Below, piece by piece: positions 1 to 64,000 of a stretch of 64,000 nt of DNA (within the stretch, counting starts at the first letter, position 1; every line of letters starts with the position of its first letter). The notes beneath the pieces are model-generated. The model was not told the origin of the DNA, did no database searches, and saw nothing but the letters and a program-made list of their open reading frames with translations. The DNA is from a virus: positions 1 through 64,000 of the IMG/VR virus record IMGVR_UViG_3300023174_000155; one strand, 5' to 3'. Both the position numbers and the translations under genes were made by a program.

Positions 1-148
1 TTGCATCTGATTCTGATGCATATAGCGCTCTTAGTTGTGCTTCTGCTGCCGTTCTTCCAGAGTGGCAACCTACTAGTTCACCAGTGTCTTGCTTAACAAC
101 AGCGTATCCGCTGCATCCTGCTGCATTCTGTTTAATTTGCCAAGGCAT
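1..148 (-). CDS. small conserved phage protein, 3' end outside window
   Basis: The ATG is at 148-146, with a GGAG ribosome site that overlaps the stop of the preceding gene. The visible 49 residues begin MPWQIKQNAAGCSGYAVV and contain GELVGCHSGRTAAEAQ. I recognise this layout (MPW..., two short conserved blocks, GxxVGCHxTxxEAxxxxxALYA) from small proteins scattered through actinophage and mycobacteriophage genomes, where the block can also be the N-terminus of a larger structural protein. The function is unknown. The reading frame runs off the left edge, so its full length cannot be judged. Confidence 0.7.
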   Translation of the reverse strand, partial: MPWQIKQNAAGCSGYAVVKQDTGELVGCHSGRTAAEAQLRALYASESDA

Positions 149-157
149 TTTATTCTC

Positions 158-478
158 CTAATTGTTTGGTATATCTGGATTATTCATTTCAATAATTCCA
201 AAGTCTTTTGATGCTTTTTTTCCTTCTTCAGTTAATTCAAATACAACGTTTAAGTCTTCGTCGTATGTTATATTAACTAAACCCATTTCATATAGCTTCA
301 TCATAGATTGATCTAGGTGCTCTGCATGAGCCTCCCATAAATCTGGTGCAACCTCTTTAGCAAGATCGGTAATTCCAAAAATGAACTCGCCATCTTCTGA
401 TATGCCAGCCACTTCTATAGCACCAATTTGTATATAGTAGTCTAACATTTCTCCGTCATCAGGATTTAAATCTTTCAT
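158..478 (-). CDS. hypothetical protein, possible winged-helix fold
   Basis: A 106-residue acidic protein starting MKDLNPDDGEMLDYYI. It has a predicted helix pattern and a short beta pair (LVNITYDEDLNVVFELTEEGK) that resembles the wing and final helix of a winged-helix domain. The start is supported by GAAAGG about 6 nt upstream. It lies 14 nt after the 3' end of a tRNA gene on the same strand, so the two are probably on one transcript. I do not recognise the family. A DNA-binding role is only a fold-level guess. Confidence 0.7.
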   Translation of the reverse strand: MKDLNPDDGEMLDYYIQIGAIEVAGISEDGEFIFGITDLAKEVAPDLWEAHAEHLDQSMMKLYEMGLVNITYDEDLNVVFELTEEGKKASKDFGIIEMNNPDIPNN

Positions 479-492
479 AGTTACCTTTCTTG

Positions 493-566
493 TACACCAG
501 GTAGGACTTGAACCTACGATAGCCGAATTATGAGTTCGGGGCCTTAACCAACTTGGCTACTGGTGC
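493..566 (-). tRNA. tRNA with CAT anticodon (Met, or Ile2)
   Basis: The reverse complement folds into a complete 74-nt cloverleaf. It has acceptor GCACCAG/CTGGTGT, D stem GCC/GGC, anticodon stem CCGAA/TTCGG with loop CTCATAA, T stem GTAGG/CCTAC with loop TTCAAGT, and discriminator A. No CCA is encoded. The CAT anticodon reads AUG, or AUA if the C is lysidylated as in tRNA-Ile2, and sequence alone does not decide which. It sits between two protein genes of the terminase transcript. Confidence 0.93.
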
Positions 567-573
567 CAAGTGT

Positions 574-825
574 TTATTGTAACGTACCGTCTTCATTTTT
601 GTCAATGGTTGTTTCTACTATCTGCTGTACATAATCAGAGAAATGTTTCCTTATATTTCCAGAAGGTCTAGAACCAAGGACTTTCCATAATCTTTTATAT
701 TCTATCACATTTGCAAATGTTGTGGGGCATAACAAAACTTCGTTATACTCTTTTAAAACTGTTGGTAGTGGTACATGTTTTCCACAGCACTTACATTCTT
801 TAGCTTTTTCTTGGTATATGCTCAT
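574..825 (-). CDS. small zinc-binding-like hypothetical protein
   Basis: An 83-residue protein whose N-terminus holds CKCCGKH followed by a later LCP, a likely metal site (CxCC...H...C). The rest is helical and basic. Its ATG overlaps the terminase stop as ATGA, so it is probably translationally coupled to the large terminase. The family is not recognised. Short zinc proteins beside terminases are sometimes HNH-related, but no HNH catalytic triad is visible here. Confidence 0.75.
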   Translation of the reverse strand: MSIYQEKAKECKCCGKHVPLPTVLKEYNEVLLCPTTFANVIEYKRLWKVLGSRPSGNIRKHFSDYVQQIVETTIDKNEDGTLQ

Positions 826-2633
826 AGTAACGTCATTCTCTCTATATCGCTTGCCAAACTATCTGGCATTCTAGGGGGCCTAATCATATTTGTAACAATC
901 TCATCTTTTTCTTTTTTACCAAAGTCCTGCTCAAATGACATAGACTCATATGTATGAATATTTACTTCTTCATTATTTGAAAACTTTGTTCTGCTTATTG
1001 CATTAAATATGGAACCACATACAGCATCCGCTAAATCTTTAGAACCTTTTCTTGGGTGATCTACTCTATCTCTCATTATCTTTAGCTGTAATAATTCATC
1101 AACAAGTAGGGGTATTGCTGGCCCTCTTAGTCTTTCTTCCGCCACAACCATTGCCATGTCATCGTAATGTTTCTTGGCAACAGATAAAATTTCTGTATTT
1201 ACTCCATATTGTTTTAGCTGCTGCATCATATCGTGGGAGTTCCATCTGTCAAAAGTGCACACCTTTATATTAAATCCTCTGGATCTAAGTGAAAGAATGT
1301 AATCCTTTACTTCAGTAAAATCAACAGATTTATCTTTTGTTGGCGTCCAATATCTTACAGCATCAACTTCAATAATAGGTGCTGCTTGAGAGTATGTATC
1401 TGTTACCTTTACATTAACCCATTTTTGCACATGAGACATGGCTACGGCACAATGGTCATGCTTTTGTGCAAGGTCGACATGAAGAAAATAAACTTTGTCT
1501 GGATCTGGTACAAACCATTCTTCAAGTCTTCCAAACCTATCAACTGCATGTGCTCCAACATTGAATGCCTTCTCAACTTTTTCTCTTGATTTAAAAAATG
1601 CATCAATTGCTTCTGGTGGCATGCATGCAAATCTAGATAAAGCATCAGTTGGGTTTGTATAGAATGATGTTTTAAAATCATCAATTGTTCTTACTGGGTT
1701 AATTTCCCATGTTGGTCTTTTTAATGCATATACTTTAGGAATCTTATATGAAATTATATGATCTTCCTCCCATTGAATTTCAAATTCATTACCCTCTGTT
1801 CCATCTGGCAAATCTTCATACATCTTAAACTTATGTTCACGAATAATAGTTTCTTTTTCAGCCACTACCGCATCGTATCTTTGCTGAATGTAATCATTCT
1901 TATATCTTGGGAATGAAAGAAGAATTACCTTACCAAAGTCTGGAAAACGTGAGTCAACTGAAGCTCTGTACATGTCATAAATTGCACTACCAGTTTTGGC
2001 CTGCTCATGGCCCGTAGTATTTTCAATACTAAATCCTGAAATTTCGTCTAGGATTACAACAATAACATTGTATCCTTCCCATGCCTCACGTTCTGAGTGT
2101 CCAGAATGAACTGTTATAGCTTTATCAAATTGAACTTCAGATGCCTTTGCATTGTATTTCCCAGCAAACCAAGGCGACTTATCAATTCTTGTTTTAAATC
2201 CTTTAAAGAAAACATTATTTGCCTGTTGAGAGTTAATAGCAATATTAATAATATCAATACTGTCTCCAGGAGGTTTTCCATAATATGTTGCTGGATCTTT
2301 TAGGCATAGCAATAGATAAACTATATAGGCTACAGCAATTGTTGAACAGTAGTCTTTTCCAGAACCTTTACCTAGCTGAGCAACAACTTCGTTTGCTGTT
2401 TGCTTAGATCTTATTCTTCCCTCTTCTTCGCCAAAAAGTTTAATAAGAGTTGCCTCTTTATAAATTTGAGAACTTTTTTCAATTAATGTGTATTGAAATT
2501 CAGATAATAGTGGCAAACCTAGGTACTCTGGGCTGTTCACAAATGTTCTTAAATCGACAGGCTTTTCGTCAAATTCTTCTCCGTCAAGTATGTCAATTAA
2601 ATCTGAAAAATCAAACGACATCGGCATCCTCAA
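822..2633 (-). CDS. terL: terminase large subunit (ATPase-nuclease)
   Basis: The DNA-packaging motor, about 600 residues. The ATPase half shows a Walker A-like LGKGSGKD (87-94) and a Walker B VILDE (D196, E197). The nuclease half shows VYFLHVDLAQ (acidic D387), CTFDRW, and a C-terminal DLADAVCGSI that fits the RNase H-like metal site. The residue after the Walker A lysine is Asp rather than Ser/Thr, a variant I have seen in actinophage terminases. The listed reading starts MRMPM. A GAGG ribosome site fits the third ATG (MSFDF, at 2621) better. It overlaps the putative small subunit upstream. It lies about 41 kb from the portal inside this window, so the two are adjacent only if the genome is circular beyond the edges. 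Confidence 0.95.
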   Translation of the reverse strand: MRMPMSFDFSDLIDILDGEEFDEKPVDLRTFVNSPEYLGLPLLSEFQYTLIEKSSQIYKEATLIKLFGEEEGRIRSKQTANEVVAQLGKGSGKDYCSTIAVAYIVYLLLCLKDPATYYGKPPGDSIDIINIAINSQQANNVFFKGFKTRIDKSPWFAGKYNAKASEVQFDKAITVHSGHSEREAWEGYNVIVVILDEISGFSIENTTGHEQAKTGSAIYDMYRASVDSRFPDFGKVILLSFPRYKNDYIQQRYDAVVAEKETIIREHKFKMYEDLPDGTEGNEFEIQWEEDHIISYKIPKVYALKRPTWEINPVRTIDDFKTSFYTNPTDALSRFACMPPEAIDAFFKSREKVEKAFNVGAHAVDRFGRLEEWFVPDPDKVYFLHVDLAQKHDHCAVAMSHVQKWVNVKVTDTYSQAAPIIEVDAVRYWTPTKDKSVDFTEVKDYILSLRSRGFNIKVCTFDRWNSHDMMQQLKQYGVNTEILSVAKKHYDDMAMVVAEERLRGPAIPLLVDELLQLKIMRDRVDHPRKGSKDLADAVCGSIFNAISRTKFSNNEEVNIHTYESMSFEQDFGKKEKDEIVTNMIRPPRMPDSLASDIERMTLL

Positions 2634-3153
2634 TTACAACTGATTCAACTATTCCAGTAATTTGTGAGAGCCTTTTAGCAACATCCATTTTGCATTTTGA
2701 ACATCCAGATGTAACCTCTTTTAATATTTTTACAAGTATGTCTTGCTTGCGCTCTGTTTCTGCAATTTGTCCAGCCAATTCAGCGTTATCTAACAAACCT
2801 ACTTGCTGTAGCATTCCAATTCTTTTTGTTTCAATGTCTGATATAAGCTTTAGCGCATTAGCCTTAACATTTAGTTGACCAGATTGATCTGCATCCTCTA
2901 CGGTCTTCCAGGCCTCTTTAATGAGCATTGCGTAGTGCTGGTCTGCCCCAGAGATTGCTTCTTTTGCACGTTCTCTTGAGGATGTGTCGTTGTGTACAAC
3001 AGATTTCCACTCGTCAATAAGCTCAACAACCTCTGCACGTTTAAATCCAGTAAGGCTTGCTATTGTTGTGGGATTGTTACCCTTAAGTAGTTCTTCAACT
3101 ACTTTATTCATGCGATCATAATGATCTGCTAATTCAATTTCGATTGTAATCAT
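2611..3153 (-). CDS. putative terminase small subunit
   Basis: A 180-residue protein directly upstream of and overlapping terL. Residues about 17-50 (VVEELLKGNNPTTIASLTGFK onward) form a helix-turn-helix typical of small terminase DNA-recognition domains. The middle is a long helical segment suited to oligomerisation, and the C-terminus has a CSKC pair. Position and HTH support a role in recognising phage DNA for packaging. No closer family call can be made by eye. Confidence 0.7.
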   Translation of the reverse strand: MITIEIELADHYDRMNKVVEELLKGNNPTTIASLTGFKRAEVVELIDEWKSVVHNDTSSRERAKEAISGADQHYAMLIKEAWKTVEDADQSGQLNVKANALKLISDIETKRIGMLQQVGLLDNAELAGQIAETERKQDILVKILKEVTSGCSKCKMDVAKRLSQITGIVESVVIEDADVV

Positions 3154-3472
3154 CCTCTATTCTTTGAATATCATCTTCTCCGAAATAGGTTCCTGTTTGA
3201 ACTTCAATAAATTCAACTGGACTTAATTGAGACTCTATTCTATGAAGGTCCCCAGCTTTTATATCTATGGAGTGACCTGGTGACATAATTTTGCTTACAC
3301 CGTTTATTGTTACATATGGATTACCAGAAACTATAAACCAATGTTCATGTCTTTTTTCATGTCTCTGGTATGACAATCTTTTGCCAGCCTCAACATAAAT
3401 ATATTTTGTTTTATGATTACTAGATTCATTAAGAATTGTGTAATGCCCCCACGGTCTATTTTCTGTAGTCAT
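3134..3472 (-). CDS. cupin, ManC/type II phosphomannose isomerase C-terminal domain
   Basis: A 112-residue stand-alone cupin. It has RPWGHY at the start, RLSYQRHEKRHEHWFIVSG as the metal-binding cupin motif 1, IKAGDLHRI as motif 2, and the ending GTYFGEDDIQRIEDDYNR, the usual tail of mannose-6-phosphate isomerase / mannose-1-phosphate guanylyltransferase C-terminal domains. It probably binds or isomerises a sugar phosphate. It heads a cluster of glycosyltransferases and a methyltransferase. There is no ribosome site. A promoter places the transcript start at or next to the ATG, so it is probably leaderless. Confidence 0.85.
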   Translation of the reverse strand: MTTENRPWGHYTILNESSNHKTKYIYVEAGKRLSYQRHEKRHEHWFIVSGNPYVTINGVSKIMSPGHSIDIKAGDLHRIESQLSPVEFIEVQTGTYFGEDDIQRIEDDYNRN

Positions 3473-3478
3473 TACATT

Positions 3479-3507
3479 ATTATACTTCTAGTCGACTGAA
3501 ATAGCAA
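3479..3507 (-). promoter_or_regulatory. promoter, leaderless, for cupin-terminase transcript
   Basis: On the minus strand TTGCTA is followed by 17 nt and then a perfect TATAAT. Six nt later comes the ATG of the cupin gene. No Shine-Dalgarno sequence fits between them. This would drive the cupin, the terminase genes, the tRNA and the genes after it. Confidence 0.7.
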
Positions 3508-3832
3508 GTTTTTTAGCAATTTTAAGTAAGATTAAATAACCAATCATGTCGTCAATATCATTATCTCCTGCAAATCCTGCTCCATTTTTAATTCTATTAA
3601 TCTTATCATCAATACGGATTTTAATTTGTTCTTGATTGTCCGCCTGAGAAAATATTCTAATTGGTGACAAGGCTGAGTCTCCGTACGATATATTTTTATT
3701 AATTAACATCTCTGCAATATCAAGACATTCTCTAATTATTTTATGTCCAGACGGTGCATCTGTTGCTATTAATTGTAAATCTGTTACCCATGATTGATAG
3801 CTATCTTTGTTTGGATAATCTGTTCCCGCCAT
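3488..3832 (-). CDS. Nmad1 / DUF1599-family protein
   Basis: A 114-residue all-helical protein with the signature NKNISYGDSALSPIRIF, then IRIDDKINRIKNG, then DIDDMIGYLILLKIAKK. This matches the family known as DUF1599, later named nucleotide modification associated domain 1, which is linked to modified-base systems in phages. Its MazG-like acidic helices suggest nucleotide binding or hydrolysis. It overlaps the downstream start of nothing, and its ATG abuts the stop of the glycosyltransferase gene, consistent with one operon. Confidence 0.75.
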   Translation of the reverse strand: MAGTDYPNKDSYQSWVTDLQLIATDAPSGHKIIRECLDIAEMLINKNISYGDSALSPIRIFSQADNQEQIKIRIDDKINRIKNGAGFAGDNDIDDMIGYLILLKIAKKLAISVD

Positions 3833-4551
3833 TATCTAGTACCTTTCACTATTGGATCTTCAATCCATTGAACATAATTTCCATCATTCCATTTTTGGCT
3901 TCCATAAATATGCTTTACTGATTCAAAATGGAATATCCTCCATTGCTCTCCGCCGTAACAGTGGAACTTATATAGTTTAGCATTATTACAAGAATTTAAC
4001 AATAGGTAATCATCTATAAGACTTGTTACTTTTATATCAAGAATTTTCATAATACCATCTGTCCAAATTGCTGGGCCAGTATGAGTATGTACAAAATGAG
4101 GTGATCCGTATTCTGGGTTTAACAATCTATCTTTAATTAAATCTAATACTGATTTTAAAATTGGGTTGCCTGATGTAGATGCAAATGTCCATTGGCAAAA
4201 ATGATCTGATGTTTCTGGGCAAACTATAAACTCTTTATCTTCAATCATCCATGAAGAAATTGGTTTTAAACACTCTGTGTCTAAATCTGCATACACTCCA
4301 CCATACTTATAGATAACCATATAACGCCATAAATCTCCACGCATTACACCAACTGGAAGACTAATAAAAATATCGTACCACTCCTGACCATATTCATTTT
4401 TAATAAATTCTGCAGCCTGTGTGTCATCCATGTACCTATGCTCATATTCTGGATTTAAATTTTTCCAAGTATCCATTGCCTCGTGCATATAAAGAGCAAG
4501 TGTCTCCTGTGGGTCCTTATAAGTTTGCCAAATAATTTTAGGAATTGTCAT
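3832..4551 (-). CDS. glycosyltransferase, DXD sugar-binding (OCH1-like)
   Basis: It begins MTIPKIIWQTYKDPQ, the classic start of the glycosyltransferase family containing a DXD sugar-binding region. The donor site is visible as GVMRGDLWRY followed by GGVYADLDTEC (D89, D91). It transfers a sugar from a nucleotide donor; the acceptor is unknown. A longer reading to 4566 exists, but GGAG 7 nt before the ATG at 4551 and the family N-terminus favour 4551. It overlaps the methyltransferase gene upstream by a few bases. Confidence 0.88.
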   Translation of the reverse strand: MTIPKIIWQTYKDPQETLALYMHEAMDTWKNLNPEYEHRYMDDTQAAEFIKNEYGQEWYDIFISLPVGVMRGDLWRYMVIYKYGGVYADLDTECLKPISSWMIEDKEFIVCPETSDHFCQWTFASTSGNPILKSVLDLIKDRLLNPEYGSPHFVHTHTGPAIWTDGIMKILDIKVTSLIDDYLLLNSCNNAKLYKFHCYGGEQWRIFHFESVKHIYGSQKWNDGNYVQWIEDPIVKGTR

Positions 4552-5062
4552 TATTAAACTCCGCAATAAATGTTCCAGTTACCTCAAACTTCTTATACTG
4601 TGTAATACCTTTAAACTTTTCCAAAACTCTTTCCATTGTCCAGTCTTCTTCTACATGAACCTCATATGGGTTTCCATTAATTGCATCTTGATGATAATGA
4701 ATTATTGGTATTGAAATCATCGCACACTTAGCCTGTTTTGATATATTCTCCCACAAAGCAACTGCATCATGCTCTGACATATGCTCAAGGATGTCTCCTA
4801 GGATTACTAGGTCATATTTAAAATTTGTCATCTCTCTTACATCTATTGCAAATAACTTATCGTATCTATTGAGCAGATCAAATTGATCTATGTATGGTTG
4901 CCAGACCTCTACAGCACTTACTAAGACTCCCGCACCTAGCCCCTCCCTAATTAAATTAAGATAGGTGCCTTGACCAGCTCCTACGTCTAACACAGTTTTT
5001 GGAGACAACTCAATTATTTTTTGCTGAGCCCATGGTTTATTTTCTGGATTAGAGTATCCCAT
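4538..5062 (-). CDS. SAM-dependent methyltransferase (class I)
   Basis: A 174-residue Rossmann-type enzyme. TVLDVGAGQGTY (about 23-34) is the SAM-binding motif I, and DLVILGDILEHM is the motif IV/post-loop region common to UbiE/COQ5-like small-molecule methyltransferases. Placed between two glycosyltransferases, it likely methylates a sugar or sugar precursor. DNA methylation is less likely because no DPPY/NPPY motif is present. Confidence 0.85.
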   Translation of the reverse strand: MGYSNPENKPWAQQKIIELSPKTVLDVGAGQGTYLNLIREGLGAGVLVSAVEVWQPYIDQFDLLNRYDKLFAIDVREMTNFKYDLVILGDILEHMSEHDAVALWENISKQAKCAMISIPIIHYHQDAINGNPYEVHVEEDWTMERVLEKFKGITQYKKFEVTGTFIAEFNNDNS

Positions 5063-5744
5063 TTAGTATTTCTCTTTTCTGTGTTGTTTGAAATGTTGAT
5101 TCCGTAGGAAACAATGTGCATGGAAATTCTGACGAAGGCTTAACTGTATATACATTAAACAGATTTTGTTGTCTAAACATATACCAATCTAAGGGTAGTT
5201 TAAATCCGTACGAGTTGTCTATCATTTTCTGAGCCGCAGCTCTTGTGATTACATAGCATAAGCATGACCAATCTTGATACGCTAAACATACATCGTCAGA
5301 CCCAAAGTCATGGCTGCTTGTATGTTTTTCAAATTGATCTGCTGGAGAAAACGCATGAAACGCATCCCAGTTTTCTGGGAGTTGATTTATATAATTAATT
5401 AAAATATCAATAAATCCATCTGAATGAACGATATCGTCTTCCATTAATATCAGGTAATCTGCGTCTGATTTTAAGAAATTATTCCATGCAGTCCAGTTGC
5501 TTGCCCATATTCCAATCTCGCCATACCTCCAGCCCTGTTCTCCGTGAAGATTATAGCCATCTTTATCTGGTACAAAATCAGGGTTGTCTTTTACAAAATT
5601 CTTAAAATCCTCGTAGCCTGATATCTTAATTGTTGGCGTGTGTAATACTTTTGAATATGGGTATAAATAATCATTCATTGATTTTACTAATGCTGACCGC
5701 TCATCATTTCCTTCAATGTGAAAAATTTTATGTGCAAACTTCAT
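5049..5744 (-). CDS. glycosyltransferase family 25-like
   Basis: A 231-residue protein with the GT25 (LPS biosynthesis) pattern. GEIGIWASNWTAWNNF is followed by ADYLILMEDDIVHSDGF, with the EDD nucleotide-sugar/metal site at 102-104, and later a WSCLCYVITRAAAQKM block. It is expected to transfer a hexose from a nucleotide sugar. First gene of the sugar cluster. Its start overlaps the stop of a tiny HTH gene (ATGA). Confidence 0.85.
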   Translation of the reverse strand: MKFAHKIFHIEGNDERSALVKSMNDYLYPYSKVLHTPTIKISGYEDFKNFVKDNPDFVPDKDGYNLHGEQGWRYGEIGIWASNWTAWNNFLKSDADYLILMEDDIVHSDGFIDILINYINQLPENWDAFHAFSPADQFEKHTSSHDFGSDDVCLAYQDWSCLCYVITRAAAQKMIDNSYGFKLPLDWYMFRQQNLFNVYTVKPSSEFPCTLFPTESTFQTTQKREILNGIL

Positions 5745-5887
5745 CTTTTTTTAATTAATCCAAACTGATCTAGGTATCTCTGTATGGTCATAGCAGAAAC
5801 ATTGCATTCTTTTGCTATCTCTGTAACTGTTTTCTTTTGTACAACATATCTTCTATGTAGCCAATCCTTGCTTTGATACAACTTCAT
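5741..5887 (-). CDS. 48-residue helix-turn-helix protein
   Basis: ATG at 5887, TGA at 5743-5741; both ends overlap neighbours as ATGA, which argues strongly that it is real despite its size. The protein MKLYQSKDWLHRRYVV continues with KTVTEIAKECNVSAMTIQRY, a near-textbook helix-turn-helix of the homeodomain-like/sigma-70 region 4 type, ending FGLIKKR. It is probably a DNA-binding regulator or accessory of the recombination genes. Target unknown. Confidence 0.85.
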   Translation of the reverse strand: MKLYQSKDWLHRRYVVQKKTVTEIAKECNVSAMTIQRYLDQFGLIKKR

Positions 5888-6453
5888 CGTTTTGTCAACA
5901 CCTTATTTGCATAATGAGCAATTCCAAATGAATCTGCTACATCAAAATCTTCTAAAGATAGCCTATACTTACTATTAAAGTAATCTACAGTTCTTTGTTT
6001 ACGCATATTTCTTAATTGTGTTTTATACCATGAGTCTGCGTATCCTGGGTTCTTTACTCTGACTGCCGACTTCTCATCTTTTGTTGGATTTTTGTTTCCA
6101 ATATAAGCCTGCCAAGCGGTAGGAGAAATAGTGATAACCTTAGCTCCAGTAGACATAAGCTCAGCAATAACAACACCATATACATAAGACAATTTTATCA
6201 CAGCATCTGGTGATCTGACAAGGATTGCCCCCTCTACAACTATATAGTCTGACTTTAATTCATTTAACATTACAGACATTTTTATCTTGGCATCATATAT
6301 TTTTTCGTATATATCATTGCCTTCCAGATTAATCTTACCCCACTTCAAAGGGAGATCGTTTTCCATCAAACAGAAAGCAATAGAGTTGGTAGAGGCGTCT
6401 ATCCCTAGAACTCTATTGGCCTGTGTTTTTTTTAAACTAGCTAACGTCATCAA
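5884..6453 (-). CDS. RuvC-like Holliday junction resolvase
   Basis: A 189-residue RNase H-fold nuclease. The acidic residues are placed as in RuvC: RVLGIDAS (D19), IVVEGA (E74), and FDVADSFGIAHYA (D171, D174) at the C-terminus. It would cut branched DNA before packaging. It overlaps a zinc-finger gene upstream and a tiny HTH gene downstream, within the replication/recombination operon. Confidence 0.88.
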   Translation of the reverse strand: MMTLASLKKTQANRVLGIDASTNSIAFCLMENDLPLKWGKINLEGNDIYEKIYDAKIKMSVMLNELKSDYIVVEGAILVRSPDAVIKLSYVYGVVIAELMSTGAKVITISPTAWQAYIGNKNPTKDEKSAVRVKNPGYADSWYKTQLRNMRKQRTVDYFNSKYRLSLEDFDVADSFGIAHYANKVLTKR

Positions 6454-6715
6454 TCATGCCAATCAATTTATTTTTATTAGAAACATTAATCTTTTTTTCA
6501 CAGGCTGAACATATAGTAGACTGATTGTACCTGCTCAACTTAATTTTACATTTAGAACAGGCTCTGAATGCGCCATTCCTAATTGCTTTCTTTTCATAAT
6601 ACTTCTCCATAATTCTTCTGTTTGTTGCAACTCTGCAACATTCATCAGAACAATATTTTTGATTATGAGTCTTGGCATCGAAGTCTTTGGCACACTCCTT
6701 GTTACCACAAATCAT
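6437..6715 (-). CDS. double zinc-ribbon protein
   Basis: 92 residues with two metal sites: CGNKEC...KYCSDEC near the N-terminus and CSKCKI...ICSACEKK in the second half, joined by a basic linker. Proteins of this kind often bind DNA or act with nucleases. It overlaps the RuvC-like gene and the PD-(D/E)XK nuclease gene (ATGA), so it may be an accessory of either. No catalytic motif is visible. Confidence 0.8.
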   Translation of the reverse strand: MICGNKECAKDFDAKTHNQKYCSDECCRVATNRRIMEKYYEKKAIRNGAFRACSKCKIKLSRYNQSTICSACEKKINVSNKNKLIGMIDDVS

Positions 6716-7503
6716 ATCTTTGGTACCTCAAACTTTTCTATTTGAACTGTACCAACTGGTGTTTCTTTTGCATAACATTCTTTTTTAATTGGGCAATATG
6801 TGCAAGGCATCTTTGACTTAGTTGCACCAATTGGACGCATAGGAAGATCCCCATCTTGAAAATTATCCCAAACTTCTTGCATCCACAGAAAAGTATCTTC
6901 AATTATCTGAGTATTCTTTTCGTTCATAGATACTGGAATAATTAATATCTCTTGAGTATTTTTATTTTCATATAGAAAGAAACCTTCTTTTGCATTTTTT
7001 AATTTCATATATGTAAGAAGCTGAAGCATGTGATTAGCAGATGACTTCATTTCCGCTTGTCTTGTATCCCAAACTTCTTGCTTTGCAGTTTTAATTTCTC
7101 CAATTACCGTCTCGCCATCATATTCCATAATCAAATCAATAAAACCTCTAATAGGAGGATACTCATTAACAATCTCTTCTTCTTCCGCTCTCCACTCAGG
7201 CATAGTCTTGATTAAATTCTGAAGTCTTTCATGAGCCTGTGTGCCTTGAGCCATATTAGCAACAGCAACTGCATCATTATCGTCAATAAACATAGCACCA
7301 CTAAATGCCATATACCAATATCTTGGGCATGTTCCATGTCCATAGCCTAAAGAACTTGGGCTAAATGACTTCTTTGTCATCTCACCATCTGCACGTTTTG
7401 TATTTCTATATGACTCATCAAGCAAGGCAGCAAAGCGTTCTGGATCAAAAAACTTGCCTGTGTGCTTTTTAAATTTAAGATTTTTTACTATATCTCTACC
7501 CAT
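6712..7503 (-). CDS. Cas4/RecB-like PD-(D/E)XK exonuclease with Fe-S cysteines
   Basis: 263 residues. A cysteine at GTCPRYWY near the N-terminus and a C-terminal PCTYCPIKKECY give the four cysteines of an iron-sulfur cluster in Cas4/AddB-type nucleases. Between them RGFIDLIMEYDG and VIGEIKTAK supply the D...ExK catalytic core. It is annotated in many actinophages as Cas4-family exonuclease, working with RecA. There is no CRISPR array or Cas1/Cas2 here, so a role in phage recombination or replication is the sensible reading. Confidence 0.9.
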   Translation of the reverse strand: MGRDIVKNLKFKKHTGKFFDPERFAALLDESYRNTKRADGEMTKKSFSPSSLGYGHGTCPRYWYMAFSGAMFIDDNDAVAVANMAQGTQAHERLQNLIKTMPEWRAEEEEIVNEYPPIRGFIDLIMEYDGETVIGEIKTAKQEVWDTRQAEMKSSANHMLQLLTYMKLKNAKEGFFLYENKNTQEILIIPVSMNEKNTQIIEDTFLWMQEVWDNFQDGDLPMRPIGATKSKMPCTYCPIKKECYAKETPVGTVQIEKFEVPKI

Positions 7504-7841
7504 TATGAATTGTATCTAACGACATACTTAAGTGCATCTACAAGTTTGTCTATGGACTCCTTTACTGAGTAATATACGTTCTTCTTATTGTTGTTCACTG
7601 TTCCCGCTTTATCTTTAGCAATTGTTGAATATACTGATGACATAACTGCAAATTTAGTGGACATTGCTTGAAGCTCCATAATAAGCATAGGTGCTTTTGC
7701 AGATGGGACATCTGGATTCATTAATAATTTTACCACAATAGCCAGAGCTTTATCTAAATGCTCATCCTTCATAAATTCATGCAGATCATTAAACTCTGTA
7801 ATATCACTTATTAACTCTAATGTATTTTTATCCTGTGTCAT
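7503..7841 (-). CDS. hypothetical helical protein
   Basis: 112 residues from the ATG at 7841 (MTQDKNTLELI). A longer in-frame start at 7877 is unlikely because the 7841 start forms an ATGA overlap with the XapX gene upstream. Mostly helical, with no cysteine motif. It immediately precedes the Cas4-like nuclease and overlaps it, so it could be a partner, but no function is recognised. Confidence 0.75.
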   Translation of the reverse strand: MTQDKNTLELISDITEFNDLHEFMKDEHLDKALAIVVKLLMNPDVPSAKAPMLIMELQAMSTKFAVMSSVYSTIAKDKAGTVNNNKKNVYYSVKESIDKLVDALKYVVRYNS

Positions 7842-7999
7842 GAAAGAATCCTTTGAACTAAACCGTATCCCATCCATAAACCAAATATTCCCATTAGACC
7901 AGCAAATACTGGTGGTGCTGGTACTGGAAGCTTAAATATACTAAATACCGCTCCTACTCCCATGCCTGTTAACGTTGTTAAAAAAACTTCTTTAATCAT
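7838..7999 (-). CDS. XapX-domain small membrane protein
   Basis: 53 residues starting MIKEVFLTTLTGMGVGAVF, with a GGAGG ribosome site. The core LPVPAPPVFAGLMGIFGLW is the XapX (DUF1427) signature: two hydrophobic helices around a PxPAPP turn with glycine spacing. It ends in an ATGA overlap with the next gene and overlaps the stop of the gene before. XapX proteins are tiny inner-membrane proteins of unknown function in bacteria. In a phage it could act in lysis timing or membrane remodelling, but nothing here proves that. Confidence 0.85.
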   Translation of the reverse strand: MIKEVFLTTLTGMGVGAVFSIFKLPVPAPPVFAGLMGIFGLWMGYGLVQRILS

Positions 8000-8297
8000 G
8001 ATTGTCCTCCCAAAATTGGATCAGATCTTCTAGAACTGCCCATTCAATAATTCCAAGACGAACCTTGGATTCTTTGCCAATAATAATTTTTAATGCTGGG
8101 TGCATATCTCTATTTACTTTAAATGTATCTGTACAAATTTTTGCCCAGTTATCTTTATTTAAATTAAATGATGTCCCTGCCTCTTTGTAATCAACTAGAA
8201 ATTGATTCCATTGTGCATCACCTTTTTGATAATCTCCACGACCACTATTTTTTTGTGCTTTGGCACCGTCACGTTTTACTTCAGATCTTTCTGACAT
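7992..8297 (-). CDS. hypothetical protein
   Basis: 101 residues. A polar basic N-terminus (MSERSEVKRDGAKAQKNSGR) followed by a compact helical domain with tryptophans (QWNQFLVDYKE, NWAKICTDTF, LGIIEWAVLEDLIQFWED). It lies between XapX and a zinc-ribbon gene in the RecA operon, overlapping both. I recognise it only as a conserved type in actinophage replication regions. No motif is assigned. Confidence 0.72.
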   Translation of the reverse strand: MSERSEVKRDGAKAQKNSGRGDYQKGDAQWNQFLVDYKEAGTSFNLNKDNWAKICTDTFKVNRDMHPALKIIIGKESKVRLGIIEWAVLEDLIQFWEDNHD

Positions 8298-8485
8298 TAA
8301 TTAACCTTAAATATTGTTTCATGACCTTTTGAACATCGCCATGACATTACAAAATCTATTGGATCCCAAAAAGCTCCAGTTACATCTTCATCACATTTAG
8401 AACATGGCCTAATGCCTTGAATTTTTTCTAAATTATATTGTTTTTCTTTAATTGGTTTATCAAAAAATTCATTAAGATCTGGCAT
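8297..8485 (-). CDS. small zinc-ribbon protein
   Basis: 62 residues with PCSKCDEDV and, 20 residues on, WRCSKGHE, a CxxC...CxxGH metal site. It overlaps the 3' end of recA, and its stop meets the next start. Probably a small nucleic-acid-binding accessory of the recombination genes. Confidence 0.75.
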   Translation of the reverse strand: MPDLNEFFDKPIKEKQYNLEKIQGIRPCSKCDEDVTGAFWDPIDFVMSWRCSKGHETIFKVN

Positions 8486-9476
8486 TTATTTCTCCTTGTA
8501 AGTTGTCTACAACATCTGGATTTTCCTTCAAATATGCTACAGCTTTTGCACGTCCTTGAAAACGTTCTCCATTTACTGTATACCATGCTCCACCCTTTTC
8601 TACTATCCCGCACATTTCTGCAACGTCAAGTGTTTCTCCGACTCTATCTACACCAAGAGTTTCCCCTTGGTAGTAAAAATCATACTGTCCCGATAAATTT
8701 GGGGGGCCGAGTTTGTTGTAATCAATAATCCAATTAACTGGTCGTCCAACTCTTTGTTCAATGATTTTGTCGCCAACTTTAATCCCAGCTTTAATAGCAT
8801 TCGCCTCAGCTTCAGACGACCAGAGTTTAATGACAGTGGAAGAAAAGAACTTGACTGCCATGCCACCTGTGGGGATGTGACTAGCATGCATAGATCCAAA
8901 CTGATTTCGTTGTTGTGAGATGAGAACAAGTAGTGTGTTTTTGTTTGCATAATTTAACATCTTGACTGCGTGGGTCATATCCTTTGCTTCTGCGCCGATT
9001 TGCTTAGTGTCTTGCAAATCTTTCATTTCATTTCCGTCTTTTTCAAAATATATTCCTGGAAGCAAGGCGGATATGGAGTCAACAACAATTACATCAACAC
9101 CAGCTTCCATTAACTTAACGCCAACATCTACCATGTCATTTACAGTTTTAGCCTGAGAGTAAATAAGAGAAGATGAATCTACCCCCAACTGCTCTGCCCA
9201 TTTTTGATCATATGACGCTTCAGCATCAATCCAAGCGCATGTCTTTCCCTCTTTTTGAGCTAACGCTATCATCTGTAAACAGAAAGAAGATTTTCCAGCA
9301 GACTTGTTGCCCCAAACTAGGACTTGTCTCCCATATCCCAAGCCACCCTTTAATGCCATATTAAGTCCAATGCTGGGAGTTAATTGTTTTTCAACAACAA
9401 CGTTCTGTGCAGACTGAACTCTTGCTCTTGTTTTTGGATCTAGCTTTGCTAATATATTATCAATTATAATTGTCAT
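8472..9476 (-). CDS. recA: RecA-like recombinase
   Basis: A 334-residue strand-exchange ATPase. Walker A GNKSAGKS at 56-63, Walker B VDVIVVDSISAL, the DNA-binding loop 1 region, and LVLISQQRNQFG before loop 2 all match RecA order. It lacks most of the long C-terminal domain seen in bacterial RecA. It would promote recombination-dependent replication with the Cas4-like nuclease and RuvC-like resolvase downstream. An extended -10 promoter lies just upstream. Confidence 0.93.
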   Translation of the reverse strand: MTIIIDNILAKLDPKTRARVQSAQNVVVEKQLTPSIGLNMALKGGLGYGRQVLVWGNKSAGKSSFCLQMIALAQKEGKTCAWIDAEASYDQKWAEQLGVDSSSLIYSQAKTVNDMVDVGVKLMEAGVDVIVVDSISALLPGIYFEKDGNEMKDLQDTKQIGAEAKDMTHAVKMLNYANKNTLLVLISQQRNQFGSMHASHIPTGGMAVKFFSSTVIKLWSSEAEANAIKAGIKVGDKIIEQRVGRPVNWIIDYNKLGPPNLSGQYDFYYQGETLGVDRVGETLDVAEMCGIVEKGGAWYTVNGERFQGRAKAVAYLKENPDVVDNLQGEINARS

Positions 9477-9496
9477 TTAAACTCTTTCTTTCTCAT

Positions 9497-9525
9497 AGTA
9501 TAGCATTAAAATAAATTGCCGTGAA
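9497..9525 (-). promoter_or_regulatory. promoter upstream of recA
   Basis: Minus strand TTCACG, 17 nt, then TATACT preceded by TGC (extended -10). The predicted start is about 14 nt before the recA ATG, leaving a short leader with GAAAGAAAGAG. Confidence 0.5.
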
Positions 9526-9853
9526 GTCTTGGACGTTCCTTATTAATGTTCATTTTATTATTTAAGACTTCATCAATTGAATGTTCTAGTAGATTAAAAC
9601 TCATCATTGCAGCATATAAATCTAAAAGCCTAATAATTACATCAGCCATTTCTTCTACAGTATTTTCACTACCCTTATTTTTTCGAATTGCTTCCAACAC
9701 TTCTGTTACTTCTGAGTGTACTAGGGCAAGTTTATTTCCAATTACATTGTAATTTATTTCTTCGTCCCAGAATCCTTTTTCCTTTGCTGTCTCATGCAAC
9801 ACAGCTGCCAATGCATCCAGACCGTAATCTGTTACCATATCAAACGCTTCCAT
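9506..9853 (-). CDS. MazG-like nucleotide pyrophosphohydrolase
   Basis: 115 residues, all alpha. The paired acidic motif HSEVTEVLEAI and EEMADVIIRLLD is the ExxE...ExxD metal site of the MazG/dUTPase-2 superfamily. It hydrolyses NTPs or dNTPs, a common phage function for nucleotide-pool cleaning or alarmone control. The start at 9853 is supported by AAAGGA 8 nt upstream. It sits between recA and two small genes following polymerase. Confidence 0.85.
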   Translation of the reverse strand: MEAFDMVTDYGLDALAAVLHETAKEKGFWDEEINYNVIGNKLALVHSEVTEVLEAIRKNKGSENTVEEMADVIIRLLDLYAAMMSFNLLEHSIDEVLNNKMNINKERPRLHGNLF

Positions 9854-10037
9854 CTTCTATTTCCTTTAAGCTAAATGTAAATGAAGACTTTTCTTCATTA
9901 TAAAATACTGCAATTTCTCTACTGTCTGATGCAGCATTTAAAAACGTTGTCGTCTTAACATCCACACTTTTGATTGTATCTAATATTGCTATAAGCAGTT
10001 GTCCTAAATTTAGGTCTACTGGTAATTCTTCTGTCAT
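9840..10037 (-). CDS. hypothetical protein
   Basis: 65 acidic residues (MTEELPVDLNLGQLLIAILD...), one helix and then a beta-rich end (REIAVFYNEEKSSFTFSL). It overlaps both neighbours by a few bases, which supports translation. No recognised family. Confidence 0.7.
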   Translation of the reverse strand: MTEELPVDLNLGQLLIAILDTIKSVDVKTTTFLNAASDSREIAVFYNEEKSSFTFSLKEIEDGSV

Positions 10038-10264
10038 TTATCCTCCACGAATATATCTATCTTGCCATTTGATTTAAGCCAATCAAATGTTGCCATTAGG
10101 TGTTCTCTTGTTTCACAAGTTTCGCAACCGTCATATAAATCATATGGCTCCCAATCCTCTGGGACCACATCATCATATAAATAGCTCATGCACATTGATC
10201 TATGATCACTTATGAATGTTTCAAGTCTCTTTGCTTCTTCGGTTGTTAAGACGACCTCAATCAT
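10034..10264 (-). CDS. hypothetical protein
   Basis: 76 residues starting MIEVVLTTEEAKRLETFISDHR, with a CETCE pair in the middle and acidic loops. Its ATG overlaps the dnaE stop, so expression is probably coupled to the polymerase. It could bind metal through the cysteines. Function unknown. Confidence 0.7.
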   Translation of the reverse strand: MIEVVLTTEEAKRLETFISDHRSMCMSYLYDDVVPEDWEPYDLYDGCETCETREHLMATFDWLKSNGKIDIFVEDK

Positions 10265-13200
10265 TTTATTTCCTTTACATTTAATGTGCCGTCATCAAGT
10301 TTAGCAAGCACAACCTTACATTTCATTCCTTCTCTCATTTTAGCTAGAGACATTTTATAAAGTGTTGGAAAAACAATTGCTCTTGTTAGTTCTTTTTGAG
10401 CATTTGACAACACAATATGGCTCATCATTTTGCCAGCTTTAGTTTTATAGTTAGTAAAGTTAACTACAATATATTCATCTTCTTCTAAATCATATTCTTT
10501 TCTATAAAGATAGTCTACAAATAAATCGGCAGCATTAGGATCAATTTCTTTTACATTAACGTATCTAGCAATACGGTTATCTCCAACTAATATAAAATAC
10601 ATTTGATTGGGTTCGATTTGAGTATCTTCATGATGAAATAAACCAATGGTGCCTGTCTCATCAACTAACTCTACTCTTGCCCACCCGTTTCCACGCTTAA
10701 TACTTTTAACCATACCAAACATAACAAACGAACCTAGATCGTCAAAATCATCGATAGGTCTAGCCTGAGCTTTAATTCTAGGAGGTATGCCAGCCAAATT
10801 AAATGTTGGTATACCTAAATACTCATAATAGTTATCTTTTTCATCACCAGTTCGTGGATTATCTTCAAAAGCTGCACCACCGATAGAGTTTAAAGCTGCT
10901 ATTGCTCTGCTATTAATCCCACTTCCCTTTTTAGAAGCCTTGTCAATAAAATCGGCATAGTCAATAAAAGGCCTCTTATCCATAATCTTATTAGCAATGC
11001 TATCTGATATAAACTTGACTTCAGCCAAACCAAATCTAATTCCATCATCTTGTAATGAAAAGTATATGTCTGATTCGTTAATGTGTGGAAGCATAATACG
11101 TAAACCTAAACGTTTAGCTTCAATTAAATATTCTGTTCTTGCGTCCTTGTCATTTTCATTTTTAAGAATTGAAAACATGAACTCAAGAGGATAATAGGAC
11201 TTAAGCCAAGCAGTATAATAACTAAGCATAGAGTAAGCAACAGCATGGGAGCGGTTGAAAGAATAACCAGCATGAGCCTCAAAGTCATGCCAAAGTTGCT
11301 CTGCTTTTTTCTGACTAATTTGTTTTGAAGCCCCAGCAATAAACTGATCTTTGAATTGGTCAAATTCTTTTGCATCTTTTTTCTTTCCAATAATCTTGCG
11401 GACCTTATCAGCCTCTGACCAAGACATACCTCCTAGGTGTACGCATGCCTGCATAACCTGCTCTTGATATATAATAACACCATATGTGTTCTCAGTAAAC
11501 TGCTTCATTATTTTATGGCTATAATCAACAGCTTCTCTGCCATGCTTGCGATTAATATAAGCAGCACCTACTGTGTTCATGGCTCCTGGACGTACCAATG
11601 CATTAGAAGCAACTAAGTCTTCAAATTTATCCACACCCATTTTCATCAATAAATTTGTATATGGTGTAGCTTCAGCTTGGAATACACCCTTCGTATATCC
11701 CTCGCTTAACATCTGATAAACTTTTGGGTCATCCATTGTAAGAGAGGAAAGATTAATTTCTTTTTTATGCCTCTTTTTAATTGACTCTAATGTGTCTGAA
11801 ATAACTGAAAGAGTTTTTAACCCCAAAGCATCAAGCTTGATTAGACCAATATCTGCTACGGTATCCATATCGTATGCGACAACTGGGATTCGGCCAGATA
11901 CCTTATCCTGTGCGTCTTCCCTTGATTCAACTGGAGCATACTTTCTTAAATCGTCCTTGGCTACAACAACACCAGCAGCATGTACACCAACTGATCTAAT
12001 GCGTCCACGTAACCTTTCTGCAAGCCAGACAACTTCTGGATACCTTAATCTAAATTCTTTTGTATTTGGGGATTCCATAAAGTCTTCAAATGTATCTACT
12101 GGCTTTAATGCACGATTTACTTCCTGCAGCGGTACCATAAATACACGAGAAGCATCACGAACCACACCCTTATCTTTGAAATAAGTGTAGGTGGAAATAG
12201 AAGCAACATGCTTAAATTTCTTTTTTAAATACTCTTTAACTTCCTTGCGTCTGCGGTCTTCAAAGTCTGTATCAATATCTGGAAAGTCATTTCTTTCTGG
12301 ATTAATAAATCGAAAAAAAAGCAAGTCATATTTAATTGGATCAACATCTGTAATGCCAAGGGCGTAGCAGACAAGTGAGCCTGCTGCAGAACCACGTCCA
12401 GGGCCCACACGGATACCAGTACCCTTTGCCCAATTAATCATATCTCCAACAACCAAGAAATATGATGCAAAATTCTTTGAGGCAATTACGGAAAGCTCTT
12501 CCTCCATACGTGCCATATAAATATCATCTGAGGCCTTCCCAAGGCTCTCTAAGCCCTTTACAGCCAGTTCCCTTAGTCTTTCATCAGCATCAGTCTTTGG
12601 GACGGGCAAAAGGTCTAAGCCCTGATAGAAATCATAATCTTCTACCTTATTAGCAATTTCCATAGTATTATCAAATATGTCTGTTCGATTAATTAAAGCC
12701 TTTTTAAAATCAGCCTCAATTTCTTCACGGCTTTGAATAAATAGATTATAATTCTGGAATGAAATTCTACGATCTGGATAAAGATAATTAAATCTATCTA
12801 ACATATTTTTCATGTTCCTAGACATGTCAAAATCCATTTCCTTATCGGCCTTTGGAGATGTAGATAATATGAGTAAGGCTTCTTCTAGGATTCTATCTTC
12901 TTCTTTAGCAAAGTGGGCATCGCCTGTTGCCACCGCCTTAATTTTAAGTTCATCTGCTAACTCAAGTAGCTTTGAATTTATTTCATGCGGATTATGAGAT
13001 TGCACCTCAATGTAAAAATCGTCACAAAAAGTCTTACTAAAATCCTTGAGTATAAGCTTGGCTTCTGAGAATTCGCCTTTCTCAATAGACTTAGAAATAA
13101 GTCCATTAAGGCAACCAGAAAGGACAATAATACCTTCTGCATATTCTTTTAACACCTCTCTATCAATACGTGGCTTATGATAAAAGCCTTCGTTCCAAGC

Positions 13201-13536
13201 AAGTTCCTGTAAAATATTTATATTCTCAAGACCCTTCTTATTCTTTGCAAGAAGGATGATGTGGTTGTAAGCCTGAATTGACTTATCTGTTTTAGATGAA
13301 CGATCAAATCTATCAGTTGGGGAGATGTAAGCCTCAACTCCAAGAATTGGCTTGATGCCCAATTCTTTTGCTGCTATTTGCATTTCACGATGTGAAGATA
13401 ATGTGCCGTGATCTGTGATTGCAATTGCAGTTTGCCCAGCATCTTTTGCAGCACGAACAAGTTCGAGAGGAGAGTTAAGTCCATCCATAAGGCTATAATA
13501 ACTATGGCAATGAAGGTGAGTAAAATTATTTTGCAT
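10261..13536 (-). CDS. dnaE: DNA polymerase III alpha subunit (DnaE-type)
   Basis: A 1091-residue replicative polymerase of the C family. The PHP domain (HLHCHSYYSLMDG at 7-19, ITDHG at 40-44) keeps its metal-binding histidines and aspartates, so it may proofread. The palm has GPGRGSAAGSLV and the catalytic PDIDTDF (D422, D424). The fingers and helix-hairpin-helix region follow, and an OB fold lies near the end (WARVELVDETGTIG). Slightly shorter than bacterial DnaE. It replaces the host catalytic subunit for phage replication. First overlapping partner upstream is a LAGLIDADG-like gene. Confidence 0.95.
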   Translation of the reverse strand: MQNNFTHLHCHSYYSLMDGLNSPLELVRAAKDAGQTAIAITDHGTLSSHREMQIAAKELGIKPILGVEAYISPTDRFDRSSKTDKSIQAYNHIILLAKNKKGLENINILQELAWNEGFYHKPRIDREVLKEYAEGIIVLSGCLNGLISKSIEKGEFSEAKLILKDFSKTFCDDFYIEVQSHNPHEINSKLLELADELKIKAVATGDAHFAKEEDRILEEALLILSTSPKADKEMDFDMSRNMKNMLDRFNYLYPDRRISFQNYNLFIQSREEIEADFKKALINRTDIFDNTMEIANKVEDYDFYQGLDLLPVPKTDADERLRELAVKGLESLGKASDDIYMARMEEELSVIASKNFASYFLVVGDMINWAKGTGIRVGPGRGSAAGSLVCYALGITDVDPIKYDLLFFRFINPERNDFPDIDTDFEDRRRKEVKEYLKKKFKHVASISTYTYFKDKGVVRDASRVFMVPLQEVNRALKPVDTFEDFMESPNTKEFRLRYPEVVWLAERLRGRIRSVGVHAAGVVVAKDDLRKYAPVESREDAQDKVSGRIPVVAYDMDTVADIGLIKLDALGLKTLSVISDTLESIKKRHKKEINLSSLTMDDPKVYQMLSEGYTKGVFQAEATPYTNLLMKMGVDKFEDLVASNALVRPGAMNTVGAAYINRKHGREAVDYSHKIMKQFTENTYGVIIYQEQVMQACVHLGGMSWSEADKVRKIIGKKKDAKEFDQFKDQFIAGASKQISQKKAEQLWHDFEAHAGYSFNRSHAVAYSMLSYYTAWLKSYYPLEFMFSILKNENDKDARTEYLIEAKRLGLRIMLPHINESDIYFSLQDDGIRFGLAEVKFISDSIANKIMDKRPFIDYADFIDKASKKGSGINSRAIAALNSIGGAAFEDNPRTGDEKDNYYEYLGIPTFNLAGIPPRIKAQARPIDDFDDLGSFVMFGMVKSIKRGNGWARVELVDETGTIGLFHHEDTQIEPNQMYFILVGDNRIARYVNVKEIDPNAADLFVDYLYRKEYDLEEDEYIVVNFTNYKTKAGKMMSHIVLSNAQKELTRAIVFPTLYKMSLAKMREGMKCKVVLAKLDDGTLNVKEIK

Positions 13537-14026
13537 TCCGCCTTAGCTTTCTCTTTTGTTCTGCGTGACATGTTTTGCACACAGTATATCCATATGGATT
13601 TATATATCCTACTTTACCATAATCATGCCCTTTCGGGCAATAAATTTTGGTATTCCTTGGCATCTTTCTTTCTATACTTTTGTATTCTTGGATGTCTTCA
13701 ATAACTTTTAAAACTTGATCATATTTTTTACCTGTTAAGATCGGTAAGATTTTTAATAATATTGTTTCTGCATCGTCATTAGATGCAACATACTGATAAA
13801 CTTCTTTATCTCCACGGGTTTTTGTATGCGGACCTAATACTGAACCAACTCCAAATATTTTATAAAAAGTATCAAGGGGAGTTCTATCGTAGTACTGAGT
13901 AATTTTTAAACTTATATACTGATAGTCTGCTTTTACTTTTCTTTTAGTTTTTGCAATTCCAGCATATCCTTCTCCTTGAAAAAATCCAGCAGCCCAATAT
14001 AAATCTGATTTATTTATTTTATCCAT
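13526..14026 (-). CDS. LAGLIDADG-like homing endonuclease with zinc finger
   Basis: 166 residues. YWAAGFFQGEGYAGIA near the N-terminus is a LAGLIDADG helix (WAAGFFxGEG form), followed by the alpha-beta core and, at the C-terminus, a zinc finger CPKGH...VCKTCHAEQKRK. Only one LAGLIDADG motif is present, so it would act as a dimer. It overlaps the dnaE start, a favoured location for free-standing homing endonucleases. It starts at ATG 14026, exactly 6 nt after a perfect TATAAT, with no ribosome site, so it is probably translated from a leaderless mRNA. Confidence 0.8.
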   Translation of the reverse strand: MDKINKSDLYWAAGFFQGEGYAGIAKTKRKVKADYQYISLKITQYYDRTPLDTFYKIFGVGSVLGPHTKTRGDKEVYQYVASNDDAETILLKILPILTGKKYDQVLKVIEDIQEYKSIERKMPRNTKIYCPKGHDYGKVGYINPYGYTVCKTCHAEQKRKLRRNAK

Positions 14027-14032
14027 AAGTCA

Positions 14033-14060
14033 ATTATAGCATAGTAATGGTGTATGTCAA
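14033..14060 (-). promoter_or_regulatory. consensus promoter, leaderless, driving the dnaE region
   Basis: Minus strand TTGACA, 16 nt, TATAAT: both hexamers are perfect sigma-70/sigma-A consensus. The ATG of the endonuclease gene follows six nt after the -10 box, so the first base of the mRNA should be the start codon. It lies directly behind the hairpin at 14064-14090. Confidence 0.85.
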
Positions 14061-14063
14061 ACT

Positions 14064-14090
14064 TATGGCAGGGGCTTTGCCCCTGCCATA
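14064..14090 (-). terminator. strong hairpin after the SSB-like gene
   Basis: A perfect 12-bp stem (TATGGCAGGGGC with GCCCCTGCCATA) and a 3-nt loop, 7 nt after the SSB-like gene stop. The U-tract is weak (AAGTTTG), so termination may be partial. It separates the primase/SSB transcript from the dnaE promoter. Confidence 0.7.
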
Positions 14091-14096
14091 GCTTAA

Positions 14097-14774
14097 TTAC
14101 CAGTCTAAGCTGCTACTTGTAGCAGTTGATGCCTGATTCTCTCCGCCTGAAGGTTCTCCTGAAAAGAATCCCTCTTGTTCTGTGTAAGGTAGGTCTCTTA
14201 CAGCAGATGTTTCAAGTGCATACAATTCTAATGATGAGTAATCAAATTCTGACTCATCTTTAGCAAGTGGGATAATTGTATAACTTGTATCTGTTTTTGT
14301 ACCACTTCGCTTAATGCGCCACATCAAATTTGTAATGCTTCCCATTTCGCCAGCATACTCAATTAATGTTGGAGTAACAGTCTTTCCGCTGCTACCCTGT
14401 GATAAAATTGCAACGTACGGATCTTCTTTGCCATCATCTACTAGAACATTAATGTAAAGTCGTGAACGACCCTTCCATCCTGCCTTAAAGTCCTTGCGAT
14501 GTTGTTCACAACCCCAGCACTTGCCCTGATCTTCCATAGTACAGAGTGCCTTACGTCGGTAATCTTTTGGATTTGTATGTTCAACGGCAATAAAACCTAA
14601 GCCGTTCTTTTCATTATAACTTGGCGAATCAGGATCAAGCTCCTGTAGAAATCTAATCTTAACGCTTTCGCCGTCTTCTAGCTTTACCCAACGACCCTTT
14701 GTAGAATCTGACTCGTTGTACGAAGGCTTATCTAGTGCCTTATTTAAATCTTTTAGTCCTTTAACGATACCCAT
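14097..14774 (-). CDS. single-stranded DNA-binding protein-like (gp32-like)
   Basis: 225 residues. An OB-type beta core (VKIRFLQEL, GFIAVEHT, RLYINVLVDD, YVAILSQG) contains a metal site CTMEDQGKCWGCEQH, as in the zinc-bearing gp32-type SSBs. The C-terminus is low-complexity, glycine/serine rich, and ends SSSLDW. Its position between primase and polymerase fits. A strong AAGGAG site precedes the ATG. Call rests on pattern and context. Confidence 0.7.
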   Translation of the reverse strand: MGIVKGLKDLNKALDKPSYNESDSTKGRWVKLEDGESVKIRFLQELDPDSPSYNEKNGLGFIAVEHTNPKDYRRKALCTMEDQGKCWGCEQHRKDFKAGWKGRSRLYINVLVDDGKEDPYVAILSQGSSGKTVTPTLIEYAGEMGSITNLMWRIKRSGTKTDTSYTIIPLAKDESEFDYSSLELYALETSAVRDLPYTEQEGFFSGEPSGGENQASTATSSSLDW

Positions 14775-14819
14775 TTTATCTCCTTATGTAGTTGATGGTA
14801 TAAATCCATCTGTATTACT

Positions 14820-14825
14820 ATTATA
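14820..14825 (-). promoter_or_regulatory. -10 element upstream of the SSB-like gene
   Basis: A perfect TATAAT at the end of the primase gene, giving a leader of about 40 nt with AAGGAGAT before the SSB-like ATG. No good -35 box is visible, so this is a weak call. Confidence 0.35.
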
Positions 14826-15824
14826 TCATTTATCCCAAGATCTGTATTCTATATCGGATACAGCATTTTTAATACAGGCTTTAATCTCTTCATCAGTCAT
14901 ATCGCCAGCATCTTTTGCATCATGTGGATATATCTTACCATATCCATAAGAAGCCCACAAGATGTCTTTTGTTCTAAGTTTATTGGCTATACTTAAACCT
15001 AATTCTCTTCCAGCAAGATCTGCATCTGTCATAATTGTTATTCTATTAAAATATCTATTTAGTATTTGTTGCTGCTCTTTAGACAAAAACCCACCCAATG
15101 TTGCAACAACATTTGGAAAACCAGCCTGATGAATTCTAATTGCGTCAAAGCTGGACTCAACTACTATGACATGGTCTCCAATTTTTTTAGCCCTATGCAC
15201 ATTAAACATTGTCTTGCTCTTTGGAAGGTTGGTGCTATTCTTAAATGACTTACCCTCAATTGATCTTCCAACAATTCCTATTGGCATTCCGTCTGGACTA
15301 TGTACTGGAACAGTGACCATGCCAGTGTTTTTAGAATATCCTAAATTAAAATCAATAATAGACTGGTTAAATATACTTCTAGATTTAAAGTAATTCTTTC
15401 CTTCTGATACTTCAATCAATTCCGCATGCAGCCTATCTAATGTCTCTTGTGAAAATTCTTCAAACATAGGCTTATCTTCCATTGCATCTGCTAGCAATTC
15501 ATCAAAATTTTCTAAGGACTCTGTTTCTTTTGCAGATATAAATCTCATTGCCTCAAAGTCATTCTTGTGTGTTACTCTTTTAATTAGTTCTAGTAGGGTG
15601 CCAGCCTCACCACATGAAGGATTAAAACAAATAAATGCACCCTTCTCACGACTTACGCTAAAACTTGATGTGTGTCTATTAGAATGGAATGGGCAATAGC
15701 ACAAGTAATCGTTTGAAGTTTCTCCAACTATATCTAAACCAAGTTCTTTTAAGATTGATTTGATGTGGGCTGGAGAATATTGCGTGGAATCAATTTCCCT
15801 TGTGTTATACCCTCTGATTGCCAT
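14826..15824 (-). CDS. DnaG-type primase (CHC2 zinc finger and TOPRIM)
   Basis: About 332 residues from the ATG at 15824 (MAIRGYNTREIDS). The zinc finger is CYCPFH...CFNPSC, then comes the primase linker, then a TOPRIM domain with VIVVESSFDA (Glu) and IMTDADLAGRE (DxD). It makes RNA primers and pairs with the DnaB-type helicase two genes upstream. A longer reading to 15875 overlaps the upstream gene more; the internal ATG has an AGAAGG-rich leader and matches the family N-terminus better. Shorter than bacterial DnaG because the helicase-binding C-terminal domain is absent. Confidence 0.9.
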   Translation of the reverse strand: MAIRGYNTREIDSTQYSPAHIKSILKELGLDIVGETSNDYLCYCPFHSNRHTSSFSVSREKGAFICFNPSCGEAGTLLELIKRVTHKNDFEAMRFISAKETESLENFDELLADAMEDKPMFEEFSQETLDRLHAELIEVSEGKNYFKSRSIFNQSIIDFNLGYSKNTGMVTVPVHSPDGMPIGIVGRSIEGKSFKNSTNLPKSKTMFNVHRAKKIGDHVIVVESSFDAIRIHQAGFPNVVATLGGFLSKEQQQILNRYFNRITIMTDADLAGRELGLSIANKLRTKDILWASYGYGKIYPHDAKDAGDMTDEEIKACIKNAVSDIEYRSWDK

Positions 15825-16069
15825 GCCTTCTTCTTTCCTACATAAACGCCATGAAGGGTCATTAAGAACTTCCATGTCTCACCTGTGAATTCTATCGAAA
15901 ATGCTGGGTCTATGTCAAGTACCTTGACATAACCTTTTGATCTCATGTCATGAGTTAATAAATTTTCGTACTGTGGTCTTAAACTAATTAGCTGTGCATT
16001 GTCATAAAAATCAACATTTATTTGAAATCTTTTAATTCTTCTGTGAGTCATTTTGGAATGGATTCTCAT
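15749..16069 (-). CDS. hypothetical protein between helicase and primase
   Basis: 106 residues, beta-rich, starting MRIHSKMTHRRIKRFQINVDF. It overlaps the helicase gene at its 5' end and the primase at its 3' end, so it is translated in a third frame of a dense operon. Either of two ATGs could serve. No motif recognised. Context suggests a helicase-primase accessory. Confidence 0.65.
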   Translation of the reverse strand: MRIHSKMTHRRIKRFQINVDFYDNAQLISLRPQYENLLTHDMRSKGYVKVLDIDPAFSIEFTGETWKFLMTLHGVYVGKKKAWQSEGITQGKLIPRNILQPTSNQS

Positions 16070-17276
16070 AAATCTCTTTGACGATACCTCTATTGATATC
16101 CCAATCTAGATATAAACCGAACTCATGACCGTGGCGATTTTTTCTTGACACCACCTCAATCATATTTGTTCCTGGATATCTGTGAACAGCCATAGCCATA
16201 TCAGCATCATACTCAATAGCCTTTGACCAGGCAACCTGACTCATCATAGGAGGATTGTCTTGATCAGATATGTCATCAGCAGTTGCTGCAGTAATATCAA
16301 TGATAGGAATATTATTTGATACTGCAAGTAATTTAAACTCACGAGAAATATTACGGTTGCGTTCTACTTCTGAATTGCTTCTCTTGTTGTCATTAAACAA
16401 CTGATGATAATCAAGAATGACTAGGTCTGGCTTATGCTGATCGATCTTACCTTGAATTGTTGCTGGTGTTACTTCTGTATTACCTTCATTTGAAACAAGG
16501 ATGAAACTATTTTTATTTTCAAACTTCTTTGTACTCCATGAACGAAAATCATCAATATTAATATCGCCCTTAGAAAAATCGCTAGCTTTAAATAAACCAG
16601 AACCAAGCATTGTGTAAATACGATCACGCATATTTTCTGGAGACATTTCAAGAGACACAATCATTGGCTTGAAGCCTTGCTCCCAAGCTTTACATGCTAA
16701 ATATGATGTGAACCATGTCTTACCACGGCCTGGCCAACCAATCGCTACAATTAAATGTCCTGGAGCCATTCCTGTTGGATATGCTAAATCAATTGCTTCG
16801 AATCCAGTTTTAATTCCTGGAGAGCCACCCATTTCATCAGAGCGTGCTTTGAGTGCATCCATATGTCTAATTGCTGACTCTGCATCAGTAATATCTAAAT
16901 CACGAACATTGTTTGTAAACCTACTTAAGTTTGCCAACTGGCTTTGCATTTCTGCAAGCACTCTTGAAGCAGCATCTTCTTTAAGCATTGATCCGCTTTT
17001 AATTAAAATGCTCTTTAGTCTATTTGATAAAAATTCATTCTTTAATTTATCAAGGTAGTATCCAGTTTCTGCTTTTACTTCTACTGGCTCAAAGTCTTTA
17101 AACTTTTCAATTAGTACGCCAGCTTCTGGTACTGCTTTAAACTTATAATAATATGACTTAAGCCCTTCCCAGATATCTCTATGGGAAGTAAATAGTTCAT
17201 CTACGTTGTCTGCTAATAATGTGCTTATGTCTTTATTCTTACATACGGCAGAAATTAGTGTTGCTTCTGTATTCAT
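16032..17276 (-). CDS. DnaB-type replicative helicase
   Basis: 414 residues. An N-terminal DnaB-like helical domain (ISAVCKNKDISTLLADNVDE onward) and a RecA-fold C-terminal domain. Walker A GWPGRGKT at 180-187, Walker B PDLVILDYHQL, EFKLLAVSNNIPIIDITA as motif H3, and EVVSRKNRHGHEFGLYLDWD near the end with the DNA-binding loop/arginine finger. It unwinds DNA for DnaE and the primase. It overlaps the small gene upstream by ATGA. Confidence 0.93.
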   Translation of the reverse strand: MNTEATLISAVCKNKDISTLLADNVDELFTSHRDIWEGLKSYYYKFKAVPEAGVLIEKFKDFEPVEVKAETGYYLDKLKNEFLSNRLKSILIKSGSMLKEDAASRVLAEMQSQLANLSRFTNNVRDLDITDAESAIRHMDALKARSDEMGGSPGIKTGFEAIDLAYPTGMAPGHLIVAIGWPGRGKTWFTSYLACKAWEQGFKPMIVSLEMSPENMRDRIYTMLGSGLFKASDFSKGDINIDDFRSWSTKKFENKNSFILVSNEGNTEVTPATIQGKIDQHKPDLVILDYHQLFNDNKRSNSEVERNRNISREFKLLAVSNNIPIIDITAATADDISDQDNPPMMSQVAWSKAIEYDADMAMAVHRYPGTNMIEVVSRKNRHGHEFGLYLDWDINRGIVKEIYENPFQNDSQKN

Positions 17277-17596
17277 TCTATTCCGCCATTCTCAACCATC
17301 TTCTTCGTTTCTTCTAATAACAAACGACGTCTTTCTTTATCTTTTTGAGCTTCAATCTCTACAATATCCATTCTATCAAAGTTATAGAAAAAAAATTGCA
17401 TTGGGTGCCCGCCCTTTGGCAATGAAAAATAATATACTAAAAGTTCCTTTGCACGATCAAATCCTACACTATCTATTACATCTTGCATAGCCCACTTCTC
17501 ACGAAATTTATTTATTTGTGGTGTGCGACCATATTTTTCTTTATATAAAGATTGATATAGGCTGATCAAAACGTAGGGTTCTTTTTTATTTTCCAC
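17273..17596 (-). CDS. hypothetical protein, possible helicase loader
   Basis: 107 helical residues with a basic/acidic C-terminus (AQKDKERRRLLLEETKK). ISLYQSLYKEKYGRTPQIN at the front resembles the small helical proteins preceding phage replicative helicases. Overlap with the helicase start supports a functional link. The loader role is inferred from position only. Confidence 0.6.
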   Translation of the reverse strand: MENKKEPYVLISLYQSLYKEKYGRTPQINKFREKWAMQDVIDSVGFDRAKELLVYYFSLPKGGHPMQFFFYNFDRMDIVEIEAQKDKERRRLLLEETKKMVENGGIE

Positions 17597-17789
17597 GCTT
17601 TAATTCTTCCTCCACCTCACGAGTTTTTTCAATAAGCTTATCTTCTACAAACTTATATACTCTTTCAGTGGCAGACTCAACATTTTCGCCAAGGCGCAAA
17701 TCATCCTCTACTCCTATGCCTATCTTAATACTTTCATAGTTACCTAGGTTCCTTGTAAAGGATAGGTCTACTTTTACTTTTGTTGTCAT
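17586..17789 (-). CDS. hypothetical small protein
   Basis: 67 residues from ATG 17789 (MTTKVKVDLSFTRNLGNYES), which overlaps the preceding stop as TAATG and has GGAG just upstream; the longer 17804 start is less likely. A beta strand pair followed by a charged helix (KFVEDKLIEKTREVEEELKR). No recognised family. Confidence 0.68.
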   Translation of the reverse strand: MTTKVKVDLSFTRNLGNYESIKIGIGVEDDLRLGENVESATERVYKFVEDKLIEKTREVEEELKRGK

Positions 17790-18271
17790 TACTCCGCCTT
17801 CCATACAGGTACAAACTTTCCATCTTCTGTCTTAGTATACAATATAGTATTGTGTTTGAGAATAGCCAACAATTCAGTTTTTGAAGGCAATTTTGAAGAG
17901 TGCCCATCATCTAAAATAAATTGATGTAATTCTAATATGTCTTTTTGATTAAACATATATTTAGACCATTTGCTATCTGGATTTCCAATCGGATAAACTC
18001 TATGAGGCACCCTGATCTTTCCTTCAAGTATGTAGTCTTCAATAGTTACTTTGTGCTTTCCTAGTATTTCCCCGACCTGAGCCGTTGTAAAAGCATTCTC
18101 CATGTATTTAATTACTTGAGAATAAGAATACATAACACGTTTTTTATCTGGATAGCACCATGCAACAAGTTCATCCCTAGATCTTGATGACTTTAATACT
18201 TTATGTATCTTGTCATTTAAGAAGAAATAGAGAAACTTTTTCGGTGTTGGAGTTCTCTGTTGTCTAGCCAT
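17789..18271 (-). CDS. helix-turn-helix protein, replication region
   Basis: 160 residues. The middle part, FTTAQVGEILGKHKVTIEDY, then GKIRVPHR and YMFNQKDILELHQFI, is the layout of an excisionase/MerR-like winged helix. The N-terminus is basic. It may be a replication initiator accessory or regulator. There is no integrase nearby, so true excisionase is unlikely. Confidence 0.7.
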   Translation of the reverse strand: MARQQRTPTPKKFLYFFLNDKIHKVLKSSRSRDELVAWCYPDKKRVMYSYSQVIKYMENAFTTAQVGEILGKHKVTIEDYILEGKIRVPHRVYPIGNPDSKWSKYMFNQKDILELHQFILDDGHSSKLPSKTELLAILKHNTILYTKTEDGKFVPVWKAE

Positions 18272-18402
18272 TTTGCAAGCGCATTCGTTTCCTTATTAAT
18301 CATCCATCTTTTTCCACACATAACGCAGAATAGCTCCATATGTAGTTTCTGTGAGAATACTCTATCAATGAATACTCTGCCGTCACACTTCTTACATCTC
18401 AT
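18217..18402 (-). CDS. small zinc-ribbon protein
   Basis: 61 residues with CKKCDG at the start and FCVMCGKRW 25 residues on, a four-cysteine zinc ribbon, then a basic tail. It overlaps the genes on both sides (its ATG meets the metallophosphoesterase stop). Likely a nucleic-acid-binding accessory. Confidence 0.75.
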   Translation of the reverse strand: MRCKKCDGRVFIDRVFSQKLHMELFCVMCGKRWMINKETNALAKWLDNRELQHRKSFSISS

Positions 18403-19205
18403 TATAGACTAAACAACTTTCCATCAACTATGCATGTATAATTTGGAGATACATGAATCATTTGAACGTGTGGATACTCTCCGTTTTCAATGTGTGCAAT
18501 AGCAAAACCTTTTTGCCAGTCATGATGTTGAGTATATTTCATTCCTGGTCCCTTTTCATCACACATGTGACCAATCTCATATCCACGTAAAGTCTCACCT
18601 TCTCCATTATTTCTAAGTTCATATGTTACCATATGTGAAGCAATTCTGTGTGAGTGCCCTCTAATTAGTGAAACCTGCATGTCTTCCATATCTTTTCTTA
18701 CAGACCCTGTTGCTGAAATTGAAAGTCCGTGGTGAACGTGGATATCTCCAAATCGTTTCTCTGGCAATTCGTTATAGTAGATATAATCGTAGCCTAATGA
18801 ATCTAAAGACCATAATGATTCTGGTGTAACATCATTTAAATAGTCTGGAAGCTTTGCATCGACATAATTAAAAATTCTAACATCGTGATTTCCAAGTGCT
18901 GAAAATAATTGTGCGTCTGGCAGCATCTCTCTTGTCTTGGCATAAAAATCTCTAGCGCCTTTTGCCTCATGCCTCATCATTGGAACAATCAAGTCGCGGC
19001 TATCATCTTTATGCAATTGCATAAACTCAGCAGAACGTCCCTCTGTATACTTACTGTAACAAGCTTGATCGTCTGTATCTCCAAGGTAGTCTACTACATC
19101 TGGTTTAAACCACTTCATTACTTTAAACCAAAGAGCAATCATCTTATCGTCTTGGTACGGGAATTGCTGATCGGATGATAGCATCCACTTTAAATCGTTT
19201 GACAT
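18402..19205 (-). CDS. calcineurin-like metallophosphoesterase
   Basis: 267 residues carrying the metal-site series: a variant first motif SSDQQF (Asp12, Gln14), then YLGDTDD at 41-46, ALGNHD at 104-108, HVHHG, and RGHSHRI. Such phage enzymes act as DNA nucleases (SbcD/Mre11-like) or nucleotide phosphatases. First gene of the replication region, after a terminator and promoter, with AAGG before the ATG. Substrate unknown. Confidence 0.88.
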   Translation of the reverse strand: MSNDLKWMLSSDQQFPYQDDKMIALWFKVMKWFKPDVVDYLGDTDDQACYSKYTEGRSAEFMQLHKDDSRDLIVPMMRHEAKGARDFYAKTREMLPDAQLFSALGNHDVRIFNYVDAKLPDYLNDVTPESLWSLDSLGYDYIYYNELPEKRFGDIHVHHGLSISATGSVRKDMEDMQVSLIRGHSHRIASHMVTYELRNNGEGETLRGYEIGHMCDEKGPGMKYTQHHDWQKGFAIAHIENGEYPHVQMIHVSPNYTCIVDGKLFSL

Positions 19206-19223
19206 TAAATTACCTTAATAATT

Positions 19224-19245
19224 AAAAAAGCCACGAATACGTGAC
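19224..19245 (-). terminator. rho-independent terminator / attenuator
   Basis: Minus strand GTCACG TATT CGTGGC followed by TTTTTT: a 6-bp stem, 4-nt loop and U-run. It ends the tail-gene transcript, but it lies about 10 nt downstream of the start predicted for the promoter at 19261-19288, so it would also act on that transcript. Confidence 0.8.
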
Positions 19246-19250
19246 TTAGA

Positions 19251-19288
19251 TGTTACAGTAATTGTAACATATGATTACTGATTGTCAA
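19251..19288 (-). promoter_or_regulatory. promoter with palindromic operator over the -10 box
   Basis: Minus strand TTGACA (19283-19288), 16 nt, TACAAT (19261-19266) preceded by TGT. A perfect inverted repeat TGTTACA-5-TGTAACA covers 19251-19269, overlapping the -10 box and the expected start, as expected for a repressor site. It would control the replication genes. Confidence 0.78.
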
Positions 19289-19291
19289 TCC

Positions 19292-19717
19292 TTAAGACTG
19301 AACCATTTGTACTGCAATAAATGTTACATTGAATGTGCTTTTAGAAGAGTTAACATTTGATACCCATAGCTTTGGTGAAGCTGTAGCAGCACCAGCAACT
19401 GAAAGAGTTACTGAGTCTCCAGTTCCAAGTCCGCCAGACAAAGAAACAACAATGCGTGGTGGATTAGAAGAAACATTGCTAAAGCCAGTACCTAGATCTA
19501 AATCAAAAGACTTTGTGGTTCCTTTTGAAACACCAGTACATTCTATAGTTCCAGCATTTGTAATTGCCTTAAATGAAGATGTTTGTCCATCTAGCGTTGA
19601 GTTAAATAAATTATTAGCAGTAGCATAAGTATTTACAATGTTTTCCTGCAGCTTATTTAATTTATTTGGATCTAGAGGTTCACCCTCATTAAATGTAATT
19701 GTCTCAAACGTTGGCAT
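19292..19717 (-). CDS. structural protein, fibre-like
   Basis: 141 residues. An N-terminal helical part (FNEGEPLDPNKLNKLQENI) then a long serine/threonine/glycine beta-rich stretch ending SKSTFNVTFIAVQMVQS. The first 30 residues resemble the attachment end of phage head fibres or tail appendages. Last gene of the tail region, followed by promoter and terminator. Specific role unknown. Confidence 0.6.
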   Translation of the reverse strand: MPTFETITFNEGEPLDPNKLNKLQENIVNTYATANNLFNSTLDGQTSSFKAITNAGTIECTGVSKGTTKSFDLDLGTGFSNVSSNPPRIVVSLSGGLGTGDSVTLSVAGAATASPKLWVSNVNSSKSTFNVTFIAVQMVQS

Positions 19718-20106
19718 TATAGATCTTCTCCTAATTCATGCATACTTGTTTCAAAGGCACTTACTTCTACTACCTGTGATCTATCCAAACCATATTTATT
19801 AAATGTATCTGGATCAACAATATGTCTTTTCTTATTTTGTGATATTAAATATAGTTTACCATCTGCTATGTTTTTTATCAAGGTGCCGTCTCTGAATCCC
19901 AACTTACCTGCTAGCTTCATTCCAGCCAAAGCAGACTCTGTTGCTTCTACGGTAGTAAACAGCCAAGACTTTGCAGCCCTGTCTGATATAAGCTTAAACC
20001 TCTTGCCGTCTTTAATCCAGTAAATTCCTTTATCGGTTTTTACTGCAATACCTGACGGAAAAATGGTGGGGCTAGTTACTATCTTCTGTGGCTTCTTCTT
20101 GAACAT
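19717..20106 (-). CDS. hypothetical protein with two surface-protein-like repeats
   Basis: 129 residues from the ATG at 20106 (MFKKKPQKIVTSP). An in-frame ATG at 20160 also exists but lies deeper inside the preceding small gene. Two related units, KGIYWIKDGKRFKLISDRAA and GKLYLISQNKKRHIVDPDTF, each followed by a VxxVSxxE-like end, resemble short repeats seen in cell-wall proteins and some phage virion proteins. May bind the cell surface. Function unproven. Confidence 0.65.
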   Translation of the reverse strand: MFKKKPQKIVTSPTIFPSGIAVKTDKGIYWIKDGKRFKLISDRAAKSWLFTTVEATESALAGMKLAGKLGFRDGTLIKNIADGKLYLISQNKKRHIVDPDTFNKYGLDRSQVVEVSAFETSMHELGEDL

Positions 20107-20227
20107 CTTTTTCCATAAGCTGAGTAAGCTCTGCCCGTAGTATTGCAATCTGAGTTTCATAATTTGCTACAATCTCTCCAATGCGTTGCTGAAGGGCGGT
20201 GATAATTAATTCTGCCTTTGTTGACAT
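20072..20227 (-). CDS. 51-residue coiled-coil protein
   Basis: ATG 20227, TAG 20074-20072, preceded by TTGGAATAATA. MSTKAELIITALQQRIGEIV continues as a heptad-like helix (NYETQIAILRAELTQLMEKD) ending in a run of acids. Too short for the usual gene cutoff but well formed, and placed directly after the S74 fibre. Likely a small virion or chaperone component. Confidence 0.7.
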   Translation of the reverse strand: MSTKAELIITALQQRIGEIVANYETQIAILRAELTQLMEKDVQEEATEDSN

Positions 20228-20250
20228 TATTATTCCAATCTATTAGTACT

Positions 20251-20268
20251 AAGGATAACATTATCCTT
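20251..20268. repeat. perfect palindrome at the S74 fibre stop
   Basis: AAGGATAA-CA-TTATCCTT, 8-bp arms and 2-nt centre, including the fibre gene stop codon. No U-run follows on either strand. It could be a protein-binding site or an RNA hairpin that protects the 3' end. Confidence 0.5.
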
Positions 20269-22534
20269 CTAGGGCGTCAAGTCTTGCTGATAATTGTTGA
20301 ATGGCTTTAATCATGGCAAGCGGAAGTCTGTCATATTTAACTGAGTATACTTCCTCGTCTTTATATGTTATTAAAACATCTGCTCCAGGAATTTCATCAA
20401 CTTCTTCTGCAATCAAACCATATACCTTAACTTCTGGATCCTCTACAATATCTGGCTTATAATTAAATTTAACTGGCCTTAAAGAATTAATAATATTTAA
20501 ATAATCAACATTTTCAATATCTTCTATATTTTCTTTAAACTGTCTTGATGAAACAGATGTTACCTTATAAAGTCTTCCAACAACTGAAGTTCCACCGACT
20601 CCTATTAATGCAATGTTATCATTTGAGGTGCTATAAGAACCCTTTGTGCCAACTGTGCTTACAGTTAAAACTCCCTGAGATGCAATATTTCCACTAGCAT
20701 CAATGATATCTCCTGCACCAGTTTTAATTGATGCAGATGACATTTCTATAGAACCGCCAGATCCAAGATACACAGTTCCTCCACGCATTCTTAAATCAGA
20801 TCCATAAGTTAAATCAATTGCATTTGATCCAGCAGATTGTTTAAAAATAACGCTATTCATTGCCATGTTTCCATTAGATGAATTTAAATAGTAGTCTCCA
20901 GAGATATTATCAATATTGCTTAAATAAGTTGAGCCTAAATACCATCCACCAATTCTGCCAGCTGTAGACGTAACTGTTCCAGTAAAAGAACCAGATGTTG
21001 CTGTAATTGCTCCAGTTATATTTGCATTTGTTGCATATAGACTTCCGTCGTCATAAACTTTAAATTGTCCTGAAGATCCAGCTTGTATTCTTAAAGTTGC
21101 ATCTCCAGTTTTTCCAGCAGAATATAAAAAAACATTTCCGCTAGGTGAAGATATTGAGTCTGTATTTATTGTCCACCCAGAAATTGTGCTTGACGCTAAT
21201 CCAAGAGTAAATTTACCAGATGCGGTTGATCCTCCGTTTGAGCTATGATATACGCCAAGTGTGGGACTAATAATAACTGCGTTAGTAGTAGACGATCCAG
21301 CTCTAATTATTCCACTGCTATCTAATTTAAATGTGCCGCCAGAATTTTGTATACCATCTGCTGCAATTGTAATGCCACCAATACTTCCGCCAGATGCAGT
21401 TATTGTTCCACTAAATGATCCTGTTGCGGCAGATAGGGCTCCTGCAAAAGTTCCTGTTGCTGCAGATAAGGCTCCGCTAAATGTACCATCTCCAACAACT
21501 GTAAGCTTGTCTCCATTATAACTAAGAACTGGATTTGCAACTCCGCCAGTACCATAAATAATAAATGGATCGCCAGTTCCAGATAACTTAATATGTTTTC
21601 CAGATGTGCTTCCAACTGTTATTGTTGAGCCAGAAGACAAAGTTCCTGTAGCAATTTTATCTGCATTTATTGTAACTATATCTCCGCTGGTTACCTGACC
21701 AATTCTTACTGGATTTCCGCTTGCCGAAACTGCTGTTGATGTATCAGTACCATTTGTGGTTGCAATTTTTACATAATAATCTACTCCATATGTTAAAGCA
21801 GTTCCATTTACAACCGTCCCAACACCAATATTTAAAGTATTTTGTCCGTTAGCAAAATTTAATACATCTACTTGATTAGATGATGATGGAGTAAATCCAG
21901 CAGAAGTGCCAACATAAACTTTTGCAGCATTAAAGCCAAATGGCTGATCTGCTCCAGTTGAAGTTTTACCGTTCCATGACAACTGAATTGCTCCAAGAAC
22001 AGAGGAGACTGTTGGAGTAGATGGAGTTACTGAGGATTCGGCAGCTGGTGCTGCAGAAGTTACAGTAACAGTTCTTGCTGTACTATATAAAGACTCTGAT
22101 CCATTTACTGTTAATATTTTTAATTGAACTATGTATGTTCCAGCAACTGCTGCAAATGTTTGTGTGCCAGCCTGTTTAAAAAATCCAGCAGGCTTTGTGC
22201 CATCTCCAAATGTTGTTCCAGATATATGAACATTTACTCTATCAAAATTAGATGCATTGGCAGATAAAGCATTTTTTCCATCCCATGTTACTTTGATAAA
22301 TCCTGCTCCACCAACAACATCTCCAACTGCTAAATTAGGTTCTGATGGAATTGTTGCATATTCACTGACAAATGTTTTTACTGAGCTCCATGCACCCAAT
22401 GTACCATTTTTATTTTTCCATCTAAATTGAAGTGGATATGCAGTGCCTAAATCTAAATCTGTAATAGTAACTAAAAAATAATTACCATCATCTTTAGACT
22501 CTGATGTATCTTTTAATAGGTCTTCATATGCCAT
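20261..22534 (-). CDS. tail fibre with C-terminal S74 intramolecular chaperone
   Basis: 757 residues. Residues 1-280 carry fibronectin-III-like units (SEPNLAVGDVVGGAGFIKVT, TPSTPTVSSVLGAIQLSW). The middle is a long glycine/serine beta-helical fibre with repeated GTFAGALSAATGSF-like units. From about 662 comes a peptidase S74 domain (SSRQFKENIEDI, FNYKP, GLIAEEVDEIPGA, YDRLPLAMIKAIQQL) that trimerises fibres and then cuts itself off. The Ser-Lys dyad is probably S662-K667. A host-recognition appendage. Confidence 0.9.
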   Translation of the reverse strand: MAYEDLLKDTSESKDDGNYFLVTITDLDLGTAYPLQFRWKNKNGTLGAWSSVKTFVSEYATIPSEPNLAVGDVVGGAGFIKVTWDGKNALSANASNFDRVNVHISGTTFGDGTKPAGFFKQAGTQTFAAVAGTYIVQLKILTVNGSESLYSTARTVTVTSAAPAAESSVTPSTPTVSSVLGAIQLSWNGKTSTGADQPFGFNAAKVYVGTSAGFTPSSSNQVDVLNFANGQNTLNIGVGTVVNGTALTYGVDYYVKIATTNGTDTSTAVSASGNPVRIGQVTSGDIVTINADKIATGTLSSGSTITVGSTSGKHIKLSGTGDPFIIYGTGGVANPVLSYNGDKLTVVGDGTFSGALSAATGTFAGALSAATGSFSGTITASGGSIGGITIAADGIQNSGGTFKLDSSGIIRAGSSTTNAVIISPTLGVYHSSNGGSTASGKFTLGLASSTISGWTINTDSISSPSGNVFLYSAGKTGDATLRIQAGSSGQFKVYDDGSLYATNANITGAITATSGSFTGTVTSTAGRIGGWYLGSTYLSNIDNISGDYYLNSSNGNMAMNSVIFKQSAGSNAIDLTYGSDLRMRGGTVYLGSGGSIEMSSASIKTGAGDIIDASGNIASQGVLTVSTVGTKGSYSTSNDNIALIGVGGTSVVGRLYKVTSVSSRQFKENIEDIENVDYLNIINSLRPVKFNYKPDIVEDPEVKVYGLIAEEVDEIPGADVLITYKDEEVYSVKYDRLPLAMIKAIQQLSARLDALEG

Positions 22535-22535
22535 A

Positions 22536-23690
22536 TTAGAAATCCAAATCTAAAATGTATTCTACGTCTATTGGTCTTCCCTTTATTTTTGTTAATGGAG
22601 TAGCCAATGTTGATCTGCTAATAATTCCAAATGTTGGGTCAAACGTATCTTCATCATTTATTCTTAATCCGTCCGCTCCAATTGATGTTACATTTCCAGA
22701 TGTTGGTGTAATTATAATACCAATTTTATTAATATTTGTTTTATCTGGTGAATTAACTGCTCCTGCAAATACCGTACTCATTAAAATATCTGGAACAATT
22801 TTATATCCAAGTCCTGTTTGTGGAGTAATTGTAATTTCATAATATTTTGTAGCTTCGCTATAAAATCTAATCTTAATGCTCTGAACATCTGCTTCTGGTT
22901 TATCATATGCAAATGTAATTGAATCATTAACACTATATCCTGAAAAATCAATTGGGTTAATATTTTGTGTATACTCCATAGCAGAAGTACCATTAGATTC
23001 TAAAACAATTACATTGTCTCCAATTTTTTGTCCAGTTGTTGAAACTGGTGGATGATCCCCATTTGCATCAGTCCAATCAAATGCATCATTAAAATCTGCA
23101 AGGTACTTGCTATCAAAGTTGTTTACTGAACTTCTTGCCGATGGATATAAACCAATTTCTGAAATAATACCAGAAACATCCTGTGGAATTGTTGTTTTAT
23201 ATACAACTGAATATGTTGTTGTTGCACCAGATGTTTGAATATCTGTACTTGCCAATTGAATAGGAAGTCTATAAAATTCAAATCCTAATCTTGTATCTCC
23301 ATCTGTAGCTTTTTTAAATGCCCGTCCCGATGTTGATCCAGAAACTGCAGTTCCAGTTGCTGCATTTGTTACCGTAAATTGAGTTGTAGTAGCAGAAGCA
23401 ACTGTTACATTTGTTAAATTAAATGCAGACGTTGAAAGACCATAAATGCTTACAGTATTTCCAGCAGTAAAATAATTATTTGCTGTATATGTAACTGTGC
23501 CTGCTGCTGCAGAGGCTGCAGTTACAAGTGCTTCCTTGCGGTCTACGCCAAAAGCTAAATCTTTATTAGCATTAGCAATGTTGCCTGCAATAAAATTAGT
23601 TAAAAATCTTTTGCCAAACTTGGTCACAACATTGGATGAACGGCATATTTCTTTGCCATCCTGATAGAATATATAGGTTCCTTTAATCAT
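22536..23690 (-). CDS. minor tail / fibre-base protein
   Basis: 384 residues, starting MIKGTYIFYQDGKEICRSSN and continuing LTNFIAGNIANANKDLAFGV. I know this type of N-terminus from tail-tip proteins that carry fibres in actinophages. The middle is threonine-rich beta (TVTYTANNYFTAGN). It abuts the S74 fibre gene by one base and overlaps the gene upstream, so it probably connects fibre and tail tip. Confidence 0.65.
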   Translation of the reverse strand: MIKGTYIFYQDGKEICRSSNVVTKFGKRFLTNFIAGNIANANKDLAFGVDRKEALVTAASAAAGTVTYTANNYFTAGNTVSIYGLSTSAFNLTNVTVASATTTQFTVTNAATGTAVSGSTSGRAFKKATDGDTRLGFEFYRLPIQLASTDIQTSGATTTYSVVYKTTIPQDVSGIISEIGLYPSARSSVNNFDSKYLADFNDAFDWTDANGDHPPVSTTGQKIGDNVIVLESNGTSAMEYTQNINPIDFSGYSVNDSITFAYDKPEADVQSIKIRFYSEATKYYEITITPQTGLGYKIVPDILMSTVFAGAVNSPDKTNINKIGIIITPTSGNVTSIGADGLRINDEDTFDPTFGIISRSTLATPLTKIKGRPIDVEYILDLDF

Positions 23691-24112
23691 AGCTTTTCGG
23701 AAGGATTATAAATCCTTGCGTCTACCCCCTCAATGTTTGCTTTGTCTTTACTTGTATTTGTTACCTTAATAACAAGTTTTGCTTTTTCTACTTTAGTTAC
23801 TGGATCATAATATTTTGTTGAACTAACTAATTCAATATCTGTTAAATTAGGAACATCTGGTAATTCAATAGGTACAATTTGTGTTTTATTGCCTGTCGCA
23901 TCATTTATTGTTCCAGTTGGTGTTGATGCAAAAGCGCTTGCAAATGGAGATCCTGGACTAAATTTAGTATACTGTATCTTACCGCCATCTTTAACTAAAA
24001 ATTGTGATGGGTCATAAAAAGATATAAATTCATCATTTGTAGTTACAACAATTGGTGCTCCACGAACAATGGCCGCTTTGGAAACTCTAGACAAATTATC
24101 TTTTTTGCTCAT
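23687..24112 (-). CDS. small tail-tip protein
   Basis: 141 residues, basic N-terminus (MSKKDNLSRVSKAAIVRG) then beta strands with LVIKVTNTSKDKANIEGVDAR. There is no ribosome site. Its ATG lies 6 nt after a TATAAT with TGG in front, so it may be expressed from its own leaderless mRNA as well as by readthrough. Structural role inferred from position among tail-tip genes. Confidence 0.6.
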   Translation of the reverse strand: MSKKDNLSRVSKAAIVRGAPIVVTTNDEFISFYDPSQFLVKDGGKIQYTKFSPGSPFASAFASTPTGTINDATGNKTQIVPIELPDVPNLTDIELVSSTKYYDPVTKVEKAKLVIKVTNTSKDKANIEGVDARIYNPSEKL

Positions 24113-24118
24113 TTTTTT

Positions 24119-24127
24119 ATTATACCA
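24119..24127 (-). promoter_or_regulatory. extended -10 promoter, leaderless, inside the tail module
   Basis: Minus strand TGGTATAAT followed by six A residues and then ATG. The TG one base before TATAAT makes an extended -10 element. No -35 box matches. Same -10 to ATG distance as at 3472, 14026, 49862 and 62410. Confidence 0.6.
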
Positions 24128-24136
24128 TTTGGTCGA

Positions 24137-25867
24137 CTATAAAGTTCGGCAAGTGATAGAGGTCTCCAATCCTGCATTATATCTATGCGTAACTCTAGTT
24201 ACAATTAATTTTTCTGTTCCAGCAAAACCCTGATACAAATATTTTATAGTGATTAAATCTCCTACTGATATAAAAGGATTTCCAAACACATCCATAGATA
24301 CCACCTTGCCTCTATTTACAACAGTATTTTTAATCCAGTCCGCTAATGACTCAACATCAGTTAAATTTTGAAGCCACATTGATTGAAATTGAATTGGTTC
24401 TTTAGATGTATAATCAGATACTTCTTCTGTTGTATATTCTAGATCTCCAGACATTCCTAGCGTATTTCCAAAAATATAAAAGTATGAACTTTCATTATCT
24501 GATAAGGGGATTGTTGTAGAGGTATTATTTAATAGGTATGCTTCTGCTGAAAAATTAGATATTTTTGATGCCAATATTTTAGCGTATGGGTTTCCGCCAG
24601 TTGTCCACTTTACTGGGAATGTTGGTCTACTGTCAAACTTAACTTTAGCCGTTGTAATTTCTCTAACAACCGTTCCAAATTCATCAACCATAGTTTTCTT
24701 TTTATCATACTCATCGCCTTCAAGTGAGGCGTTGTATAGAGTTTCTCCAAATGCTACATCTACGACATCATTAGAAAATTGTCCTTCGTAAAAATTAATT
24801 TTATAAGCAGCATCATTATATCTTGCTGTATCTATATCTGTTCCATAAACATAATCAAATGCTGCTGTTCCTCTTGTAGCCATTAGAGCAACACGTTTTG
24901 TTGGATGAATAATTTCATCTAATCCCGTACCAGTAGTGCTATCTGTTGCCATTATTTTAAAACCATTAACATATGCAATTATTTCTACATTTAAATTCTT
25001 TACTTTAACCTTAACATCAATTGAATATGAGGTTGCTCCATATACTCCGCCAAATGTGCTAGTTGTGCTTTTTTGAGAATCTGCTAAAACTTTTATTTTT
25101 GTGCCATTAGTTTTAATTATTCTAATTGATTTTCTATCCTGTGAAGCAGATAAGCTGGTTGATTCTACTACAACAAAATAGCCAGAGGTTGCTTCCTGAT
25201 TAACAAAAAATCCTAGACCTGCACCTGGAGTTGAGTCTTTAATTGATTCCATAAATACAGTTGTTCCAAAAGAAAAATAAGACTCTGCATTATTTTTCAT
25301 GGCTTGATCTACAGAATAAGTTCCAGTCAAAAATGTTTTTGTTTGTGTTGGAAGAGTAATTGCTTCAAATTCTCTACTTGATACGGCAAACTGATCTTTT
25401 ACTTTTGTATTATTTGTTATTGTTAAGTATGACTTGCCCTGACCAATATTTTTAGGGTCCAGTGTTGTTCCTATAACCTTACCATTAAATGTGCTAGATG
25501 CCAATTCAATTTGTGTAGATAAAAGATTGCCATAAGTTGTATTTCTTTTTGCTTGAACTGTAAACAAATACCTTCTTTCAGCAGTTAGTCCACCCAATGT
25601 AAATAACAATTCGTCTGAACTGTTTGCAATTGCTTGTGTGGATATTATTGGTGCACCGTCATTTGATCCATTATCTAGCAATTTTTGTGCAGTTATTTCA
25701 ACGCTTGTTGGCTGAACGCTTGTTTCAAGTTTTGAAAATGATATTTCTACTTCTGTAGAGCCCGTTTGATTTACAACTAGACTTGATATTAGTAAAGACG
25801 TTGATGAGCCAACAGGTAAACTTGAGGTTTCTTTATATTGATAATCTACATCATATGCGCCTGGCAT
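24137..25867 (-). CDS. minor tail protein
   Basis: 576 residues, starting MPGAYDVDYQYKETSSLPVG. Contains a fibronectin-like stretch (TEVEISFSKLETSVQPTSVE), then a concanavalin-like section (FLVNQ-type FGFFVNQEATSGYFVVV, FDYVYGTDIDTARYND) and a C-terminal tail-hub-like part (ISVGDLITIKYLYQGFAGTE). GGAGG precedes the ATG. Part of the tail tip; likely carbohydrate contacting, but not proven. Confidence 0.7.
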   Translation of the reverse strand: MPGAYDVDYQYKETSSLPVGSSTSLLISSLVVNQTGSTEVEISFSKLETSVQPTSVEITAQKLLDNGSNDGAPIISTQAIANSSDELLFTLGGLTAERRYLFTVQAKRNTTYGNLLSTQIELASSTFNGKVIGTTLDPKNIGQGKSYLTITNNTKVKDQFAVSSREFEAITLPTQTKTFLTGTYSVDQAMKNNAESYFSFGTTVFMESIKDSTPGAGLGFFVNQEATSGYFVVVESTSLSASQDRKSIRIIKTNGTKIKVLADSQKSTTSTFGGVYGATSYSIDVKVKVKNLNVEIIAYVNGFKIMATDSTTGTGLDEIIHPTKRVALMATRGTAAFDYVYGTDIDTARYNDAAYKINFYEGQFSNDVVDVAFGETLYNASLEGDEYDKKKTMVDEFGTVVREITTAKVKFDSRPTFPVKWTTGGNPYAKILASKISNFSAEAYLLNNTSTTIPLSDNESSYFYIFGNTLGMSGDLEYTTEEVSDYTSKEPIQFQSMWLQNLTDVESLADWIKNTVVNRGKVVSMDVFGNPFISVGDLITIKYLYQGFAGTEKLIVTRVTHRYNAGLETSITCRTL

Positions 25868-27903
25868 TATTTCTTACCTCCAGTTGTCCATGTTATAGTT
25901 CTTCCTGTCCATTGACTTAAAGCGTCTGTTGCAGTTGCGCTATGAAATGCTGCAGTTGTTCCAAGCGCTGCTCTTGATTTTACACGAACTCTATTAGTTG
26001 GCTTAAAGTATGCGCTTTCTGGTCTTGTAGGATCTTGAAATCCTGGTTTTGATAAATATCTATATTTACTTACATCTGATTGTGATTCTATCCATACAGG
26101 AATCCATGTGGGGGTTGAGCTTGAATCATTTTTATCAACATACTGATATTGCAATGCGTCAAATTCAAATATTTCTGAATCAATTAATAGGTAGCCATTA
26201 AAATTAAATATAGATTGATATTGGCTATAGTTGTCAATTGTTTTTGTTTCAATTTGAAGTCCTGGATATGTGGTTGCATTAGTTAGATTATTTAAATCTG
26301 CAACACTGGTTGCAGCTTGAATTGGATACTTAAGTCCACCCGCCGAAAGAAATGTTGTTGGTGATTCCCAAAGTGGTCCAGAGCTTTGAACATAATTAGA
26401 TTTGAGAGGGGTTTTCCAAATAATCTTTACTTGGTTTCCAGAGGCAATTTCATCTTGACTAAAAGAAATTATATTTGGCAATGCTGATCCTTCTGCTTCG
26501 CTATAGAATGACCATGTAGAAGATCTTGTTGAGTCATAAATGTAATCTCTGCTATAAAATTGCAAGATACCTTCATCATCAAAGAATGCATTCATTTGAA
26601 TGTCTCTGCACAATATTTGTATTGCTTCCCAAACTGTTTGATTGTCTTCTGTCCACCAATAGTTTACAATTGGTACGGACGTATCTGGTGACTTTAAGTT
26701 AAAATTGTAATCAACAAAACCAATTGAATCTAGCAGCCTTCTTATAATTGCTGTTACTGGGAAGTCTTCACATAATATATCTGGGCAAAGCGTTTCCATT
26801 AAATACTTTGCTCCATCTAAAGCAACTACCCTAACGTCTCCATATTCTGAAATAGACCAGTTGTCAACATAATAAATGCCTTGCTCAACTTTATCGTATT
26901 TATCAGATCCAGAAGTTATTGCTCCATTTGAATGAAATACTTTAATGTATGGCTTTAGTTCTGCATATTTAAACATATATATCTTGTCTGTATCAAATGA
27001 TGCAGACAGTCTATTATATGGAAGTGTCTGTAGGGTTGTTTGGTTATATTTAGATAGATTTAAATCTATGTTGTTTGCTGTAACTGTTCCAACTGGCAAT
27101 ATGTCTGATGGATTAGATGAAGATTCTTTAGTAATGTCTAATGAAACTATGTCTGAAGATATGTCCTTTATCCATCTAGCTGATACTTCAATAATAGCTA
27201 TTACTTTTCCGTTTCCTGGATTTGTTGCTTGAACACGAATTGATTTAATAGCTTGTGGTGTTGCATATGTAATTGGCTCTGTTGGTGCCGTCGCTGACCA
27301 AGATGAGCCGCCGTAGTAAAGGGTTACCAGACCGCTTGCTGGTGTGCTTGTAGGGCCAAGCACCTGTGTTGAGTTATCAGACTTTGTAATAGTAATTGTA
27401 TACGTTGTTGGAAGTTGATTGTATTTATCAAATTTGACTATAATTTTATTTGCTACAGCATTTTTGTTTCCAGTTACTGGGTTGGAGGCCTGCTTATATG
27501 TTACTGTTAAATCTGCGGCGGCATTCTTGGGAGCTACCCAATATTTATAAGTTGTGCTAATTCCAGGATAATAAACTCTAGGCTGTGTGTTTGGATACTG
27601 CAATGTTCTAAAAGCAGAAAATGTTGTTGTGTCGCTTGGAAGGGCAATAAAATATTTAATGCCTGGTCCTGAAGGTCTAAATGGCTTTATTACAGAATCA
27701 ACTGGGAAAAGCTTTTTAAATGGATTTACTTTAATTGGTGTTGTTGATAAATAATTTATACCACCAATATAATCTTCCTTTGTTGCAGTTGTACTTGCAG
27801 TAATACCATCAATCATAGAATTCATATTATATTCAATGGTACATCCTACATCAGTTCTTACTGTTGTATTATTGTAAAATACATTTTCAAGATTTGTAGG
27901 CAA
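25867..27903 (-). CDS. minor tail protein, tail-hub type
   Basis: 678 residues. The region VDNWSISEYGDVRVVALDGA, then LCPDILCEDFPVTAIIRRLL and VWEAIQILCRDIQMNAFFDD, matches the hub/tail-associated proteins that follow the tape measure in siphophages. The N-terminal third is beta-rich with a fibronectin-like section. It overlaps the next gene and stands two genes after the tape measure. Expected to form the tail-tip hub. Confidence 0.75.
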   Translation of the reverse strand: MPTNLENVFYNNTTVRTDVGCTIEYNMNSMIDGITASTTATKEDYIGGINYLSTTPIKVNPFKKLFPVDSVIKPFRPSGPGIKYFIALPSDTTTFSAFRTLQYPNTQPRVYYPGISTTYKYWVAPKNAAADLTVTYKQASNPVTGNKNAVANKIIVKFDKYNQLPTTYTITITKSDNSTQVLGPTSTPASGLVTLYYGGSSWSATAPTEPITYATPQAIKSIRVQATNPGNGKVIAIIEVSARWIKDISSDIVSLDITKESSSNPSDILPVGTVTANNIDLNLSKYNQTTLQTLPYNRLSASFDTDKIYMFKYAELKPYIKVFHSNGAITSGSDKYDKVEQGIYYVDNWSISEYGDVRVVALDGAKYLMETLCPDILCEDFPVTAIIRRLLDSIGFVDYNFNLKSPDTSVPIVNYWWTEDNQTVWEAIQILCRDIQMNAFFDDEGILQFYSRDYIYDSTRSSTWSFYSEAEGSALPNIISFSQDEIASGNQVKIIWKTPLKSNYVQSSGPLWESPTTFLSAGGLKYPIQAATSVADLNNLTNATTYPGLQIETKTIDNYSQYQSIFNFNGYLLIDSEIFEFDALQYQYVDKNDSSSTPTWIPVWIESQSDVSKYRYLSKPGFQDPTRPESAYFKPTNRVRVKSRAALGTTAAFHSATATDALSQWTGRTITWTTGGKK

Positions 27904-27905
27904 GA

Positions 27906-28379
27906 TTAGACCTCTTCCATTGAAAGAGATATATTCCAGTGTGCTTGAACTCCACGCTTGACTAGATCAAATGAGCAATCTGTAAATGAAACTGTAAAGG
28001 TTTCATATCCAGAAGATACCTGGCTTGATCCATTTTTTGCATAATTGATGCGTATGTCAAACGTGCCTTGTCCAAGAGTGCTGTTATAAAATGTTCTTAG
28101 ATCCTCAGCTCCCCAATATCCATCAACTGTTGCTGTTCTATATGATGGTACTAGATCCCATGAAACATTAAACGCTTCTTTATCTGCAACAAAAAACTTG
28201 CGTAAAGTTCCATTTGCCATTCTTCTTGATTGTTCAATTCTATTATGATTTATTGTAAATTGACCACGATTATGATCTGTTACTGTATTCCATTTTGTAG
28301 TTCCATCCCCGCCATTTGCGGTTGCATCTACTCCGTATATTTGAAGGAGTGCACCTTTAGGTAATGTCATTGCTGCCAT
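27906..28379 (-). CDS. distal tail protein-like
   Basis: 157 residues, beta-rich, with GRQFTI-type strands (FTINHNRIEQSRRMANG, FNVSWDLVPSYRTATVDGYW, RGVQAHWNISLSMEEV). Its stop overlaps the hub gene and its start meets the tape measure stop. Size and order (tape measure, then this, then hub) fit a small distal-tail or tail-tube-like protein. Confidence 0.65.
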   Translation of the reverse strand: MAAMTLPKGALLQIYGVDATANGGDGTTKWNTVTDHNRGQFTINHNRIEQSRRMANGTLRKFFVADKEAFNVSWDLVPSYRTATVDGYWGAEDLRTFYNSTLGQGTFDIRINYAKNGSSQVSSGYETFTVSFTDCSFDLVKRGVQAHWNISLSMEEV

Positions 28380-31300
28380 TAGTAGTTTCTCCCCCTTCCA
28401 ATTGTTGCTTCACGCAATTTCATCTTTCTTTCAATTGCATTTGCTACATCATCTGCAGACAAATCTGTTCCATTAAGTGTAACGTTAATATTATACAGGG
28501 AGTTTGAAGAAGTTGCCATACCCCCATTATTATATTTAACTCTTCCTCCCATTGAATATGCTGGAACATTATAAACTGGGCCACCCATAGCCATTTTATT
28601 AATTCTATCAAGCATAGGCATTCCTACTGACTTTACAGATTTAGCATTTATTACATATTCACCATTTGAAAGCATTGCAGGAATTGAATCAGATGTTCCA
28701 TTTCCTGCTCCACTTATGTATCCGCCCATAGCCTTTTTAAATACTGCTCTTAATTTAATTCCAGCTGGTGTGGTGATATCATACTTCTTTCCCATATTAT
28801 CATAAATATAGGTTATTCCGCCAATCTTTTCTACTGTTCCGCCTGGCTTGCCCATAACATCAACTGATCCTTGATATCTAGACTGACCAGTTGTTTTTCC
28901 AGTTGTTGTAACCTTTGAATTAGTATTTCCAGTAAACACATTTACTGCATCAACAAAAGTTTCAACCGCCTTTGAGAACTTGTCATTTGATTCAGCTCTA
29001 CCTAAAGTTGATGCGCTTAAGTTTTCAAACATAGACTGATACTTATCTTTAGTTACTGTTACGCTTCCAGTTCCTGGAGATCCCTCGTATGTCTTTGTTC
29101 CAGTAATATACTGTTTTTCCATTTGTGTTGCAGCCTGTGCAAGGCCAGTATCTTTGCTAGATTTAGCAGCATTAAATGATGCCGCTAATGCCTTTTGTGC
29201 ATCTGGAGTAAACTTGCCACCATATTTAGCAACAATTCTAATAATTTCTGCTTCAAAATCTTTTGCTGACTGTGTGTCTTCTACAGCTCTTGCTGCTCCA
29301 GCCGCTGCGCCTGATGCAGCCTTTGACTTAGCATCTTTTTGATTTTGAAGTCTTTCTATTTCATCTTCTAGTTTTTTTCTTTCAGCATCAAATTTATCAT
29401 TAATTGATTTTCTTGCTAGCTCTCTTTCCCTGTCTGATCTAATCTTTTGAATATTAAGTTGTTCTTGAGCAGCCTGTGCCATATCTCCAGAAGCAAGTGC
29501 TTCCTGATATTTAATCTGTGCCTGTTTTATAGATGTTTCAAAACTTTGTGAGCGTTCTTGAAGATCAAGTATCTCTAATCTTTTTTTTCTTTCTTCTTCT
29601 AAAGCATCAATAAGTTTTTGATTTTTCTTTATAGCATTATCATAATAAGAGCTATCTTGTTTTGCTGAGGCTTTTACAATATCCTGTAGTCTACCTTGAT
29701 TTTTAACTCTTGTGGCAACTAATTTACCTATTGCAGTTTCTGATACAACTGAAGTGGCCGCATCTTTTACCTTTTGATATCCAGCAGCAACTGATATAGC
29801 TTCAGCACCAGTCATTGCGCCAATATCCATAACATCACTTAAACCAGCTGCAACTAATTGATACTTAGAAAATATGCTTAATATAGATTCTGACTTGCCT
29901 AAAATAGAAGCCATTTCAAGATTTTGCATTTTATAAGCTTCTAAGTTTTGATCATTAATCTTTGCTGTAGCTCCTGTAGATCCCTTAATTTTTTCAATTG
30001 TTTCTGCTAAAGCTTCTGTTTCTGTTTTAACTTTTCCATTTTTGTCTTTAATAGTAGTAAGAGAATCTTTATATGAATTTAGTCCATTAAGTACAACATC
30101 CATTCCAACATTAAACTCTTCTGCATTAAATGTTTTAGCCCCTTCAATAACTTTTCCAAGTTTTTCAACTTGGCTTGTTGCGGCACTTGCCCTATCTGTG
30201 ATTTCTTTAAAGCCAGATGATGTTATTGCTCCAAGCGATTGCTTTGCTTTATTTGAAGCGGCAACAAGTGTATAGATTGTATTTGTAGCTTCTTCTACGC
30301 TCATGCCCATAGCTACATATTGTGCCTTCATTGATGTGGCTAATTCATTAACTTGTGATGTATCTGCATTATTAAATAGGTCTACAGTTTCTTTTGCACT
30401 AGTCTTAGCTTTTTCAATTCCATCTTTTAATTGTTGAATTGTAAGTGTAAGTCCAGGTATACCGCTTTTTGTAAATGAATTATATGAAGACTCAATTTTA
30501 GCTTTATTTAACTCAAGCTGGGTATTCATATCCTTAATTCTGTCGGATATAGATGTATATTGAATTCCTACTTCTGCAAGCTGCTCTTTTGTCCCGCCAA
30601 ACATTGCACGGTTAACTTTACCAGCATTTTCAGCATCTTTTCTAAATTTATTAATAAGCATTACTGCTGCTGTAAGTCCACCAATTACTGCACCAGGAAT
30701 TGTTAATCTACCTAGAATGCTTGCTACTTTAGCTACAGAAGGTATTAGGCTACCAAATCCTTTCATGGCTGTCATCATTGGAATAATGTTTGATGCAACT
30801 GATATTGCCATACCAGTAGGTCCACCAACCATCTGTCCTGCAATTCCACCAGCTAAACCAATTCCCATTTGTGCACCAATTCCCATTGGTCTTCCAGACA
30901 TGTTAGAAACAATTCCTTTGCCATAAGGATTTTTTAATCCTGCGGTAAATGCTCCAACTGCTCCGCCATCTTGGTATCCTGGAATTATTCCTCCTGCATT
31001 TCTAGGAACAAATAGCTCTGGACCATTTTCTCCAACAAGGTAAGGTCTTCCAGCATTTACTGGACCACCCATTGCACGAGCACCATCTACAACTGTTTCT
31101 AATTGCAGTCTTCCATTTTCTGCATTAACAATTCTAAACTTTCCGCCAAATATAGATTCTTTTTCTGATCTTGAATTGTTTGTTAGCTTTTGTCCAAATG
31201 GTGCCGCAAATTTTGCTTGTGGGAAAATTTCTGAAGCTGGCACAACATTTCTATTTTTTACTAAAGCTTCTAATAAAATTGATTTACCTTCAGTGTCTGC

Positions 31301-34300
31301 TCTAAATCCTGGAGCAAACATTGAGGCAACGCCTCTGTCTGAACTCCATGAAGAGCGACGCATAATAAATTCTTTTCCAATTAAACCTGAATAATCTCCA
31401 GTTGCTCTTGCTTGTGTAAGAGCATCTAAAATATTTTGTGGCAGTGGGTTTGATCTATTATTACTTAAACGAACTCCTCTATAAAGATTTCCGCTAAATT
31501 TCTTTGACAAAGACTTCACAGCTTCTGTAGCACCTGGAGTATTTAATATTCCATAGTTGCCTTCCATGTATTGGCGAAGTATATATTTACCACGATCTTC
31601 TAATGTTCCAACTGGGAATCCTGGAACCTGTGCCATACGTGCAAACTGTGGATCGTTATAACTAATTTCTCTAGTTCTTGCAAATGGATCTTTTTCAAAT
31701 GGATCATACTGTGCCTTTGATCCAACATGCATTGCTCTACCAATTTGTAATGGACCATGTAGTGGGTCTTGGTTTCCTAATGTATATTGCATTCCTTGTG
31801 GATAGAATTGCTTCTTTGGTTTCCATTTAGAAGTTAGTCTACTAATTACTGATGAAGATAATGATGGAATTCCGCCTCCACGAATATATCCTTGAACCAT
31901 TCCGCCCATATTGTACTTTCCATTTTGTGCTGGAACTGGAATACTTCTTCCGCCTTGAGATGTAACCGCTCCGCCCATCATTGGTACCATTCCACCAGCA
32001 TTCATTCCAACCCAGTTGTTTGTTGAAGCTTTAAAATTAGATGTAATTGATTCTTCTGATGAATCAAATACTATTTTTGCAAAATCTTGTTCGTTTATTG
32101 TTCCACGCTTAGATAGTATCTTATAGTTTATTTTGTTTGCAGTTGCCGATAATATATTTTTTACTACTGATGTGGGCAACCCTAATTCATGTTGTAAATG
32201 CATTGCAAGGTCGGTTAGGTTTCCTGGTCCAACTTTTACCCAGTCTGCAGATGTTGCAGTTTGATCGTTTAATTTTTCATTAAAATGTTGTGATCCTCTA
32301 ACGGACATTGCTGGAAGCGCTCTATATTTTTTATTTGGATCTATTTTGCCTGTTGCCCCTAAAGCAATTAAATCAGACCCAAGTAAGTCTGGTGTAGATG
32401 CTGTTCCAGTTGGCATTCCATGTGTGTTTAAAAATTCTTGGCTCACTGCATGAATATTTACTTCTGACTGTCTTTTATCAATTTTGCCGTCTGCGCCACG
32501 AACTCTCTTTAATGGCCTTGCCCCATATAATCTAGAAACTTCTCTGCCAGCCTTAGATTTAAAAAACCTAGATGAAGAAAAATCAGAATACCCATATCCA
32601 CCTGGTCTTGCTCCAGGTGTTGAAAATGCATTGAACCCGCTTGTTCTTTGATGACCCCTGCTGCTCATTGTGACGCCTCTAGAGGCACCTACTGCAATCA
32701 TTTTATTTCTTAGGCTTGCAATAACTCCGCCAAGGTTTTTATTTTGTACTGGGACAATCATTGCCTGACCGTCATTGAGAGCTCTCATTCCATCAGGATC
32801 TTGTTGTGCAATACCCTTTTTAATTACAAACTCTCCTGGAGTAAGCATTGCTGGAACTGTATCTGTGTTTCCAAATCCTGGAACTTGATCTCCATTATTG
32901 AAAAATACATTTCCACCCATTTTAAATCTTTTTGGTCTAGTTGTTTCTATTGAGTATGGTGCACCAAAAGTTTTAACTCCTAGGGCTCCCGCAATTTTAT
33001 TAATAAGACCTCTATTTCTTGGTCTTGTAAGCTCTTTCATGTTAGCTTTTCCAGTTACTGGATCAAATGCTGGTTGATCTACAATTGGAAGTTGAGTTAA
33101 ATTAATTGTTCTTCCTTGTGCGGTAGCAATACCTGTTGCGGCTTGGCCCATCATTGCTTCAATCTGTTGATTTAATGAAATAATCCTTGCTCTTGCTTGA
33201 TCAACATTTATTTTAGATGCTTGAAGTTCTGCAACTATTTGTGCTGACTCTGCTGCCGCCAATGAAGTTATTCTTGACATTTCTGGAAGTAGTGCTTGAT
33301 ATGAATCAGATAATGAAGTTGTAATTAAACCAGTTGCTGCAATTTCTTTTTTAAGCAATGCTATTTCTTGTTGTGATTGCATTGCTAATGCACCAGTCAT
33401 TGAATGGAATTTAGCAGCTTCTTCTGCAACAATTCCTGTTGAAACTCCACGTATTGCACTTGCTCCTGCAACCTTTGGTAAATCTCCAGACATATACATC
33501 TGCGGATTATTGCTAATCTTTTGATTAACTAACGGTGCTCCTGGAACAACACCAAATATTGTTTGTGCAGATTTTTCTTCTGCTGTCATTCTGCTTAATG
33601 GATTTAAATGAGAGAAAGATCTAGTGTCTCTTTCGCTTATTAAAGGATGATTTGGAACAACTTCTCTTCCGCCTCCAACTACAGTATTTCCAGCAACTGT
33701 GGAAATTACTGGTCTTGCTGATATTGTTCCAGAACTTGCTTTTCTACTTAATTCATCTAATTCTAAATTTAAATTAGCTAGCGCTTGTCCTAAAATATTT
33801 GCTGCTTTAGCATCACTATAGAATGTTGTTTCCATAAGATTTCCAGCTTTTTGAGCTGCTAAAATTTCAGGAGTTAATAATTTCCATCCTTCTCCGCCTT
33901 TAAATAATGCCTTAAAATGTGCAATTCCCTTAACAATGTATCCAAAGAAGTTTGCAAGTACACCAGTTAACATAATTGCAGGACCTGCTAATGCTGTTAA
34001 GCCTCCAACTAATGTCAAAATCTTTTTAATTGGGTCTGGAAGCTTATTGTTAAATTCAATTACTTTGTCAATTAAGTTAATAAAGAATGTTTGAATATTA
34101 AGAAACGCATCTCCAACTCCTGCAAGATCTGCTTTTAATCCTTCTAATGCTCTACGATATTTACCAGAAGCCGATTCTGTGATTTGTGATAATTCTCGTC
34201 CAGCTACATTTGCTAAATCTGATGCACTAGAATTCATTAAATCTAAAACTTGTAGCGTCTGGCTTCCCTGTTTTCCTAAGTTATCAAATAAAGCTGACAA

Positions 34301-35632
34301 TCTAGCAAACTGGAACTTTCCAAATAGCTGTTCAATTGCTTTTGATTTAGTTAATGGATCAAGTGTGTCTAGCGCTTTTTGTAATTCTAAAATTGTTCCT
34401 GTTAAATTTCCAGCATTGCTTGTTACAATTCCACCTAAATCTATTCCAAATCCTGCGAACATTTCCTTTGCAACTTTAGTTGGGTTAATGAGAGATGCTA
34501 AAGATGACTTAATTGCATTTGCACCTTCTGATGCATTGATTCCGCCTTCCTTCATAGCCGTTAAATAAAGAGCTAGGTCTTGTATGCTTCCGCCCAAAGA
34601 CTTTACAACTGGTCCAGCTTTTGGAATTGCTTCAACTAAATCTGCAAGGCTTGTTGAGGTTTGGTTTTCAACTGCGTTCAGGAAGTTAATCGACTCAGAA
34701 AGCTCTTGTGTATTTTGATTAAATGCTGTTTGAATTGCAAGCGTCGCCTTCATTGCTTCTTGACGATCAACTTCTCCAAGTACCGCTAATCTTGTTGTTT
34801 CTCTAGTTGAGTTAAGAAGGTCTTCTCCTTGCTTTCCAGTTGCCGCAATATCAGCAGCTAAAGCTATAGTTTCTGTATAAGATGCACCGTATTGTTGTGC
34901 TAAATCTTTTGCTGTTGCTGCAACTTCTTTTCTAATTTTTCCTAGCTCTACAGCAGAAGTTTGTGCGACACCACCATAAACTTTAGTAAGTCTAACTAGT
35001 TGTTCGTCTGCAACTCTAAATGCATCTGCTGCTGCTTTGCCGAATGCTGCGATTGGAATAGTAAGTCCAACAGTTAACTGACGTCCTGCCCACTGAGTAT
35101 TCTTACCCCAGTTAATTAATTGCACTCCACCATCTTGAATTACTTTGTTCATTATTTGCATTTCTTGCTTAAGCAATGCAGCCTTATTCTTTGTTACGTC
35201 CAGTCCTCTTGGAACCTGTACGTTAAATTGCATTAACCCTTCAGCATTTCTGCCTAATGGTTGAAGAATAGAATTTTGTAATTGAACTTGTTGTTTTGCT
35301 AAATCTCTAATTAAGCCGCCTGCAGTTTTTGAATGATTTTGCCATGTGGCATAATAGTCTCTTAATTTAAGTTTTCCAGAATCTAAATTTTTTCCAAACT
35401 TGTCAACATCTGAAGATAGGCTTACAAAATGTGTAGAAAATTGTCCTGTGCTTCTTAATGTTGCAGCAAAATTCTGTTGAATTTTGGCTGCTTGTAATGC
35501 AAGTGCCTTGTCAGTTGTTGTAAGAGTTTGTTTTAATTGGGCAAGATTAGTAGTGACCTTATTGACATTTGCAATTAGATCTGAAAAGTCAGCATTAGCG
35601 ACTATATTCGTGACTATGTTTTCATCAGCCAT
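28379..35632 (-). CDS. tape measure protein with inserted ART-like domain
   Basis: 2417 residues, the tail-length ruler. The N-terminal part has the TP901-type minor-tail core (VYGGVAQTSAVELGKIRKEV onward to about 400), followed by membrane-like segments near 535-560. GGTSDSIPAMLSxGEYVI-type glycine motifs occur near 925 and 2310. Two extra segments are embedded: about 990-1209, unassigned, and about 1340-1515, resembling an R-S-E ADP-ribosyltransferase (R1385 in LYRGV, S1427-S1431 in SSWSS, E1490xE1492). The C-terminal third is coiled coil. SD AAGGGG. Confidence 0.9.
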   Translation of the reverse strand: MADENIVTNIVANADFSDLIANVNKVTTNLAQLKQTLTTTDKALALQAAKIQQNFAATLRSTGQFSTHFVSLSSDVDKFGKNLDSGKLKLRDYYATWQNHSKTAGGLIRDLAKQQVQLQNSILQPLGRNAEGLMQFNVQVPRGLDVTKNKAALLKQEMQIMNKVIQDGGVQLINWGKNTQWAGRQLTVGLTIPIAAFGKAAADAFRVADEQLVRLTKVYGGVAQTSAVELGKIRKEVAATAKDLAQQYGASYTETIALAADIAATGKQGEDLLNSTRETTRLAVLGEVDRQEAMKATLAIQTAFNQNTQELSESINFLNAVENQTSTSLADLVEAIPKAGPVVKSLGGSIQDLALYLTAMKEGGINASEGANAIKSSLASLINPTKVAKEMFAGFGIDLGGIVTSNAGNLTGTILELQKALDTLDPLTKSKAIEQLFGKFQFARLSALFDNLGKQGSQTLQVLDLMNSSASDLANVAGRELSQITESASGKYRRALEGLKADLAGVGDAFLNIQTFFINLIDKVIEFNNKLPDPIKKILTLVGGLTALAGPAIMLTGVLANFFGYIVKGIAHFKALFKGGEGWKLLTPEILAAQKAGNLMETTFYSDAKAANILGQALANLNLELDELSRKASSGTISARPVISTVAGNTVVGGGREVVPNHPLISERDTRSFSHLNPLSRMTAEEKSAQTIFGVVPGAPLVNQKISNNPQMYMSGDLPKVAGASAIRGVSTGIVAEEAAKFHSMTGALAMQSQQEIALLKKEIAATGLITTSLSDSYQALLPEMSRITSLAAAESAQIVAELQASKINVDQARARIISLNQQIEAMMGQAATGIATAQGRTINLTQLPIVDQPAFDPVTGKANMKELTRPRNRGLINKIAGALGVKTFGAPYSIETTRPKRFKMGGNVFFNNGDQVPGFGNTDTVPAMLTPGEFVIKKGIAQQDPDGMRALNDGQAMIVPVQNKNLGGVIASLRNKMIAVGASRGVTMSSRGHQRTSGFNAFSTPGARPGGYGYSDFSSSRFFKSKAGREVSRLYGARPLKRVRGADGKIDKRQSEVNIHAVSQEFLNTHGMPTGTASTPDLLGSDLIALGATGKIDPNKKYRALPAMSVRGSQHFNEKLNDQTATSADWVKVGPGNLTDLAMHLQHELGLPTSVVKNILSATANKINYKILSKRGTINEQDFAKIVFDSSEESITSNFKASTNNWVGMNAGGMVPMMGGAVTSQGGRSIPVPAQNGKYNMGGMVQGYIRGGGIPSLSSSVISRLTSKWKPKKQFYPQGMQYTLGNQDPLHGPLQIGRAMHVGSKAQYDPFEKDPFARTREISYNDPQFARMAQVPGFPVGTLEDRGKYILRQYMEGNYGILNTPGATEAVKSLSKKFSGNLYRGVRLSNNRSNPLPQNILDALTQARATGDYSGLIGKEFIMRRSSWSSDRGVASMFAPGFRADTEGKSILLEALVKNRNVVPASEIFPQAKFAAPFGQKLTNNSRSEKESIFGGKFRIVNAENGRLQLETVVDGARAMGGPVNAGRPYLVGENGPELFVPRNAGGIIPGYQDGGAVGAFTAGLKNPYGKGIVSNMSGRPMGIGAQMGIGLAGGIAGQMVGGPTGMAISVASNIIPMMTAMKGFGSLIPSVAKVASILGRLTIPGAVIGGLTAAVMLINKFRKDAENAGKVNRAMFGGTKEQLAEVGIQYTSISDRIKDMNTQLELNKAKIESSYNSFTKSGIPGLTLTIQQLKDGIEKAKTSAKETVDLFNNADTSQVNELATSMKAQYVAMGMSVEEATNTIYTLVAASNKAKQSLGAITSSGFKEITDRASAATSQVEKLGKVIEGAKTFNAEEFNVGMDVVLNGLNSYKDSLTTIKDKNGKVKTETEALAETIEKIKGSTGATAKINDQNLEAYKMQNLEMASILGKSESILSIFSKYQLVAAGLSDVMDIGAMTGAEAISVAAGYQKVKDAATSVVSETAIGKLVATRVKNQGRLQDIVKASAKQDSSYYDNAIKKNQKLIDALEEERKKRLEILDLQERSQSFETSIKQAQIKYQEALASGDMAQAAQEQLNIQKIRSDRERELARKSINDKFDAERKKLEDEIERLQNQKDAKSKAASGAAAGAARAVEDTQSAKDFEAEIIRIVAKYGGKFTPDAQKALAASFNAAKSSKDTGLAQAATQMEKQYITGTKTYEGSPGTGSVTVTKDKYQSMFENLSASTLGRAESNDKFSKAVETFVDAVNVFTGNTNSKVTTTGKTTGQSRYQGSVDVMGKPGGTVEKIGGITYIYDNMGKKYDITTPAGIKLRAVFKKAMGGYISGAGNGTSDSIPAMLSNGEYVINAKSVKSVGMPMLDRINKMAMGGPVYNVPAYSMGGRVKYNNGGMATSSNSLYNINVTLNGTDLSADDVANAIERKMKLREATIGRGRNY

Positions 35633-35641
35633 TTATATATG

Positions 35642-36013
35642 CTACCCCTTTTCGTATCCTAATCCCGCTCCAATTCCAAATCCTGCACTTGCTGCTAGTT
35701 GTCCTTGTAATGAAACTATGTCATCACCACTAGCATTTATACCAAGTGCCCGTCTTTGTACATCTTCAAAGGAAGGACCTTCTTCTTCTTGGCTATCTTT
35801 TCCTAAGTCTATACCTTGGATTGACGCTAAGAATCTTCTTTTCTCTGACTCAGTCTTTTGCATTGATTTCAAAGTTTGAATCAGTTCTGGCATTGAAAGA
35901 CTGTCTTCTAGTTCTTCGTAATTCTTCCAGTGTCCTAAAAGAAAAACTTCACCCTCTAATGCGGCTAAATCTAGTTCTGACCAGCCAGAACCGCTGCCGC
36001 TAGAAGGTTTGGG
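35642..36013 (-). CDS. tail assembly chaperone, frameshift extension (gpT part)
   Basis: Reached by a -1 frameshift at 36007-36013 from the chaperone gene upstream. The -1 frame reads PKPSSGSGSGWSELDLAALE and stays open to 35642, running through the in-frame ATG at 35893. The product resembles the gpT part of gpGT fusions: a GHWKNYEELEDSL stretch, a charged helix, and a glycine-rich end (AASAGFGIGAGLGYEKG). It would be made only as a C-terminal extension, at a low ratio to the short form, and helps load the tape measure. Confidence 0.82.
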   Translation of the reverse strand, partial: PKPSSGSGSGWSELDLAALEGEVFLLGHWKNYEELEDSLSMPELIQTLKSMQKTESEKRRFLASIQGIDLGKDSQEEEGPSFEDVQRRALGINASGDDIVSLQGQLAASAGFGIGAGLGYEKG

Positions 36014-36303
36014 TCGTCCATCTTAATCCCACCGCATACTTCAAGGATGCGATTGATTGTGGGTACGTCTAGTGCATCTTCTAATGCATCTCTATCTGCT
36101 ACCAATTCTGGTAACTGCTTTTCTAGTGCAACTGCACATGCGTCAATAAGGATATCTAATGTTTCATCTTCTGACTTTGTATCTGCGGTCTTGCTAATCG
36201 CAGTCATAAATTTTCTTAACTCTTTAATTGTAAGAGGCTTTAATTTTACCTTAGCCCCATTTTGTAATTCAATTTCTTCTACGTCGTAGATTTTAGTAGC
36301 CAA
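35971..36303 (-). CDS. tail assembly chaperone (gpG part)
   Basis: 110 residues with a TTG start; AGGAGG is 5 nt upstream. MATKIYDVEEIELQNGAKVK, then KPLTIKELRKFMTAIS, is the typical N-terminus of actinophage/siphophage tail chaperones. It lies just before the tape measure and after the major tail protein. Its 3' end holds a -1 slippery heptamer that yields the longer fusion. A promoter and a terminator precede it. Confidence 0.85.
   Translation of the reverse strand: MATKIYDVEEIELQNGAKVKLKPLTIKELRKFMTAISKTADTKSEDETLDILIDACAVALEKQLPELVADRDALEDALDVPTINRILEVCGGIKMDDPNLLAAAVLAGQN
36007..36013 (-). promoter_or_regulatory. programmed -1 ribosomal frameshift site
   Basis: The zero frame reads C CCA AAC, i.e. 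heptamer CCCAAAC, a canonical X-XXY-YYZ slippery sequence. Slipping back one base gives CCC AAA and an open frame of 122 codons, while the zero frame stops 36 nt later at 35971. Exactly the layout seen for phage gpG/gpGT chaperones. Confidence 0.85.
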
Positions 36304-36329
36304 TTTATCCTCCTAGGATTGTCTTAATT

Positions 36330-36358
36330 ATTATAACAAAACACGCTTACTAATACAA
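36330..36358 (-). promoter_or_regulatory. promoter before the tail chaperone genes
   Basis: Minus strand TTGTAT, 17 nt, TATAAT with TGT in front (extended -10). Leader of about 20 nt with AGGAGG before the TTG start. Lies right after the terminator of the major tail protein transcript. Confidence 0.72.
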
Positions 36359-36363
36359 GCAGA

Positions 36364-36387
36364 AAACCCCCAAATTAATGGGGGTTT
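36364..36387 (-). terminator. rho-independent terminator after major tail protein
   Basis: AAACCCCC/GGGGGTTT stem of 8 bp, 8-nt loop, followed by TTTT and CTG on the minus strand. About 25 nt after the major tail protein stop. It may cap the high-level tail-tube transcript before the lower-level chaperone genes. Confidence 0.82.
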
Positions 36388-36412
36388 CCGACAATCTAAA
36401 TAAATTTAGATA

Positions 36413-37120
36413 TTATGAGTAAACTCGATCAATAATTTTTCCGTACTCTGAACCAGCGTATGCTGACTCTGGTAGTAGACGGAATGTTACTGGGAATGTT
36501 GTTGGAGTGTTACGTGCCAACGAGAATTGTGACTGCTGTACAGAAAGAACACGACGTGCATAATATACACGCTCATTCTTTGTGTAAGATGCCACTGAAT
36601 AATCTGGAGCTGGTCCAACTGCACAGAGCTGACGCTCTACTGGTGCTGAAAGAAGTGCTCCTGCTGCAAGACCCAATTGCTTAGGTGTTGAAGATGTTGG
36701 ATCTGCAGATGTTAATGTCTGATCTGCTGTAACTGTTGTTACTGATCCACCTGAAATTGTTCCTGGCTGCCCAAAAACTGCAAGTACGTTCTCAAGAACG
36801 CCTTCTGCCATTTCTGTTGCAATCATAACTTCCATAGACTCCTTGAATAGCTTTGCGCTATCAAGAAGCTGATCTACTGTTACATTTCCATAAGTTGGGT
36901 TGTATGTAATCTGAAGACCATTGTTTGTGTATCCAACATTCTTCCACTTAGCTGTTGCTGCATCTAATGTTGTAGTATAAGATGCTGATGAAGAAAATGC
37001 TTCCTTATTTGAACCCGCTGTTGGGTCTAATGAAGAATCTCCTGTTGTAGCAACGCTAAGGAATAATGGTGATGCACCAACGATAATATTCTTTGCGTTA
37101 TTTGGCGCTGAAATTGCCAT
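36413..37120 (-). CDS. major tail (tube) protein
   Basis: 235 residues, starting MAISAPNNAKNIIVGASPLF, a beta-sandwich style sequence with YTTTLDAATAKWKNVGYTNN and FSLARNTPTTFPVTFRLLPE. Its place between tail completion and tail chaperone genes, with a strong AGGAGG site and its own downstream terminator, fits the abundant tube subunit. Confidence 0.82.
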   Translation of the reverse strand: MAISAPNNAKNIIVGASPLFLSVATTGDSSLDPTAGSNKEAFSSSASYTTTLDAATAKWKNVGYTNNGLQITYNPTYGNVTVDQLLDSAKLFKESMEVMIATEMAEGVLENVLAVFGQPGTISGGSVTTVTADQTLTSADPTSSTPKQLGLAAGALLSAPVERQLCAVGPAPDYSVASYTKNERVYYARRVLSVQQSQFSLARNTPTTFPVTFRLLPESAYAGSEYGKIIDRVYS

Positions 37121-37204
37121 ATGTTTTACCTCCTGTTATTTCAAAATCATAAATAAATCTATCAAAAGCTGGCTAGGCTGTCTTTCCTCTTAGTACAATA
37201 ATAG

Positions 37205-37224
37205 GCCTTTTTTAGTAAAAAGGC
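37205..37224. repeat. inverted repeat between tail completion and tube genes
   Basis: GCCTTTTT-4-AAAAAGGC, 8-bp arms, at 37205-37224, 4 nt upstream of the stop of the gene at 37228 as read on the plus strand (that is, just upstream of it in the tube-gene 3'... direction: between the two genes). No U-run beyond the arms. Could be a weak terminator or RNA-processing hairpin. Confidence 0.45.
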
Positions 37225-37227
37225 AAA

Positions 37228-37737
37228 CTAAATGAATCTGCCGTTTGCCCCAGACAATCTTGAATATTTAATTTCTAAAACAATGTCTGCTGATAGAAAA
37301 CCTTCCATTTCTTGGGATGGCTCTGTTGGGGATATGTCGGCTATGAAGATACTATAGAATTGAAATTTATCCGATAAATCTACCCAATTGTTTACATCTC
37401 TGGCTGACTCATCTACTCTTCTAAATTCATCTGTCATAAAGTTTCTAATCTCATTTATCTCAGAGACATCTGTTGAATAGATGGTAAATAGGATTTGCTC
37501 ACAGCATATAGCCCATAAGTCCTCATATGACATTCCTATCTTGTCATATACAATATGCTTCTTGCCACTTAAAAATTGATTTAATTCCGCTACTTGTTGG
37601 ACGGGAATAATAGGAACTGTAATATCGCCTATATTCTCACTATAGTAATCATCTTCATTAAATATATCTGTATCTTTTAACCGCTTCCAAATATACTTAC
37701 GTAATTCCAGCATTGCGTCTAATTTATAATTAACCAT
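37228..37737 (-). CDS. tail terminator / completion protein
   Basis: 169 residues: MVNYKLDAMLELRKYIWKRL, IIPVQQVAELNQF, TIYSTDVSEINEIRNFMTDE. The size, mixed alpha-beta composition and position just before the tube gene fit tail-completion (Tc) proteins of siphophages. Its ATG touches the stop of the gene before it. Confidence 0.68.
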   Translation of the reverse strand: MVNYKLDAMLELRKYIWKRLKDTDIFNEDDYYSENIGDITVPIIPVQQVAELNQFLSGKKHIVYDKIGMSYEDLWAICCEQILFTIYSTDVSEINEIRNFMTDEFRRVDESARDVNNWVDLSDKFQFYSIFIADISPTEPSQEMEGFLSADIVLEIKYSRLSGANGRFI

Positions 37738-38516
37738 TATGCACCTCCAAATGCTGAAGTTAAAGCAAAGTTTGCCTGTGATCTCACAGTATTAGCAGAG
37801 AATGAATATTTAACTCTTTTAATGTCGATGGGAATACTTAGTGCTTTACTAATTGAACTATTAAACATCTTTTGGAATCCCGATTTTTTAATTGATAGGT
37901 TAACTAAATTGCCTGTAAAGAAATGTTTGTATGCTATCTTAAAGGTGTCTTTTACTCTTATCCCCCCAGGCTTTGTAACGGTCACTGCAGCCCCTTTGGG
38001 CATAAATACGGTAGAACCATCAACCTCAAAAACAAGTCGCTCTGCGGACCTTGGGCGGATTACTACGGGTATACCAGATTCCATGACTGCTGCTTTATTT
38101 GCAAATACATGTCTGTGCTTTCCCTTGCCTGTTGGAACCAATGATTTAGATAATTTAAAATTATATCCTAGTCTAAATGACAATCCATCTTGTGATAACT
38201 TATTTATTTCAAATAATCTTGCCTCTGAGTTTCCAGTTTTTTTCCATTCATAGACATGATGAAATGCTATCGGTGCAGTTCTTGCCTTGGCATCTATATA
38301 GGCACCAAAATCTTCATTAATTTGATTAAATATCATTGTATTAAATTTACTTTGAAAGTTTTTATTAGAAGTAAGCTTTGCCATAACATGAGCCTGATAA
38401 TATACGGTAGCAGAAATTTGGGCAACAGTTGAATCTTTTAGTATAGATGTATTTAATCCAGTCATTAATGATTCTAATCCACTGGCTACAGATACTAATG
38501 CTGTACTAGATTCCAA
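37737..38516 (-). CDS. neck / head-tail joining protein
   Basis: 259 residues with an N-terminal helix and a basic beta-rich centre (FGAYIDAKARTAPIAFHHVYEW, GKGKHRHVFANKAAVMESGI). This layout (HK97 gp10-like neck protein) follows the head-closure gene in siphophages. It overlaps its upstream neighbour by 11 nt. Confidence 0.65.
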   Translation of the reverse strand: MESSTALVSVASGLESLMTGLNTSILKDSTVAQISATVYYQAHVMAKLTSNKNFQSKFNTMIFNQINEDFGAYIDAKARTAPIAFHHVYEWKKTGNSEARLFEINKLSQDGLSFRLGYNFKLSKSLVPTGKGKHRHVFANKAAVMESGIPVVIRPRSAERLVFEVDGSTVFMPKGAAVTVTKPGGIRVKDTFKIAYKHFFTGNLVNLSIKKSGFQKMFNSSISKALSIPIDIKRVKYSFSANTVRSQANFALTSAFGGA

Positions 38517-38931
38517 TTACCTGATTCTCCGATCTTTTAGCTGTGGTGCTATGTGCAATAACTGTTCCAAATGGATCAAGTATTGGTGTGACACCAATAA
38601 CCTCAAATACGGTTGGAGACTCTGAAGGATAATTTAATTCTTTCCAGATATAGTTATTATTCTTGTCTCTAATTGCTGTAATCTTATGTCTGATATTTAA
38701 CTTTTCTACAGTTCTAATTTGTATCATTTGTTCATTAGTATACTTATTAGTCATAACTTGTCTGTCCCCGCCTCTTGATGTTGCAGAGTTGCTGATTATT
38801 CCCTTAGCACTACAATTTAATGTAGTTCTATATTGAAATTCTTTTATCATGGCACCAGTATCTGGATCTTGTGTGTCTGCTTGTACGTAAACATCCAGCA
38901 GCATTGGCAATACTGATGTTGCAATATCCAT
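38506..38931 (-). CDS. head closure (head-tail stopper) protein
   Basis: 141 residues, beta-rich, with MLLDVYVQADTQDPDTGAMI, a small SH3-like barrel typical of head-closure proteins, and IRTVEKLNIRHKITAIRDKN. Position between adaptor and neck genes supports the call. Confidence 0.65.
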   Translation of the reverse strand: MDIATSVLPMLLDVYVQADTQDPDTGAMIKEFQYRTTLNCSAKGIISNSATSRGGDRQVMTNKYTNEQMIQIRTVEKLNIRHKITAIRDKNNNYIWKELNYPSESPTVFEVIGVTPILDPFGTVIAHSTTAKRSENQVIGI

Positions 38932-38932
38932 T

Positions 38933-39919
38933 TTAGAATGCTACCATTCCATTAATTACATATGGTGTTAATAGCTGATCTGCGTAAAGATTTCCAGTTC
39001 CTCTGTGTGCATCTTCCATGTAGTCAAATTTCCAGTCAAATGTACTTATACTCTTTACATACTTGTTTCTCCAAGCAGTATCTTTTTCAAAGAACTGCTG
39101 AATTAAAATAATACATGCTTCTTCTACGTTGTCTGGTACCGATGACCAACCAAAGCGTCCTGAAACAGAATATCTAAAATCTTTTTTAAATGCTCCTGCA
39201 AATCCTCTATCATTAATTGACGGTGGGATTAAACCATTAGCTGTGTAAGTTACATTGTCCATCAGGTCTTGTCTATTTACTCTAATGCCAAAATTAGATT
39301 CAGATATAATTGGATCATACACCCAGTTGCTAACATTATTAATATTATCTACTAAAAGAACATCATTCTCATACACTTCATGTATTTCATATATTCTAAA
39401 TGGAAGAGGCAAGATATCGGATCCATGACCATAAAGAATTTGAGTATCATCATATAAATAGAAGAACTGTGCAGTAAATGATTCAATCAATTTACGTGCA
39501 TACTTTTCTGCCATTTGTAATTCATGATATGTTTTATAGTTTGGATCACTAACATCTGTACCTATATTTAAATCTTCAATAACTTCAGCTAAGTTTGCAT
39601 ATGGAGTTACAACATCTGTATATGTAGTATGTGACCCAGCAGAACCAGAAACTGTATAAGACCAAACAATCTTAAACTTTCTATTCCTGCGACAGAATGA
39701 TATTGGCAAAACAATTTGATATGTTCCCGCATCTGATTCTAATTTTGTTGCAGTTATTGTTGTTTGTACTGTTCCTGGTGGGACGGTTGGATTAATTGTT
39801 GCATCTTCTGTAATATCATATAAAGTTGCAACTACGCTTCCATCGGCATCGACAATTTCTCCGCCCCAAAAGATTTTTGTCTTAATTGGTGAAGTTTGAT
39901 CAATATATATCTCTGCCAT
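38933..39919 (-). CDS. head-tail adaptor (connector) protein
   Basis: 328 residues in two parts. The N-terminal half is an Ig-like beta domain (KIFWGGEIVDADGSVVATLYD, TYQIVLPISFCRRNRKFKIV). The C-terminal half is helical (YHELQMAEKYARKLIESFTA, EEACIILIQQFFEKDTAWR), as in gp6-type connectors. The fusion of the two is larger than usual adaptors. Confidence 0.7.
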   Translation of the reverse strand: MAEIYIDQTSPIKTKIFWGGEIVDADGSVVATLYDITEDATINPTVPPGTVQTTITATKLESDAGTYQIVLPISFCRRNRKFKIVWSYTVSGSAGSHTTYTDVVTPYANLAEVIEDLNIGTDVSDPNYKTYHELQMAEKYARKLIESFTAQFFYLYDDTQILYGHGSDILPLPFRIYEIHEVYENDVLLVDNINNVSNWVYDPIISESNFGIRVNRQDLMDNVTYTANGLIPPSINDRGFAGAFKKDFRYSVSGRFGWSSVPDNVEEACIILIQQFFEKDTAWRNKYVKSISTFDWKFDYMEDAHRGTGNLYADQLLTPYVINGMVAF

Positions 39920-39934
39920 TATTTACGTTTTAGA

Positions 39935-40330
39935 TTAGCTATAGAAGTCTTGTGCTTCCTTTGGTGTAGCTGGTCTAAAACCCTCCTCTTTATCAAAGAT
40001 CGCTTGTGCTTTGTCTGATGACATTGCTACAAATGGGTGCTCTTTGGTGAATGTGTGTCCCATAATATCATAACGGAAATTAGGTCTAGTCATTCTAACA
40101 AGAACCATGTCTTCTGTCAGTTTTTGATTTTTGTCAAATCTAGGGGCGACTTCTGTTTCTTCCGCCTCTTCCTCAATCTTCTTAATTGTTTGTTCATATA
40201 CTGCCCAGGTTACGCCTTCTTCTGATAGGGCTGCAATAATATCGTTTTTATTTTTTAGGCTAGTTGTTTCAACTGCAAAGTCCTCTGCAATTTTCTTTAG
40301 TTCTGCTACCTTTAGGGTGTCAAATGACAT
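39935..40330 (-). CDS. Rho-N/SAP-like small structural protein
   Basis: 131 residues. MSFDTLKVAELKKIAEDFAV, then KNKNDIIAALSEEGV, is the Rho N-terminal/SAP-like helix-extended-loop-helix, followed by an acidic linker and a compact C-terminus (FRYDIMGHTFTKEHPFVAM). Genes of this type sit between capsid and connector genes in many siphophages. Role unknown; possibly DNA or capsid binding. Confidence 0.68.
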   Translation of the reverse strand: MSFDTLKVAELKKIAEDFAVETTSLKNKNDIIAALSEEGVTWAVYEQTIKKIEEEAEETEVAPRFDKNQKLTEDMVLVRMTRPNFRYDIMGHTFTKEHPFVAMSSDKAQAIFDKEEGFRPATPKEAQDFYS

Positions 40331-40359
40331 CTTATATTCTCCTTTTTCTAGGTCAATTA

Positions 40360-40388
40360 ATTATAGCATTAGAGCCATTATTTGGAAA
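40360..40388 (-). promoter_or_regulatory. promoter after the HNH gene
   Basis: Minus strand TTTCCA, 17 nt, TATAAT with TGC in front (extended -10). Leader of about 23 nt with AAAAAGGAG. It would restart transcription of the connector genes after the endonuclease insertion. Confidence 0.7.
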
Positions 40389-40980
40389 GAGTTTTAATTG
40401 GAATTTTTATAGCATCTTCTATATGCCAGCCAAGTTGCTCAACACGCTGCCATAACATCTTATACGAAGGCTTGCAGCGTTCATCTTTAGACCATTGAAA
40501 TAGGGTTTTAGACTCTCCAAAGGCTTTATAAAACTTAGAGTCTTTTTTAGGCTTATACTGCCTACCGCCTTCTCCAGATTTAATAGAAATAGCATCTTCA
40601 GAATGCCAGCCTAATCTAAGTCTTCTTTGTAGTGTAGAGTACTCAACCTTGCATCTTTTATCATCAATCCACTCGCTTAAAGTTTTAGTTTCACCAAAGG
40701 CAGTTAGGTATGTGTTATTTGATTTATTGTTATTATTCTGTTTTCTTGTTACAAACCTACAATTCGAAGGACTATAGTCTCCGTCATTATCTATTCTATC
40801 AAGAAACAAATCTGACTGAATACCATTATCTATACACCAACTATAAAATTTATTAAAGTCATGCCAGTCCTTGCAAACCTTGATTCCCCTTACACCATAA
40901 TCTACGTAACTTAGATTTTCTGGATCTTCGCACCTAGATAACATTTTAACCCAACGTGATCTTAATTCATGCTTTTTCAC
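40378..40980 (-). CDS. HNH homing endonuclease with two C-terminal repeats
   Basis: 200 residues, GTG start with AGGAG. The HNH core reads RWVKMLSRCEDPENLSYVDY, YGVRGIKVCKDWHDF, LDRIDNDGDYSPSNCRFVTR, the phage HNH/AP2-type form. It is followed by two related 40-residue DNA-binding units, AFGETKTLSEWIDDKRCKVE...GWHSEDAI and AFGESKTLFQWSKDERCKPS...GWHIEDAI. It splits the capsid gene from the connector genes, has a terminator before it and a promoter overlapping its end, so it is a typical mobile insertion. Likely cuts at or near this site in endonuclease-free genomes. Confidence 0.88.
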   Translation of the reverse strand: MKKHELRSRWVKMLSRCEDPENLSYVDYGVRGIKVCKDWHDFNKFYSWCIDNGIQSDLFLDRIDNDGDYSPSNCRFVTRKQNNNNKSNNTYLTAFGETKTLSEWIDDKRCKVEYSTLQRRLRLGWHSEDAISIKSGEGGRQYKPKKDSKFYKAFGESKTLFQWSKDERCKPSYKMLWQRVEQLGWHIEDAIKIPIKTLSK

Positions 40981-40997
40981 AGTTTCTCCTAAAATGA

Positions 40998-41027
40998 ATA
41001 ATGGGCCTAGTTTCCTAGACCCATTAT
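40998..41027 (-). terminator. terminator hairpin after the capsid gene
   Basis: A 13-bp stem around loop GAAA on the minus strand (ATAATGGGTCTAG with CTAGGCCCATTAT), 24 nt after the capsid stop, followed by TCATTTT. A TATAAT also lies within its first arm (41023-41028) and could promote the HNH gene, but there is no -35 box. Confidence 0.75.
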
Positions 41028-41050
41028 ATCATAAAGCCGATTGCTATGTA

Positions 41051-42100
41051 TTAGCTAGCGACTTTTACATTTTTTACTACCACCCAAGCATCAGCTTGTT
41101 CGATCTGGACGCCAACACGAGTATACATTGTGTACTCAATTGAGTCCTTGCGTGGCCAGAAGAAACGGTAAACAGTTACATCACGCTTAATTCCAACAAC
41201 AACGTTGTTAGGGAATGTCAAGTGGATATCACCGTGTGAGCCTGATGTTCCTGAATAGTCACCAGTCTGTGTTTCTGGAAGAAGTGGAACTTCAACAATT
41301 GGAATACCAAATGCGTAAGGTGCTACGTAACCTGCTGGTCCTGAGACTGGCTGTACATCACCACGGATGATGCTTGAAGCAATATCCTGTGGAATTGTCT
41401 GGTTAGTACCAATGCTGTTTGCATATAGGAAATCTTGGATCAAGTTTGATCCAACTAAGAAACGAAGATCAGCACGACGCTGCTTGTACTTACGTGGCAA
41501 AGCCTTTAGTGCAGAGTTAAATGATGCACGAGTAACCGCTGCTCCACCGTTATCTACAACACGTCCATATGTCTTAGCCTTCTTAACTACACCGTTAAAT
41601 GCCTTATATAGTGCATCTCCTGTAAGAGATGTATCACCATTTAGAAGAACATCTTCAATGTCATTTCCTGCTTGTGTTGCCATCATTCTGGCAATATGAT
41701 CTTCTAGATCTGGACCTTCAATGTTGTCTTCTAGAGACTCTGTTGAAAGTTCCCAATCCAAACGAAGCTTCTTTGTTGTCAAAGAAATCTTTGAGAAAGA
41801 GACTGCTGAGTTGCCACCAGTTGTATCAGCTTCGGTTGCTAGAACCATAAGCTTTTCTCCTACTGACATGCGATCAATTTCTGTTGTATCTGCTTTCATT
41901 CTTACTGTACGGGCGACTTTACCAATTACGGTTGCGTCGAACATATAGTCAAGGAAGCGAGCCGACTGCTCTGGGTTAAGGAGTCCACCTTCACCCTCAG
42001 AGCCGATGTGTACTCCGCTAGTAGCTACTGCGGAACCTGTCATGTTAGCTGTAACGTGTGTGTTAGATGCTACTGACTTTTCTAATAATTCATTGCTCAT
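41051..42100 (-). CDS. major capsid protein, HK97 fold
   Basis: 349 residues. MSNELLEKSVASNTHVTANM, then a long N-terminal arm, EGGLLNPEQSARFLDYMFDA, IDRMSVGEKLMVLATEADTT and NDIEDVLLNGDTSLTGDALY are typical of HK97-type capsids of the phage major capsid families. It follows the fused protease-scaffold gene, with a strong AGGTAGG site. Confidence 0.92.
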   Translation of the reverse strand: MSNELLEKSVASNTHVTANMTGSAVATSGVHIGSEGEGGLLNPEQSARFLDYMFDATVIGKVARTVRMKADTTEIDRMSVGEKLMVLATEADTTGGNSAVSFSKISLTTKKLRLDWELSTESLEDNIEGPDLEDHIARMMATQAGNDIEDVLLNGDTSLTGDALYKAFNGVVKKAKTYGRVVDNGGAAVTRASFNSALKALPRKYKQRRADLRFLVGSNLIQDFLYANSIGTNQTIPQDIASSIIRGDVQPVSGPAGYVAPYAFGIPIVEVPLLPETQTGDYSGTSGSHGDIHLTFPNNVVVGIKRDVTVYRFFWPRKDSIEYTMYTRVGVQIEQADAWVVVKNVKVAS

Positions 42101-42120
42101 ATATTTTCACCTACCTTTGT

Positions 42121-43431
42121 TTATCTAATTAATTCGTTTACGGAACCGAGGAAAGAACCGTTCCATTTTGATTTCTTTATTGTACTTACTTCCTGAGACC
42201 CGCCAAGGTCTGAGGACTTCTTAATTGCAGTCTCACCTTCTACTGCATCGACACGCTTTTGTACGCCATCAATCGTGTTTCTGATATCTTCAACAGCCTT
42301 TGAAAGGACTGCGTGTTGTTCTGCTAACTCTGTGATTCGGCCATCAATGCTCTTGCTGAAAGTTTCAACTGTTTCTGTAACAGTCTTAACCTGCGCTGCA
42401 TTTGCATCTGTAGCCTTGCTTAGAGTTTCTGAGAAAAAGCCTTTAAGATCGCCCAACATCTTTGCAAAATCAGGTTCATCAACCTCAACTTCTGATACGT
42501 CGGCTGCTTTTTCCAGAGTTTCAGCAGAAGCGTCTGCTACTGCATCTTCTGCAGGAGCTTCTTCAGCAGCTGGTGTTTCTTCAACAACAGGTGCTTCTTC
42601 AACAACAGTCTCTTCAACTGTAGTATTTTCTGTATTTTCTGACACTTCATTACCTCCTTCTGCGTTTGCCTGTTTTGCAATTGTTTGTGTTTCAGGCAAC
42701 GTGGATCTTGACTTGTATAAATCAAGAATTCTATCTATCTCTTTTGACTTGTTTACATCTGATGATTCTACCCAACCGATTAAAGTTGCTGGCTTACCAG
42801 AAATTGGTGAATCTAATGTCTTGTCTGTTGATACAAAAACAGAGTTACTTTCTTCGCAATAGAAAATATTTTCTGTAATTACATCAGCCGCCATACCTTT
42901 AAATATCATCTGTCCATTCATCTTTTCAATTGATAAGATATTGCACAGTTCATTTGCTGGTGAATCTACAATTGAAAGTTCAACTAGCTCATAGTCTTTA
43001 ATGAAACGAACTGTCTCACCATTTGATTTGTTAACTTCATTATCTGACTCTAGAATTTTTCCGCCGATTGAAAATCCTGCTAGGGTGCCATCTAGAACTT
43101 TTTCCCATGTATCCTGTGCGCCTTTTGAAATATAAGATGTAACATAGACACCGTTATAAAAAGCTTTTGAAATTGGGTCATAAAAAGTTTCTGGCTTAAA
43201 TGATACAACCTTGCCAACTGCAAGTGGTTGATGCATTTCTCTTAGATTCCCACGGAATCTTTCAAATGCCTTCATGCTGGCTTCTGCTGTAACTACATCT
43301 CCTGTTTGATCAACATTATCTAATGTTGCAAAACCTGAAACAGTTCTCTTTTCACGATTTACTTTTGTGAATGGTACTGATAGATGGAGGTTATTTCCAT
43401 TTGAAGACCAGTTAGATTTTTCAATGTTCAT
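42121..43431 (-). CDS. XkdF-type prohead protease fused to scaffold
   Basis: 436 residues from the ATG at 43431 (MNIEKSNWSSNGNN). The N-terminal part is an XkdF-like serine protease: REKRTVSGFATLDNVDQTGD, NLREMHQPLAVGK (His) and ELVELSIVDSPANE (Ser). The C-terminal half is a low-complexity acidic stretch rich in VEETPAAEE and then coiled coil, i.e. a scaffold. A TTG start at 43467 is unlikely because that TTG is the -35 box of a promoter. Confidence 0.85.
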   Translation of the reverse strand: MNIEKSNWSSNGNNLHLSVPFTKVNREKRTVSGFATLDNVDQTGDVVTAEASMKAFERFRGNLREMHQPLAVGKVVSFKPETFYDPISKAFYNGVYVTSYISKGAQDTWEKVLDGTLAGFSIGGKILESDNEVNKSNGETVRFIKDYELVELSIVDSPANELCNILSIEKMNGQMIFKGMAADVITENIFYCEESNSVFVSTDKTLDSPISGKPATLIGWVESSDVNKSKEIDRILDLYKSRSTLPETQTIAKQANAEGGNEVSENTENTTVEETVVEEAPVVEETPAAEEAPAEDAVADASAETLEKAADVSEVEVDEPDFAKMLGDLKGFFSETLSKATDANAAQVKTVTETVETFSKSIDGRITELAEQHAVLSKAVEDIRNTIDGVQKRVDAVEGETAIKKSSDLGGSQEVSTIKKSKWNGSFLGSVNELIR

Positions 43432-43438
43432 ATGCTTA

Positions 43439-43467
43439 ATTTTATCTATTTGTAGATAAAAAGGCAA
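43439..43467 (-). promoter_or_regulatory. promoter, leaderless, for protease-capsid genes
   Basis: Minus strand TTGCCT, 17 nt, TAAAAT, then 7 nt and the ATG at 43431. There is no ribosome site. Drives the protease and capsid genes. Confidence 0.68.
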
Positions 43468-43484
43468 ATAGTGGTTGAGTAAAG

Positions 43485-45068
43485 TTATTCAACCTGTCTG
43501 CCGTCGCCTTGAGCATTTCTTCCTTCACCTGAAATATCTGGTGAATTACCCTGTCTCTGTTGATCTCTGACACGGGTATTATTTGCCTGTGCTCTAATTT
43601 CAGCCTGCTGTTGTGGCTTTAATTGAACCATATCATCTCCTCCGTCCAAAGGAATCATACCCTTTCTAATTCGGACTTCATTTGGAGTAATTACCTGCAT
43701 TCTTAAATATCTTTCATCAATCTTAGATTGAGTATCCTCATCTGTAAGAGTCAATTCATTGAATTTAAGTGAAAGAGCATCTGTCTTTTCTTCAATAATT
43801 TTATTAATCTTCTTTTCTAATGTCATTTGTGCTGGACGACAAACCTGCTCTTTAAATGTCTTATCAGCATCTCTTGCTACAGCTAAATTTACACCTTCTG
43901 GTGTTCCAATTTTATTAATTGGGACACGGTGAGCCAAAAGAATTTCATCTCTATTTGCCTTGCGATAAAGATTAAATGAAGATTCTTGTGTACCAGCTTC
44001 AATTGGCTCCATCTTAAATTCAACCTTTTGGTCTGGGCTATCTGCTGGAAGCGGGATATATAGGGATCTGTGATTTTTTCCTCTTAAGCCTACCTGGAAA
44101 AATTCAAGCAATTTTCTTTCTGATTCTGGGGATAGCTTTGCTCCCTTTACTGTAATAATATATCTTGGGACAGCCTTATTTTCAAAGTAGTCTAGGTTAT
44201 ATTTACCAGCAAATTCATTTCCAGCCAACGCATTTTGTGCTGCAATAATATCTGGGATTCCATAATAATTATTTTGAGGAGTGTATTTCTTTAGGTGAAT
44301 AACTTCGTTCGGTCTATCTTCTCCGCCTGCAATTGGGTTCTCTGTTTCAGTATCTCCAAAGTTGCGGAAATAGACAGCCTTTCCATAAAGCAACTGAATA
44401 AATCCGTCACGCAAGCGACGGACACGCATTGTCTTTGAAGGTATATGCCCAATGTATCCTATGTTACCTGAAGTTGTTCTGCTGATCTCAAGGTAGCCAT
44501 TACCAGTTGCCTCTAAGTCTGTATATACTTTAATTAGTGTTTGTGTAAAAGTATCTTCATCATTTGTTGAATCAAGCCATAGCTGAAGATCCTGCTTTAA
44601 TTTATTAAGTTTTCTACGGGCTCTTTCTAGCTGCTTGTCATCTGTAATAGAATCAAATGCATCATTTGTTTTTCTTGTTTCAGTAAAATCATATCCAAGT
44701 CCAACAATATTTGCTACCTTAGCATTAATTGCTGCATAATTGTAAGTTGAGATTTCATAAATTCTTGAAAGGTATTCTTGATTATATGGTGGTTCGACAA
44801 GGTCGAACATTGCATATCCAGTAACCGCCTGCTGCAATAAATTCTGTTGTGTTCCAGTTCCTTCTGTACCTGAAAATGCCTTAGATAACTCTCTGCCCAT
44901 CTTACGACGGAATGTAGAACTTAATCCAGATACCTTTCTTAATTCATCTTCTTGAATCGAAAAAGGATCTGAGTAATCTTTTTCTTTCTTTAATTGAAAT
45001 AGATCAGATGCAGAAGAAATTTGAATTCTATCTGTTGACTCCGAATCGTTATCTTGAATAAACTCCAT
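43485..45068 (-). CDS. portal protein, PBSX family
   Basis: 527 residues. NNYYGIPDIIAAQNALAGNE, FAGKYNLDYFENKAVPRYII, GLRGKNHRSLYIPLP and HRVPINKIGTPEGVNLA match the PBSX/SPP1-type portal family. It forms the ring at the packaging vertex. GGGAGA precedes the ATG. The last 60 residues are polar (QQQAEIRAQANNTRVRDQQR). Confidence 0.92.
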   Translation of the reverse strand: MEFIQDNDSESTDRIQISSASDLFQLKKEKDYSDPFSIQEDELRKVSGLSSTFRRKMGRELSKAFSGTEGTGTQQNLLQQAVTGYAMFDLVEPPYNQEYLSRIYEISTYNYAAINAKVANIVGLGYDFTETRKTNDAFDSITDDKQLERARRKLNKLKQDLQLWLDSTNDEDTFTQTLIKVYTDLEATGNGYLEISRTTSGNIGYIGHIPSKTMRVRRLRDGFIQLLYGKAVYFRNFGDTETENPIAGGEDRPNEVIHLKKYTPQNNYYGIPDIIAAQNALAGNEFAGKYNLDYFENKAVPRYIITVKGAKLSPESERKLLEFFQVGLRGKNHRSLYIPLPADSPDQKVEFKMEPIEAGTQESSFNLYRKANRDEILLAHRVPINKIGTPEGVNLAVARDADKTFKEQVCRPAQMTLEKKINKIIEEKTDALSLKFNELTLTDEDTQSKIDERYLRMQVITPNEVRIRKGMIPLDGGDDMVQLKPQQQAEIRAQANNTRVRDQQRQGNSPDISGEGRNAQGDGRQVE

Positions 45069-45070
45069 AA

Positions 45071-45433
45071 TTATCTCCCTGGTCCACCTATTGCTGGATT
45101 CTTTTTATTGTAAGCCGCTAGCTCATCTTTGTAATTTCCAATATCAAATGGGTCAGGAACTAATCCTTGCTCAAGTCTTGCCTTCTGATATTCAAACTGT
45201 TCGTCATCAATCTTGCGCCTATTGGATAAAAATTTAGGCTGCCCAACATCAATTCCAAAAGAAGAAACCTCTGCTGCTAAAGCCGCCATGTTTGCCTTAT
45301 TACCTTTATGTGATGCTATTGATAAGTAATTACCCTCATCATCGCCAATCCATCTTCCGTCTGGCATTTCCCACACATAGATTCCAAGGGTGGTTTCCTC
45401 AATTACTGTCTGACTGACCTTTTTAATCTCCAT
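45071..45433 (-). CDS. hypothetical protein upstream of portal
   Basis: 120 residues. MEIKKVSQTVIEETTLGIYV, WEMPDGRWIGDDEGNYLSIA and an end rich in proline/glycine (YNKKNPAIGGPGR). It directly precedes the portal gene and seems to start from a leaderless mRNA (TAAAAT 8 nt before ATG). Conserved in this position in related phages as far as I recall; function unknown. Confidence 0.68.
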   Translation of the reverse strand: MEIKKVSQTVIEETTLGIYVWEMPDGRWIGDDEGNYLSIASHKGNKANMAALAAEVSSFGIDVGQPKFLSNRRKIDDEQFEYQKARLEQGLVPDPFDIGNYKDELAAYNKKNPAIGGPGR

Positions 45434-45441
45434 AGTATTTT

Positions 45442-45470
45442 ATTTTACCATTCTTTGGTATCAAAGTCCA
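45442..45470 (-). promoter_or_regulatory. promoter, leaderless or nearly so, before portal operon
   Basis: Minus strand TGGACT, 17 nt, TAAAAT, 8 nt, ATG at 45433. No ribosome site lies in the gap. Confidence 0.55.
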
Positions 45471-45473
45471 GCT

Positions 45474-45496
45474 TTTTGTCATGCTATGTGACAAAA
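45474..45496. repeat. palindrome upstream of the portal-operon promoter
   Basis: TTTTGTCA-7-TGACAAAA, perfect 8-bp arms, directly after the stop of the LamG-like gene and just upstream of the promoter at 45442-45470. Candidate operator or transcript-end hairpin; no U-run follows on the minus strand. Confidence 0.55.
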
Positions 45497-47371
45497 TTAT
45501 GAGTTTTGTATTACCAGCCAGTCATTATCATAGTAGTCTACAGAGTTTTCTGTCAGGGTGATGGACGGAGAATTGTCATCTAGCACTGTAGAAGTTGATC
45601 CATATATGTATAGATGATAATGCTCAGATGCTTTTGATGCTGTAAATTGGTCTGGGTATATAGCTAAATTTTGAAATAAGCCAGGAACTGAACCATATAA
45701 AGAATAATCAAATTTTAATTGTCCGCTAACTGCGCTAGCAAAAACAATTACAACATGGTGTAACTGCCCTAATTTAAAAACATTTGAAATATTTGTCTCT
45801 GCTGTCTTATTTATATCATTTACGTAAATAGCAGATATATTGGTCTTGCTTATAGTTCCAGTATTTCTCCATGAATAATTTGAGGCAGAATATGATCCGC
45901 TAGATATTGTTGATACCAGCCCACTATCTGTCAATGCATATGGAGTATAGAAAAACTCTAATGTTTTAACTGAAGATGTAGTATTAATATAGAATCCAGA
46001 ATCTTGGATAGTCCTTATTCCATTTCTAGCATTTCTTGAAAGAATAGGATATTTATTGTTTCCAATTGTAATATCATATACTGAGACTCCTGCTACCCCC
46101 TCCAATGTAGAGATATAGCTGGAGCTATTTGAGGCGTATGCAATTTGATTATTATAAAATTTAATTTGAAGAGTAGATATCTTAGGTAAATATTTGTTGC
46201 TATCTGGTGTTGATAAAGTTATCTTTAAATAGATTTGCTTATTGCCATTAAAACTTGCAATAGTAAACTGTGGAATTGTTTGTCCATTTTGACATGTTCG
46301 ATATGTTGTACCATCTACTGAAACTTCTACTGTTATTCCACTTGTTCCGTCCCACTCAATCTTTGAAGAATCTAAAACGGCAGCATACGGCAAAGAAATA
46401 TAATCTGTTAACACAACTGTTTTAGAACCAGTTGATTTTTTAATAGATAGGGATTGCTCTGCATCATTATAATATAAATCATCAGTAATAAAATAATCCC
46501 ATGATTTGTTTCCAGGGTATGAATAAATAAACTGTGTTGAAATATTTTCGTCATACAACTCAAATAATTCTCCATTGTCTGGATCTACAATTTGAATTGG
46601 GGCAAGCCCTACATTTTTATTATAATGATTTTGAATTTGAGATTGAGATAGGCTATATCTATATACAGCAACGCTGTTTATTAGGAAGTAATCTCCTACA
46701 TCTGTTGTTGGTCCGCTTGATAATCCTAGGGCGGTGTTGCTAAATTTAAAATTAGAAATACTTGATGTATTTACTAGAACTCCATCTATATAAAGAGAAA
46801 GTAATGTGGGGCTATATATGCCTACAATATGAATAACTTTTTCTGTATGGGGTAGAGTATATTCTACATATTCAGATTGTACTTTAAAAACAATATTTTC
46901 ATTATCATAGAATATGCCAATAGCCTCATTTGCATCTGCCAAAATGCTTGTTAATCCATTTGTAGTAAATACTGGATGTATCCAAGCTTCCAATGTAAAG
47001 TCATTATCTGAAGAATATATTGTTGCAAATTGGCTGATAGTTGCAGAAGCTGTATAATCATTTAAAAAAGAATACTGTATAGAGTTTGTATTACCTATTT
47101 TTGTTGCTCTTGAATTACCAATTGTTATTGGAGTAATTTCTGTTATTGGATCCCCCGCATATAATGCATCATTTTCACATCCAGAGCTATCATATGCAGT
47201 ATCTCCATAAATACTTGCGTAAGAAGTTATAAGGGTGTCATCTAAAATAGCTTGATATGTTGCATATGAGTTTTCAAGAGCTGTATAGTTTGCAACATCA
47301 ACTGTTGTTATGTCATCTAAGGGATAATATCCAATAGGGTAATCAGAAAGAACTATAGACTTATATGACAT
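45497..47371 (-). CDS. LamG/concanavalin-like appendage protein
   Basis: 624 residues. MSYKSIVLSDYPIGYYPLDD at the start, DSSGCENDALYAGDP, FTLEAWIHPVFTTNGLTSIL and LLSLYIDGVLVNTSS are typical of LamG-like jelly-roll domains that bind sugars; a second, weaker jelly roll covers about 430-600. It would be a virion appendage contacting cell-surface glycans. AGGTGG precedes the ATG. Confidence 0.8.
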   Translation of the reverse strand: MSYKSIVLSDYPIGYYPLDDITTVDVANYTALENSYATYQAILDDTLITSYASIYGDTAYDSSGCENDALYAGDPITEITPITIGNSRATKIGNTNSIQYSFLNDYTASATISQFATIYSSDNDFTLEAWIHPVFTTNGLTSILADANEAIGIFYDNENIVFKVQSEYVEYTLPHTEKVIHIVGIYSPTLLSLYIDGVLVNTSSISNFKFSNTALGLSSGPTTDVGDYFLINSVAVYRYSLSQSQIQNHYNKNVGLAPIQIVDPDNGELFELYDENISTQFIYSYPGNKSWDYFITDDLYYNDAEQSLSIKKSTGSKTVVLTDYISLPYAAVLDSSKIEWDGTSGITVEVSVDGTTYRTCQNGQTIPQFTIASFNGNKQIYLKITLSTPDSNKYLPKISTLQIKFYNNQIAYASNSSSYISTLEGVAGVSVYDITIGNNKYPILSRNARNGIRTIQDSGFYINTTSSVKTLEFFYTPYALTDSGLVSTISSGSYSASNYSWRNTGTISKTNISAIYVNDINKTAETNISNVFKLGQLHHVVIVFASAVSGQLKFDYSLYGSVPGLFQNLAIYPDQFTASKASEHYHLYIYGSTSTVLDDNSPSITLTENSVDYYDNDWLVIQNS

Positions 47372-48570
47372 TATCCACCTACCGCAGATTTAAGATATCT
47401 AACAATTACTATACCATTACCGCCTGCACCAGAAGGATTTCCATAAAATGCTACACCAGCTCCTCCAGAGCCTGTTCCATTTGCTCCACCATTAGAAAAT
47501 CCAGCGTTGTAGGTAGTATTTCCTCCGCCCCCATAACCTCCTGAGGCATTATAAGCTATTCCTGAAGCATATCCTCCAGAACCTGATCCTCCACCAGCAT
47601 ACCATCCATCTACGCCAGTAGAGGTTGCTGTTGCCCAGGCAGAATATGAAGATATACCATTTCCTCCCCAACCAAGTAATCCTCCCGCTGGGCCGTCCTG
47701 ACCTGCGTTGGAGTATCCTCCGCCTCCTCCTGATCCAATACCACCATTAATTGGAGCTGATGAATCTCTATATCCTCTTCCTCCATTTTTACCTTGAGGT
47801 GAAGTACCAGAACCACCATTACTGTAACCAGAATTGCCGCTAGCTCCTCCACCACCTCCTGATCCACCAGACTTTCCTGCTTCGGATGGTGTTGTTGTTG
47901 GACTTCCTCCTCCACCACCGCCAGTTGTACTAACATTATTTCCTAGAGAAGATGAACCGCCATTTTGACCTTGATCATTAGAAGAAAGCGCTCCAGTTCC
48001 AACAGTAACCACTAATGTTCCAAGAACTGAAGACTGTGATCCTGTTGCTACACCTCCAGCGCCTCCTCCGCCACCAAATCCTGAACCACCACTACCTCCA
48101 GCTGCTATAACTAAATATTCAATATCTAGGGCAACAGATGAAACTGCAAAATTTCCGCTACTTGTAAATGTCCTATAGTAATATGTGGAATCTGAAGATA
48201 GTGTTCCGCCAGTTACTGTTGCTGTAGCAAGTGGTGTGACTGAGCTTGATGAAGAGCTTTCATTGCTTGTTCCAAATGCATTTGTGGCAGTCATTGTAAA
48301 TGTATATGCCTGATTGGCTACAAATGTTCCACCAACTGTAATAGATCCATCTAAATCTGTATTAGTATATGTAAGAGATAGTGATGGTGATGATGTTATA
48401 GAGATTGTTGTTATTGGTGACCCATTAGCATTACCTAATGTGTAATTTAAAGTTATTGATGTGTTATTTATTCTAGAAACAGAAGTAATTGATGGAGCAG
48501 ATGGTTTATTTGCTCCCACCTTTACTAAGCCTCTTGCAGATAAACTAGCTAGCGATTGGAATAATGGCAT
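47371..48570 (-). CDS. fibronectin-III plus glycine-rich fibre protein
   Basis: 399 residues. An N-terminal fibronectin-III-like unit (KPSAPSITSVSRINNTSITL, ITTISITSSPSLSLTYTN), then from about 150 a glycine-rich fold (LVIAAGGSGGSGFGGGGGAG) ending GAGGNGIVIVRYLKS. This IVIVRY ending is common to phage glycine-rich adhesins, thought to form polyglycine-sandwich tips. Shares the pattern with the proteins at 52575-54575, 57378-59144 and 60894-61637. Confidence 0.82.
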   Translation of the reverse strand: MPLFQSLASLSARGLVKVGANKPSAPSITSVSRINNTSITLNYTLGNANGSPITTISITSSPSLSLTYTNTDLDGSITVGGTFVANQAYTFTMTATNAFGTSNESSSSSSVTPLATATVTGGTLSSDSTYYYRTFTSSGNFAVSSVALDIEYLVIAAGGSGGSGFGGGGGAGGVATGSQSSVLGTLVVTVGTGALSSNDQGQNGGSSSLGNNVSTTGGGGGGSPTTTPSEAGKSGGSGGGGGASGNSGYSNGGSGTSPQGKNGGRGYRDSSAPINGGIGSGGGGGYSNAGQDGPAGGLLGWGGNGISSYSAWATATSTGVDGWYAGGGSGSGGYASGIAYNASGGYGGGGNTTYNAGFSNGGANGTGSGGAGVAFYGNPSGAGGNGIVIVRYLKSAVGG

Positions 48571-48584
48571 TTATCTTCCGCCCC

Positions 48585-49862
48585 CTATGCGTATTTAGTT
48601 TGTGATCCGAATACAGTATATGTTGCAGATGCTGTTTTAAGTATTGTATAAATATAAGAGTCTATTGATGAGGCATTGCCAACTGTTGGTGCAGTTCCAT
48701 TTAACCACTTTATACTACCTTGAGTAGACCCATCAATTTGAAATGTTGATGGATAAGATGCTGTTGAGGCTCCAGTTGTATTTAAAAATGCAACTGTAAT
48801 TGATTGTCCAGTAGATAATAATGAATTAAGAGTTGTTCCTGAACTTCCTCTAACATTTAAAGTAAATGCACTTGTTGAGCCTGTTGTATAATACCAAACA
48901 CTGGAGGTGGTAACATCCATATTTATTGTAGCTGATGTTGCTGCTGCAACTACATTTGCTGTTTCAATTAATCCAATTACTGCTGAGTTTGTTTGTATTG
49001 TACCTTGGGTTCCCGTTGTGCCTTGAGTTCCAGTAGTACCCTGTGTTCCAGTTGAGCCTTGTGAGCCAGTCGTACCTTGTGCACCAGTCGTACCTTGTGT
49101 TCCAGTTGTGCCAGTTGTACCCTGTGTTCCAGTCGCACCTTGTGCACCAGTTGTACCAGTAGTTCCTTGTGCACCAGTAGTTCCTTGTGCTCCAGTTGTT
49201 CCGTTTGTACCCTGTGTGCCTGTTGTACCCTGTGTTCCAGTCGCACCTTGTGCACCAGTTGTACCAGTAGTTCCTTGTGCACCAGTAGTTCCTTGTGAAC
49301 CAGCTGTACCTTGTGAACCTTGAATTGGGCCAACATTTGTCCATTCTGCTCCAGTCCAAACATACAAGTTCCCAGAAATTGTATAAGCATCTCCAAGTGT
49401 TCCTGTTGGATGCGCTGCTTGTAATGCACCTAAATTTGCATACGTTCCAAGAATACTTACTCCAGTTCCAGCAATTCCTTGTACGCCCGTTGTGCCTTGT
49501 GTACCTGTTGTACCTTGTGAACCAGTTGTACCTTGTGTACCTGTTGTACCTTGTGAACCAGTTGTACCCTGAACGCCTTGTGTACCTTGTGTTCCAGTCG
49601 TACCTTGTGTACCTTGTGCTCCAGTTGTTCCTTGAGAACCAGTAGTTCCCTGAGAACCTACTGCACCTTGTGTTCCAGTTGTACCTTGTAAACCCCGTGT
49701 TCCCTGAACGCCTTGTACACCTTGTGTTCCAGTAGTTCCTTGAGGTCCAGGGTTTGCTGTTAAATATGTGTCTACATTTTGTGCAAGTAGTTGAATGTCC
49801 GCAGGAATATCTGGCGGATCTGAATAAGCGGGAAAACTAAAACCCTTTGATGTTGAGCCCAT
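48585..49862 (-). CDS. collagen-like fibre protein
   Basis: 425 residues. Two long runs of G-X-Y triplets (mostly GTQ, GTT, GAQ) at about 37-130 and 180-290 flank a small globular insert (GTYANLGALQAAHPTGTLGD, AYTISGNLYVWTGAEWTN), with a beta-rich tip domain from about 295. Collagen-like triple helices are common in phage side fibres. Starts at ATG 49862, 6 nt after TATAAT, no clear ribosome site at normal spacing. Confidence 0.85.
   Translation of the reverse strand: MGSTSKGFSFPAYSDPPDIPADIQLLAQNVDTYLTANPGPQGTTGTQGVQGVQGTRGLQGTTGTQGAVGSQGTTGSQGTTGAQGTQGTTGTQGTQGVQGTTGSQGTTGTQGTTGSQGTTGTQGTTGVQGIAGTGVSILGTYANLGALQAAHPTGTLGDAYTISGNLYVWTGAEWTNVGPIQGSQGTAGSQGTTGAQGTTGTTGAQGATGTQGTTGTQGTNGTTGAQGTTGAQGTTGTTGAQGATGTQGTTGTTGTQGTTGAQGTTGSQGSTGTQGTTGTQGTTGTQGTIQTNSAVIGLIETANVVAAATSATINMDVTTSSVWYYTTGSTSAFTLNVRGSSGTTLNSLLSTGQSITVAFLNTTGASTASYPSTFQIDGSTQGSIKWLNGTAPTVGNASSIDSYIYTILKTASATYTVFGSQTKYA
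49114..49297. repeat. 76-bp exact direct repeat within the collagen-like gene
   Basis: Positions 49114-49189 and 49222-49297 are identical, 108 bp apart (36 codons), inside an array of degenerate 9-bp G-X-Y repeats. An expected hot spot for expansion and contraction by slippage or recombination. Confidence 0.9.
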
Positions 49863-49868
49863 TTTAAA

Positions 49869-49900
49869 ATTATACCACCTTAAATGTTATGACAGTCATA
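49869..49900 (-). promoter_or_regulatory. extended -10 promoter with upstream palindrome
   Basis: TGGTATAAT (49869-49877), six nt, then the ATG of the collagen-like gene at 49862: a leaderless layout. A perfect palindrome TATGAC-A-GTCATA lies at 49888-49900, in the region of the missing -35 box, and could be an activator or repressor site. Confidence 0.65.
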
Positions 49901-49913
49901 TTTATGCGTAAAC

Positions 49914-51209
49914 CTATTGAATATAAACCTTTTCTGAGACCCATAATTGGTACCCCATAAAATTAATAAGCTCAATTCCAAACTCACTTTCTTCAACTAC
50001 TTTTAAATATTTTTCATGATAAGGATATTTGCATAGGAACAGCTTATTGTGGCCAATTGCAAATGGGACCAGGGTAGGGAATGTTCGTAGATATTCTACT
50101 AGACCATCCATTACTCCAAGCCAGTGGGGATGAGTAATATCATCTAAAATTACTATGCCTGTATCGCTAACATATTTTTCTGCCAACTTTAGGTCATTAA
50201 GAGTATGTGTCTTTGTGTGTCCACCATCTATAGAAAAGTATCTAATAGATCCTGGCTTTATTAAAGAGGAAATTTCTGACTGAGTTTTGCCTGAAGTTGA
50301 ATCACCCTTAATTATATTAACTTTCTTACCTTTAAAATTGTCATATTTTTTTAAATTTTCTTTAAACATATCAGTAGATCCCTGACCACCATTAGAGTCA
50401 CTATTAAGATGTTGATCTTCAAATATATCTATAGCGTATGAGTTTTCTTCGGTATCAATCATATTTCTAAGAAGAAGGAAGAAACGACCCATATAAACTC
50501 CAATTTCTGCTACCCCTCCTTCTTTATTCCAATCAACATTGAGTGTTTTCATAAATTCTGGAAGTGTTCTTACAACCCATCCAGGAACTTTAGCAAAACC
50601 ATCATTGAGATATTTATCGTAATCTGACTCAATGATATCTTCACCAATCCCCATAAAATCTAAATTTGTTTTAACTGATGAAGAATACATTTTAGGCATT
50701 GCTATCTTAGAAAGTTTAGTAAACAATTCTTGGCTTTCATCTTGTCTTCCTACCCACCAAGCACATACAGCTTTTTGAAATGTTAAACAAAAATCTCCTG
50801 GATAATCAACACCTATTGGAAGTGGTGCATGATTTCCTGATAATTTATAAAGACCTACTTCTGCATAGGTATATGCTTGTTGCCAATTCTTATTTCGTTC
50901 ACTATAACGAGAAAGTAAAAACCATGCTTCTGGTCTTCCTGGTTGATATGCAGCGGCTTTTAAGAAAAGATTTTCTACTGTAGCCTGTCTATTCTTTTGA
51001 TTTTCAAAACAATTTGCTGACTTTAATAATGATGCATATACATACTCTGGATGTGAATAGTAACCATATTCTGCCGCCCTTAAATAAAATGAAATAGCGG
51101 CAGCTGTTTGTCCTACAAGTTCATACTCTGTAGCAATGCTAAAACAAAGTTTTGGGTCAAAAGGGTCCTTGCTTAGTTTTTCAACTAATTCATTTATAAC
51201 CTCAAACAT
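49914..51209 (-). CDS. TPR-methyltransferase fusion
   Basis: 431 residues. Residues 1-170 are tetratrico-peptide-like helices (DPKLCFSIATEYELVGQTAA, LFLKAAAYQPGRPEAWFLLS). Residues 230-380 are a class I methyltransferase of the methyltransferase-24 type: GGVAEIGVYMGRFFLL, YAIDIFED, YFSIDGGHTKTHTLNDLKLA, GIVILDDITHP. Such fusions in viruses and bacteria modify glycans or glycoproteins. Stands in the adhesin block next to a GH130-like propeller, with which it overlaps. Confidence 0.82.
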   Translation of the reverse strand: MFEVINELVEKLSKDPFDPKLCFSIATEYELVGQTAAAISFYLRAAEYGYYSHPEYVYASLLKSANCFENQKNRQATVENLFLKAAAYQPGRPEAWFLLSRYSERNKNWQQAYTYAEVGLYKLSGNHAPLPIGVDYPGDFCLTFQKAVCAWWVGRQDESQELFTKLSKIAMPKMYSSSVKTNLDFMGIGEDIIESDYDKYLNDGFAKVPGWVVRTLPEFMKTLNVDWNKEGGVAEIGVYMGRFFLLLRNMIDTEENSYAIDIFEDQHLNSDSNGGQGSTDMFKENLKKYDNFKGKKVNIIKGDSTSGKTQSEISSLIKPGSIRYFSIDGGHTKTHTLNDLKLAEKYVSDTGIVILDDITHPHWLGVMDGLVEYLRTFPTLVPFAIGHNKLFLCKYPYHEKYLKVVEESEFGIELINFMGYQLWVSEKVYIQ

Positions 51210-52200
51210 TTATAGCCTCTGCAATCATATTATCTATTACATCTCCTGGTACCCTTAGAACAAAAGCTGCATTATCTACATAGCCAAATGTTACGAGAAG
51301 GTCGTCCTCTAATTGTGCGGCTCCAGCACAAAATTCTATTTGCCCATCTAGAAAGGACCAGCATTCTGTGGACATTCCCTGAAGAATAAACTTGTCATCC
51401 CATACACACAATCTATGTCGATAGGTAGCATTTTTCTGCTTCATATAATTTTTATATAAAACAACTTCATGTGTAATAGCGATGTACTTATCTTTCCATC
51501 TAATAACCTGGGATCCACCACGCTGATCAGAATTAATGGCATTGCCTTCTTCGTGAGACACTTGCTCACATTTGGCTTCTTTAGGATCAGCTTTAACTAC
51601 CTCTGTAGGTGATGTCCATTTAATATATTGAAATTCTTTATCTAAAATTGGCATCCAGTTTTTTTCACAATAAGATGTTTCATCTATTGGTGCTGGAATT
51701 CTAATACGAGATATTTCTTCTGCCGTCCAATTTTCTTTATCAATCTTTAATTCTGATAATTCCATACGACCAACTCCGTTAGTTGTTGTATCTCTGCGAA
51801 CTCCTGTTGCATAGTATTTGCCATCCCATTTAACAAGTCTTGCATCTTCTAATCCGACAAATGTCCATATGGGGGTAACATCTAATTTAGTAGTATCAAT
51901 CAATGTCCAGTTAATTATATTTAAATCTTTATCAAGTAGGCAAAGGTAGTTGGCAGTTACTAGTCTTTGATCTTCTTCTGGATGTAAATATGCTAATGGT
52001 CCCCATACGCTAGGAAATCTTTGATCATTTTCAGAGTGATATAAAGTATAGTTTATGTGTCTCAATATACATAGGATATCTCCATCATCATCTATAAAGA
52101 TAGAGGGATTCATTAATCCTGTCCCGCCCGTTTCTTCGGCGGGAATAATAAGAGGAACTAATTTTCCCCCATTAGATATTGATTTTTGTACTAGATTCAT
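51202..52200 (-). CDS. five-bladed propeller, GH130/GH43-like
   Basis: 332 residues. LMNPSIFIDDDGDILCILR, FVGLEDARLVKWDGKYYATG (the GxEDxR motif), NWMPILDKEFQYIKWTSP and GAAQLEDDLLVTFGYVDNAA follow the blade order of GH130 mannoside phosphorylases and GH43-type propellers. Acid residues for catalysis are plausible but cannot be placed with confidence. Could trim or phosphorolyse a surface glycan, or be a non-catalytic sugar-binding protein. It starts from a leaderless-type promoter. Confidence 0.72.
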   Translation of the reverse strand: MNLVQKSISNGGKLVPLIIPAEETGGTGLMNPSIFIDDDGDILCILRHINYTLYHSENDQRFPSVWGPLAYLHPEEDQRLVTANYLCLLDKDLNIINWTLIDTTKLDVTPIWTFVGLEDARLVKWDGKYYATGVRRDTTTNGVGRMELSELKIDKENWTAEEISRIRIPAPIDETSYCEKNWMPILDKEFQYIKWTSPTEVVKADPKEAKCEQVSHEEGNAINSDQRGGSQVIRWKDKYIAITHEVVLYKNYMKQKNATYRHRLCVWDDKFILQGMSTECWSFLDGQIEFCAGAAQLEDDLLVTFGYVDNAAFVLRVPGDVIDNMIAEAINV

Positions 52201-52207
52201 AGTACCT

Positions 52208-52236
52208 ATTCTACTATTTAAAGCAATTATTGTAAA
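52208..52236 (-). promoter_or_regulatory. promoter, leaderless, for propeller-methyltransferase pair
   Basis: Minus strand TTTACA, 17 nt, TAGAAT, 7 nt, ATG at 52200. Both hexamers match consensus at five of six positions. Confidence 0.7.
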
Positions 52237-52242
52237 TGCTTA

Positions 52243-52575
52243 TTAATCTGCTATTTCCCAATTACATGTATCTTCATTAAGGGTCCAGGAAACTTCTTTT
52301 GTACTGCCCTCATTTTCTGGATCTGGAATTGTAGTGGGAGGCATAGGTGGTATAAAAGCATCTCTTGCTGAGTCATAAGTATACCCAATGTTTGCATAGT
52401 TTTTTCTAAAATTATTATTATAGGAGGTTTGTACCCATATTCCTCCAAGATGTTCAAGGTGTTTTAATCCAAGAGATTCTTGTTCAATATTATTTTCATC
52501 AAAAAGTACCTCATTAGCAACTGATGTTACTCTTAAAACAACATTATTATCATTAAGTTCTGCGAAATGTGCCAT
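52243..52575 (-). CDS. fibre-associated protein, MAHFAxLN type
   Basis: 110 residues: MAHFAELNDNNVVLRVTSVA, GGIWVQTSYNNNFRKNYANI, GYTYDSARDAFIPP and SWTLNEDTCNWEIAD. I recognise this architecture (MAHFAxLNxxNxV...GxWxQTSYN...W.L.....W) from small proteins beside tail-fibre genes in cyanophages and other aquatic phages. Function unknown, perhaps fibre assembly. Its ATG overlaps the stop of the fibre gene. Confidence 0.78.
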   Translation of the reverse strand: MAHFAELNDNNVVLRVTSVANEVLFDENNIEQESLGLKHLEHLGGIWVQTSYNNNFRKNYANIGYTYDSARDAFIPPMPPTTIPDPENEGSTKEVSWTLNEDTCNWEIAD

Positions 52576-54575
52576 TAGAATGTTATGCTCCCGTTTCCAT
52601 TAAATGTATATGTTCTATATCCGCCGCCAGTATTTACTGTTGGAGAACCATTAGTTGATGTTGCTACTGCAAAACTAGATGGATAGCGTAAAACTACACG
52701 ACCACTACCTCCGCTGCCTCCTTCACCACTGCTTCCTCCAGCGAAAGATCTACCTGCTCCGCCTCCGCCTGATCCTGAGTTTGCAGAGGCAGAGTTTCCA
52801 CTACCTTGTGTTATGCCCGTATCACCACTCTGTGAATTACCCGTTCCGCCATTACCAGCGTTTGCGCCTCCGCTTGAGCCACCGCTTGAGCCCTGCCAGC
52901 CGCCGCCACCGCCGCCACCTGCATATGCTACTCCGTCAAAACCAGTAAAACTTCCTCCACCGTTACCGCCAGTCCCTGTATTTGCAGTACCTCCAGCATT
53001 ACTTTTTCCACCTCCACCGCCAGCACCGCGACTGGCATCTGCACTTCCACCGCCATTTGAACCTTCTCCAGCTACTCCAGAACCTCCTGCTACAAAACCT
53101 GGATTATTGCTACCTCCAGCACCTCCTCCAGAGCCTCCATTTGAACCAGCTGCAGTACTTCCCGCTCCACCGCCAGTTGTATTTATATTACTAAAAGAAG
53201 AACCAGAACCAGGAGAAGTCTGTGCGCTAGCACCAGCACCTACTACTATGTTGTAAGTTGTTCCAGCAGTAATAGAAAAAGCATTTGCTGTTTTTAATCC
53301 ACCAGCACCTCCACCACCACCAGCATTTGCATTTGCACCAGATCCACCACCAGCAAGAACTATGTAATCAACTGTTGTTGTTTTTGGAACTACAGGAGTT
53401 ACGCTGTTAGAAGCAGATGAAGCAGCGGATGTTCCGTTAACATTTGTTGCTGTTGCTGTAAATGTATAAAATGTTCCCGCCGTTAGTCCTGAAACTGTAA
53501 GTGGAGATGATGCACCTGTTGCAGTAATATTTCCAGGAGAAGAGGTTACGGTAAATGAAGTTATTGTTTGACCTCCTGTTGCATTGGCAGTAAATGGCAC
53601 AATGATTGTTGTACCTGTTCCTCCATCTGTTGCTGTTCCAATTGTTGGGGCTTGTGGAACTGTTGAAGGCGTTAATGAAGATGAAGCAGAAGTTGCAGTT
53701 GAATTTCCATTATCATTAGTTGCAATTGCAGTAAAAGTATATAATGTACCAGATGTTAATCCAGTAACTGTTACAGGGCTAGAACCAGTGCCTGTTAAAG
53801 ATCCAGGAGATGAGGTTACTGTATAGCTAGTAATTGATTTTCCACCAGTTCCATTTGCTGTTAATGGAACCGAAGCAGAAGTTGTACCACCAAAGGGTCT
53901 ACCAGTTACATTTGTTGGAGTTCCAATTGTAGGAGTTTGTGGGACTGTTGTTGCGGTTATTGAATTAGATGCTGTTGATGCAAGTGCGTTACCGTAGCCG
54001 TTTGTTGCTGTTACTGTAAATGTATAAGATGTTCCAGACTGAAGTCCCGTTACAGTAACTGGAGAAGATGAGCCTGATGCAGAATATCCTCCAGATGTTG
54101 AAGCTACTGTATATGTAGATGCTAATCCTCCACCAGCATTCGGTGTAAATGTAACAATTGCTGATCCATTATTATATGCTCTAGACGTTCCAACATCTGT
54201 TGCAGTTCCTATTGTTGCTGTGAGAGGAATAACTCCTAGCTGTGACCAGCCAGCTGCAGTATAAACTTCAATATAGCCAGTTTGGGTGTTTGAATATATA
54301 TCACCTAATGCAGGAGAACCTGGACGAGATGCAGTATTACCTACCGAATATGTTCCAGGTAGCCCTGCTAATGTTGCGGGGGCATAAGTAGTACCAGCAG
54401 ATGAATATAATATTTGTCCTGATGTAGGAGAGGTTGTTGTTCCTGTTCCGCCATATTGTGTAGCAATTGAAGAAGTTGAATCTACATTTCCAGAAGCGTC
54501 GGAAACAAGGGGGCCAGCAGAAGTAATACCTGCTACCTGCAGCTTATTTTTAACCTTAAAATCTTTGTTTGCCAA
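52575..54575 (-). CDS. fibronectin-III / glycine-rich tail fibre
   Basis: 666 residues with a TTG start (TTG GCA AAC) behind AAGGGG. MANKDFKVKNKLQVAGI, then GGTGTTTSPTSGQILYSS, then three fibronectin-III-like units (repeat SYTFTVTATNGYGN, LYTFTAIATNDNGN, FYTFTATATNVNGT), and a glycine-rich tip (about 400-620) ending GRVVLRYPS. The N-terminus is paralogous to the protein at 57378-59144. Host-binding fibre. Confidence 0.85.
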   Translation of the reverse strand: MANKDFKVKNKLQVAGITSAGPLVSDASGNVDSTSSIATQYGGTGTTTSPTSGQILYSSAGTTYAPATLAGLPGTYSVGNTASRPGSPALGDIYSNTQTGYIEVYTAAGWSQLGVIPLTATIGTATDVGTSRAYNNGSAIVTFTPNAGGGLASTYTVASTSGGYSASGSSSPVTVTGLQSGTSYTFTVTATNGYGNALASTASNSITATTVPQTPTIGTPTNVTGRPFGGTTSASVPLTANGTGGKSITSYTVTSSPGSLTGTGSSPVTVTGLTSGTLYTFTAIATNDNGNSTATSASSSLTPSTVPQAPTIGTATDGGTGTTIIVPFTANATGGQTITSFTVTSSPGNITATGASSPLTVSGLTAGTFYTFTATATNVNGTSAASSASNSVTPVVPKTTTVDYIVLAGGGSGANANAGGGGGAGGLKTANAFSITAGTTYNIVVGAGASAQTSPGSGSSFSNINTTGGGAGSTAAGSNGGSGGGAGGSNNPGFVAGGSGVAGEGSNGGGSADASRGAGGGGGKSNAGGTANTGTGGNGGGSFTGFDGVAYAGGGGGGGWQGSSGGSSGGANAGNGGTGNSQSGDTGITQGSGNSASANSGSGGGGAGRSFAGGSSGEGGSGGSGRVVLRYPSSFAVATSTNGSPTVNTGGGYRTYTFNGNGSITF

Positions 54576-54608
54576 TTTGGTTCACTATCCCCTTATTGAT
54601 ATAGGATA

Positions 54609-54617
54609 ATTATAGCA
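54609..54617 (-). promoter_or_regulatory. extended -10 promoter before the fibre gene
   Basis: TGCTATAAT with no -35 box; leader of about 27 nt with AAGGGG. Positions 54609-54617. Confidence 0.5.
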
Positions 54618-54635
54618 TAATGGGATTATTAGGCT

Positions 54636-54935
54636 TTAAAATGCTGTATCTGGCTCTTTTTTAGATGTTATTATAACAGCCTTTGTTCCGTCCCAACGTA
54701 CACGCCCCTTGCATCCAACATTAAACTTTTTAACTTCTCCTTCATAGGAAATTTGATCATGAATATATCCATGAATTTCAAATCCGCTTGCAAGTAGCTC
54801 CACACCATTTATATAAACTCTCCAGACCAGAGGACTGTCTTTTTCTGCCTTAGTATTAAAACGTACAATGATATCATCATATGGACGAAGCCACCTGTCT
54901 TTTGCAATTTTTAAAACATAACTTAATTTACTCAT
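54636..54935 (-). CDS. hypothetical protein beside the APS-kinase fusion
   Basis: 99 residues: MSKLSYVLKIAKDRWLRPYD, DIIVRFNTKAEKDSPLVWRV and a beta-rich end (GCKGRVRWDGTKAVIITSKK). Small proteins with this start occur in aquatic phages near nucleotidyltransferase genes, as far as I recall. It overlaps the kinase gene by 4 nt, so they probably act together. Function unknown. Confidence 0.65.
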   Translation of the reverse strand: MSKLSYVLKIAKDRWLRPYDDIIVRFNTKAEKDSPLVWRVYINGVELLASGFEIHGYIHDQISYEGEVKKFNVGCKGRVRWDGTKAVIITSKKEPDTAF

Positions 54936-55690
54936 ATACCAATTTCCTTGCGTTTTTGCGTGGCAGAAATAGCATGAATGTCTGCCCCCAAATCTACTTG
55001 TTCAATCTTATATCCTACGTCTCTTCCATATACAATATTTGTAATATTAGGCAGTCTTAGTACTAATGCACCATCCATAAAGTCATCCTTAGCAATATAC
55101 TCTTTTACCTGATCAAATGTTAACGGGTCTTTAGGACTTGTGTTATATGTATTACGTACTCCAAGAAGAACTTGTTCTGTTCTGTTTCCCGCCTCTTTAT
55201 ATAATGCGTGATGGCCTTCATGCCATGGCTGATATCTTCCAAGCATTAGTGTTGTTGGAGCGGACCAATCATGAAGATTAAACTTTTTAATTATATATGA
55301 AGCTTTACCTTCGGCATCTAAGTTATGACTAATAAAAGATGCATCAAATTCTGTAGGACGCTCAAACATTTTATTTGTATCTTCAAAGCGTCCCTCTGCT
55401 AATGTATCCATAAATATCAAAATGTTTGGTTTGCCAAATGCTGCACGAGTTAGGCTTGTTGGGCAAATAAAATCTACAATTACTGTATGCCCTTGCCCAT
55501 CTAGCATACGTGCAATTTCACCCAATCTACGTGCATGCTCAATTCTATCTTCAATTGTAAATCCAAGATCTGAATTAATTGTTGAACGAACATAGTCTGC
55601 ATTTAAATGAATAGCATTAATACGTTCTTTAAGGGCGGTAGCAAGGGTCGTCTTACCACTTCCTGGAAGTCCCATAATCTGTATAATCAT
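54932..55690 (-). CDS. APS kinase-like / nucleotidyltransferase fusion
   Basis: 252 residues in two domains. Residues 1-135 follow adenylylsulfate kinase (CysC): P-loop GLPGSGKT (7-14), then NADYVRSTINSDLGFTIEDR and RRLGEIARMLDGQGHTV and DFICP, each aligning with DGDNVR...DLGFS..DR, RR.GEVAKL, FISP. Residues 145-252 are a nucleotidyltransferase of the HxGH type: LGRYQPWHEGHHAL (H157, H160) and ISATQKRKE (241-249), closest to the NadM/cytidylyltransferase pattern. Makes PAPS if the APS-kinase call holds; the second activity is uncertain. Confidence 0.8.
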   Translation of the reverse strand: MIIQIMGLPGSGKTTLATALKERINAIHLNADYVRSTINSDLGFTIEDRIEHARRLGEIARMLDGQGHTVIVDFICPTSLTRAAFGKPNILIFMDTLAEGRFEDTNKMFERPTEFDASFISHNLDAEGKASYIIKKFNLHDWSAPTTLMLGRYQPWHEGHHALYKEAGNRTEQVLLGVRNTYNTSPKDPLTFDQVKEYIAKDDFMDGALVLRLPNITNIVYGRDVGYKIEQVDLGADIHAISATQKRKEIGI

Positions 55691-56412
55691 TAACGATATT
55701 CCTTTGTCTGTCTATATTGGGTCTTATATGAGTCAAAGAAGCGTGTTCTAAGCTTTGTTGTGACCTTATTTGATTCCGCCACATCTTCATTTTTGCCAAT
55801 AGACATCTGCCAGTCTTCTCTTTGAAAAGGAATAACCTGAGCTACAGCTGTTCCTGCTGGAATTATGCCCTCAAAATTAACATCATTTAAAACAAAAGGA
55901 AAATTAACGGGAGCAGAATAGGTATCTGTATCTACGACACCTGGCAAAATAGTAAAATCTGAAGGTCTATGAAATGGCTGTACAAATAAAACTGAGTATC
56001 CTGGTGGTGTTTTAATTGCCCATGGATTAATCCATTTAGGATATGACTCTTGATGACCATTTCTATTTGGATGATTTGGTGCTTGATCTACTGGATGAAA
56101 GGCAATCAATCCAAAATTTGCCCACTCATACCATGGTCTCTTACCCATCGAATCACCATTGTCGTCAAATGTTTCTCTTTGTGATATAAATACATCTGCT
56201 GGAGTTTTAATGATATATCCTGCATTCATTACATCAAATACTGGCATACAACGTTTAATTGTTCCTGTTGTGTTTCCATCTCCAGATGGCTTCTTTTCGC
56301 CGCCAATATACGACTCTAAATCTTTATACCAATCTGGTATGTTTTTAAAAGCTGGCTCTGGAGGAAATATTTCTTCAATCCCCATCATATTTGTAAAAAT
56401 TATATCTGCCAT
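55690..56412 (-). CDS. conserved phage protein, paralogue of 59684-60385
   Basis: 240 residues. MADIIFTNMMGIEEIFPPEP, IPDWYKDLESYIGGEKK, CMPVFDVMNAGYIIKTPADV, PWAIKTPPGYSVLFVQPFHR, and GTAVAQVIPFQREDWQMSIG. A family I have met in marine and freshwater phages and associate with DUF6065; not sure of the name. Beta-rich, no catalytic motif assigned. A promoter lies upstream and the gene overlaps the kinase fusion by one base. Confidence 0.7.
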   Translation of the reverse strand: MADIIFTNMMGIEEIFPPEPAFKNIPDWYKDLESYIGGEKKPSGDGNTTGTIKRCMPVFDVMNAGYIIKTPADVFISQRETFDDNGDSMGKRPWYEWANFGLIAFHPVDQAPNHPNRNGHQESYPKWINPWAIKTPPGYSVLFVQPFHRPSDFTILPGVVDTDTYSAPVNFPFVLNDVNFEGIIPAGTAVAQVIPFQREDWQMSIGKNEDVAESNKVTTKLRTRFFDSYKTQYRQTKEYR

Positions 56413-56447
56413 TTTATATCCTTAAACTAGGGTCATACAATAGTACT

Positions 56448-56477
56448 ATCATAGCATTTTATATGTAATAATGTCTA
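56448..56477 (-). promoter_or_regulatory. promoter for the kinase-fusion operon
   Basis: Minus strand TAGACA, 18 nt, TATGAT with TGC in front. Leader of about 30 nt with AAGGAT before the ATG. Confidence 0.65.
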
Positions 56478-56483
56478 GTTTAT

Positions 56484-57029
56484 TTAAGAGCTAGCCTTTA
56501 ATAAATTATTATATATAGCTAGGCACTCTTTAAAGCTTTCTGTATTTACCAATGTCTCTTTAATCATAGAAACATCATTAATAACTGGTAAAGGAAGATT
56601 TTTATTTTTTTTGTCTTCTATCATATATCTTTTTATTTCTTCATTGCTAACATTATAGACGCTTTCAATATGTATGGACTCTTTAACTTTATTTTTTATA
56701 TAATCTAAATCTTGTGTAAACCTGTCAAAATCCATAAGAGTCACTTTATTTAAATTTAATAGCACTTTATTGTAAAATCTAATATAATATTTAATATCTA
56801 ATTCTATTTCACAATTTGATGGATAATTATTCCAGGAAGCTATACTATCTAATGGGTTTCTAAATGGTATAAATAGATGATTAAATTTATCTATTGTTGA
56901 AGCACTATGAAAAACTTTGTAGGGGGTGCTTTCTGGATAATATAAAGACCTAAAAGAATAATTTAAATATGTATTGCCACTTCTTGGAAAACCTACTGTT
57001 ATGAATTTTTCTTTATGGTAATTGCTCAT
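56484..57029 (-). CDS. P-loop sulfotransferase-like protein
   Basis: 181 residues. KFITVGFPRSGNTYLNYSF contains the 5'-phosphosulfate loop (GFPRSGNT, 13-20), and FIPFRNPLDSIASW the 3'-phosphate-binding motif (R57, S65) of PAPS-dependent sulfotransferases. Shorter than the usual 250-300 residues, so the acceptor-binding part is reduced. Would transfer sulfate from PAPS to a sugar or protein. Two genes downstream lies the APS kinase-like fusion, which could supply PAPS. Confidence 0.82.
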   Translation of the reverse strand: MSNYHKEKFITVGFPRSGNTYLNYSFRSLYYPESTPYKVFHSASTIDKFNHLFIPFRNPLDSIASWNNYPSNCEIELDIKYYIRFYNKVLLNLNKVTLMDFDRFTQDLDYIKNKVKESIHIESVYNVSNEEIKRYMIEDKKNKNLPLPVINDVSMIKETLVNTESFKECLAIYNNLLKASS

Positions 57030-57378
57030 CTAGCTCTTGCCAGTTTAGCGTTTCATTATTCCATACCCAAGATCCGCTATCTGGTTTTGCAAATGGTGGA
57101 ACCCAAGTCTCTAATTCTTCATCAACAATCCATCCACGATTTGGACATGATTCAATAAAAATATCTTTGTTAGGCAAATATGCAAAACCCACTCCTGCAT
57201 ATCTTCTTCTAATTGTTCCGTTGTAAGATGTTTGAATCCAGTTACCGCCCAATAATGATTGGCAAAATTCAATACCTTTAGCCTCTGATTCAATACCATC
57301 AACTAGTAGTTCGTCATTATGTACAACAATAACATTAGTTACAATATTGTTTTCGTTTAATTGTGCAAAGTGTGCCAT
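57013..57378 (-). CDS. fibre-associated protein, MAHFAxLN type
   Basis: 121 residues from the ATG at 57378 (MAHFAQLNENNIVTNVIVVH), overlapping the fibre stop as TAATG. GGNWIQTSYNGTIRRRYAGV and W.L-type ending (SWVWNNETLNWQELDEQ). Paralogue of the protein at 52243-52575, in the same position after a paralogous fibre gene. A longer reading to 57408 is not supported. Confidence 0.8.
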   Translation of the reverse strand: MAHFAQLNENNIVTNVIVVHNDELLVDGIESEAKGIEFCQSLLGGNWIQTSYNGTIRRRYAGVGFAYLPNKDIFIESCPNRGWIVDEELETWVPPFAKPDSGSWVWNNETLNWQELDEQLP

Positions 57379-59144
57379 TAGAATGTTACGCTCCCGCTTC
57401 CAGTCCATGTATAGGTTCTATATCCTCCAGTATTAGTTACTGATGGAGAACCTGTTACTGCATTAGGTGCAGCATAATTAGACGCATACCTTATTTTAAC
57501 TATACCTGAACCTCCAGCACCACCTGATCTGCTATTGCCACTACCAAGGCCACCGCCTCCACCGCCTAATTGTGCAGATCCTGATGTTGCATTACTAGAT
57601 TGTGATCCTGCTCCTGCACCACCACCACCAGAGCCTCCGTTGCCTCCTGGATTATTACTTTTACCGCCGCCGCCGCCTCCTGCACGAACTACTCCATCAA
57701 ATCCTGCTTTACCATTTCCTCCATCACCTTGTGAAGCAGCGTTTGTGGCGCCGCCACCTGCGCCACCGCCGTAATTATTTGTTCCATAAGAACCACTTGT
57801 TCCTTGGCCTGCAATTCCTGTTCCAAAATCTCCTCCTCCATAAAACTGAGGAGATGCACTACCACCGCCAGATCCACCGTTTGCACCGTGTCCACCTGCC
57901 CAATAAATACTTCCGTAGTTATCTGCGCCTGCATATCTATCTCCACCGCCACCGCCTCCGCCAGTAGCTGACAAAAGATTACCGAATGAAGATGAGTTTC
58001 CTGATCCTCCAGAATTTGCAGCAGCACCCGTGCCTGTATATCCATCCTTGGTTCCAGCTGTTCCTCCAGTTCCAACAACAATATCATAACGTCCAGGAGA
58101 AACTGCCTGAGAAGCACCAACTAGCATTCCGCCAGCACCTCCTCCACCGCCACCTCCACCGCCGTTATAAACTGGTGCTCCGCCGCCTCCGCCTGCTAGA
58201 ACTATATATTCTATGCTTGGTGTTACTGGGAAAGGCATTGTTAGTGAGCTATATGCAACAGATGCTGCAGAATCTCCATTAGCATTTACAGCTTTTATGT
58301 AAAAAGTATAAGAGGCTCCAGGTGTAAGTTCAGCAATTGAAAGTGGGCTAGTAGTTTGAGCTGGTGAAAGTGCTGTATAGTTTGTTCCGTCAGTTGAATA
58401 CTTATAGTTTGTTATTGTTGAGCCACCAGTGGCACCAGCCGTAAATGTCAAACTTGCGGTAGTTGTATTCGTTGCAGTTGCTGTTCCAGGTGTTGGTGTT
58501 TGTGGGACAGTAGTAGCGGTAATACTAGATGAAGCTGAAGATACTGTACTTACTCCAATTGAATTTGTTGCTGTACCAGTAAATGTATATGAAGTAGCTG
58601 ACTGTAATCCTGTTACAACTATTGGAGATGTTGCACCTGTTGCAGTAAATGAACCTGGATTTGATGTAATTGTATAGCCTGTAATTGTTGATCCACCATC
58701 TGCTGCTGCTGTAGTAAATGCTACAGATGCTGATCCATTATTATATGCACGAGATGTTCCAACATTTGTTGCAACAAGCGATGTTGGTGGTTGAGGAAAT
58801 GTAGCAATTGATCCCCATGCTGTGCCTGTATAAAACTCTAATGTTCCAGATGTTGTATTTAATCTAATTGCTCCAGTTACTGGAGATGCTGGTCTTTCGG
58901 CGGTTGTTCCAGATGGTATAACAATTGAAGATCCTGTAAATGTAGGATTATTTGCAACTGCTGCTGCCGCCCAAGATGTTGATGTTCCGTCTGTTTGTAA
59001 AAATTTATTTGCTTGAGATGTTTGAACTGGTAATATTGCATTTAAAGCATTACTAGCAGACGTTTGTCCTGTTCCGCCCTCTGTTAAAGGAAGGGGGGTT
59101 CCAAGATCAAGACCTGCTTTTACTTTAAAATCTTTATCTGCCAA
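57378..59144 (-). CDS. fibronectin-III / glycine-rich tail fibre
   Basis: 588 residues, TTG start with AAGGTG 7 nt upstream. MADKDFKVKAGLDLGTPLPL, GGTGQTSASNALNAILPVQT, then two fibronectin-III-like units (SGTAT..ITATTVPQTPTPGT), and a glycine-rich tip ending GIVKIRYASNYAA. N- and C-terminal ends match the fibre at 52575-54575, so one arose by duplication or both are recruited modules. Host recognition. Confidence 0.86.
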   Translation of the reverse strand: MADKDFKVKAGLDLGTPLPLTEGGTGQTSASNALNAILPVQTSQANKFLQTDGTSTSWAAAAVANNPTFTGSSIVIPSGTTAERPASPVTGAIRLNTTSGTLEFYTGTAWGSIATFPQPPTSLVATNVGTSRAYNNGSASVAFTTAAADGGSTITGYTITSNPGSFTATGATSPIVVTGLQSATSYTFTGTATNSIGVSTVSSASSSITATTVPQTPTPGTATATNTTTASLTFTAGATGGSTITNYKYSTDGTNYTALSPAQTTSPLSIAELTPGASYTFYIKAVNANGDSAASVAYSSLTMPFPVTPSIEYIVLAGGGGGAPVYNGGGGGGGGGAGGMLVGASQAVSPGRYDIVVGTGGTAGTKDGYTGTGAAANSGGSGNSSSFGNLLSATGGGGGGGDRYAGADNYGSIYWAGGHGANGGSGGGSASPQFYGGGDFGTGIAGQGTSGSYGTNNYGGGAGGGATNAASQGDGGNGKAGFDGVVRAGGGGGGKSNNPGGNGGSGGGGAGAGSQSSNATSGSAQLGGGGGGLGSGNSRSGGAGGSGIVKIRYASNYAAPNAVTGSPSVTNTGGYRTYTWTGSGSVTF

Positions 59145-59169
59145 TTAAATTCACCTTTTCTAATTTATT

Positions 59170-59496
59170 TTATTCTGTTGGTGCTGGAATATCAAACTCG
59201 TCCCATGAAACTGTTTCTTCATTCCATAGATAGAATTTGCCTTCTGTGACTGGCATAGCAATAGGTGCTTCCCAATCTCCCGCTTCATTTAAAATCCAAG
59301 AAGCAAACGGCTTAGGAAGAATAAATCTTGTTCCGTCCCAAGTTCCACCAATTGCTGTTTTTTGTGTTGCAAGTATAATGTGATCTAAATCAAATTCCGT
59401 CTTAAATTGATTTAATAGCTCTTCTGTTGGTTCATCAAATACTGCAACATTTGTTACATTGCCGTCCTTAATAAACGCATAATTTGTTTCAGCCAT
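59170..59496 (-). CDS. small fibre-associated protein
   Basis: 108 residues: MAETNYAFIKDGNVTNVAVF, ILATQKTAIGGTWDGTRFIL, PFASWILNEAGDWEAPIAMP and YLWNEETVSWDEFDIP. Shares the W-x-L/W-N-E ending of the MAHFAxLN group, two aromatic repeats. AGGAGG site. Probably fibre assembly or capping; unproven. Confidence 0.75.
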   Translation of the reverse strand: MAETNYAFIKDGNVTNVAVFDEPTEELLNQFKTEFDLDHIILATQKTAIGGTWDGTRFILPKPFASWILNEAGDWEAPIAMPVTEGKFYLWNEETVSWDEFDIPAPTE

Positions 59497-59517
59497 TTTA
59501 ATACCTCCTAAAGTATC

Positions 59518-59523
59518 ATTATA
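59518..59523 (-). promoter_or_regulatory. -10 element before 59170-59496
   Basis: Perfect TATAAT in an AT-rich stretch with no -35 box; leader of about 20 nt holding AGGAGG. Confidence 0.35.
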
Positions 59524-59546
59524 TCAAAATATACTATATAATGCTA

Positions 59547-59675
59547 TTATTCAGTTATTTCTGTATATTCTGTTCCACATATATCACAATTTGTAAACCA
59601 TTGTGGGTCAGTGGCTGTGCGGTATTCAGAATACTGTTTACCACACTGGTTACAATTATATTTATATTCTGCCAT
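59547..59675 (-). CDS. 42-residue zinc-ribbon protein
   Basis: ATG 59675, TAA 59549-59547, preceded by GATAGGAATAAAA. MAEYKYNCNQCGKQYSEYRT, then FTNCDICGTEYTE: two CxxC pairs, 20 residues apart, a rubredoxin-like zinc ribbon. Short genes with this pattern accompany phage fibre genes. Function unknown. Confidence 0.8.
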   Translation of the reverse strand: MAEYKYNCNQCGKQYSEYRTATDPQWFTNCDICGTEYTEITE

Positions 59676-59683
59676 TTTTATTC

Positions 59684-60385
59684 CTATCTATACGTTTTTT
59701 TGGTCCAAGACATTTTTTTGTATCTATCAAAAAATCTTGTAGTAAATTTGCGAGCATATACTAGCATATCTTGTTTATCTTTTTCTGTTCCTAGTTCTGA
59801 CTTCCAGTCTTGTCTTTTGAATGGAATGATCTGTACTAAAGGGGTTCCTGCTTCTATTACTCCCTCAAAATTTGGGTCTCTTAATTTTAAGAATAAATTA
59901 AACGGTAATGGATATTTATCAGTATCTACAATACCACTAGAACAAATAATTGGTCCAGGCTCATGGTGCTGGGGCTCCATAACCATAATTGACCAGCCTT
60001 TTGGAGTTTTAATGCTCCATGGATGAAGAATTCTTACTGCATAGTTTATATCTCTAAAATATGGATGATTTTGAGTTTGCTCCATTGACTGAAAAGCTAT
60101 GGCTTCCATTGATCCCCATCTAAAATATGGTCCTGTTGGGGTTTGAGTTACATAAATATCATATGGAGTTTCCATAATATATCCCGCAGTCATCATATCA
60201 AATACTGGTAGACATTTTTTTACTGATGTATTTGGAAGACCATTATCGTTTAGTTTTTGTTTACCGCTAGGATTAAGATATGCTTGTGCATCTTTATACC
60301 ACTTTGGAATAAAGTTTGATGCTGGACTAGGCTTATTTAGCACACCTTCTGGATTATCAATATCTGTAAATTTAATAATTGCGAT
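59684..60385 (-). CDS. conserved phage protein with an ATC start, paralogue of 55690-56412
   Basis: 233 residues if started at the ATC at 60385 (read as M-AIIKFTDIDNPEGVLN), or 219 from the GTG at 60343. The ATC start is favoured because AAGGGG lies 8 nt upstream, an in-frame stop lies a few codons before it, and the residues between ATC and GTG align with the first residues of the paralogue (MADIIFTNMMGIEEI). KCLPVFDMMTAGYIMETPYD and PWSIKTPKGWSIMVMEPQHH match the paralogue. Function unknown. Confidence 0.72.
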   Translation of the reverse strand: MAIIKFTDIDNPEGVLNKPSPASNFIPKWYKDAQAYLNPSGKQKLNDNGLPNTSVKKCLPVFDMMTAGYIMETPYDIYVTQTPTGPYFRWGSMEAIAFQSMEQTQNHPYFRDINYAVRILHPWSIKTPKGWSIMVMEPQHHEPGPIICSSGIVDTDKYPLPFNLFLKLRDPNFEGVIEAGTPLVQIIPFKRQDWKSELGTEKDKQDMLVYARKFTTRFFDRYKKMSWTKKTYR

Positions 60386-60417
60386 TTTTAATACCCCTTA
60401 AATTGTATTTTCTTTAT

Positions 60418-60723
60418 TTAAATTTCTAACCAGATTTGTGTTTCTTCTTGCCACTCATAATTTTTGCCATCTTGTGGTTTGCGTTTTCCAACAGGTGCAC
60501 GCCACAATTCTACTTCTTCATCCCATACCCAAGACTTATAAGGTTTTTCAGGGCGTGCAGATTTTGCAGTCTGTGTTTCTGCATTCCAAATTTGACCAGG
60601 TGAAACCGCTACATCAGATGATATTGGATTACCACCTAGAAATGATTGAGCAGTTTCAAAATCATCTGCAATAATTACATTACCAATAACTGATTCATCA
60701 TTAATCGTAAACCAATTAGCCAT
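60418..60723 (-). CDS. small fibre-associated protein
   Basis: 101 residues: MANWFTINDESVIGNVIIAD, FLGGNPISSDVAVSPGQIWN, SWVWDEEVELWRAP and YEWQEETQIWLEI. The aromatic W-x-W repeats place it with the proteins at 59170-59496 and 57013-57378. AAAAGGAGA site. Confidence 0.75.
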   Translation of the reverse strand: MANWFTINDESVIGNVIIADDFETAQSFLGGNPISSDVAVSPGQIWNAETQTAKSARPEKPYKSWVWDEEVELWRAPVGKRKPQDGKNYEWQEETQIWLEI

Positions 60724-60892
60724 TTGTATCTCCTTTTATAAATTGTTTTCCGTTCCATTTATCGCCAACTGTAATAATTCCAATTTCTTTTGTCATTGGA
60801 ATAAACTCACAATCAGGATATTCTTTTTTAGCATCTTCTAGTGTACCTACAAAATACCAAACAACAATTGAATTTTTAATAACAGCATACAT
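60716..60892 (-). CDS. 58-residue hypothetical protein
   Basis: ATG 60892, TAA 60718-60716, overlapping the next gene's ATG. MYAVIKNSIVVWYFVGTLED, then KKEYPDCEFIPMTKEIGIIT and KWNGKQFIKG. No ribosome site; TATATT six nt before the ATG suggests a leaderless start. Resembles small fibre accessory proteins. Below the usual length cutoff. Confidence 0.75.
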   Translation of the reverse strand: MYAVIKNSIVVWYFVGTLEDAKKEYPDCEFIPMTKEIGIITVGDKWNGKQFIKGDTNG

Positions 60893-60893
60893 T

Positions 60894-61637
60894 TTAGTAA
60901 TATACTAAAACGCAACCAGCACCACCTGCACCTGTTACGCCAAAAGCAGATCCGCAACCATTATTATTGGAACCGCCTGCACCACCGCCACCACCACCTG
61001 CACCACCTGCACCACCTGTTGCTGTGCCAGGGTTATTTTGATTTCCTGGTCCACCATTGCCGCCATTGCCTAACATACCAGCACCGCCACCACGGCCGCC
61101 AGAGGCTCCTGAGGCATTGTTTCCTGCTGAACCTCCATTAAAACCATATACAGAGTTTCCAGGAGCGCCATTTCCTTGCCCACCGCCAGCCGCTATACCA
61201 CTTTGGGCGGGATTATTGCCATCTGAACTCTTTGAAAAATTACCTGCTGTAGGCTGAAAAGTATTACCTGTATTACTAGTTATTGAGTTTCCTTGTCCAA
61301 AAACACCACCACCTGATTGAATATTTCCAAAAATACTAGGGGTAGCAGAACCGCCAATTTGAACAACAGCCCTTACAGGAGTCATACCAAACTGAACAAG
61401 TCCGCTAGTGCCAGCCAAACCATTAGAGTTGCTACTACCACCGCCGCCACCCATAACAACAGCATAAACAAATACTTGACCAGCATTAGTTGCAAAGTTG
61501 TTAGTTGATGAAGTAATTGTATGTCGAAGAGTATAAGAAGGTGTTATTGCTGCAATTCCTGCTGCAGTTGGTGCTGCTACCGCTGCTGCAATTGTTGCAG
61601 CTGAAGGTGGTTGAAAACTTGATAAATTAATTGGCAT
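60894..61637 (-). CDS. glycine-rich adhesin
   Basis: 247 residues from the ATG at 61637 ([20 protein letters not shown]), overlapping the previous stop as TAATG with GGAG upstream. A beta-rich start (LRHTITSSTNNFATNAGQVF) then about 150 residues of glycine-rich sequence (GGGAGMLGNGGNGGPG) ending GAGCVLVYY. Resembles the polyglycine tips of fibres, here as a free-standing protein. Confidence 0.8.
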   Translation of the reverse strand: MPINLSSFQPPSAATIAAAVAAPTAAGIAAITPSYTLRHTITSSTNNFATNAGQVFVYAVVMGGGGGSSNSNGLAGTSGLVQFGMTPVRAVVQIGGSATPSIFGNIQSGGGVFGQGNSITSNTGNTFQPTAGNFSKSSDGNNPAQSGIAAGGGQGNGAPGNSVYGFNGGSAGNNASGASGGRGGGAGMLGNGGNGGPGNQNNPGTATGGAGGAGGGGGGAGGSNNNGCGSAFGVTGAGGAGCVLVYY

Positions 61638-62230
61638 TAAAACATTCTCCATCCATATGTTGAACCTGTATATACAAAATAAACTACTCCGCCATTAACA
61701 TCTATTATAGCATTATCTGCTATTCCATTAATTAAATTTGCATTTCTTAAAATTGTAATATTATTTGTTGCCGCCGTATTTTTTGCATCAAATATTTGAA
61801 TTTCTGCTCCATCTGCAGGTGAAGCAGGTAGAGTTAATGATCTTGCTGCTGTTGTATCTACTAAATATCTTGTTCCAGAAACTAATGTAATATTTGAATT
61901 AATTGAAGAATTTGTAATAGCTTCTGGGCCTGTGGCACCAGTTGTACCTTGTGCGCCAGTTGTTCCTTGTGCGCCAGTTGTGCCTTGAGTGCCAGTTGCG
62001 CCTTGTGTACCAGTTGTTCCAGTTGTACCTTGTGCGCCAGTTGTGCCTTGAGTGCCAGTAGTTCCTTGTGCACCAGTTGTTCCTTGGGCCCCTGTGGTCC
62101 CCTGTGGGCCCGTAGAGCCTTGTGTACCAGTTGCCCCTTGAGTTCCAGTGGTTCCTTGTGCGCCAACAGTTGAGGCGGTGCCAACAGTCTGCCAAGCATT
62201 TCCATCCCATACTTTAATTAATTTAGCCAT
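61637..62230 (-). CDS. collagen-like fibre protein, short
   Basis: 197 residues: [20 protein letters not shown], then about 25 G-X-Y triplets (GTQ, GTT, GAQ types), then a beta-rich tip ([26 protein letters not shown]). Similar triplet choice to the longer collagen-like gene at 48585-49862. SD GAGGAGA. Confidence 0.85.
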
Positions 62231-62366
62231 TATTCTCCTCTAAATGCTTAAGGTATCTTTGGTAGTCTGAATTGGCTGGGTCAATAGGAATTGACCAACC
62301 ATCCGAACGTTGAAGGCAAGCCAAGTTGCCATCACGGTCAAAGATTTGTGTATATGTATATTCCAT
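62223..62366 (-). CDS. 47-residue fibre-accessory protein
   Basis: ATG 62366, TAA 62225-62223, GGAG 7 nt upstream. [20 protein letters not shown], then [20 protein letters not shown]. The SIPxDxANxDYQxYLxWL block is very common in phage tail-fibre-associated proteins. Overlaps the collagen-like gene start. Confidence 0.82.
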
Positions 62367-62410
62367 TTTACAACTCCGCACTTAGAACCACAATCTTGAC
62401 AAGTATCCAT
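62240..62410 (-). CDS. possible leaderless cysteine-rich ORF, overlapping
   Basis: 56 codons in a different frame from the gene at 62223-62366, starting [16 protein letters not shown] exactly six nt after TGGTATAAT. The CxxC...C start looks like a metal site, but the rest reads as a shadow of the overlapping gene. It may only be a short leader peptide. Low confidence. Confidence 0.3.
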   Translation of the reverse strand: MDTCQDCGSKCGVVKWNIHIHKSLTVMATWLAFNVRMVGQFLLTQPIQTTKDTLSI

Positions 62411-62416
62411 AGGTTA

Positions 62417-62425
62417 ATTATACCA
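62417..62425 (-). promoter_or_regulatory. extended -10 promoter
   Basis: TGGTATAAT, no -35 box, ATG six nt downstream at 62410. Also able to supply the genes at 62366 and onward. Overlaps an 8-codon reading frame that ends at the TAA following the -10 box. Confidence 0.55.
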
Positions 62426-62439
62426 CTGGATGGTTGCCA

Positions 62440-62589
62440 TTAGTTGCTCCCTAGTACTGCTTTAATTTCGGCTTCTGTTTTAATATCATCTGTCAACCAA
62501 ACAATATCTTCAATATTATCTCCAGCCAAAGACCATTCTTTAGCACCTAAATCATTAAGTGCTTTTACAATATCTTTATGTGTAATCAT
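62440..62589 (-). CDS. 49-residue fibre-accessory protein
   Basis: ATG 62589, overlapping the previous stop as TAATG; TAA 62442-62440. MITHKDIVKALNDLGAKEWS, GDNIEDIVWLTDDIKTEAEI. The IVWLTD..KTEAEI end is typical of tail-fibre assembly accessory proteins (XkdW-like). Below the usual length cutoff. Confidence 0.82.
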   Translation of the reverse strand: MITHKDIVKALNDLGAKEWSLAGDNIEDIVWLTDDIKTEAEIKAVLGSN

Positions 62590-63161
62590 TAGTAAGTCTC
62601 CAATGTGCTAAATACGCTGTTATAACCTGAATTTGTACCGTAAACAGTAATACTTGTACCATCAGTTTTCATTTGTAATTTAAACGCTGTTGATGATGCA
62701 GCATTATTTTCCACGTACCAAACCATTGTGATTGTTGATGGTTGTGCTCCATTGTAAGGAACATATGTTGCATTTTCCAAAAGACTTGTAGCACCAGCAA
62801 AGGCTTTAATAGAAACAGGACAACCCGTGCCGACTGTCACCGTGATAGTCACTTTTATTTCAATTTTATTTGTTCCTGATACTGGCGTGCGAGTTATTGA
62901 ATAACCTGTCATATCTGTAAAAGTAGTTGATGTAGTTGTAAAATTGTTTGCATATTTTGATACAGTTAAAACTGGAGTTGTTACCGTTGTTGGTGTTGCC
63001 CAAGCAGGTAGACCACCAGATACTGTAAGTACCTGACCAGTAGTACCAATACCTAAACGAGCAGGTGTATTAGCAGCAGAAGCATAAAGCGTATCACCTG
63101 TTGTTGTTAATTTTGTTTCTTGAATACCTGAAAAAGGTACTGGATAAATACTTGAATTCAT
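62589..63161 (-). CDS. tail fibre/appendage protein
   Basis: 190 residues. MNSSIYPVPFSGIQETKLTT, DTLYASAANTPARLGIGTTG, QVLTVSGGLPAWATP: the LYASAANTPARLGIGxTGQVLxVxGGxPAWA block is a common fibre motif. The C-terminal 110 residues are beta-rich (KIEIKVTITVTVGTGCPVSI). A small host-binding appendage. Confidence 0.78.
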   Translation of the reverse strand: MNSSIYPVPFSGIQETKLTTTGDTLYASAANTPARLGIGTTGQVLTVSGGLPAWATPTTVTTPVLTVSKYANNFTTTSTTFTDMTGYSITRTPVSGTNKIEIKVTITVTVGTGCPVSIKAFAGATSLLENATYVPYNGAQPSTITMVWYVENNAASSTAFKLQMKTDGTSITVYGTNSGYNSVFSTLETY

Positions 63162-63463
63162 TATGAAATCTCCAATCCACTAATATGAAATGAAACAGTG
63201 ACTGCACTTGCAAATCCAGCAATAATCTTAGTTGTTGTTAAAACTTGTTTCAAGTTAAAAGTTGCTGTTGAATTAGCAGCAATTGACACTGTTTTAAATA
63301 AATCTACACCATCAAGTGTAATTGTAAATGTTGCTGCTGATGCTGCAGAATTACATACTGCAATATCTGTTATAACAGTAGTTGTGCTTGATGGTACTGT
63401 ATACAGTGTTGTAGATGATGTTGCTGCTGCTGTACGAGCCAGCGCTTTTGCTGTATTTGCCAT
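63161..63463 (-). CDS. small virion protein
   Basis: 100 residues, alanine/threonine rich: MANTAKALARTAAATSSTTL, YTVPSSTTTVITDIAVCNSA, FTITLDGVDLFKTVSIAANS. Beta-sandwich pattern. Proteins of this type are found with fibre and capsid-decoration genes. Overlaps both neighbours (TAATG). Confidence 0.68.
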   Translation of the reverse strand: MANTAKALARTAAATSSTTLYTVPSSTTTVITDIAVCNSAASAATFTITLDGVDLFKTVSIAANSTATFNLKQVLTTTKIIAGFASAVTVSFHISGLEIS

Positions 63464-64000
63464 TAGTATGCCCCCATAATTAATGCTATATCTTGATTAG
63501 CATTTAAATTTGTTATTTCTGCCTGTGTATATGTATTTACTGAGTTTAAATTAGTTACTGTTACTACTTCTATTATATCATTAACCGCCGCCCCAGATGC
63601 TAGGGTAATTGTATTTGAATTAGAAGTTGTATAGTCGGTGGTGCGAAGTAATAACATTCCATTAAAGAATACCTGCTCATATCCATCTATAAATGAGACG
63701 GTAGTAGTAAATACTGTTTGTGCTGCAGTAGCAGTAAATGCCTGTCTGCGAATAATATTTGTATCAAATGATACATCTGTAGAATCGGAATCTACCCAGA
63801 TTTGTCCAGTAACTGGAGAAGATGGTTCATCTGGCTGATATGCTGGAGCAAGTACTGTATTCCATTGTGTGGTTGTACCATTTGTCTGTAAGTACTTATT
63901 TGTATTGCTTGTTTGGAGCGGTAGCAGGGCATTTAAGGCGTTTCCAGCTGTTGTCTGTCCTGTTCCACCCTCTGAAATTGCTAGGGTCGCAGAAGAGCTT
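63463..64000 (-). CDS. tail fibre protein, 5' end outside window
   Basis: 179 codons are visible and the frame runs past the right edge. SSSATLAISEGGTGQTTAGN, then LNALLPLQTSNTNKYLQTNG, repeats the GGTGQTxAxNALNAxLPxQTS block found at 57378-59144. IDGYEQVFFNGMLLLRTTDY follows. An internal ATG at 63657 could be mistaken for the start; the upstream coding frame shows it is not. Fibre assembly by a shared repeat module. Confidence 0.82.
   Translation of the reverse strand, partial: SSSATLAISEGGTGQTTAGNALNALLPLQTSNTNKYLQTNGTTTQWNTVLAPAYQPDEPSSPVTGQIWVDSDSTDVSFDTNIIRRQAFTATAAQTVFTTTVSFIDGYEQVFFNGMLLLRTTDYTTSNSNTITLASGAAVNDIIEVVTVTNLNSVNTYTQAEITNLNANQDIALIMGAY

Follow-up and report, generated by a model that had tools for sequence, protein, structure and literature searches.

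A candidate ATC start codon in an accessory phrog_7084 gene of an uncultured tailed phage

Background

How is translation initiated at a phage gene that has a strong Shine-Dalgarno (SD) sequence and a conserved N-terminus, and that carries ATC at the place where a start codon is expected? This question is raised by the gene at 59684-60385 on the minus strand of an uncultured virus record of 70,153 bases, of which bases 1-64000 were analyzed and are referred to here as the window. The source of the window is a tailed phage that encodes tape-measure, portal and major-head proteins, and almost all coding sequences are located on the minus strand. The gene belongs to the phrog_7084 family, comprises 233 codons if translation starts at the ATC and ends with a stop codon at 59684-59686. 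It represents a second copy of this family in the window, the other one being the paralogue MADIIFTNMMGIEEIF... at 55690-56412 (minus strand) that starts with ATG and is 40% identical to the ATC gene. The two paralogues are separated by about 3.3 kb with tail-type genes in between.

Sequence of the start region

On the minus strand, the upstream end of the reading frame consists of TAA (60400-60398) GGG GTA TTA AAA ATC (60385-60383), and the frame continues with GCA ATT ATT AAA TTT ACA GAT ATT GAT AAT CCA GAA GGT to the GTG at 60343-60341, which is the first standard start codon in the frame. The initial annotation of this locus had described an AAGGGG motif 8 nt before the ATC and an in-frame TAA just upstream that leaves no standard start before the GTG. 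Both observations were confirmed: the motif is located at 60399-60394 with a spacing of 8 nt between its end and the ATC, the stop codon is the TAA at 60400-60398, and neither an ATG in any of the frames nor another standard in-frame start is present between this TAA and the GTG. The stop codon also provides the UAA with which the SD sequence UAAGGGG (60394-60400) begins, and the pairing of this leader with the anti-SD sequence, calculated at -8.4 kcal/mol, outranks that of 56 of the 75 gene starts of the window. The GTG at 60343, on the other hand, is not preceded by an SD sequence (+0.2 kcal/mol anti-SD pairing). An out-of-frame TTG between the TAA and the GTG was also considered as a start and rejected, as its frame soon runs into a stop codon. 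The upstream phrog_7759 gene (60418-60723, minus strand) ends 32 nt before the ATC and is not fused in frame with the gene under study.

Among 78 ORFs that were chosen mechanically from the window, the ATC gene was the sole one found to combine a good SD sequence with homology beginning at a non-standard codon; a plausibly positioned ATG, GTG or TTG was present in all others. An opening of the type (A/T)TG-GCN occurs in 18 of 75 genes of the window, and the ATC gene would match it with a G in place of the C. A special initiator tRNA encoded by the phage was rejected as an explanation, since the sole tRNA has the anticodon CAU and a CCGAA/UUCGG stem without the three G:C pairs of the initiator, and no further tRNA was found in the remaining 6 kb of the record. 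The corresponding tRNA gene at 492-566 (minus strand, anticodon CAT) could specify an elongator methionine tRNA or a lysidine-containing isoleucine tRNA for AUA.

Comparative analysis of the start position

A set of 80 related loci was retrieved, including 33 close and distinct homologues with a complete 5' end. The initial annotation had left room for homologues that start at the GTG; all 33 start 13, 14 or 15 codons before the equivalent codon, that is, at the position of the ATC codon or within one codon of it, and the ATC register holds. The start codon is ATG in 32 of these genes and TTG in one, the latter being the closest relative (L053, 81%). The codon equivalent to the GTG is GTA in 22, GTT in 7, GTG in 2, GTC in 1 and GCA in 1 of the homologues, with the lone GCA resulting from a match in L046 that is shifted by one codon. 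A comparison of the nine codons preceding the GTG with 29 distinct homologues revealed 35, 10 and 131 differences at codon positions 1, 2 and 3, respectively, and this preponderance of third-position differences argues that the stretch evolves like a coding sequence.

The 14 codons from the ATC to the GTG (60344-60385) specify the conserved N-terminus (I)AIIKFTDIDNPEG. The earlier claim that these residues align with the N-terminus of a paralogue was borne out by the copy at 55690-56412, which opens with TTTAAGGATATAAA-ATGGCAGATATAATTTTT, compared with TTTAAGGGGTATTAAAA-ATCGCAATTATTAAATTT in the ATC gene. In the related locus L004, the adjacent paralogue opens with ATG-ACAATTATTAAATTTACAGAT and the window gene with ATC-GCAATTATTAAATTTACAGAT, the amino acid sequence ATGACAATTATTAAATTTACAGAT matching ATCGCAATTATTAAATTTACAGAT at the N-terminus. 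At the nucleotide level, this second copy of L004, which is located directly behind the first one, reads ATGACAATTATTAAATTTACAGATACA versus ATCGCAATTATTAAATTTACAGATATT in the window, with 23 of 27 bases being identical and in register. The N-terminal residues of the ATC gene thus align with those of the homologues in exact register, which is more than expected by chance. The starts of the homologues, the internal valine and the coding-like evolution of the preceding stretch together argue against the GTG as the ancestral start and place the ATC on the start codon. The assignment of the ATC (60385-60383) to the start-codon position defined by homology, and hence its register, is well supported by these comparisons.

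A start at ATC, ATT or ATA was detected neither in the 33 close homologues nor in 63 distinct paralogues, amounting to about 96 family members. The 63 paralogues start with ATG, GTG or TTG, roughly a fifth of them with GTG or TTG. One locus (L211) initially stood out because no standard start was present within 8 codons; an ATG was found 9 codons upstream. Judged from these genes, near-cognate ATH starts are no habit of the phage or of the family, whereas the weak starts GTG and TTG are common in the family. No second assembly of the virus was recovered from IMG/VR with an exact DNA pattern across the ATC or with a relaxed pattern of the N-terminus, searches that may not cover records very close to that of the window. 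Among GenBank phages, DNA comparison gave no match, and protein comparison yielded distant haloviruses and cyanophages only; none of 10 pattern matches in GTDB genome contigs was a relative. The ATC is accordingly carried by a single assembled sequence and absent from every relative found.

Protein family and predicted fold of the gene product

Even without the part between the ATC and the GTG, the deduced protein matched the phrog_7084 profile with an E-value of 3.6e-46 at positions 19-239 of 240. The match to DUF6065 (PF19541) is borderline, the score being 26.7 bits when the N-terminus is omitted and 26.4 bits when it is included, at a curated cut-off of 26.6 bits, and 16 of 19 family members match DUF6065 at an E-value of up to 1. 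The phrog_7084/DUF6065 proteins constitute an unannotated family that is present in tailed phages and haloviruses. An AlphaFold2 model derived from 19 sequences was of moderate confidence (mean pLDDT 68, pTM 0.65). When this model was compared with the PDB, dUTPases ranked first in Foldseek (best E-value 1.2e-4) and made up all 50 listed matches in VIA-align (Z up to 9.9), and the alignment with 2py4, which started at model residue 1, covered 115 residues with an rmsd of 2.9 A. The model thus predicts a dUTPase-like fold for the phrog_7084/DUF6065 protein. By sequence, no PF00692 (dUTPase) match was found in the whole record, hhalign against five dUTPases returned a probability of 0.6%, and Pfam yielded DUF6065 only. 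Since the sequence profiles provide no link to dUTPases, the relationship is one of fold resemblance and not of family membership. A PDB sequence search with the family returned a weak p53-like match (E-value 0.13) that was dismissed as irrelevant. The invariant residues G151-x-x-D154-x-D156 resemble motif 3 of dUTPases (GLIDSDY) by eye. The first strand of the model, formed by residues 5-8, is located before the GTG, which is one more reason against the GTG as start; the invariant Phe6 is likewise specified by the 14 codons between the ATC and the GTG. The predicted resemblance of this unannotated phage family to dUTPases may prove more useful than the ATC start itself.

Selection and accessory status of the ATC gene

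The frame of the ATC gene is intact, without a stop codon or frameshift. Pairwise dN/dS values of 0.17 and 0.16 were obtained for the window gene versus L004 and L053, respectively, compared with 0.19 between L004 and L053, and the unique replacements on the window branch are about as many as those of L004, without a clear excess. These substitution ratios show the gene to have been under purifying selection up to recent times.

The paralogue at 55690-56412 is 91-94% identical in the related phages G001, G002 and G003 and 84% in G004/G005, and it is the only copy present in these records; a match to the ATC gene was found in none of the records G001, G002, G003 and G005. By this distribution, the ATC gene constitutes a second, accessory copy located in a variable region, so that its loss or down-tuning would be tolerable. 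The DNA similarity to G002 stops abruptly at position 59526 of the window, just short of the ATC gene, and the region from about 59530 to 61650, including the ATC gene, is without a match in G002.

Interpretation of the ATC start

Near-cognate starts are known from several bacterial genes. The infC gene of E. coli starts with AUU and limits its own expression, as it encodes IF3. The initial annotation had compared the ATC gene to infC in this respect, a parallel that is without support: although a rare AUH initiation codon is common to infC, pcnB and the window gene, infC autoregulates via IF3, whereas the window product is a phage protein unrelated to IF3, and a self-limiting loop is therefore not expected. 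The AUU start of E. coli pcnB is given in the references of PMC13009471. AUC itself ranks among the top seven codons for initiation strength in E. coli (PMC12350097), and in Listeria monocytogenes a confirmed ATC start of rnhC and an ATT start of infC have been described (PMC13068326). As in the window gene, these codons stand at the start position of intact genes; the Listeria starts, however, are invariant in some 60,000 genomes and have been confirmed by experiment, whereas the window ATC is known from one metagenomic consensus. In S. aureus, AUU and AUA starts with an extended SD sequence provide about 10% of the AUG output (PMC13009471). The respective genes cvfC1 (AUU) and ccpN/citZ (AUA) likewise combine a near-cognate start with a strong SD sequence, for which an output reduced to about 10% of AUG is to be expected, but were studied by reporter assay and ribosome profiling in a bacterium (PMC13009471), whereas the window ATC is known from sequence and conserved in no relative found. 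AUC initiation being already known from Listeria rnhC, the ATC start would, if real, constitute a further case of near-cognate initiation.

The explanation that we favour, and to which we attach about even confidence, is that the ATC is real and still initiates translation. A single-base change would have converted an ordinary start codon, either ATG or, perhaps by another route, TTG as in L053, into ATC. The gene hit by this change was intact and had until then been under constraint (dN/dS about 0.17). The strong SD sequence UAAGGGG with its 8-nt spacer would set the ribosome on the ATC, with which the fMet-tRNA can pair at two of three positions, most likely initiating at a low rate. The product would be the full-length protein fMet-AIIKFTD... 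at a reduced level. Both the authenticity of the C at 60383 and a useful level of initiation there are inferred. The tolerance of the family for weak starts, as evident from the TTG in L053 and the GTG and TTG starts of paralogues, was counted in favour of weak initiation at the ATC. Counted against it was the finding that, in vitro, codons pairing weakly with the anticodon at the third position yielded no more than 0.05 uM product (PMC10158994); together with the published cases of near-cognate initiation, this weak pairing leads us to expect a low level of the full-length protein. That selection favoured a genuine AUC start in the accessory dUTPase-fold gene as a brake on its dosage, with the partner copy keeping its AUG, is improbable.

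The initial annotation had named a natural AUC start, a recent loss of ATG and an assembly error as alternatives. These are the right ones, except that the lost codon need not be ATG, since the closest relative L053 starts with TTG. A weak start of a known though rare type, a recent start mutation and a one-base assembly error are inseparable from sequence alone. An assembly or sequencing artefact, with the virus having ATG at 60385-60383 and the consensus C being wrong or a minor variant chosen by the assembler, is possible but somewhat unlikely: the base is known from one metagenomic consensus, every homologue has a standard start and the gene otherwise looks fully constrained, but substitution errors are rare in assembled consensus sequences, and the compact ORF layout of the window, without obvious broken genes, bounds the error rate weakly in the same direction. 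We consider it unlikely that the start has truly been lost and that the accessory copy is effectively silent or starting to decay while the ATG-started gene at 55690-56412 carries the function. The gene looks dispensable in the lineage, since the other copy is the only one in G001, G002, G003 and G005, and an alternative start preceded by an SD sequence does not exist; the SD sequence is intact, however, and the uninterrupted frame, the dN/dS value of 0.17 and the lack of a clear acceleration on the window branch imply that any loss of the start would be very recent. Translation from the GTG at 60343, yielding a protein shorter by 14 residues and making the ATC irrelevant, is very improbable: no standard start precedes this codon in the frame, but it has no SD sequence (+0.2 kcal/mol), corresponds to an internal valine codon, mostly GTA or GTT, in the homologues, follows a stretch evolving as coding sequence, and would deprive the predicted fold of its first strand together with the invariant Phe6.

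If initiation at the ATC is real, the few genes known to be initiated at AUC would be joined by a phage example, and it would demonstrate that gene callers misplace such starts: a caller limited to ATG, GTG and TTG would truncate this protein by 14 conserved residues, among them those of the first strand. If the base is an assembly error, the locus is a reminder to compare homologues before a start is trusted.

Arrangement of paralogues in related loci

In the related loci L004 (1956-3409) and L053 (1956-3364), the two paralogues are adjacent, and the stop codon of the first gene overlaps the ATG of the second. In five further loci (L197, L233, L234, L240 and L244, at about position 295), the GTG start of the second paralogue and the 3' end of the frame before it overlap (AAGTGA...), an arrangement that suggests translational coupling.
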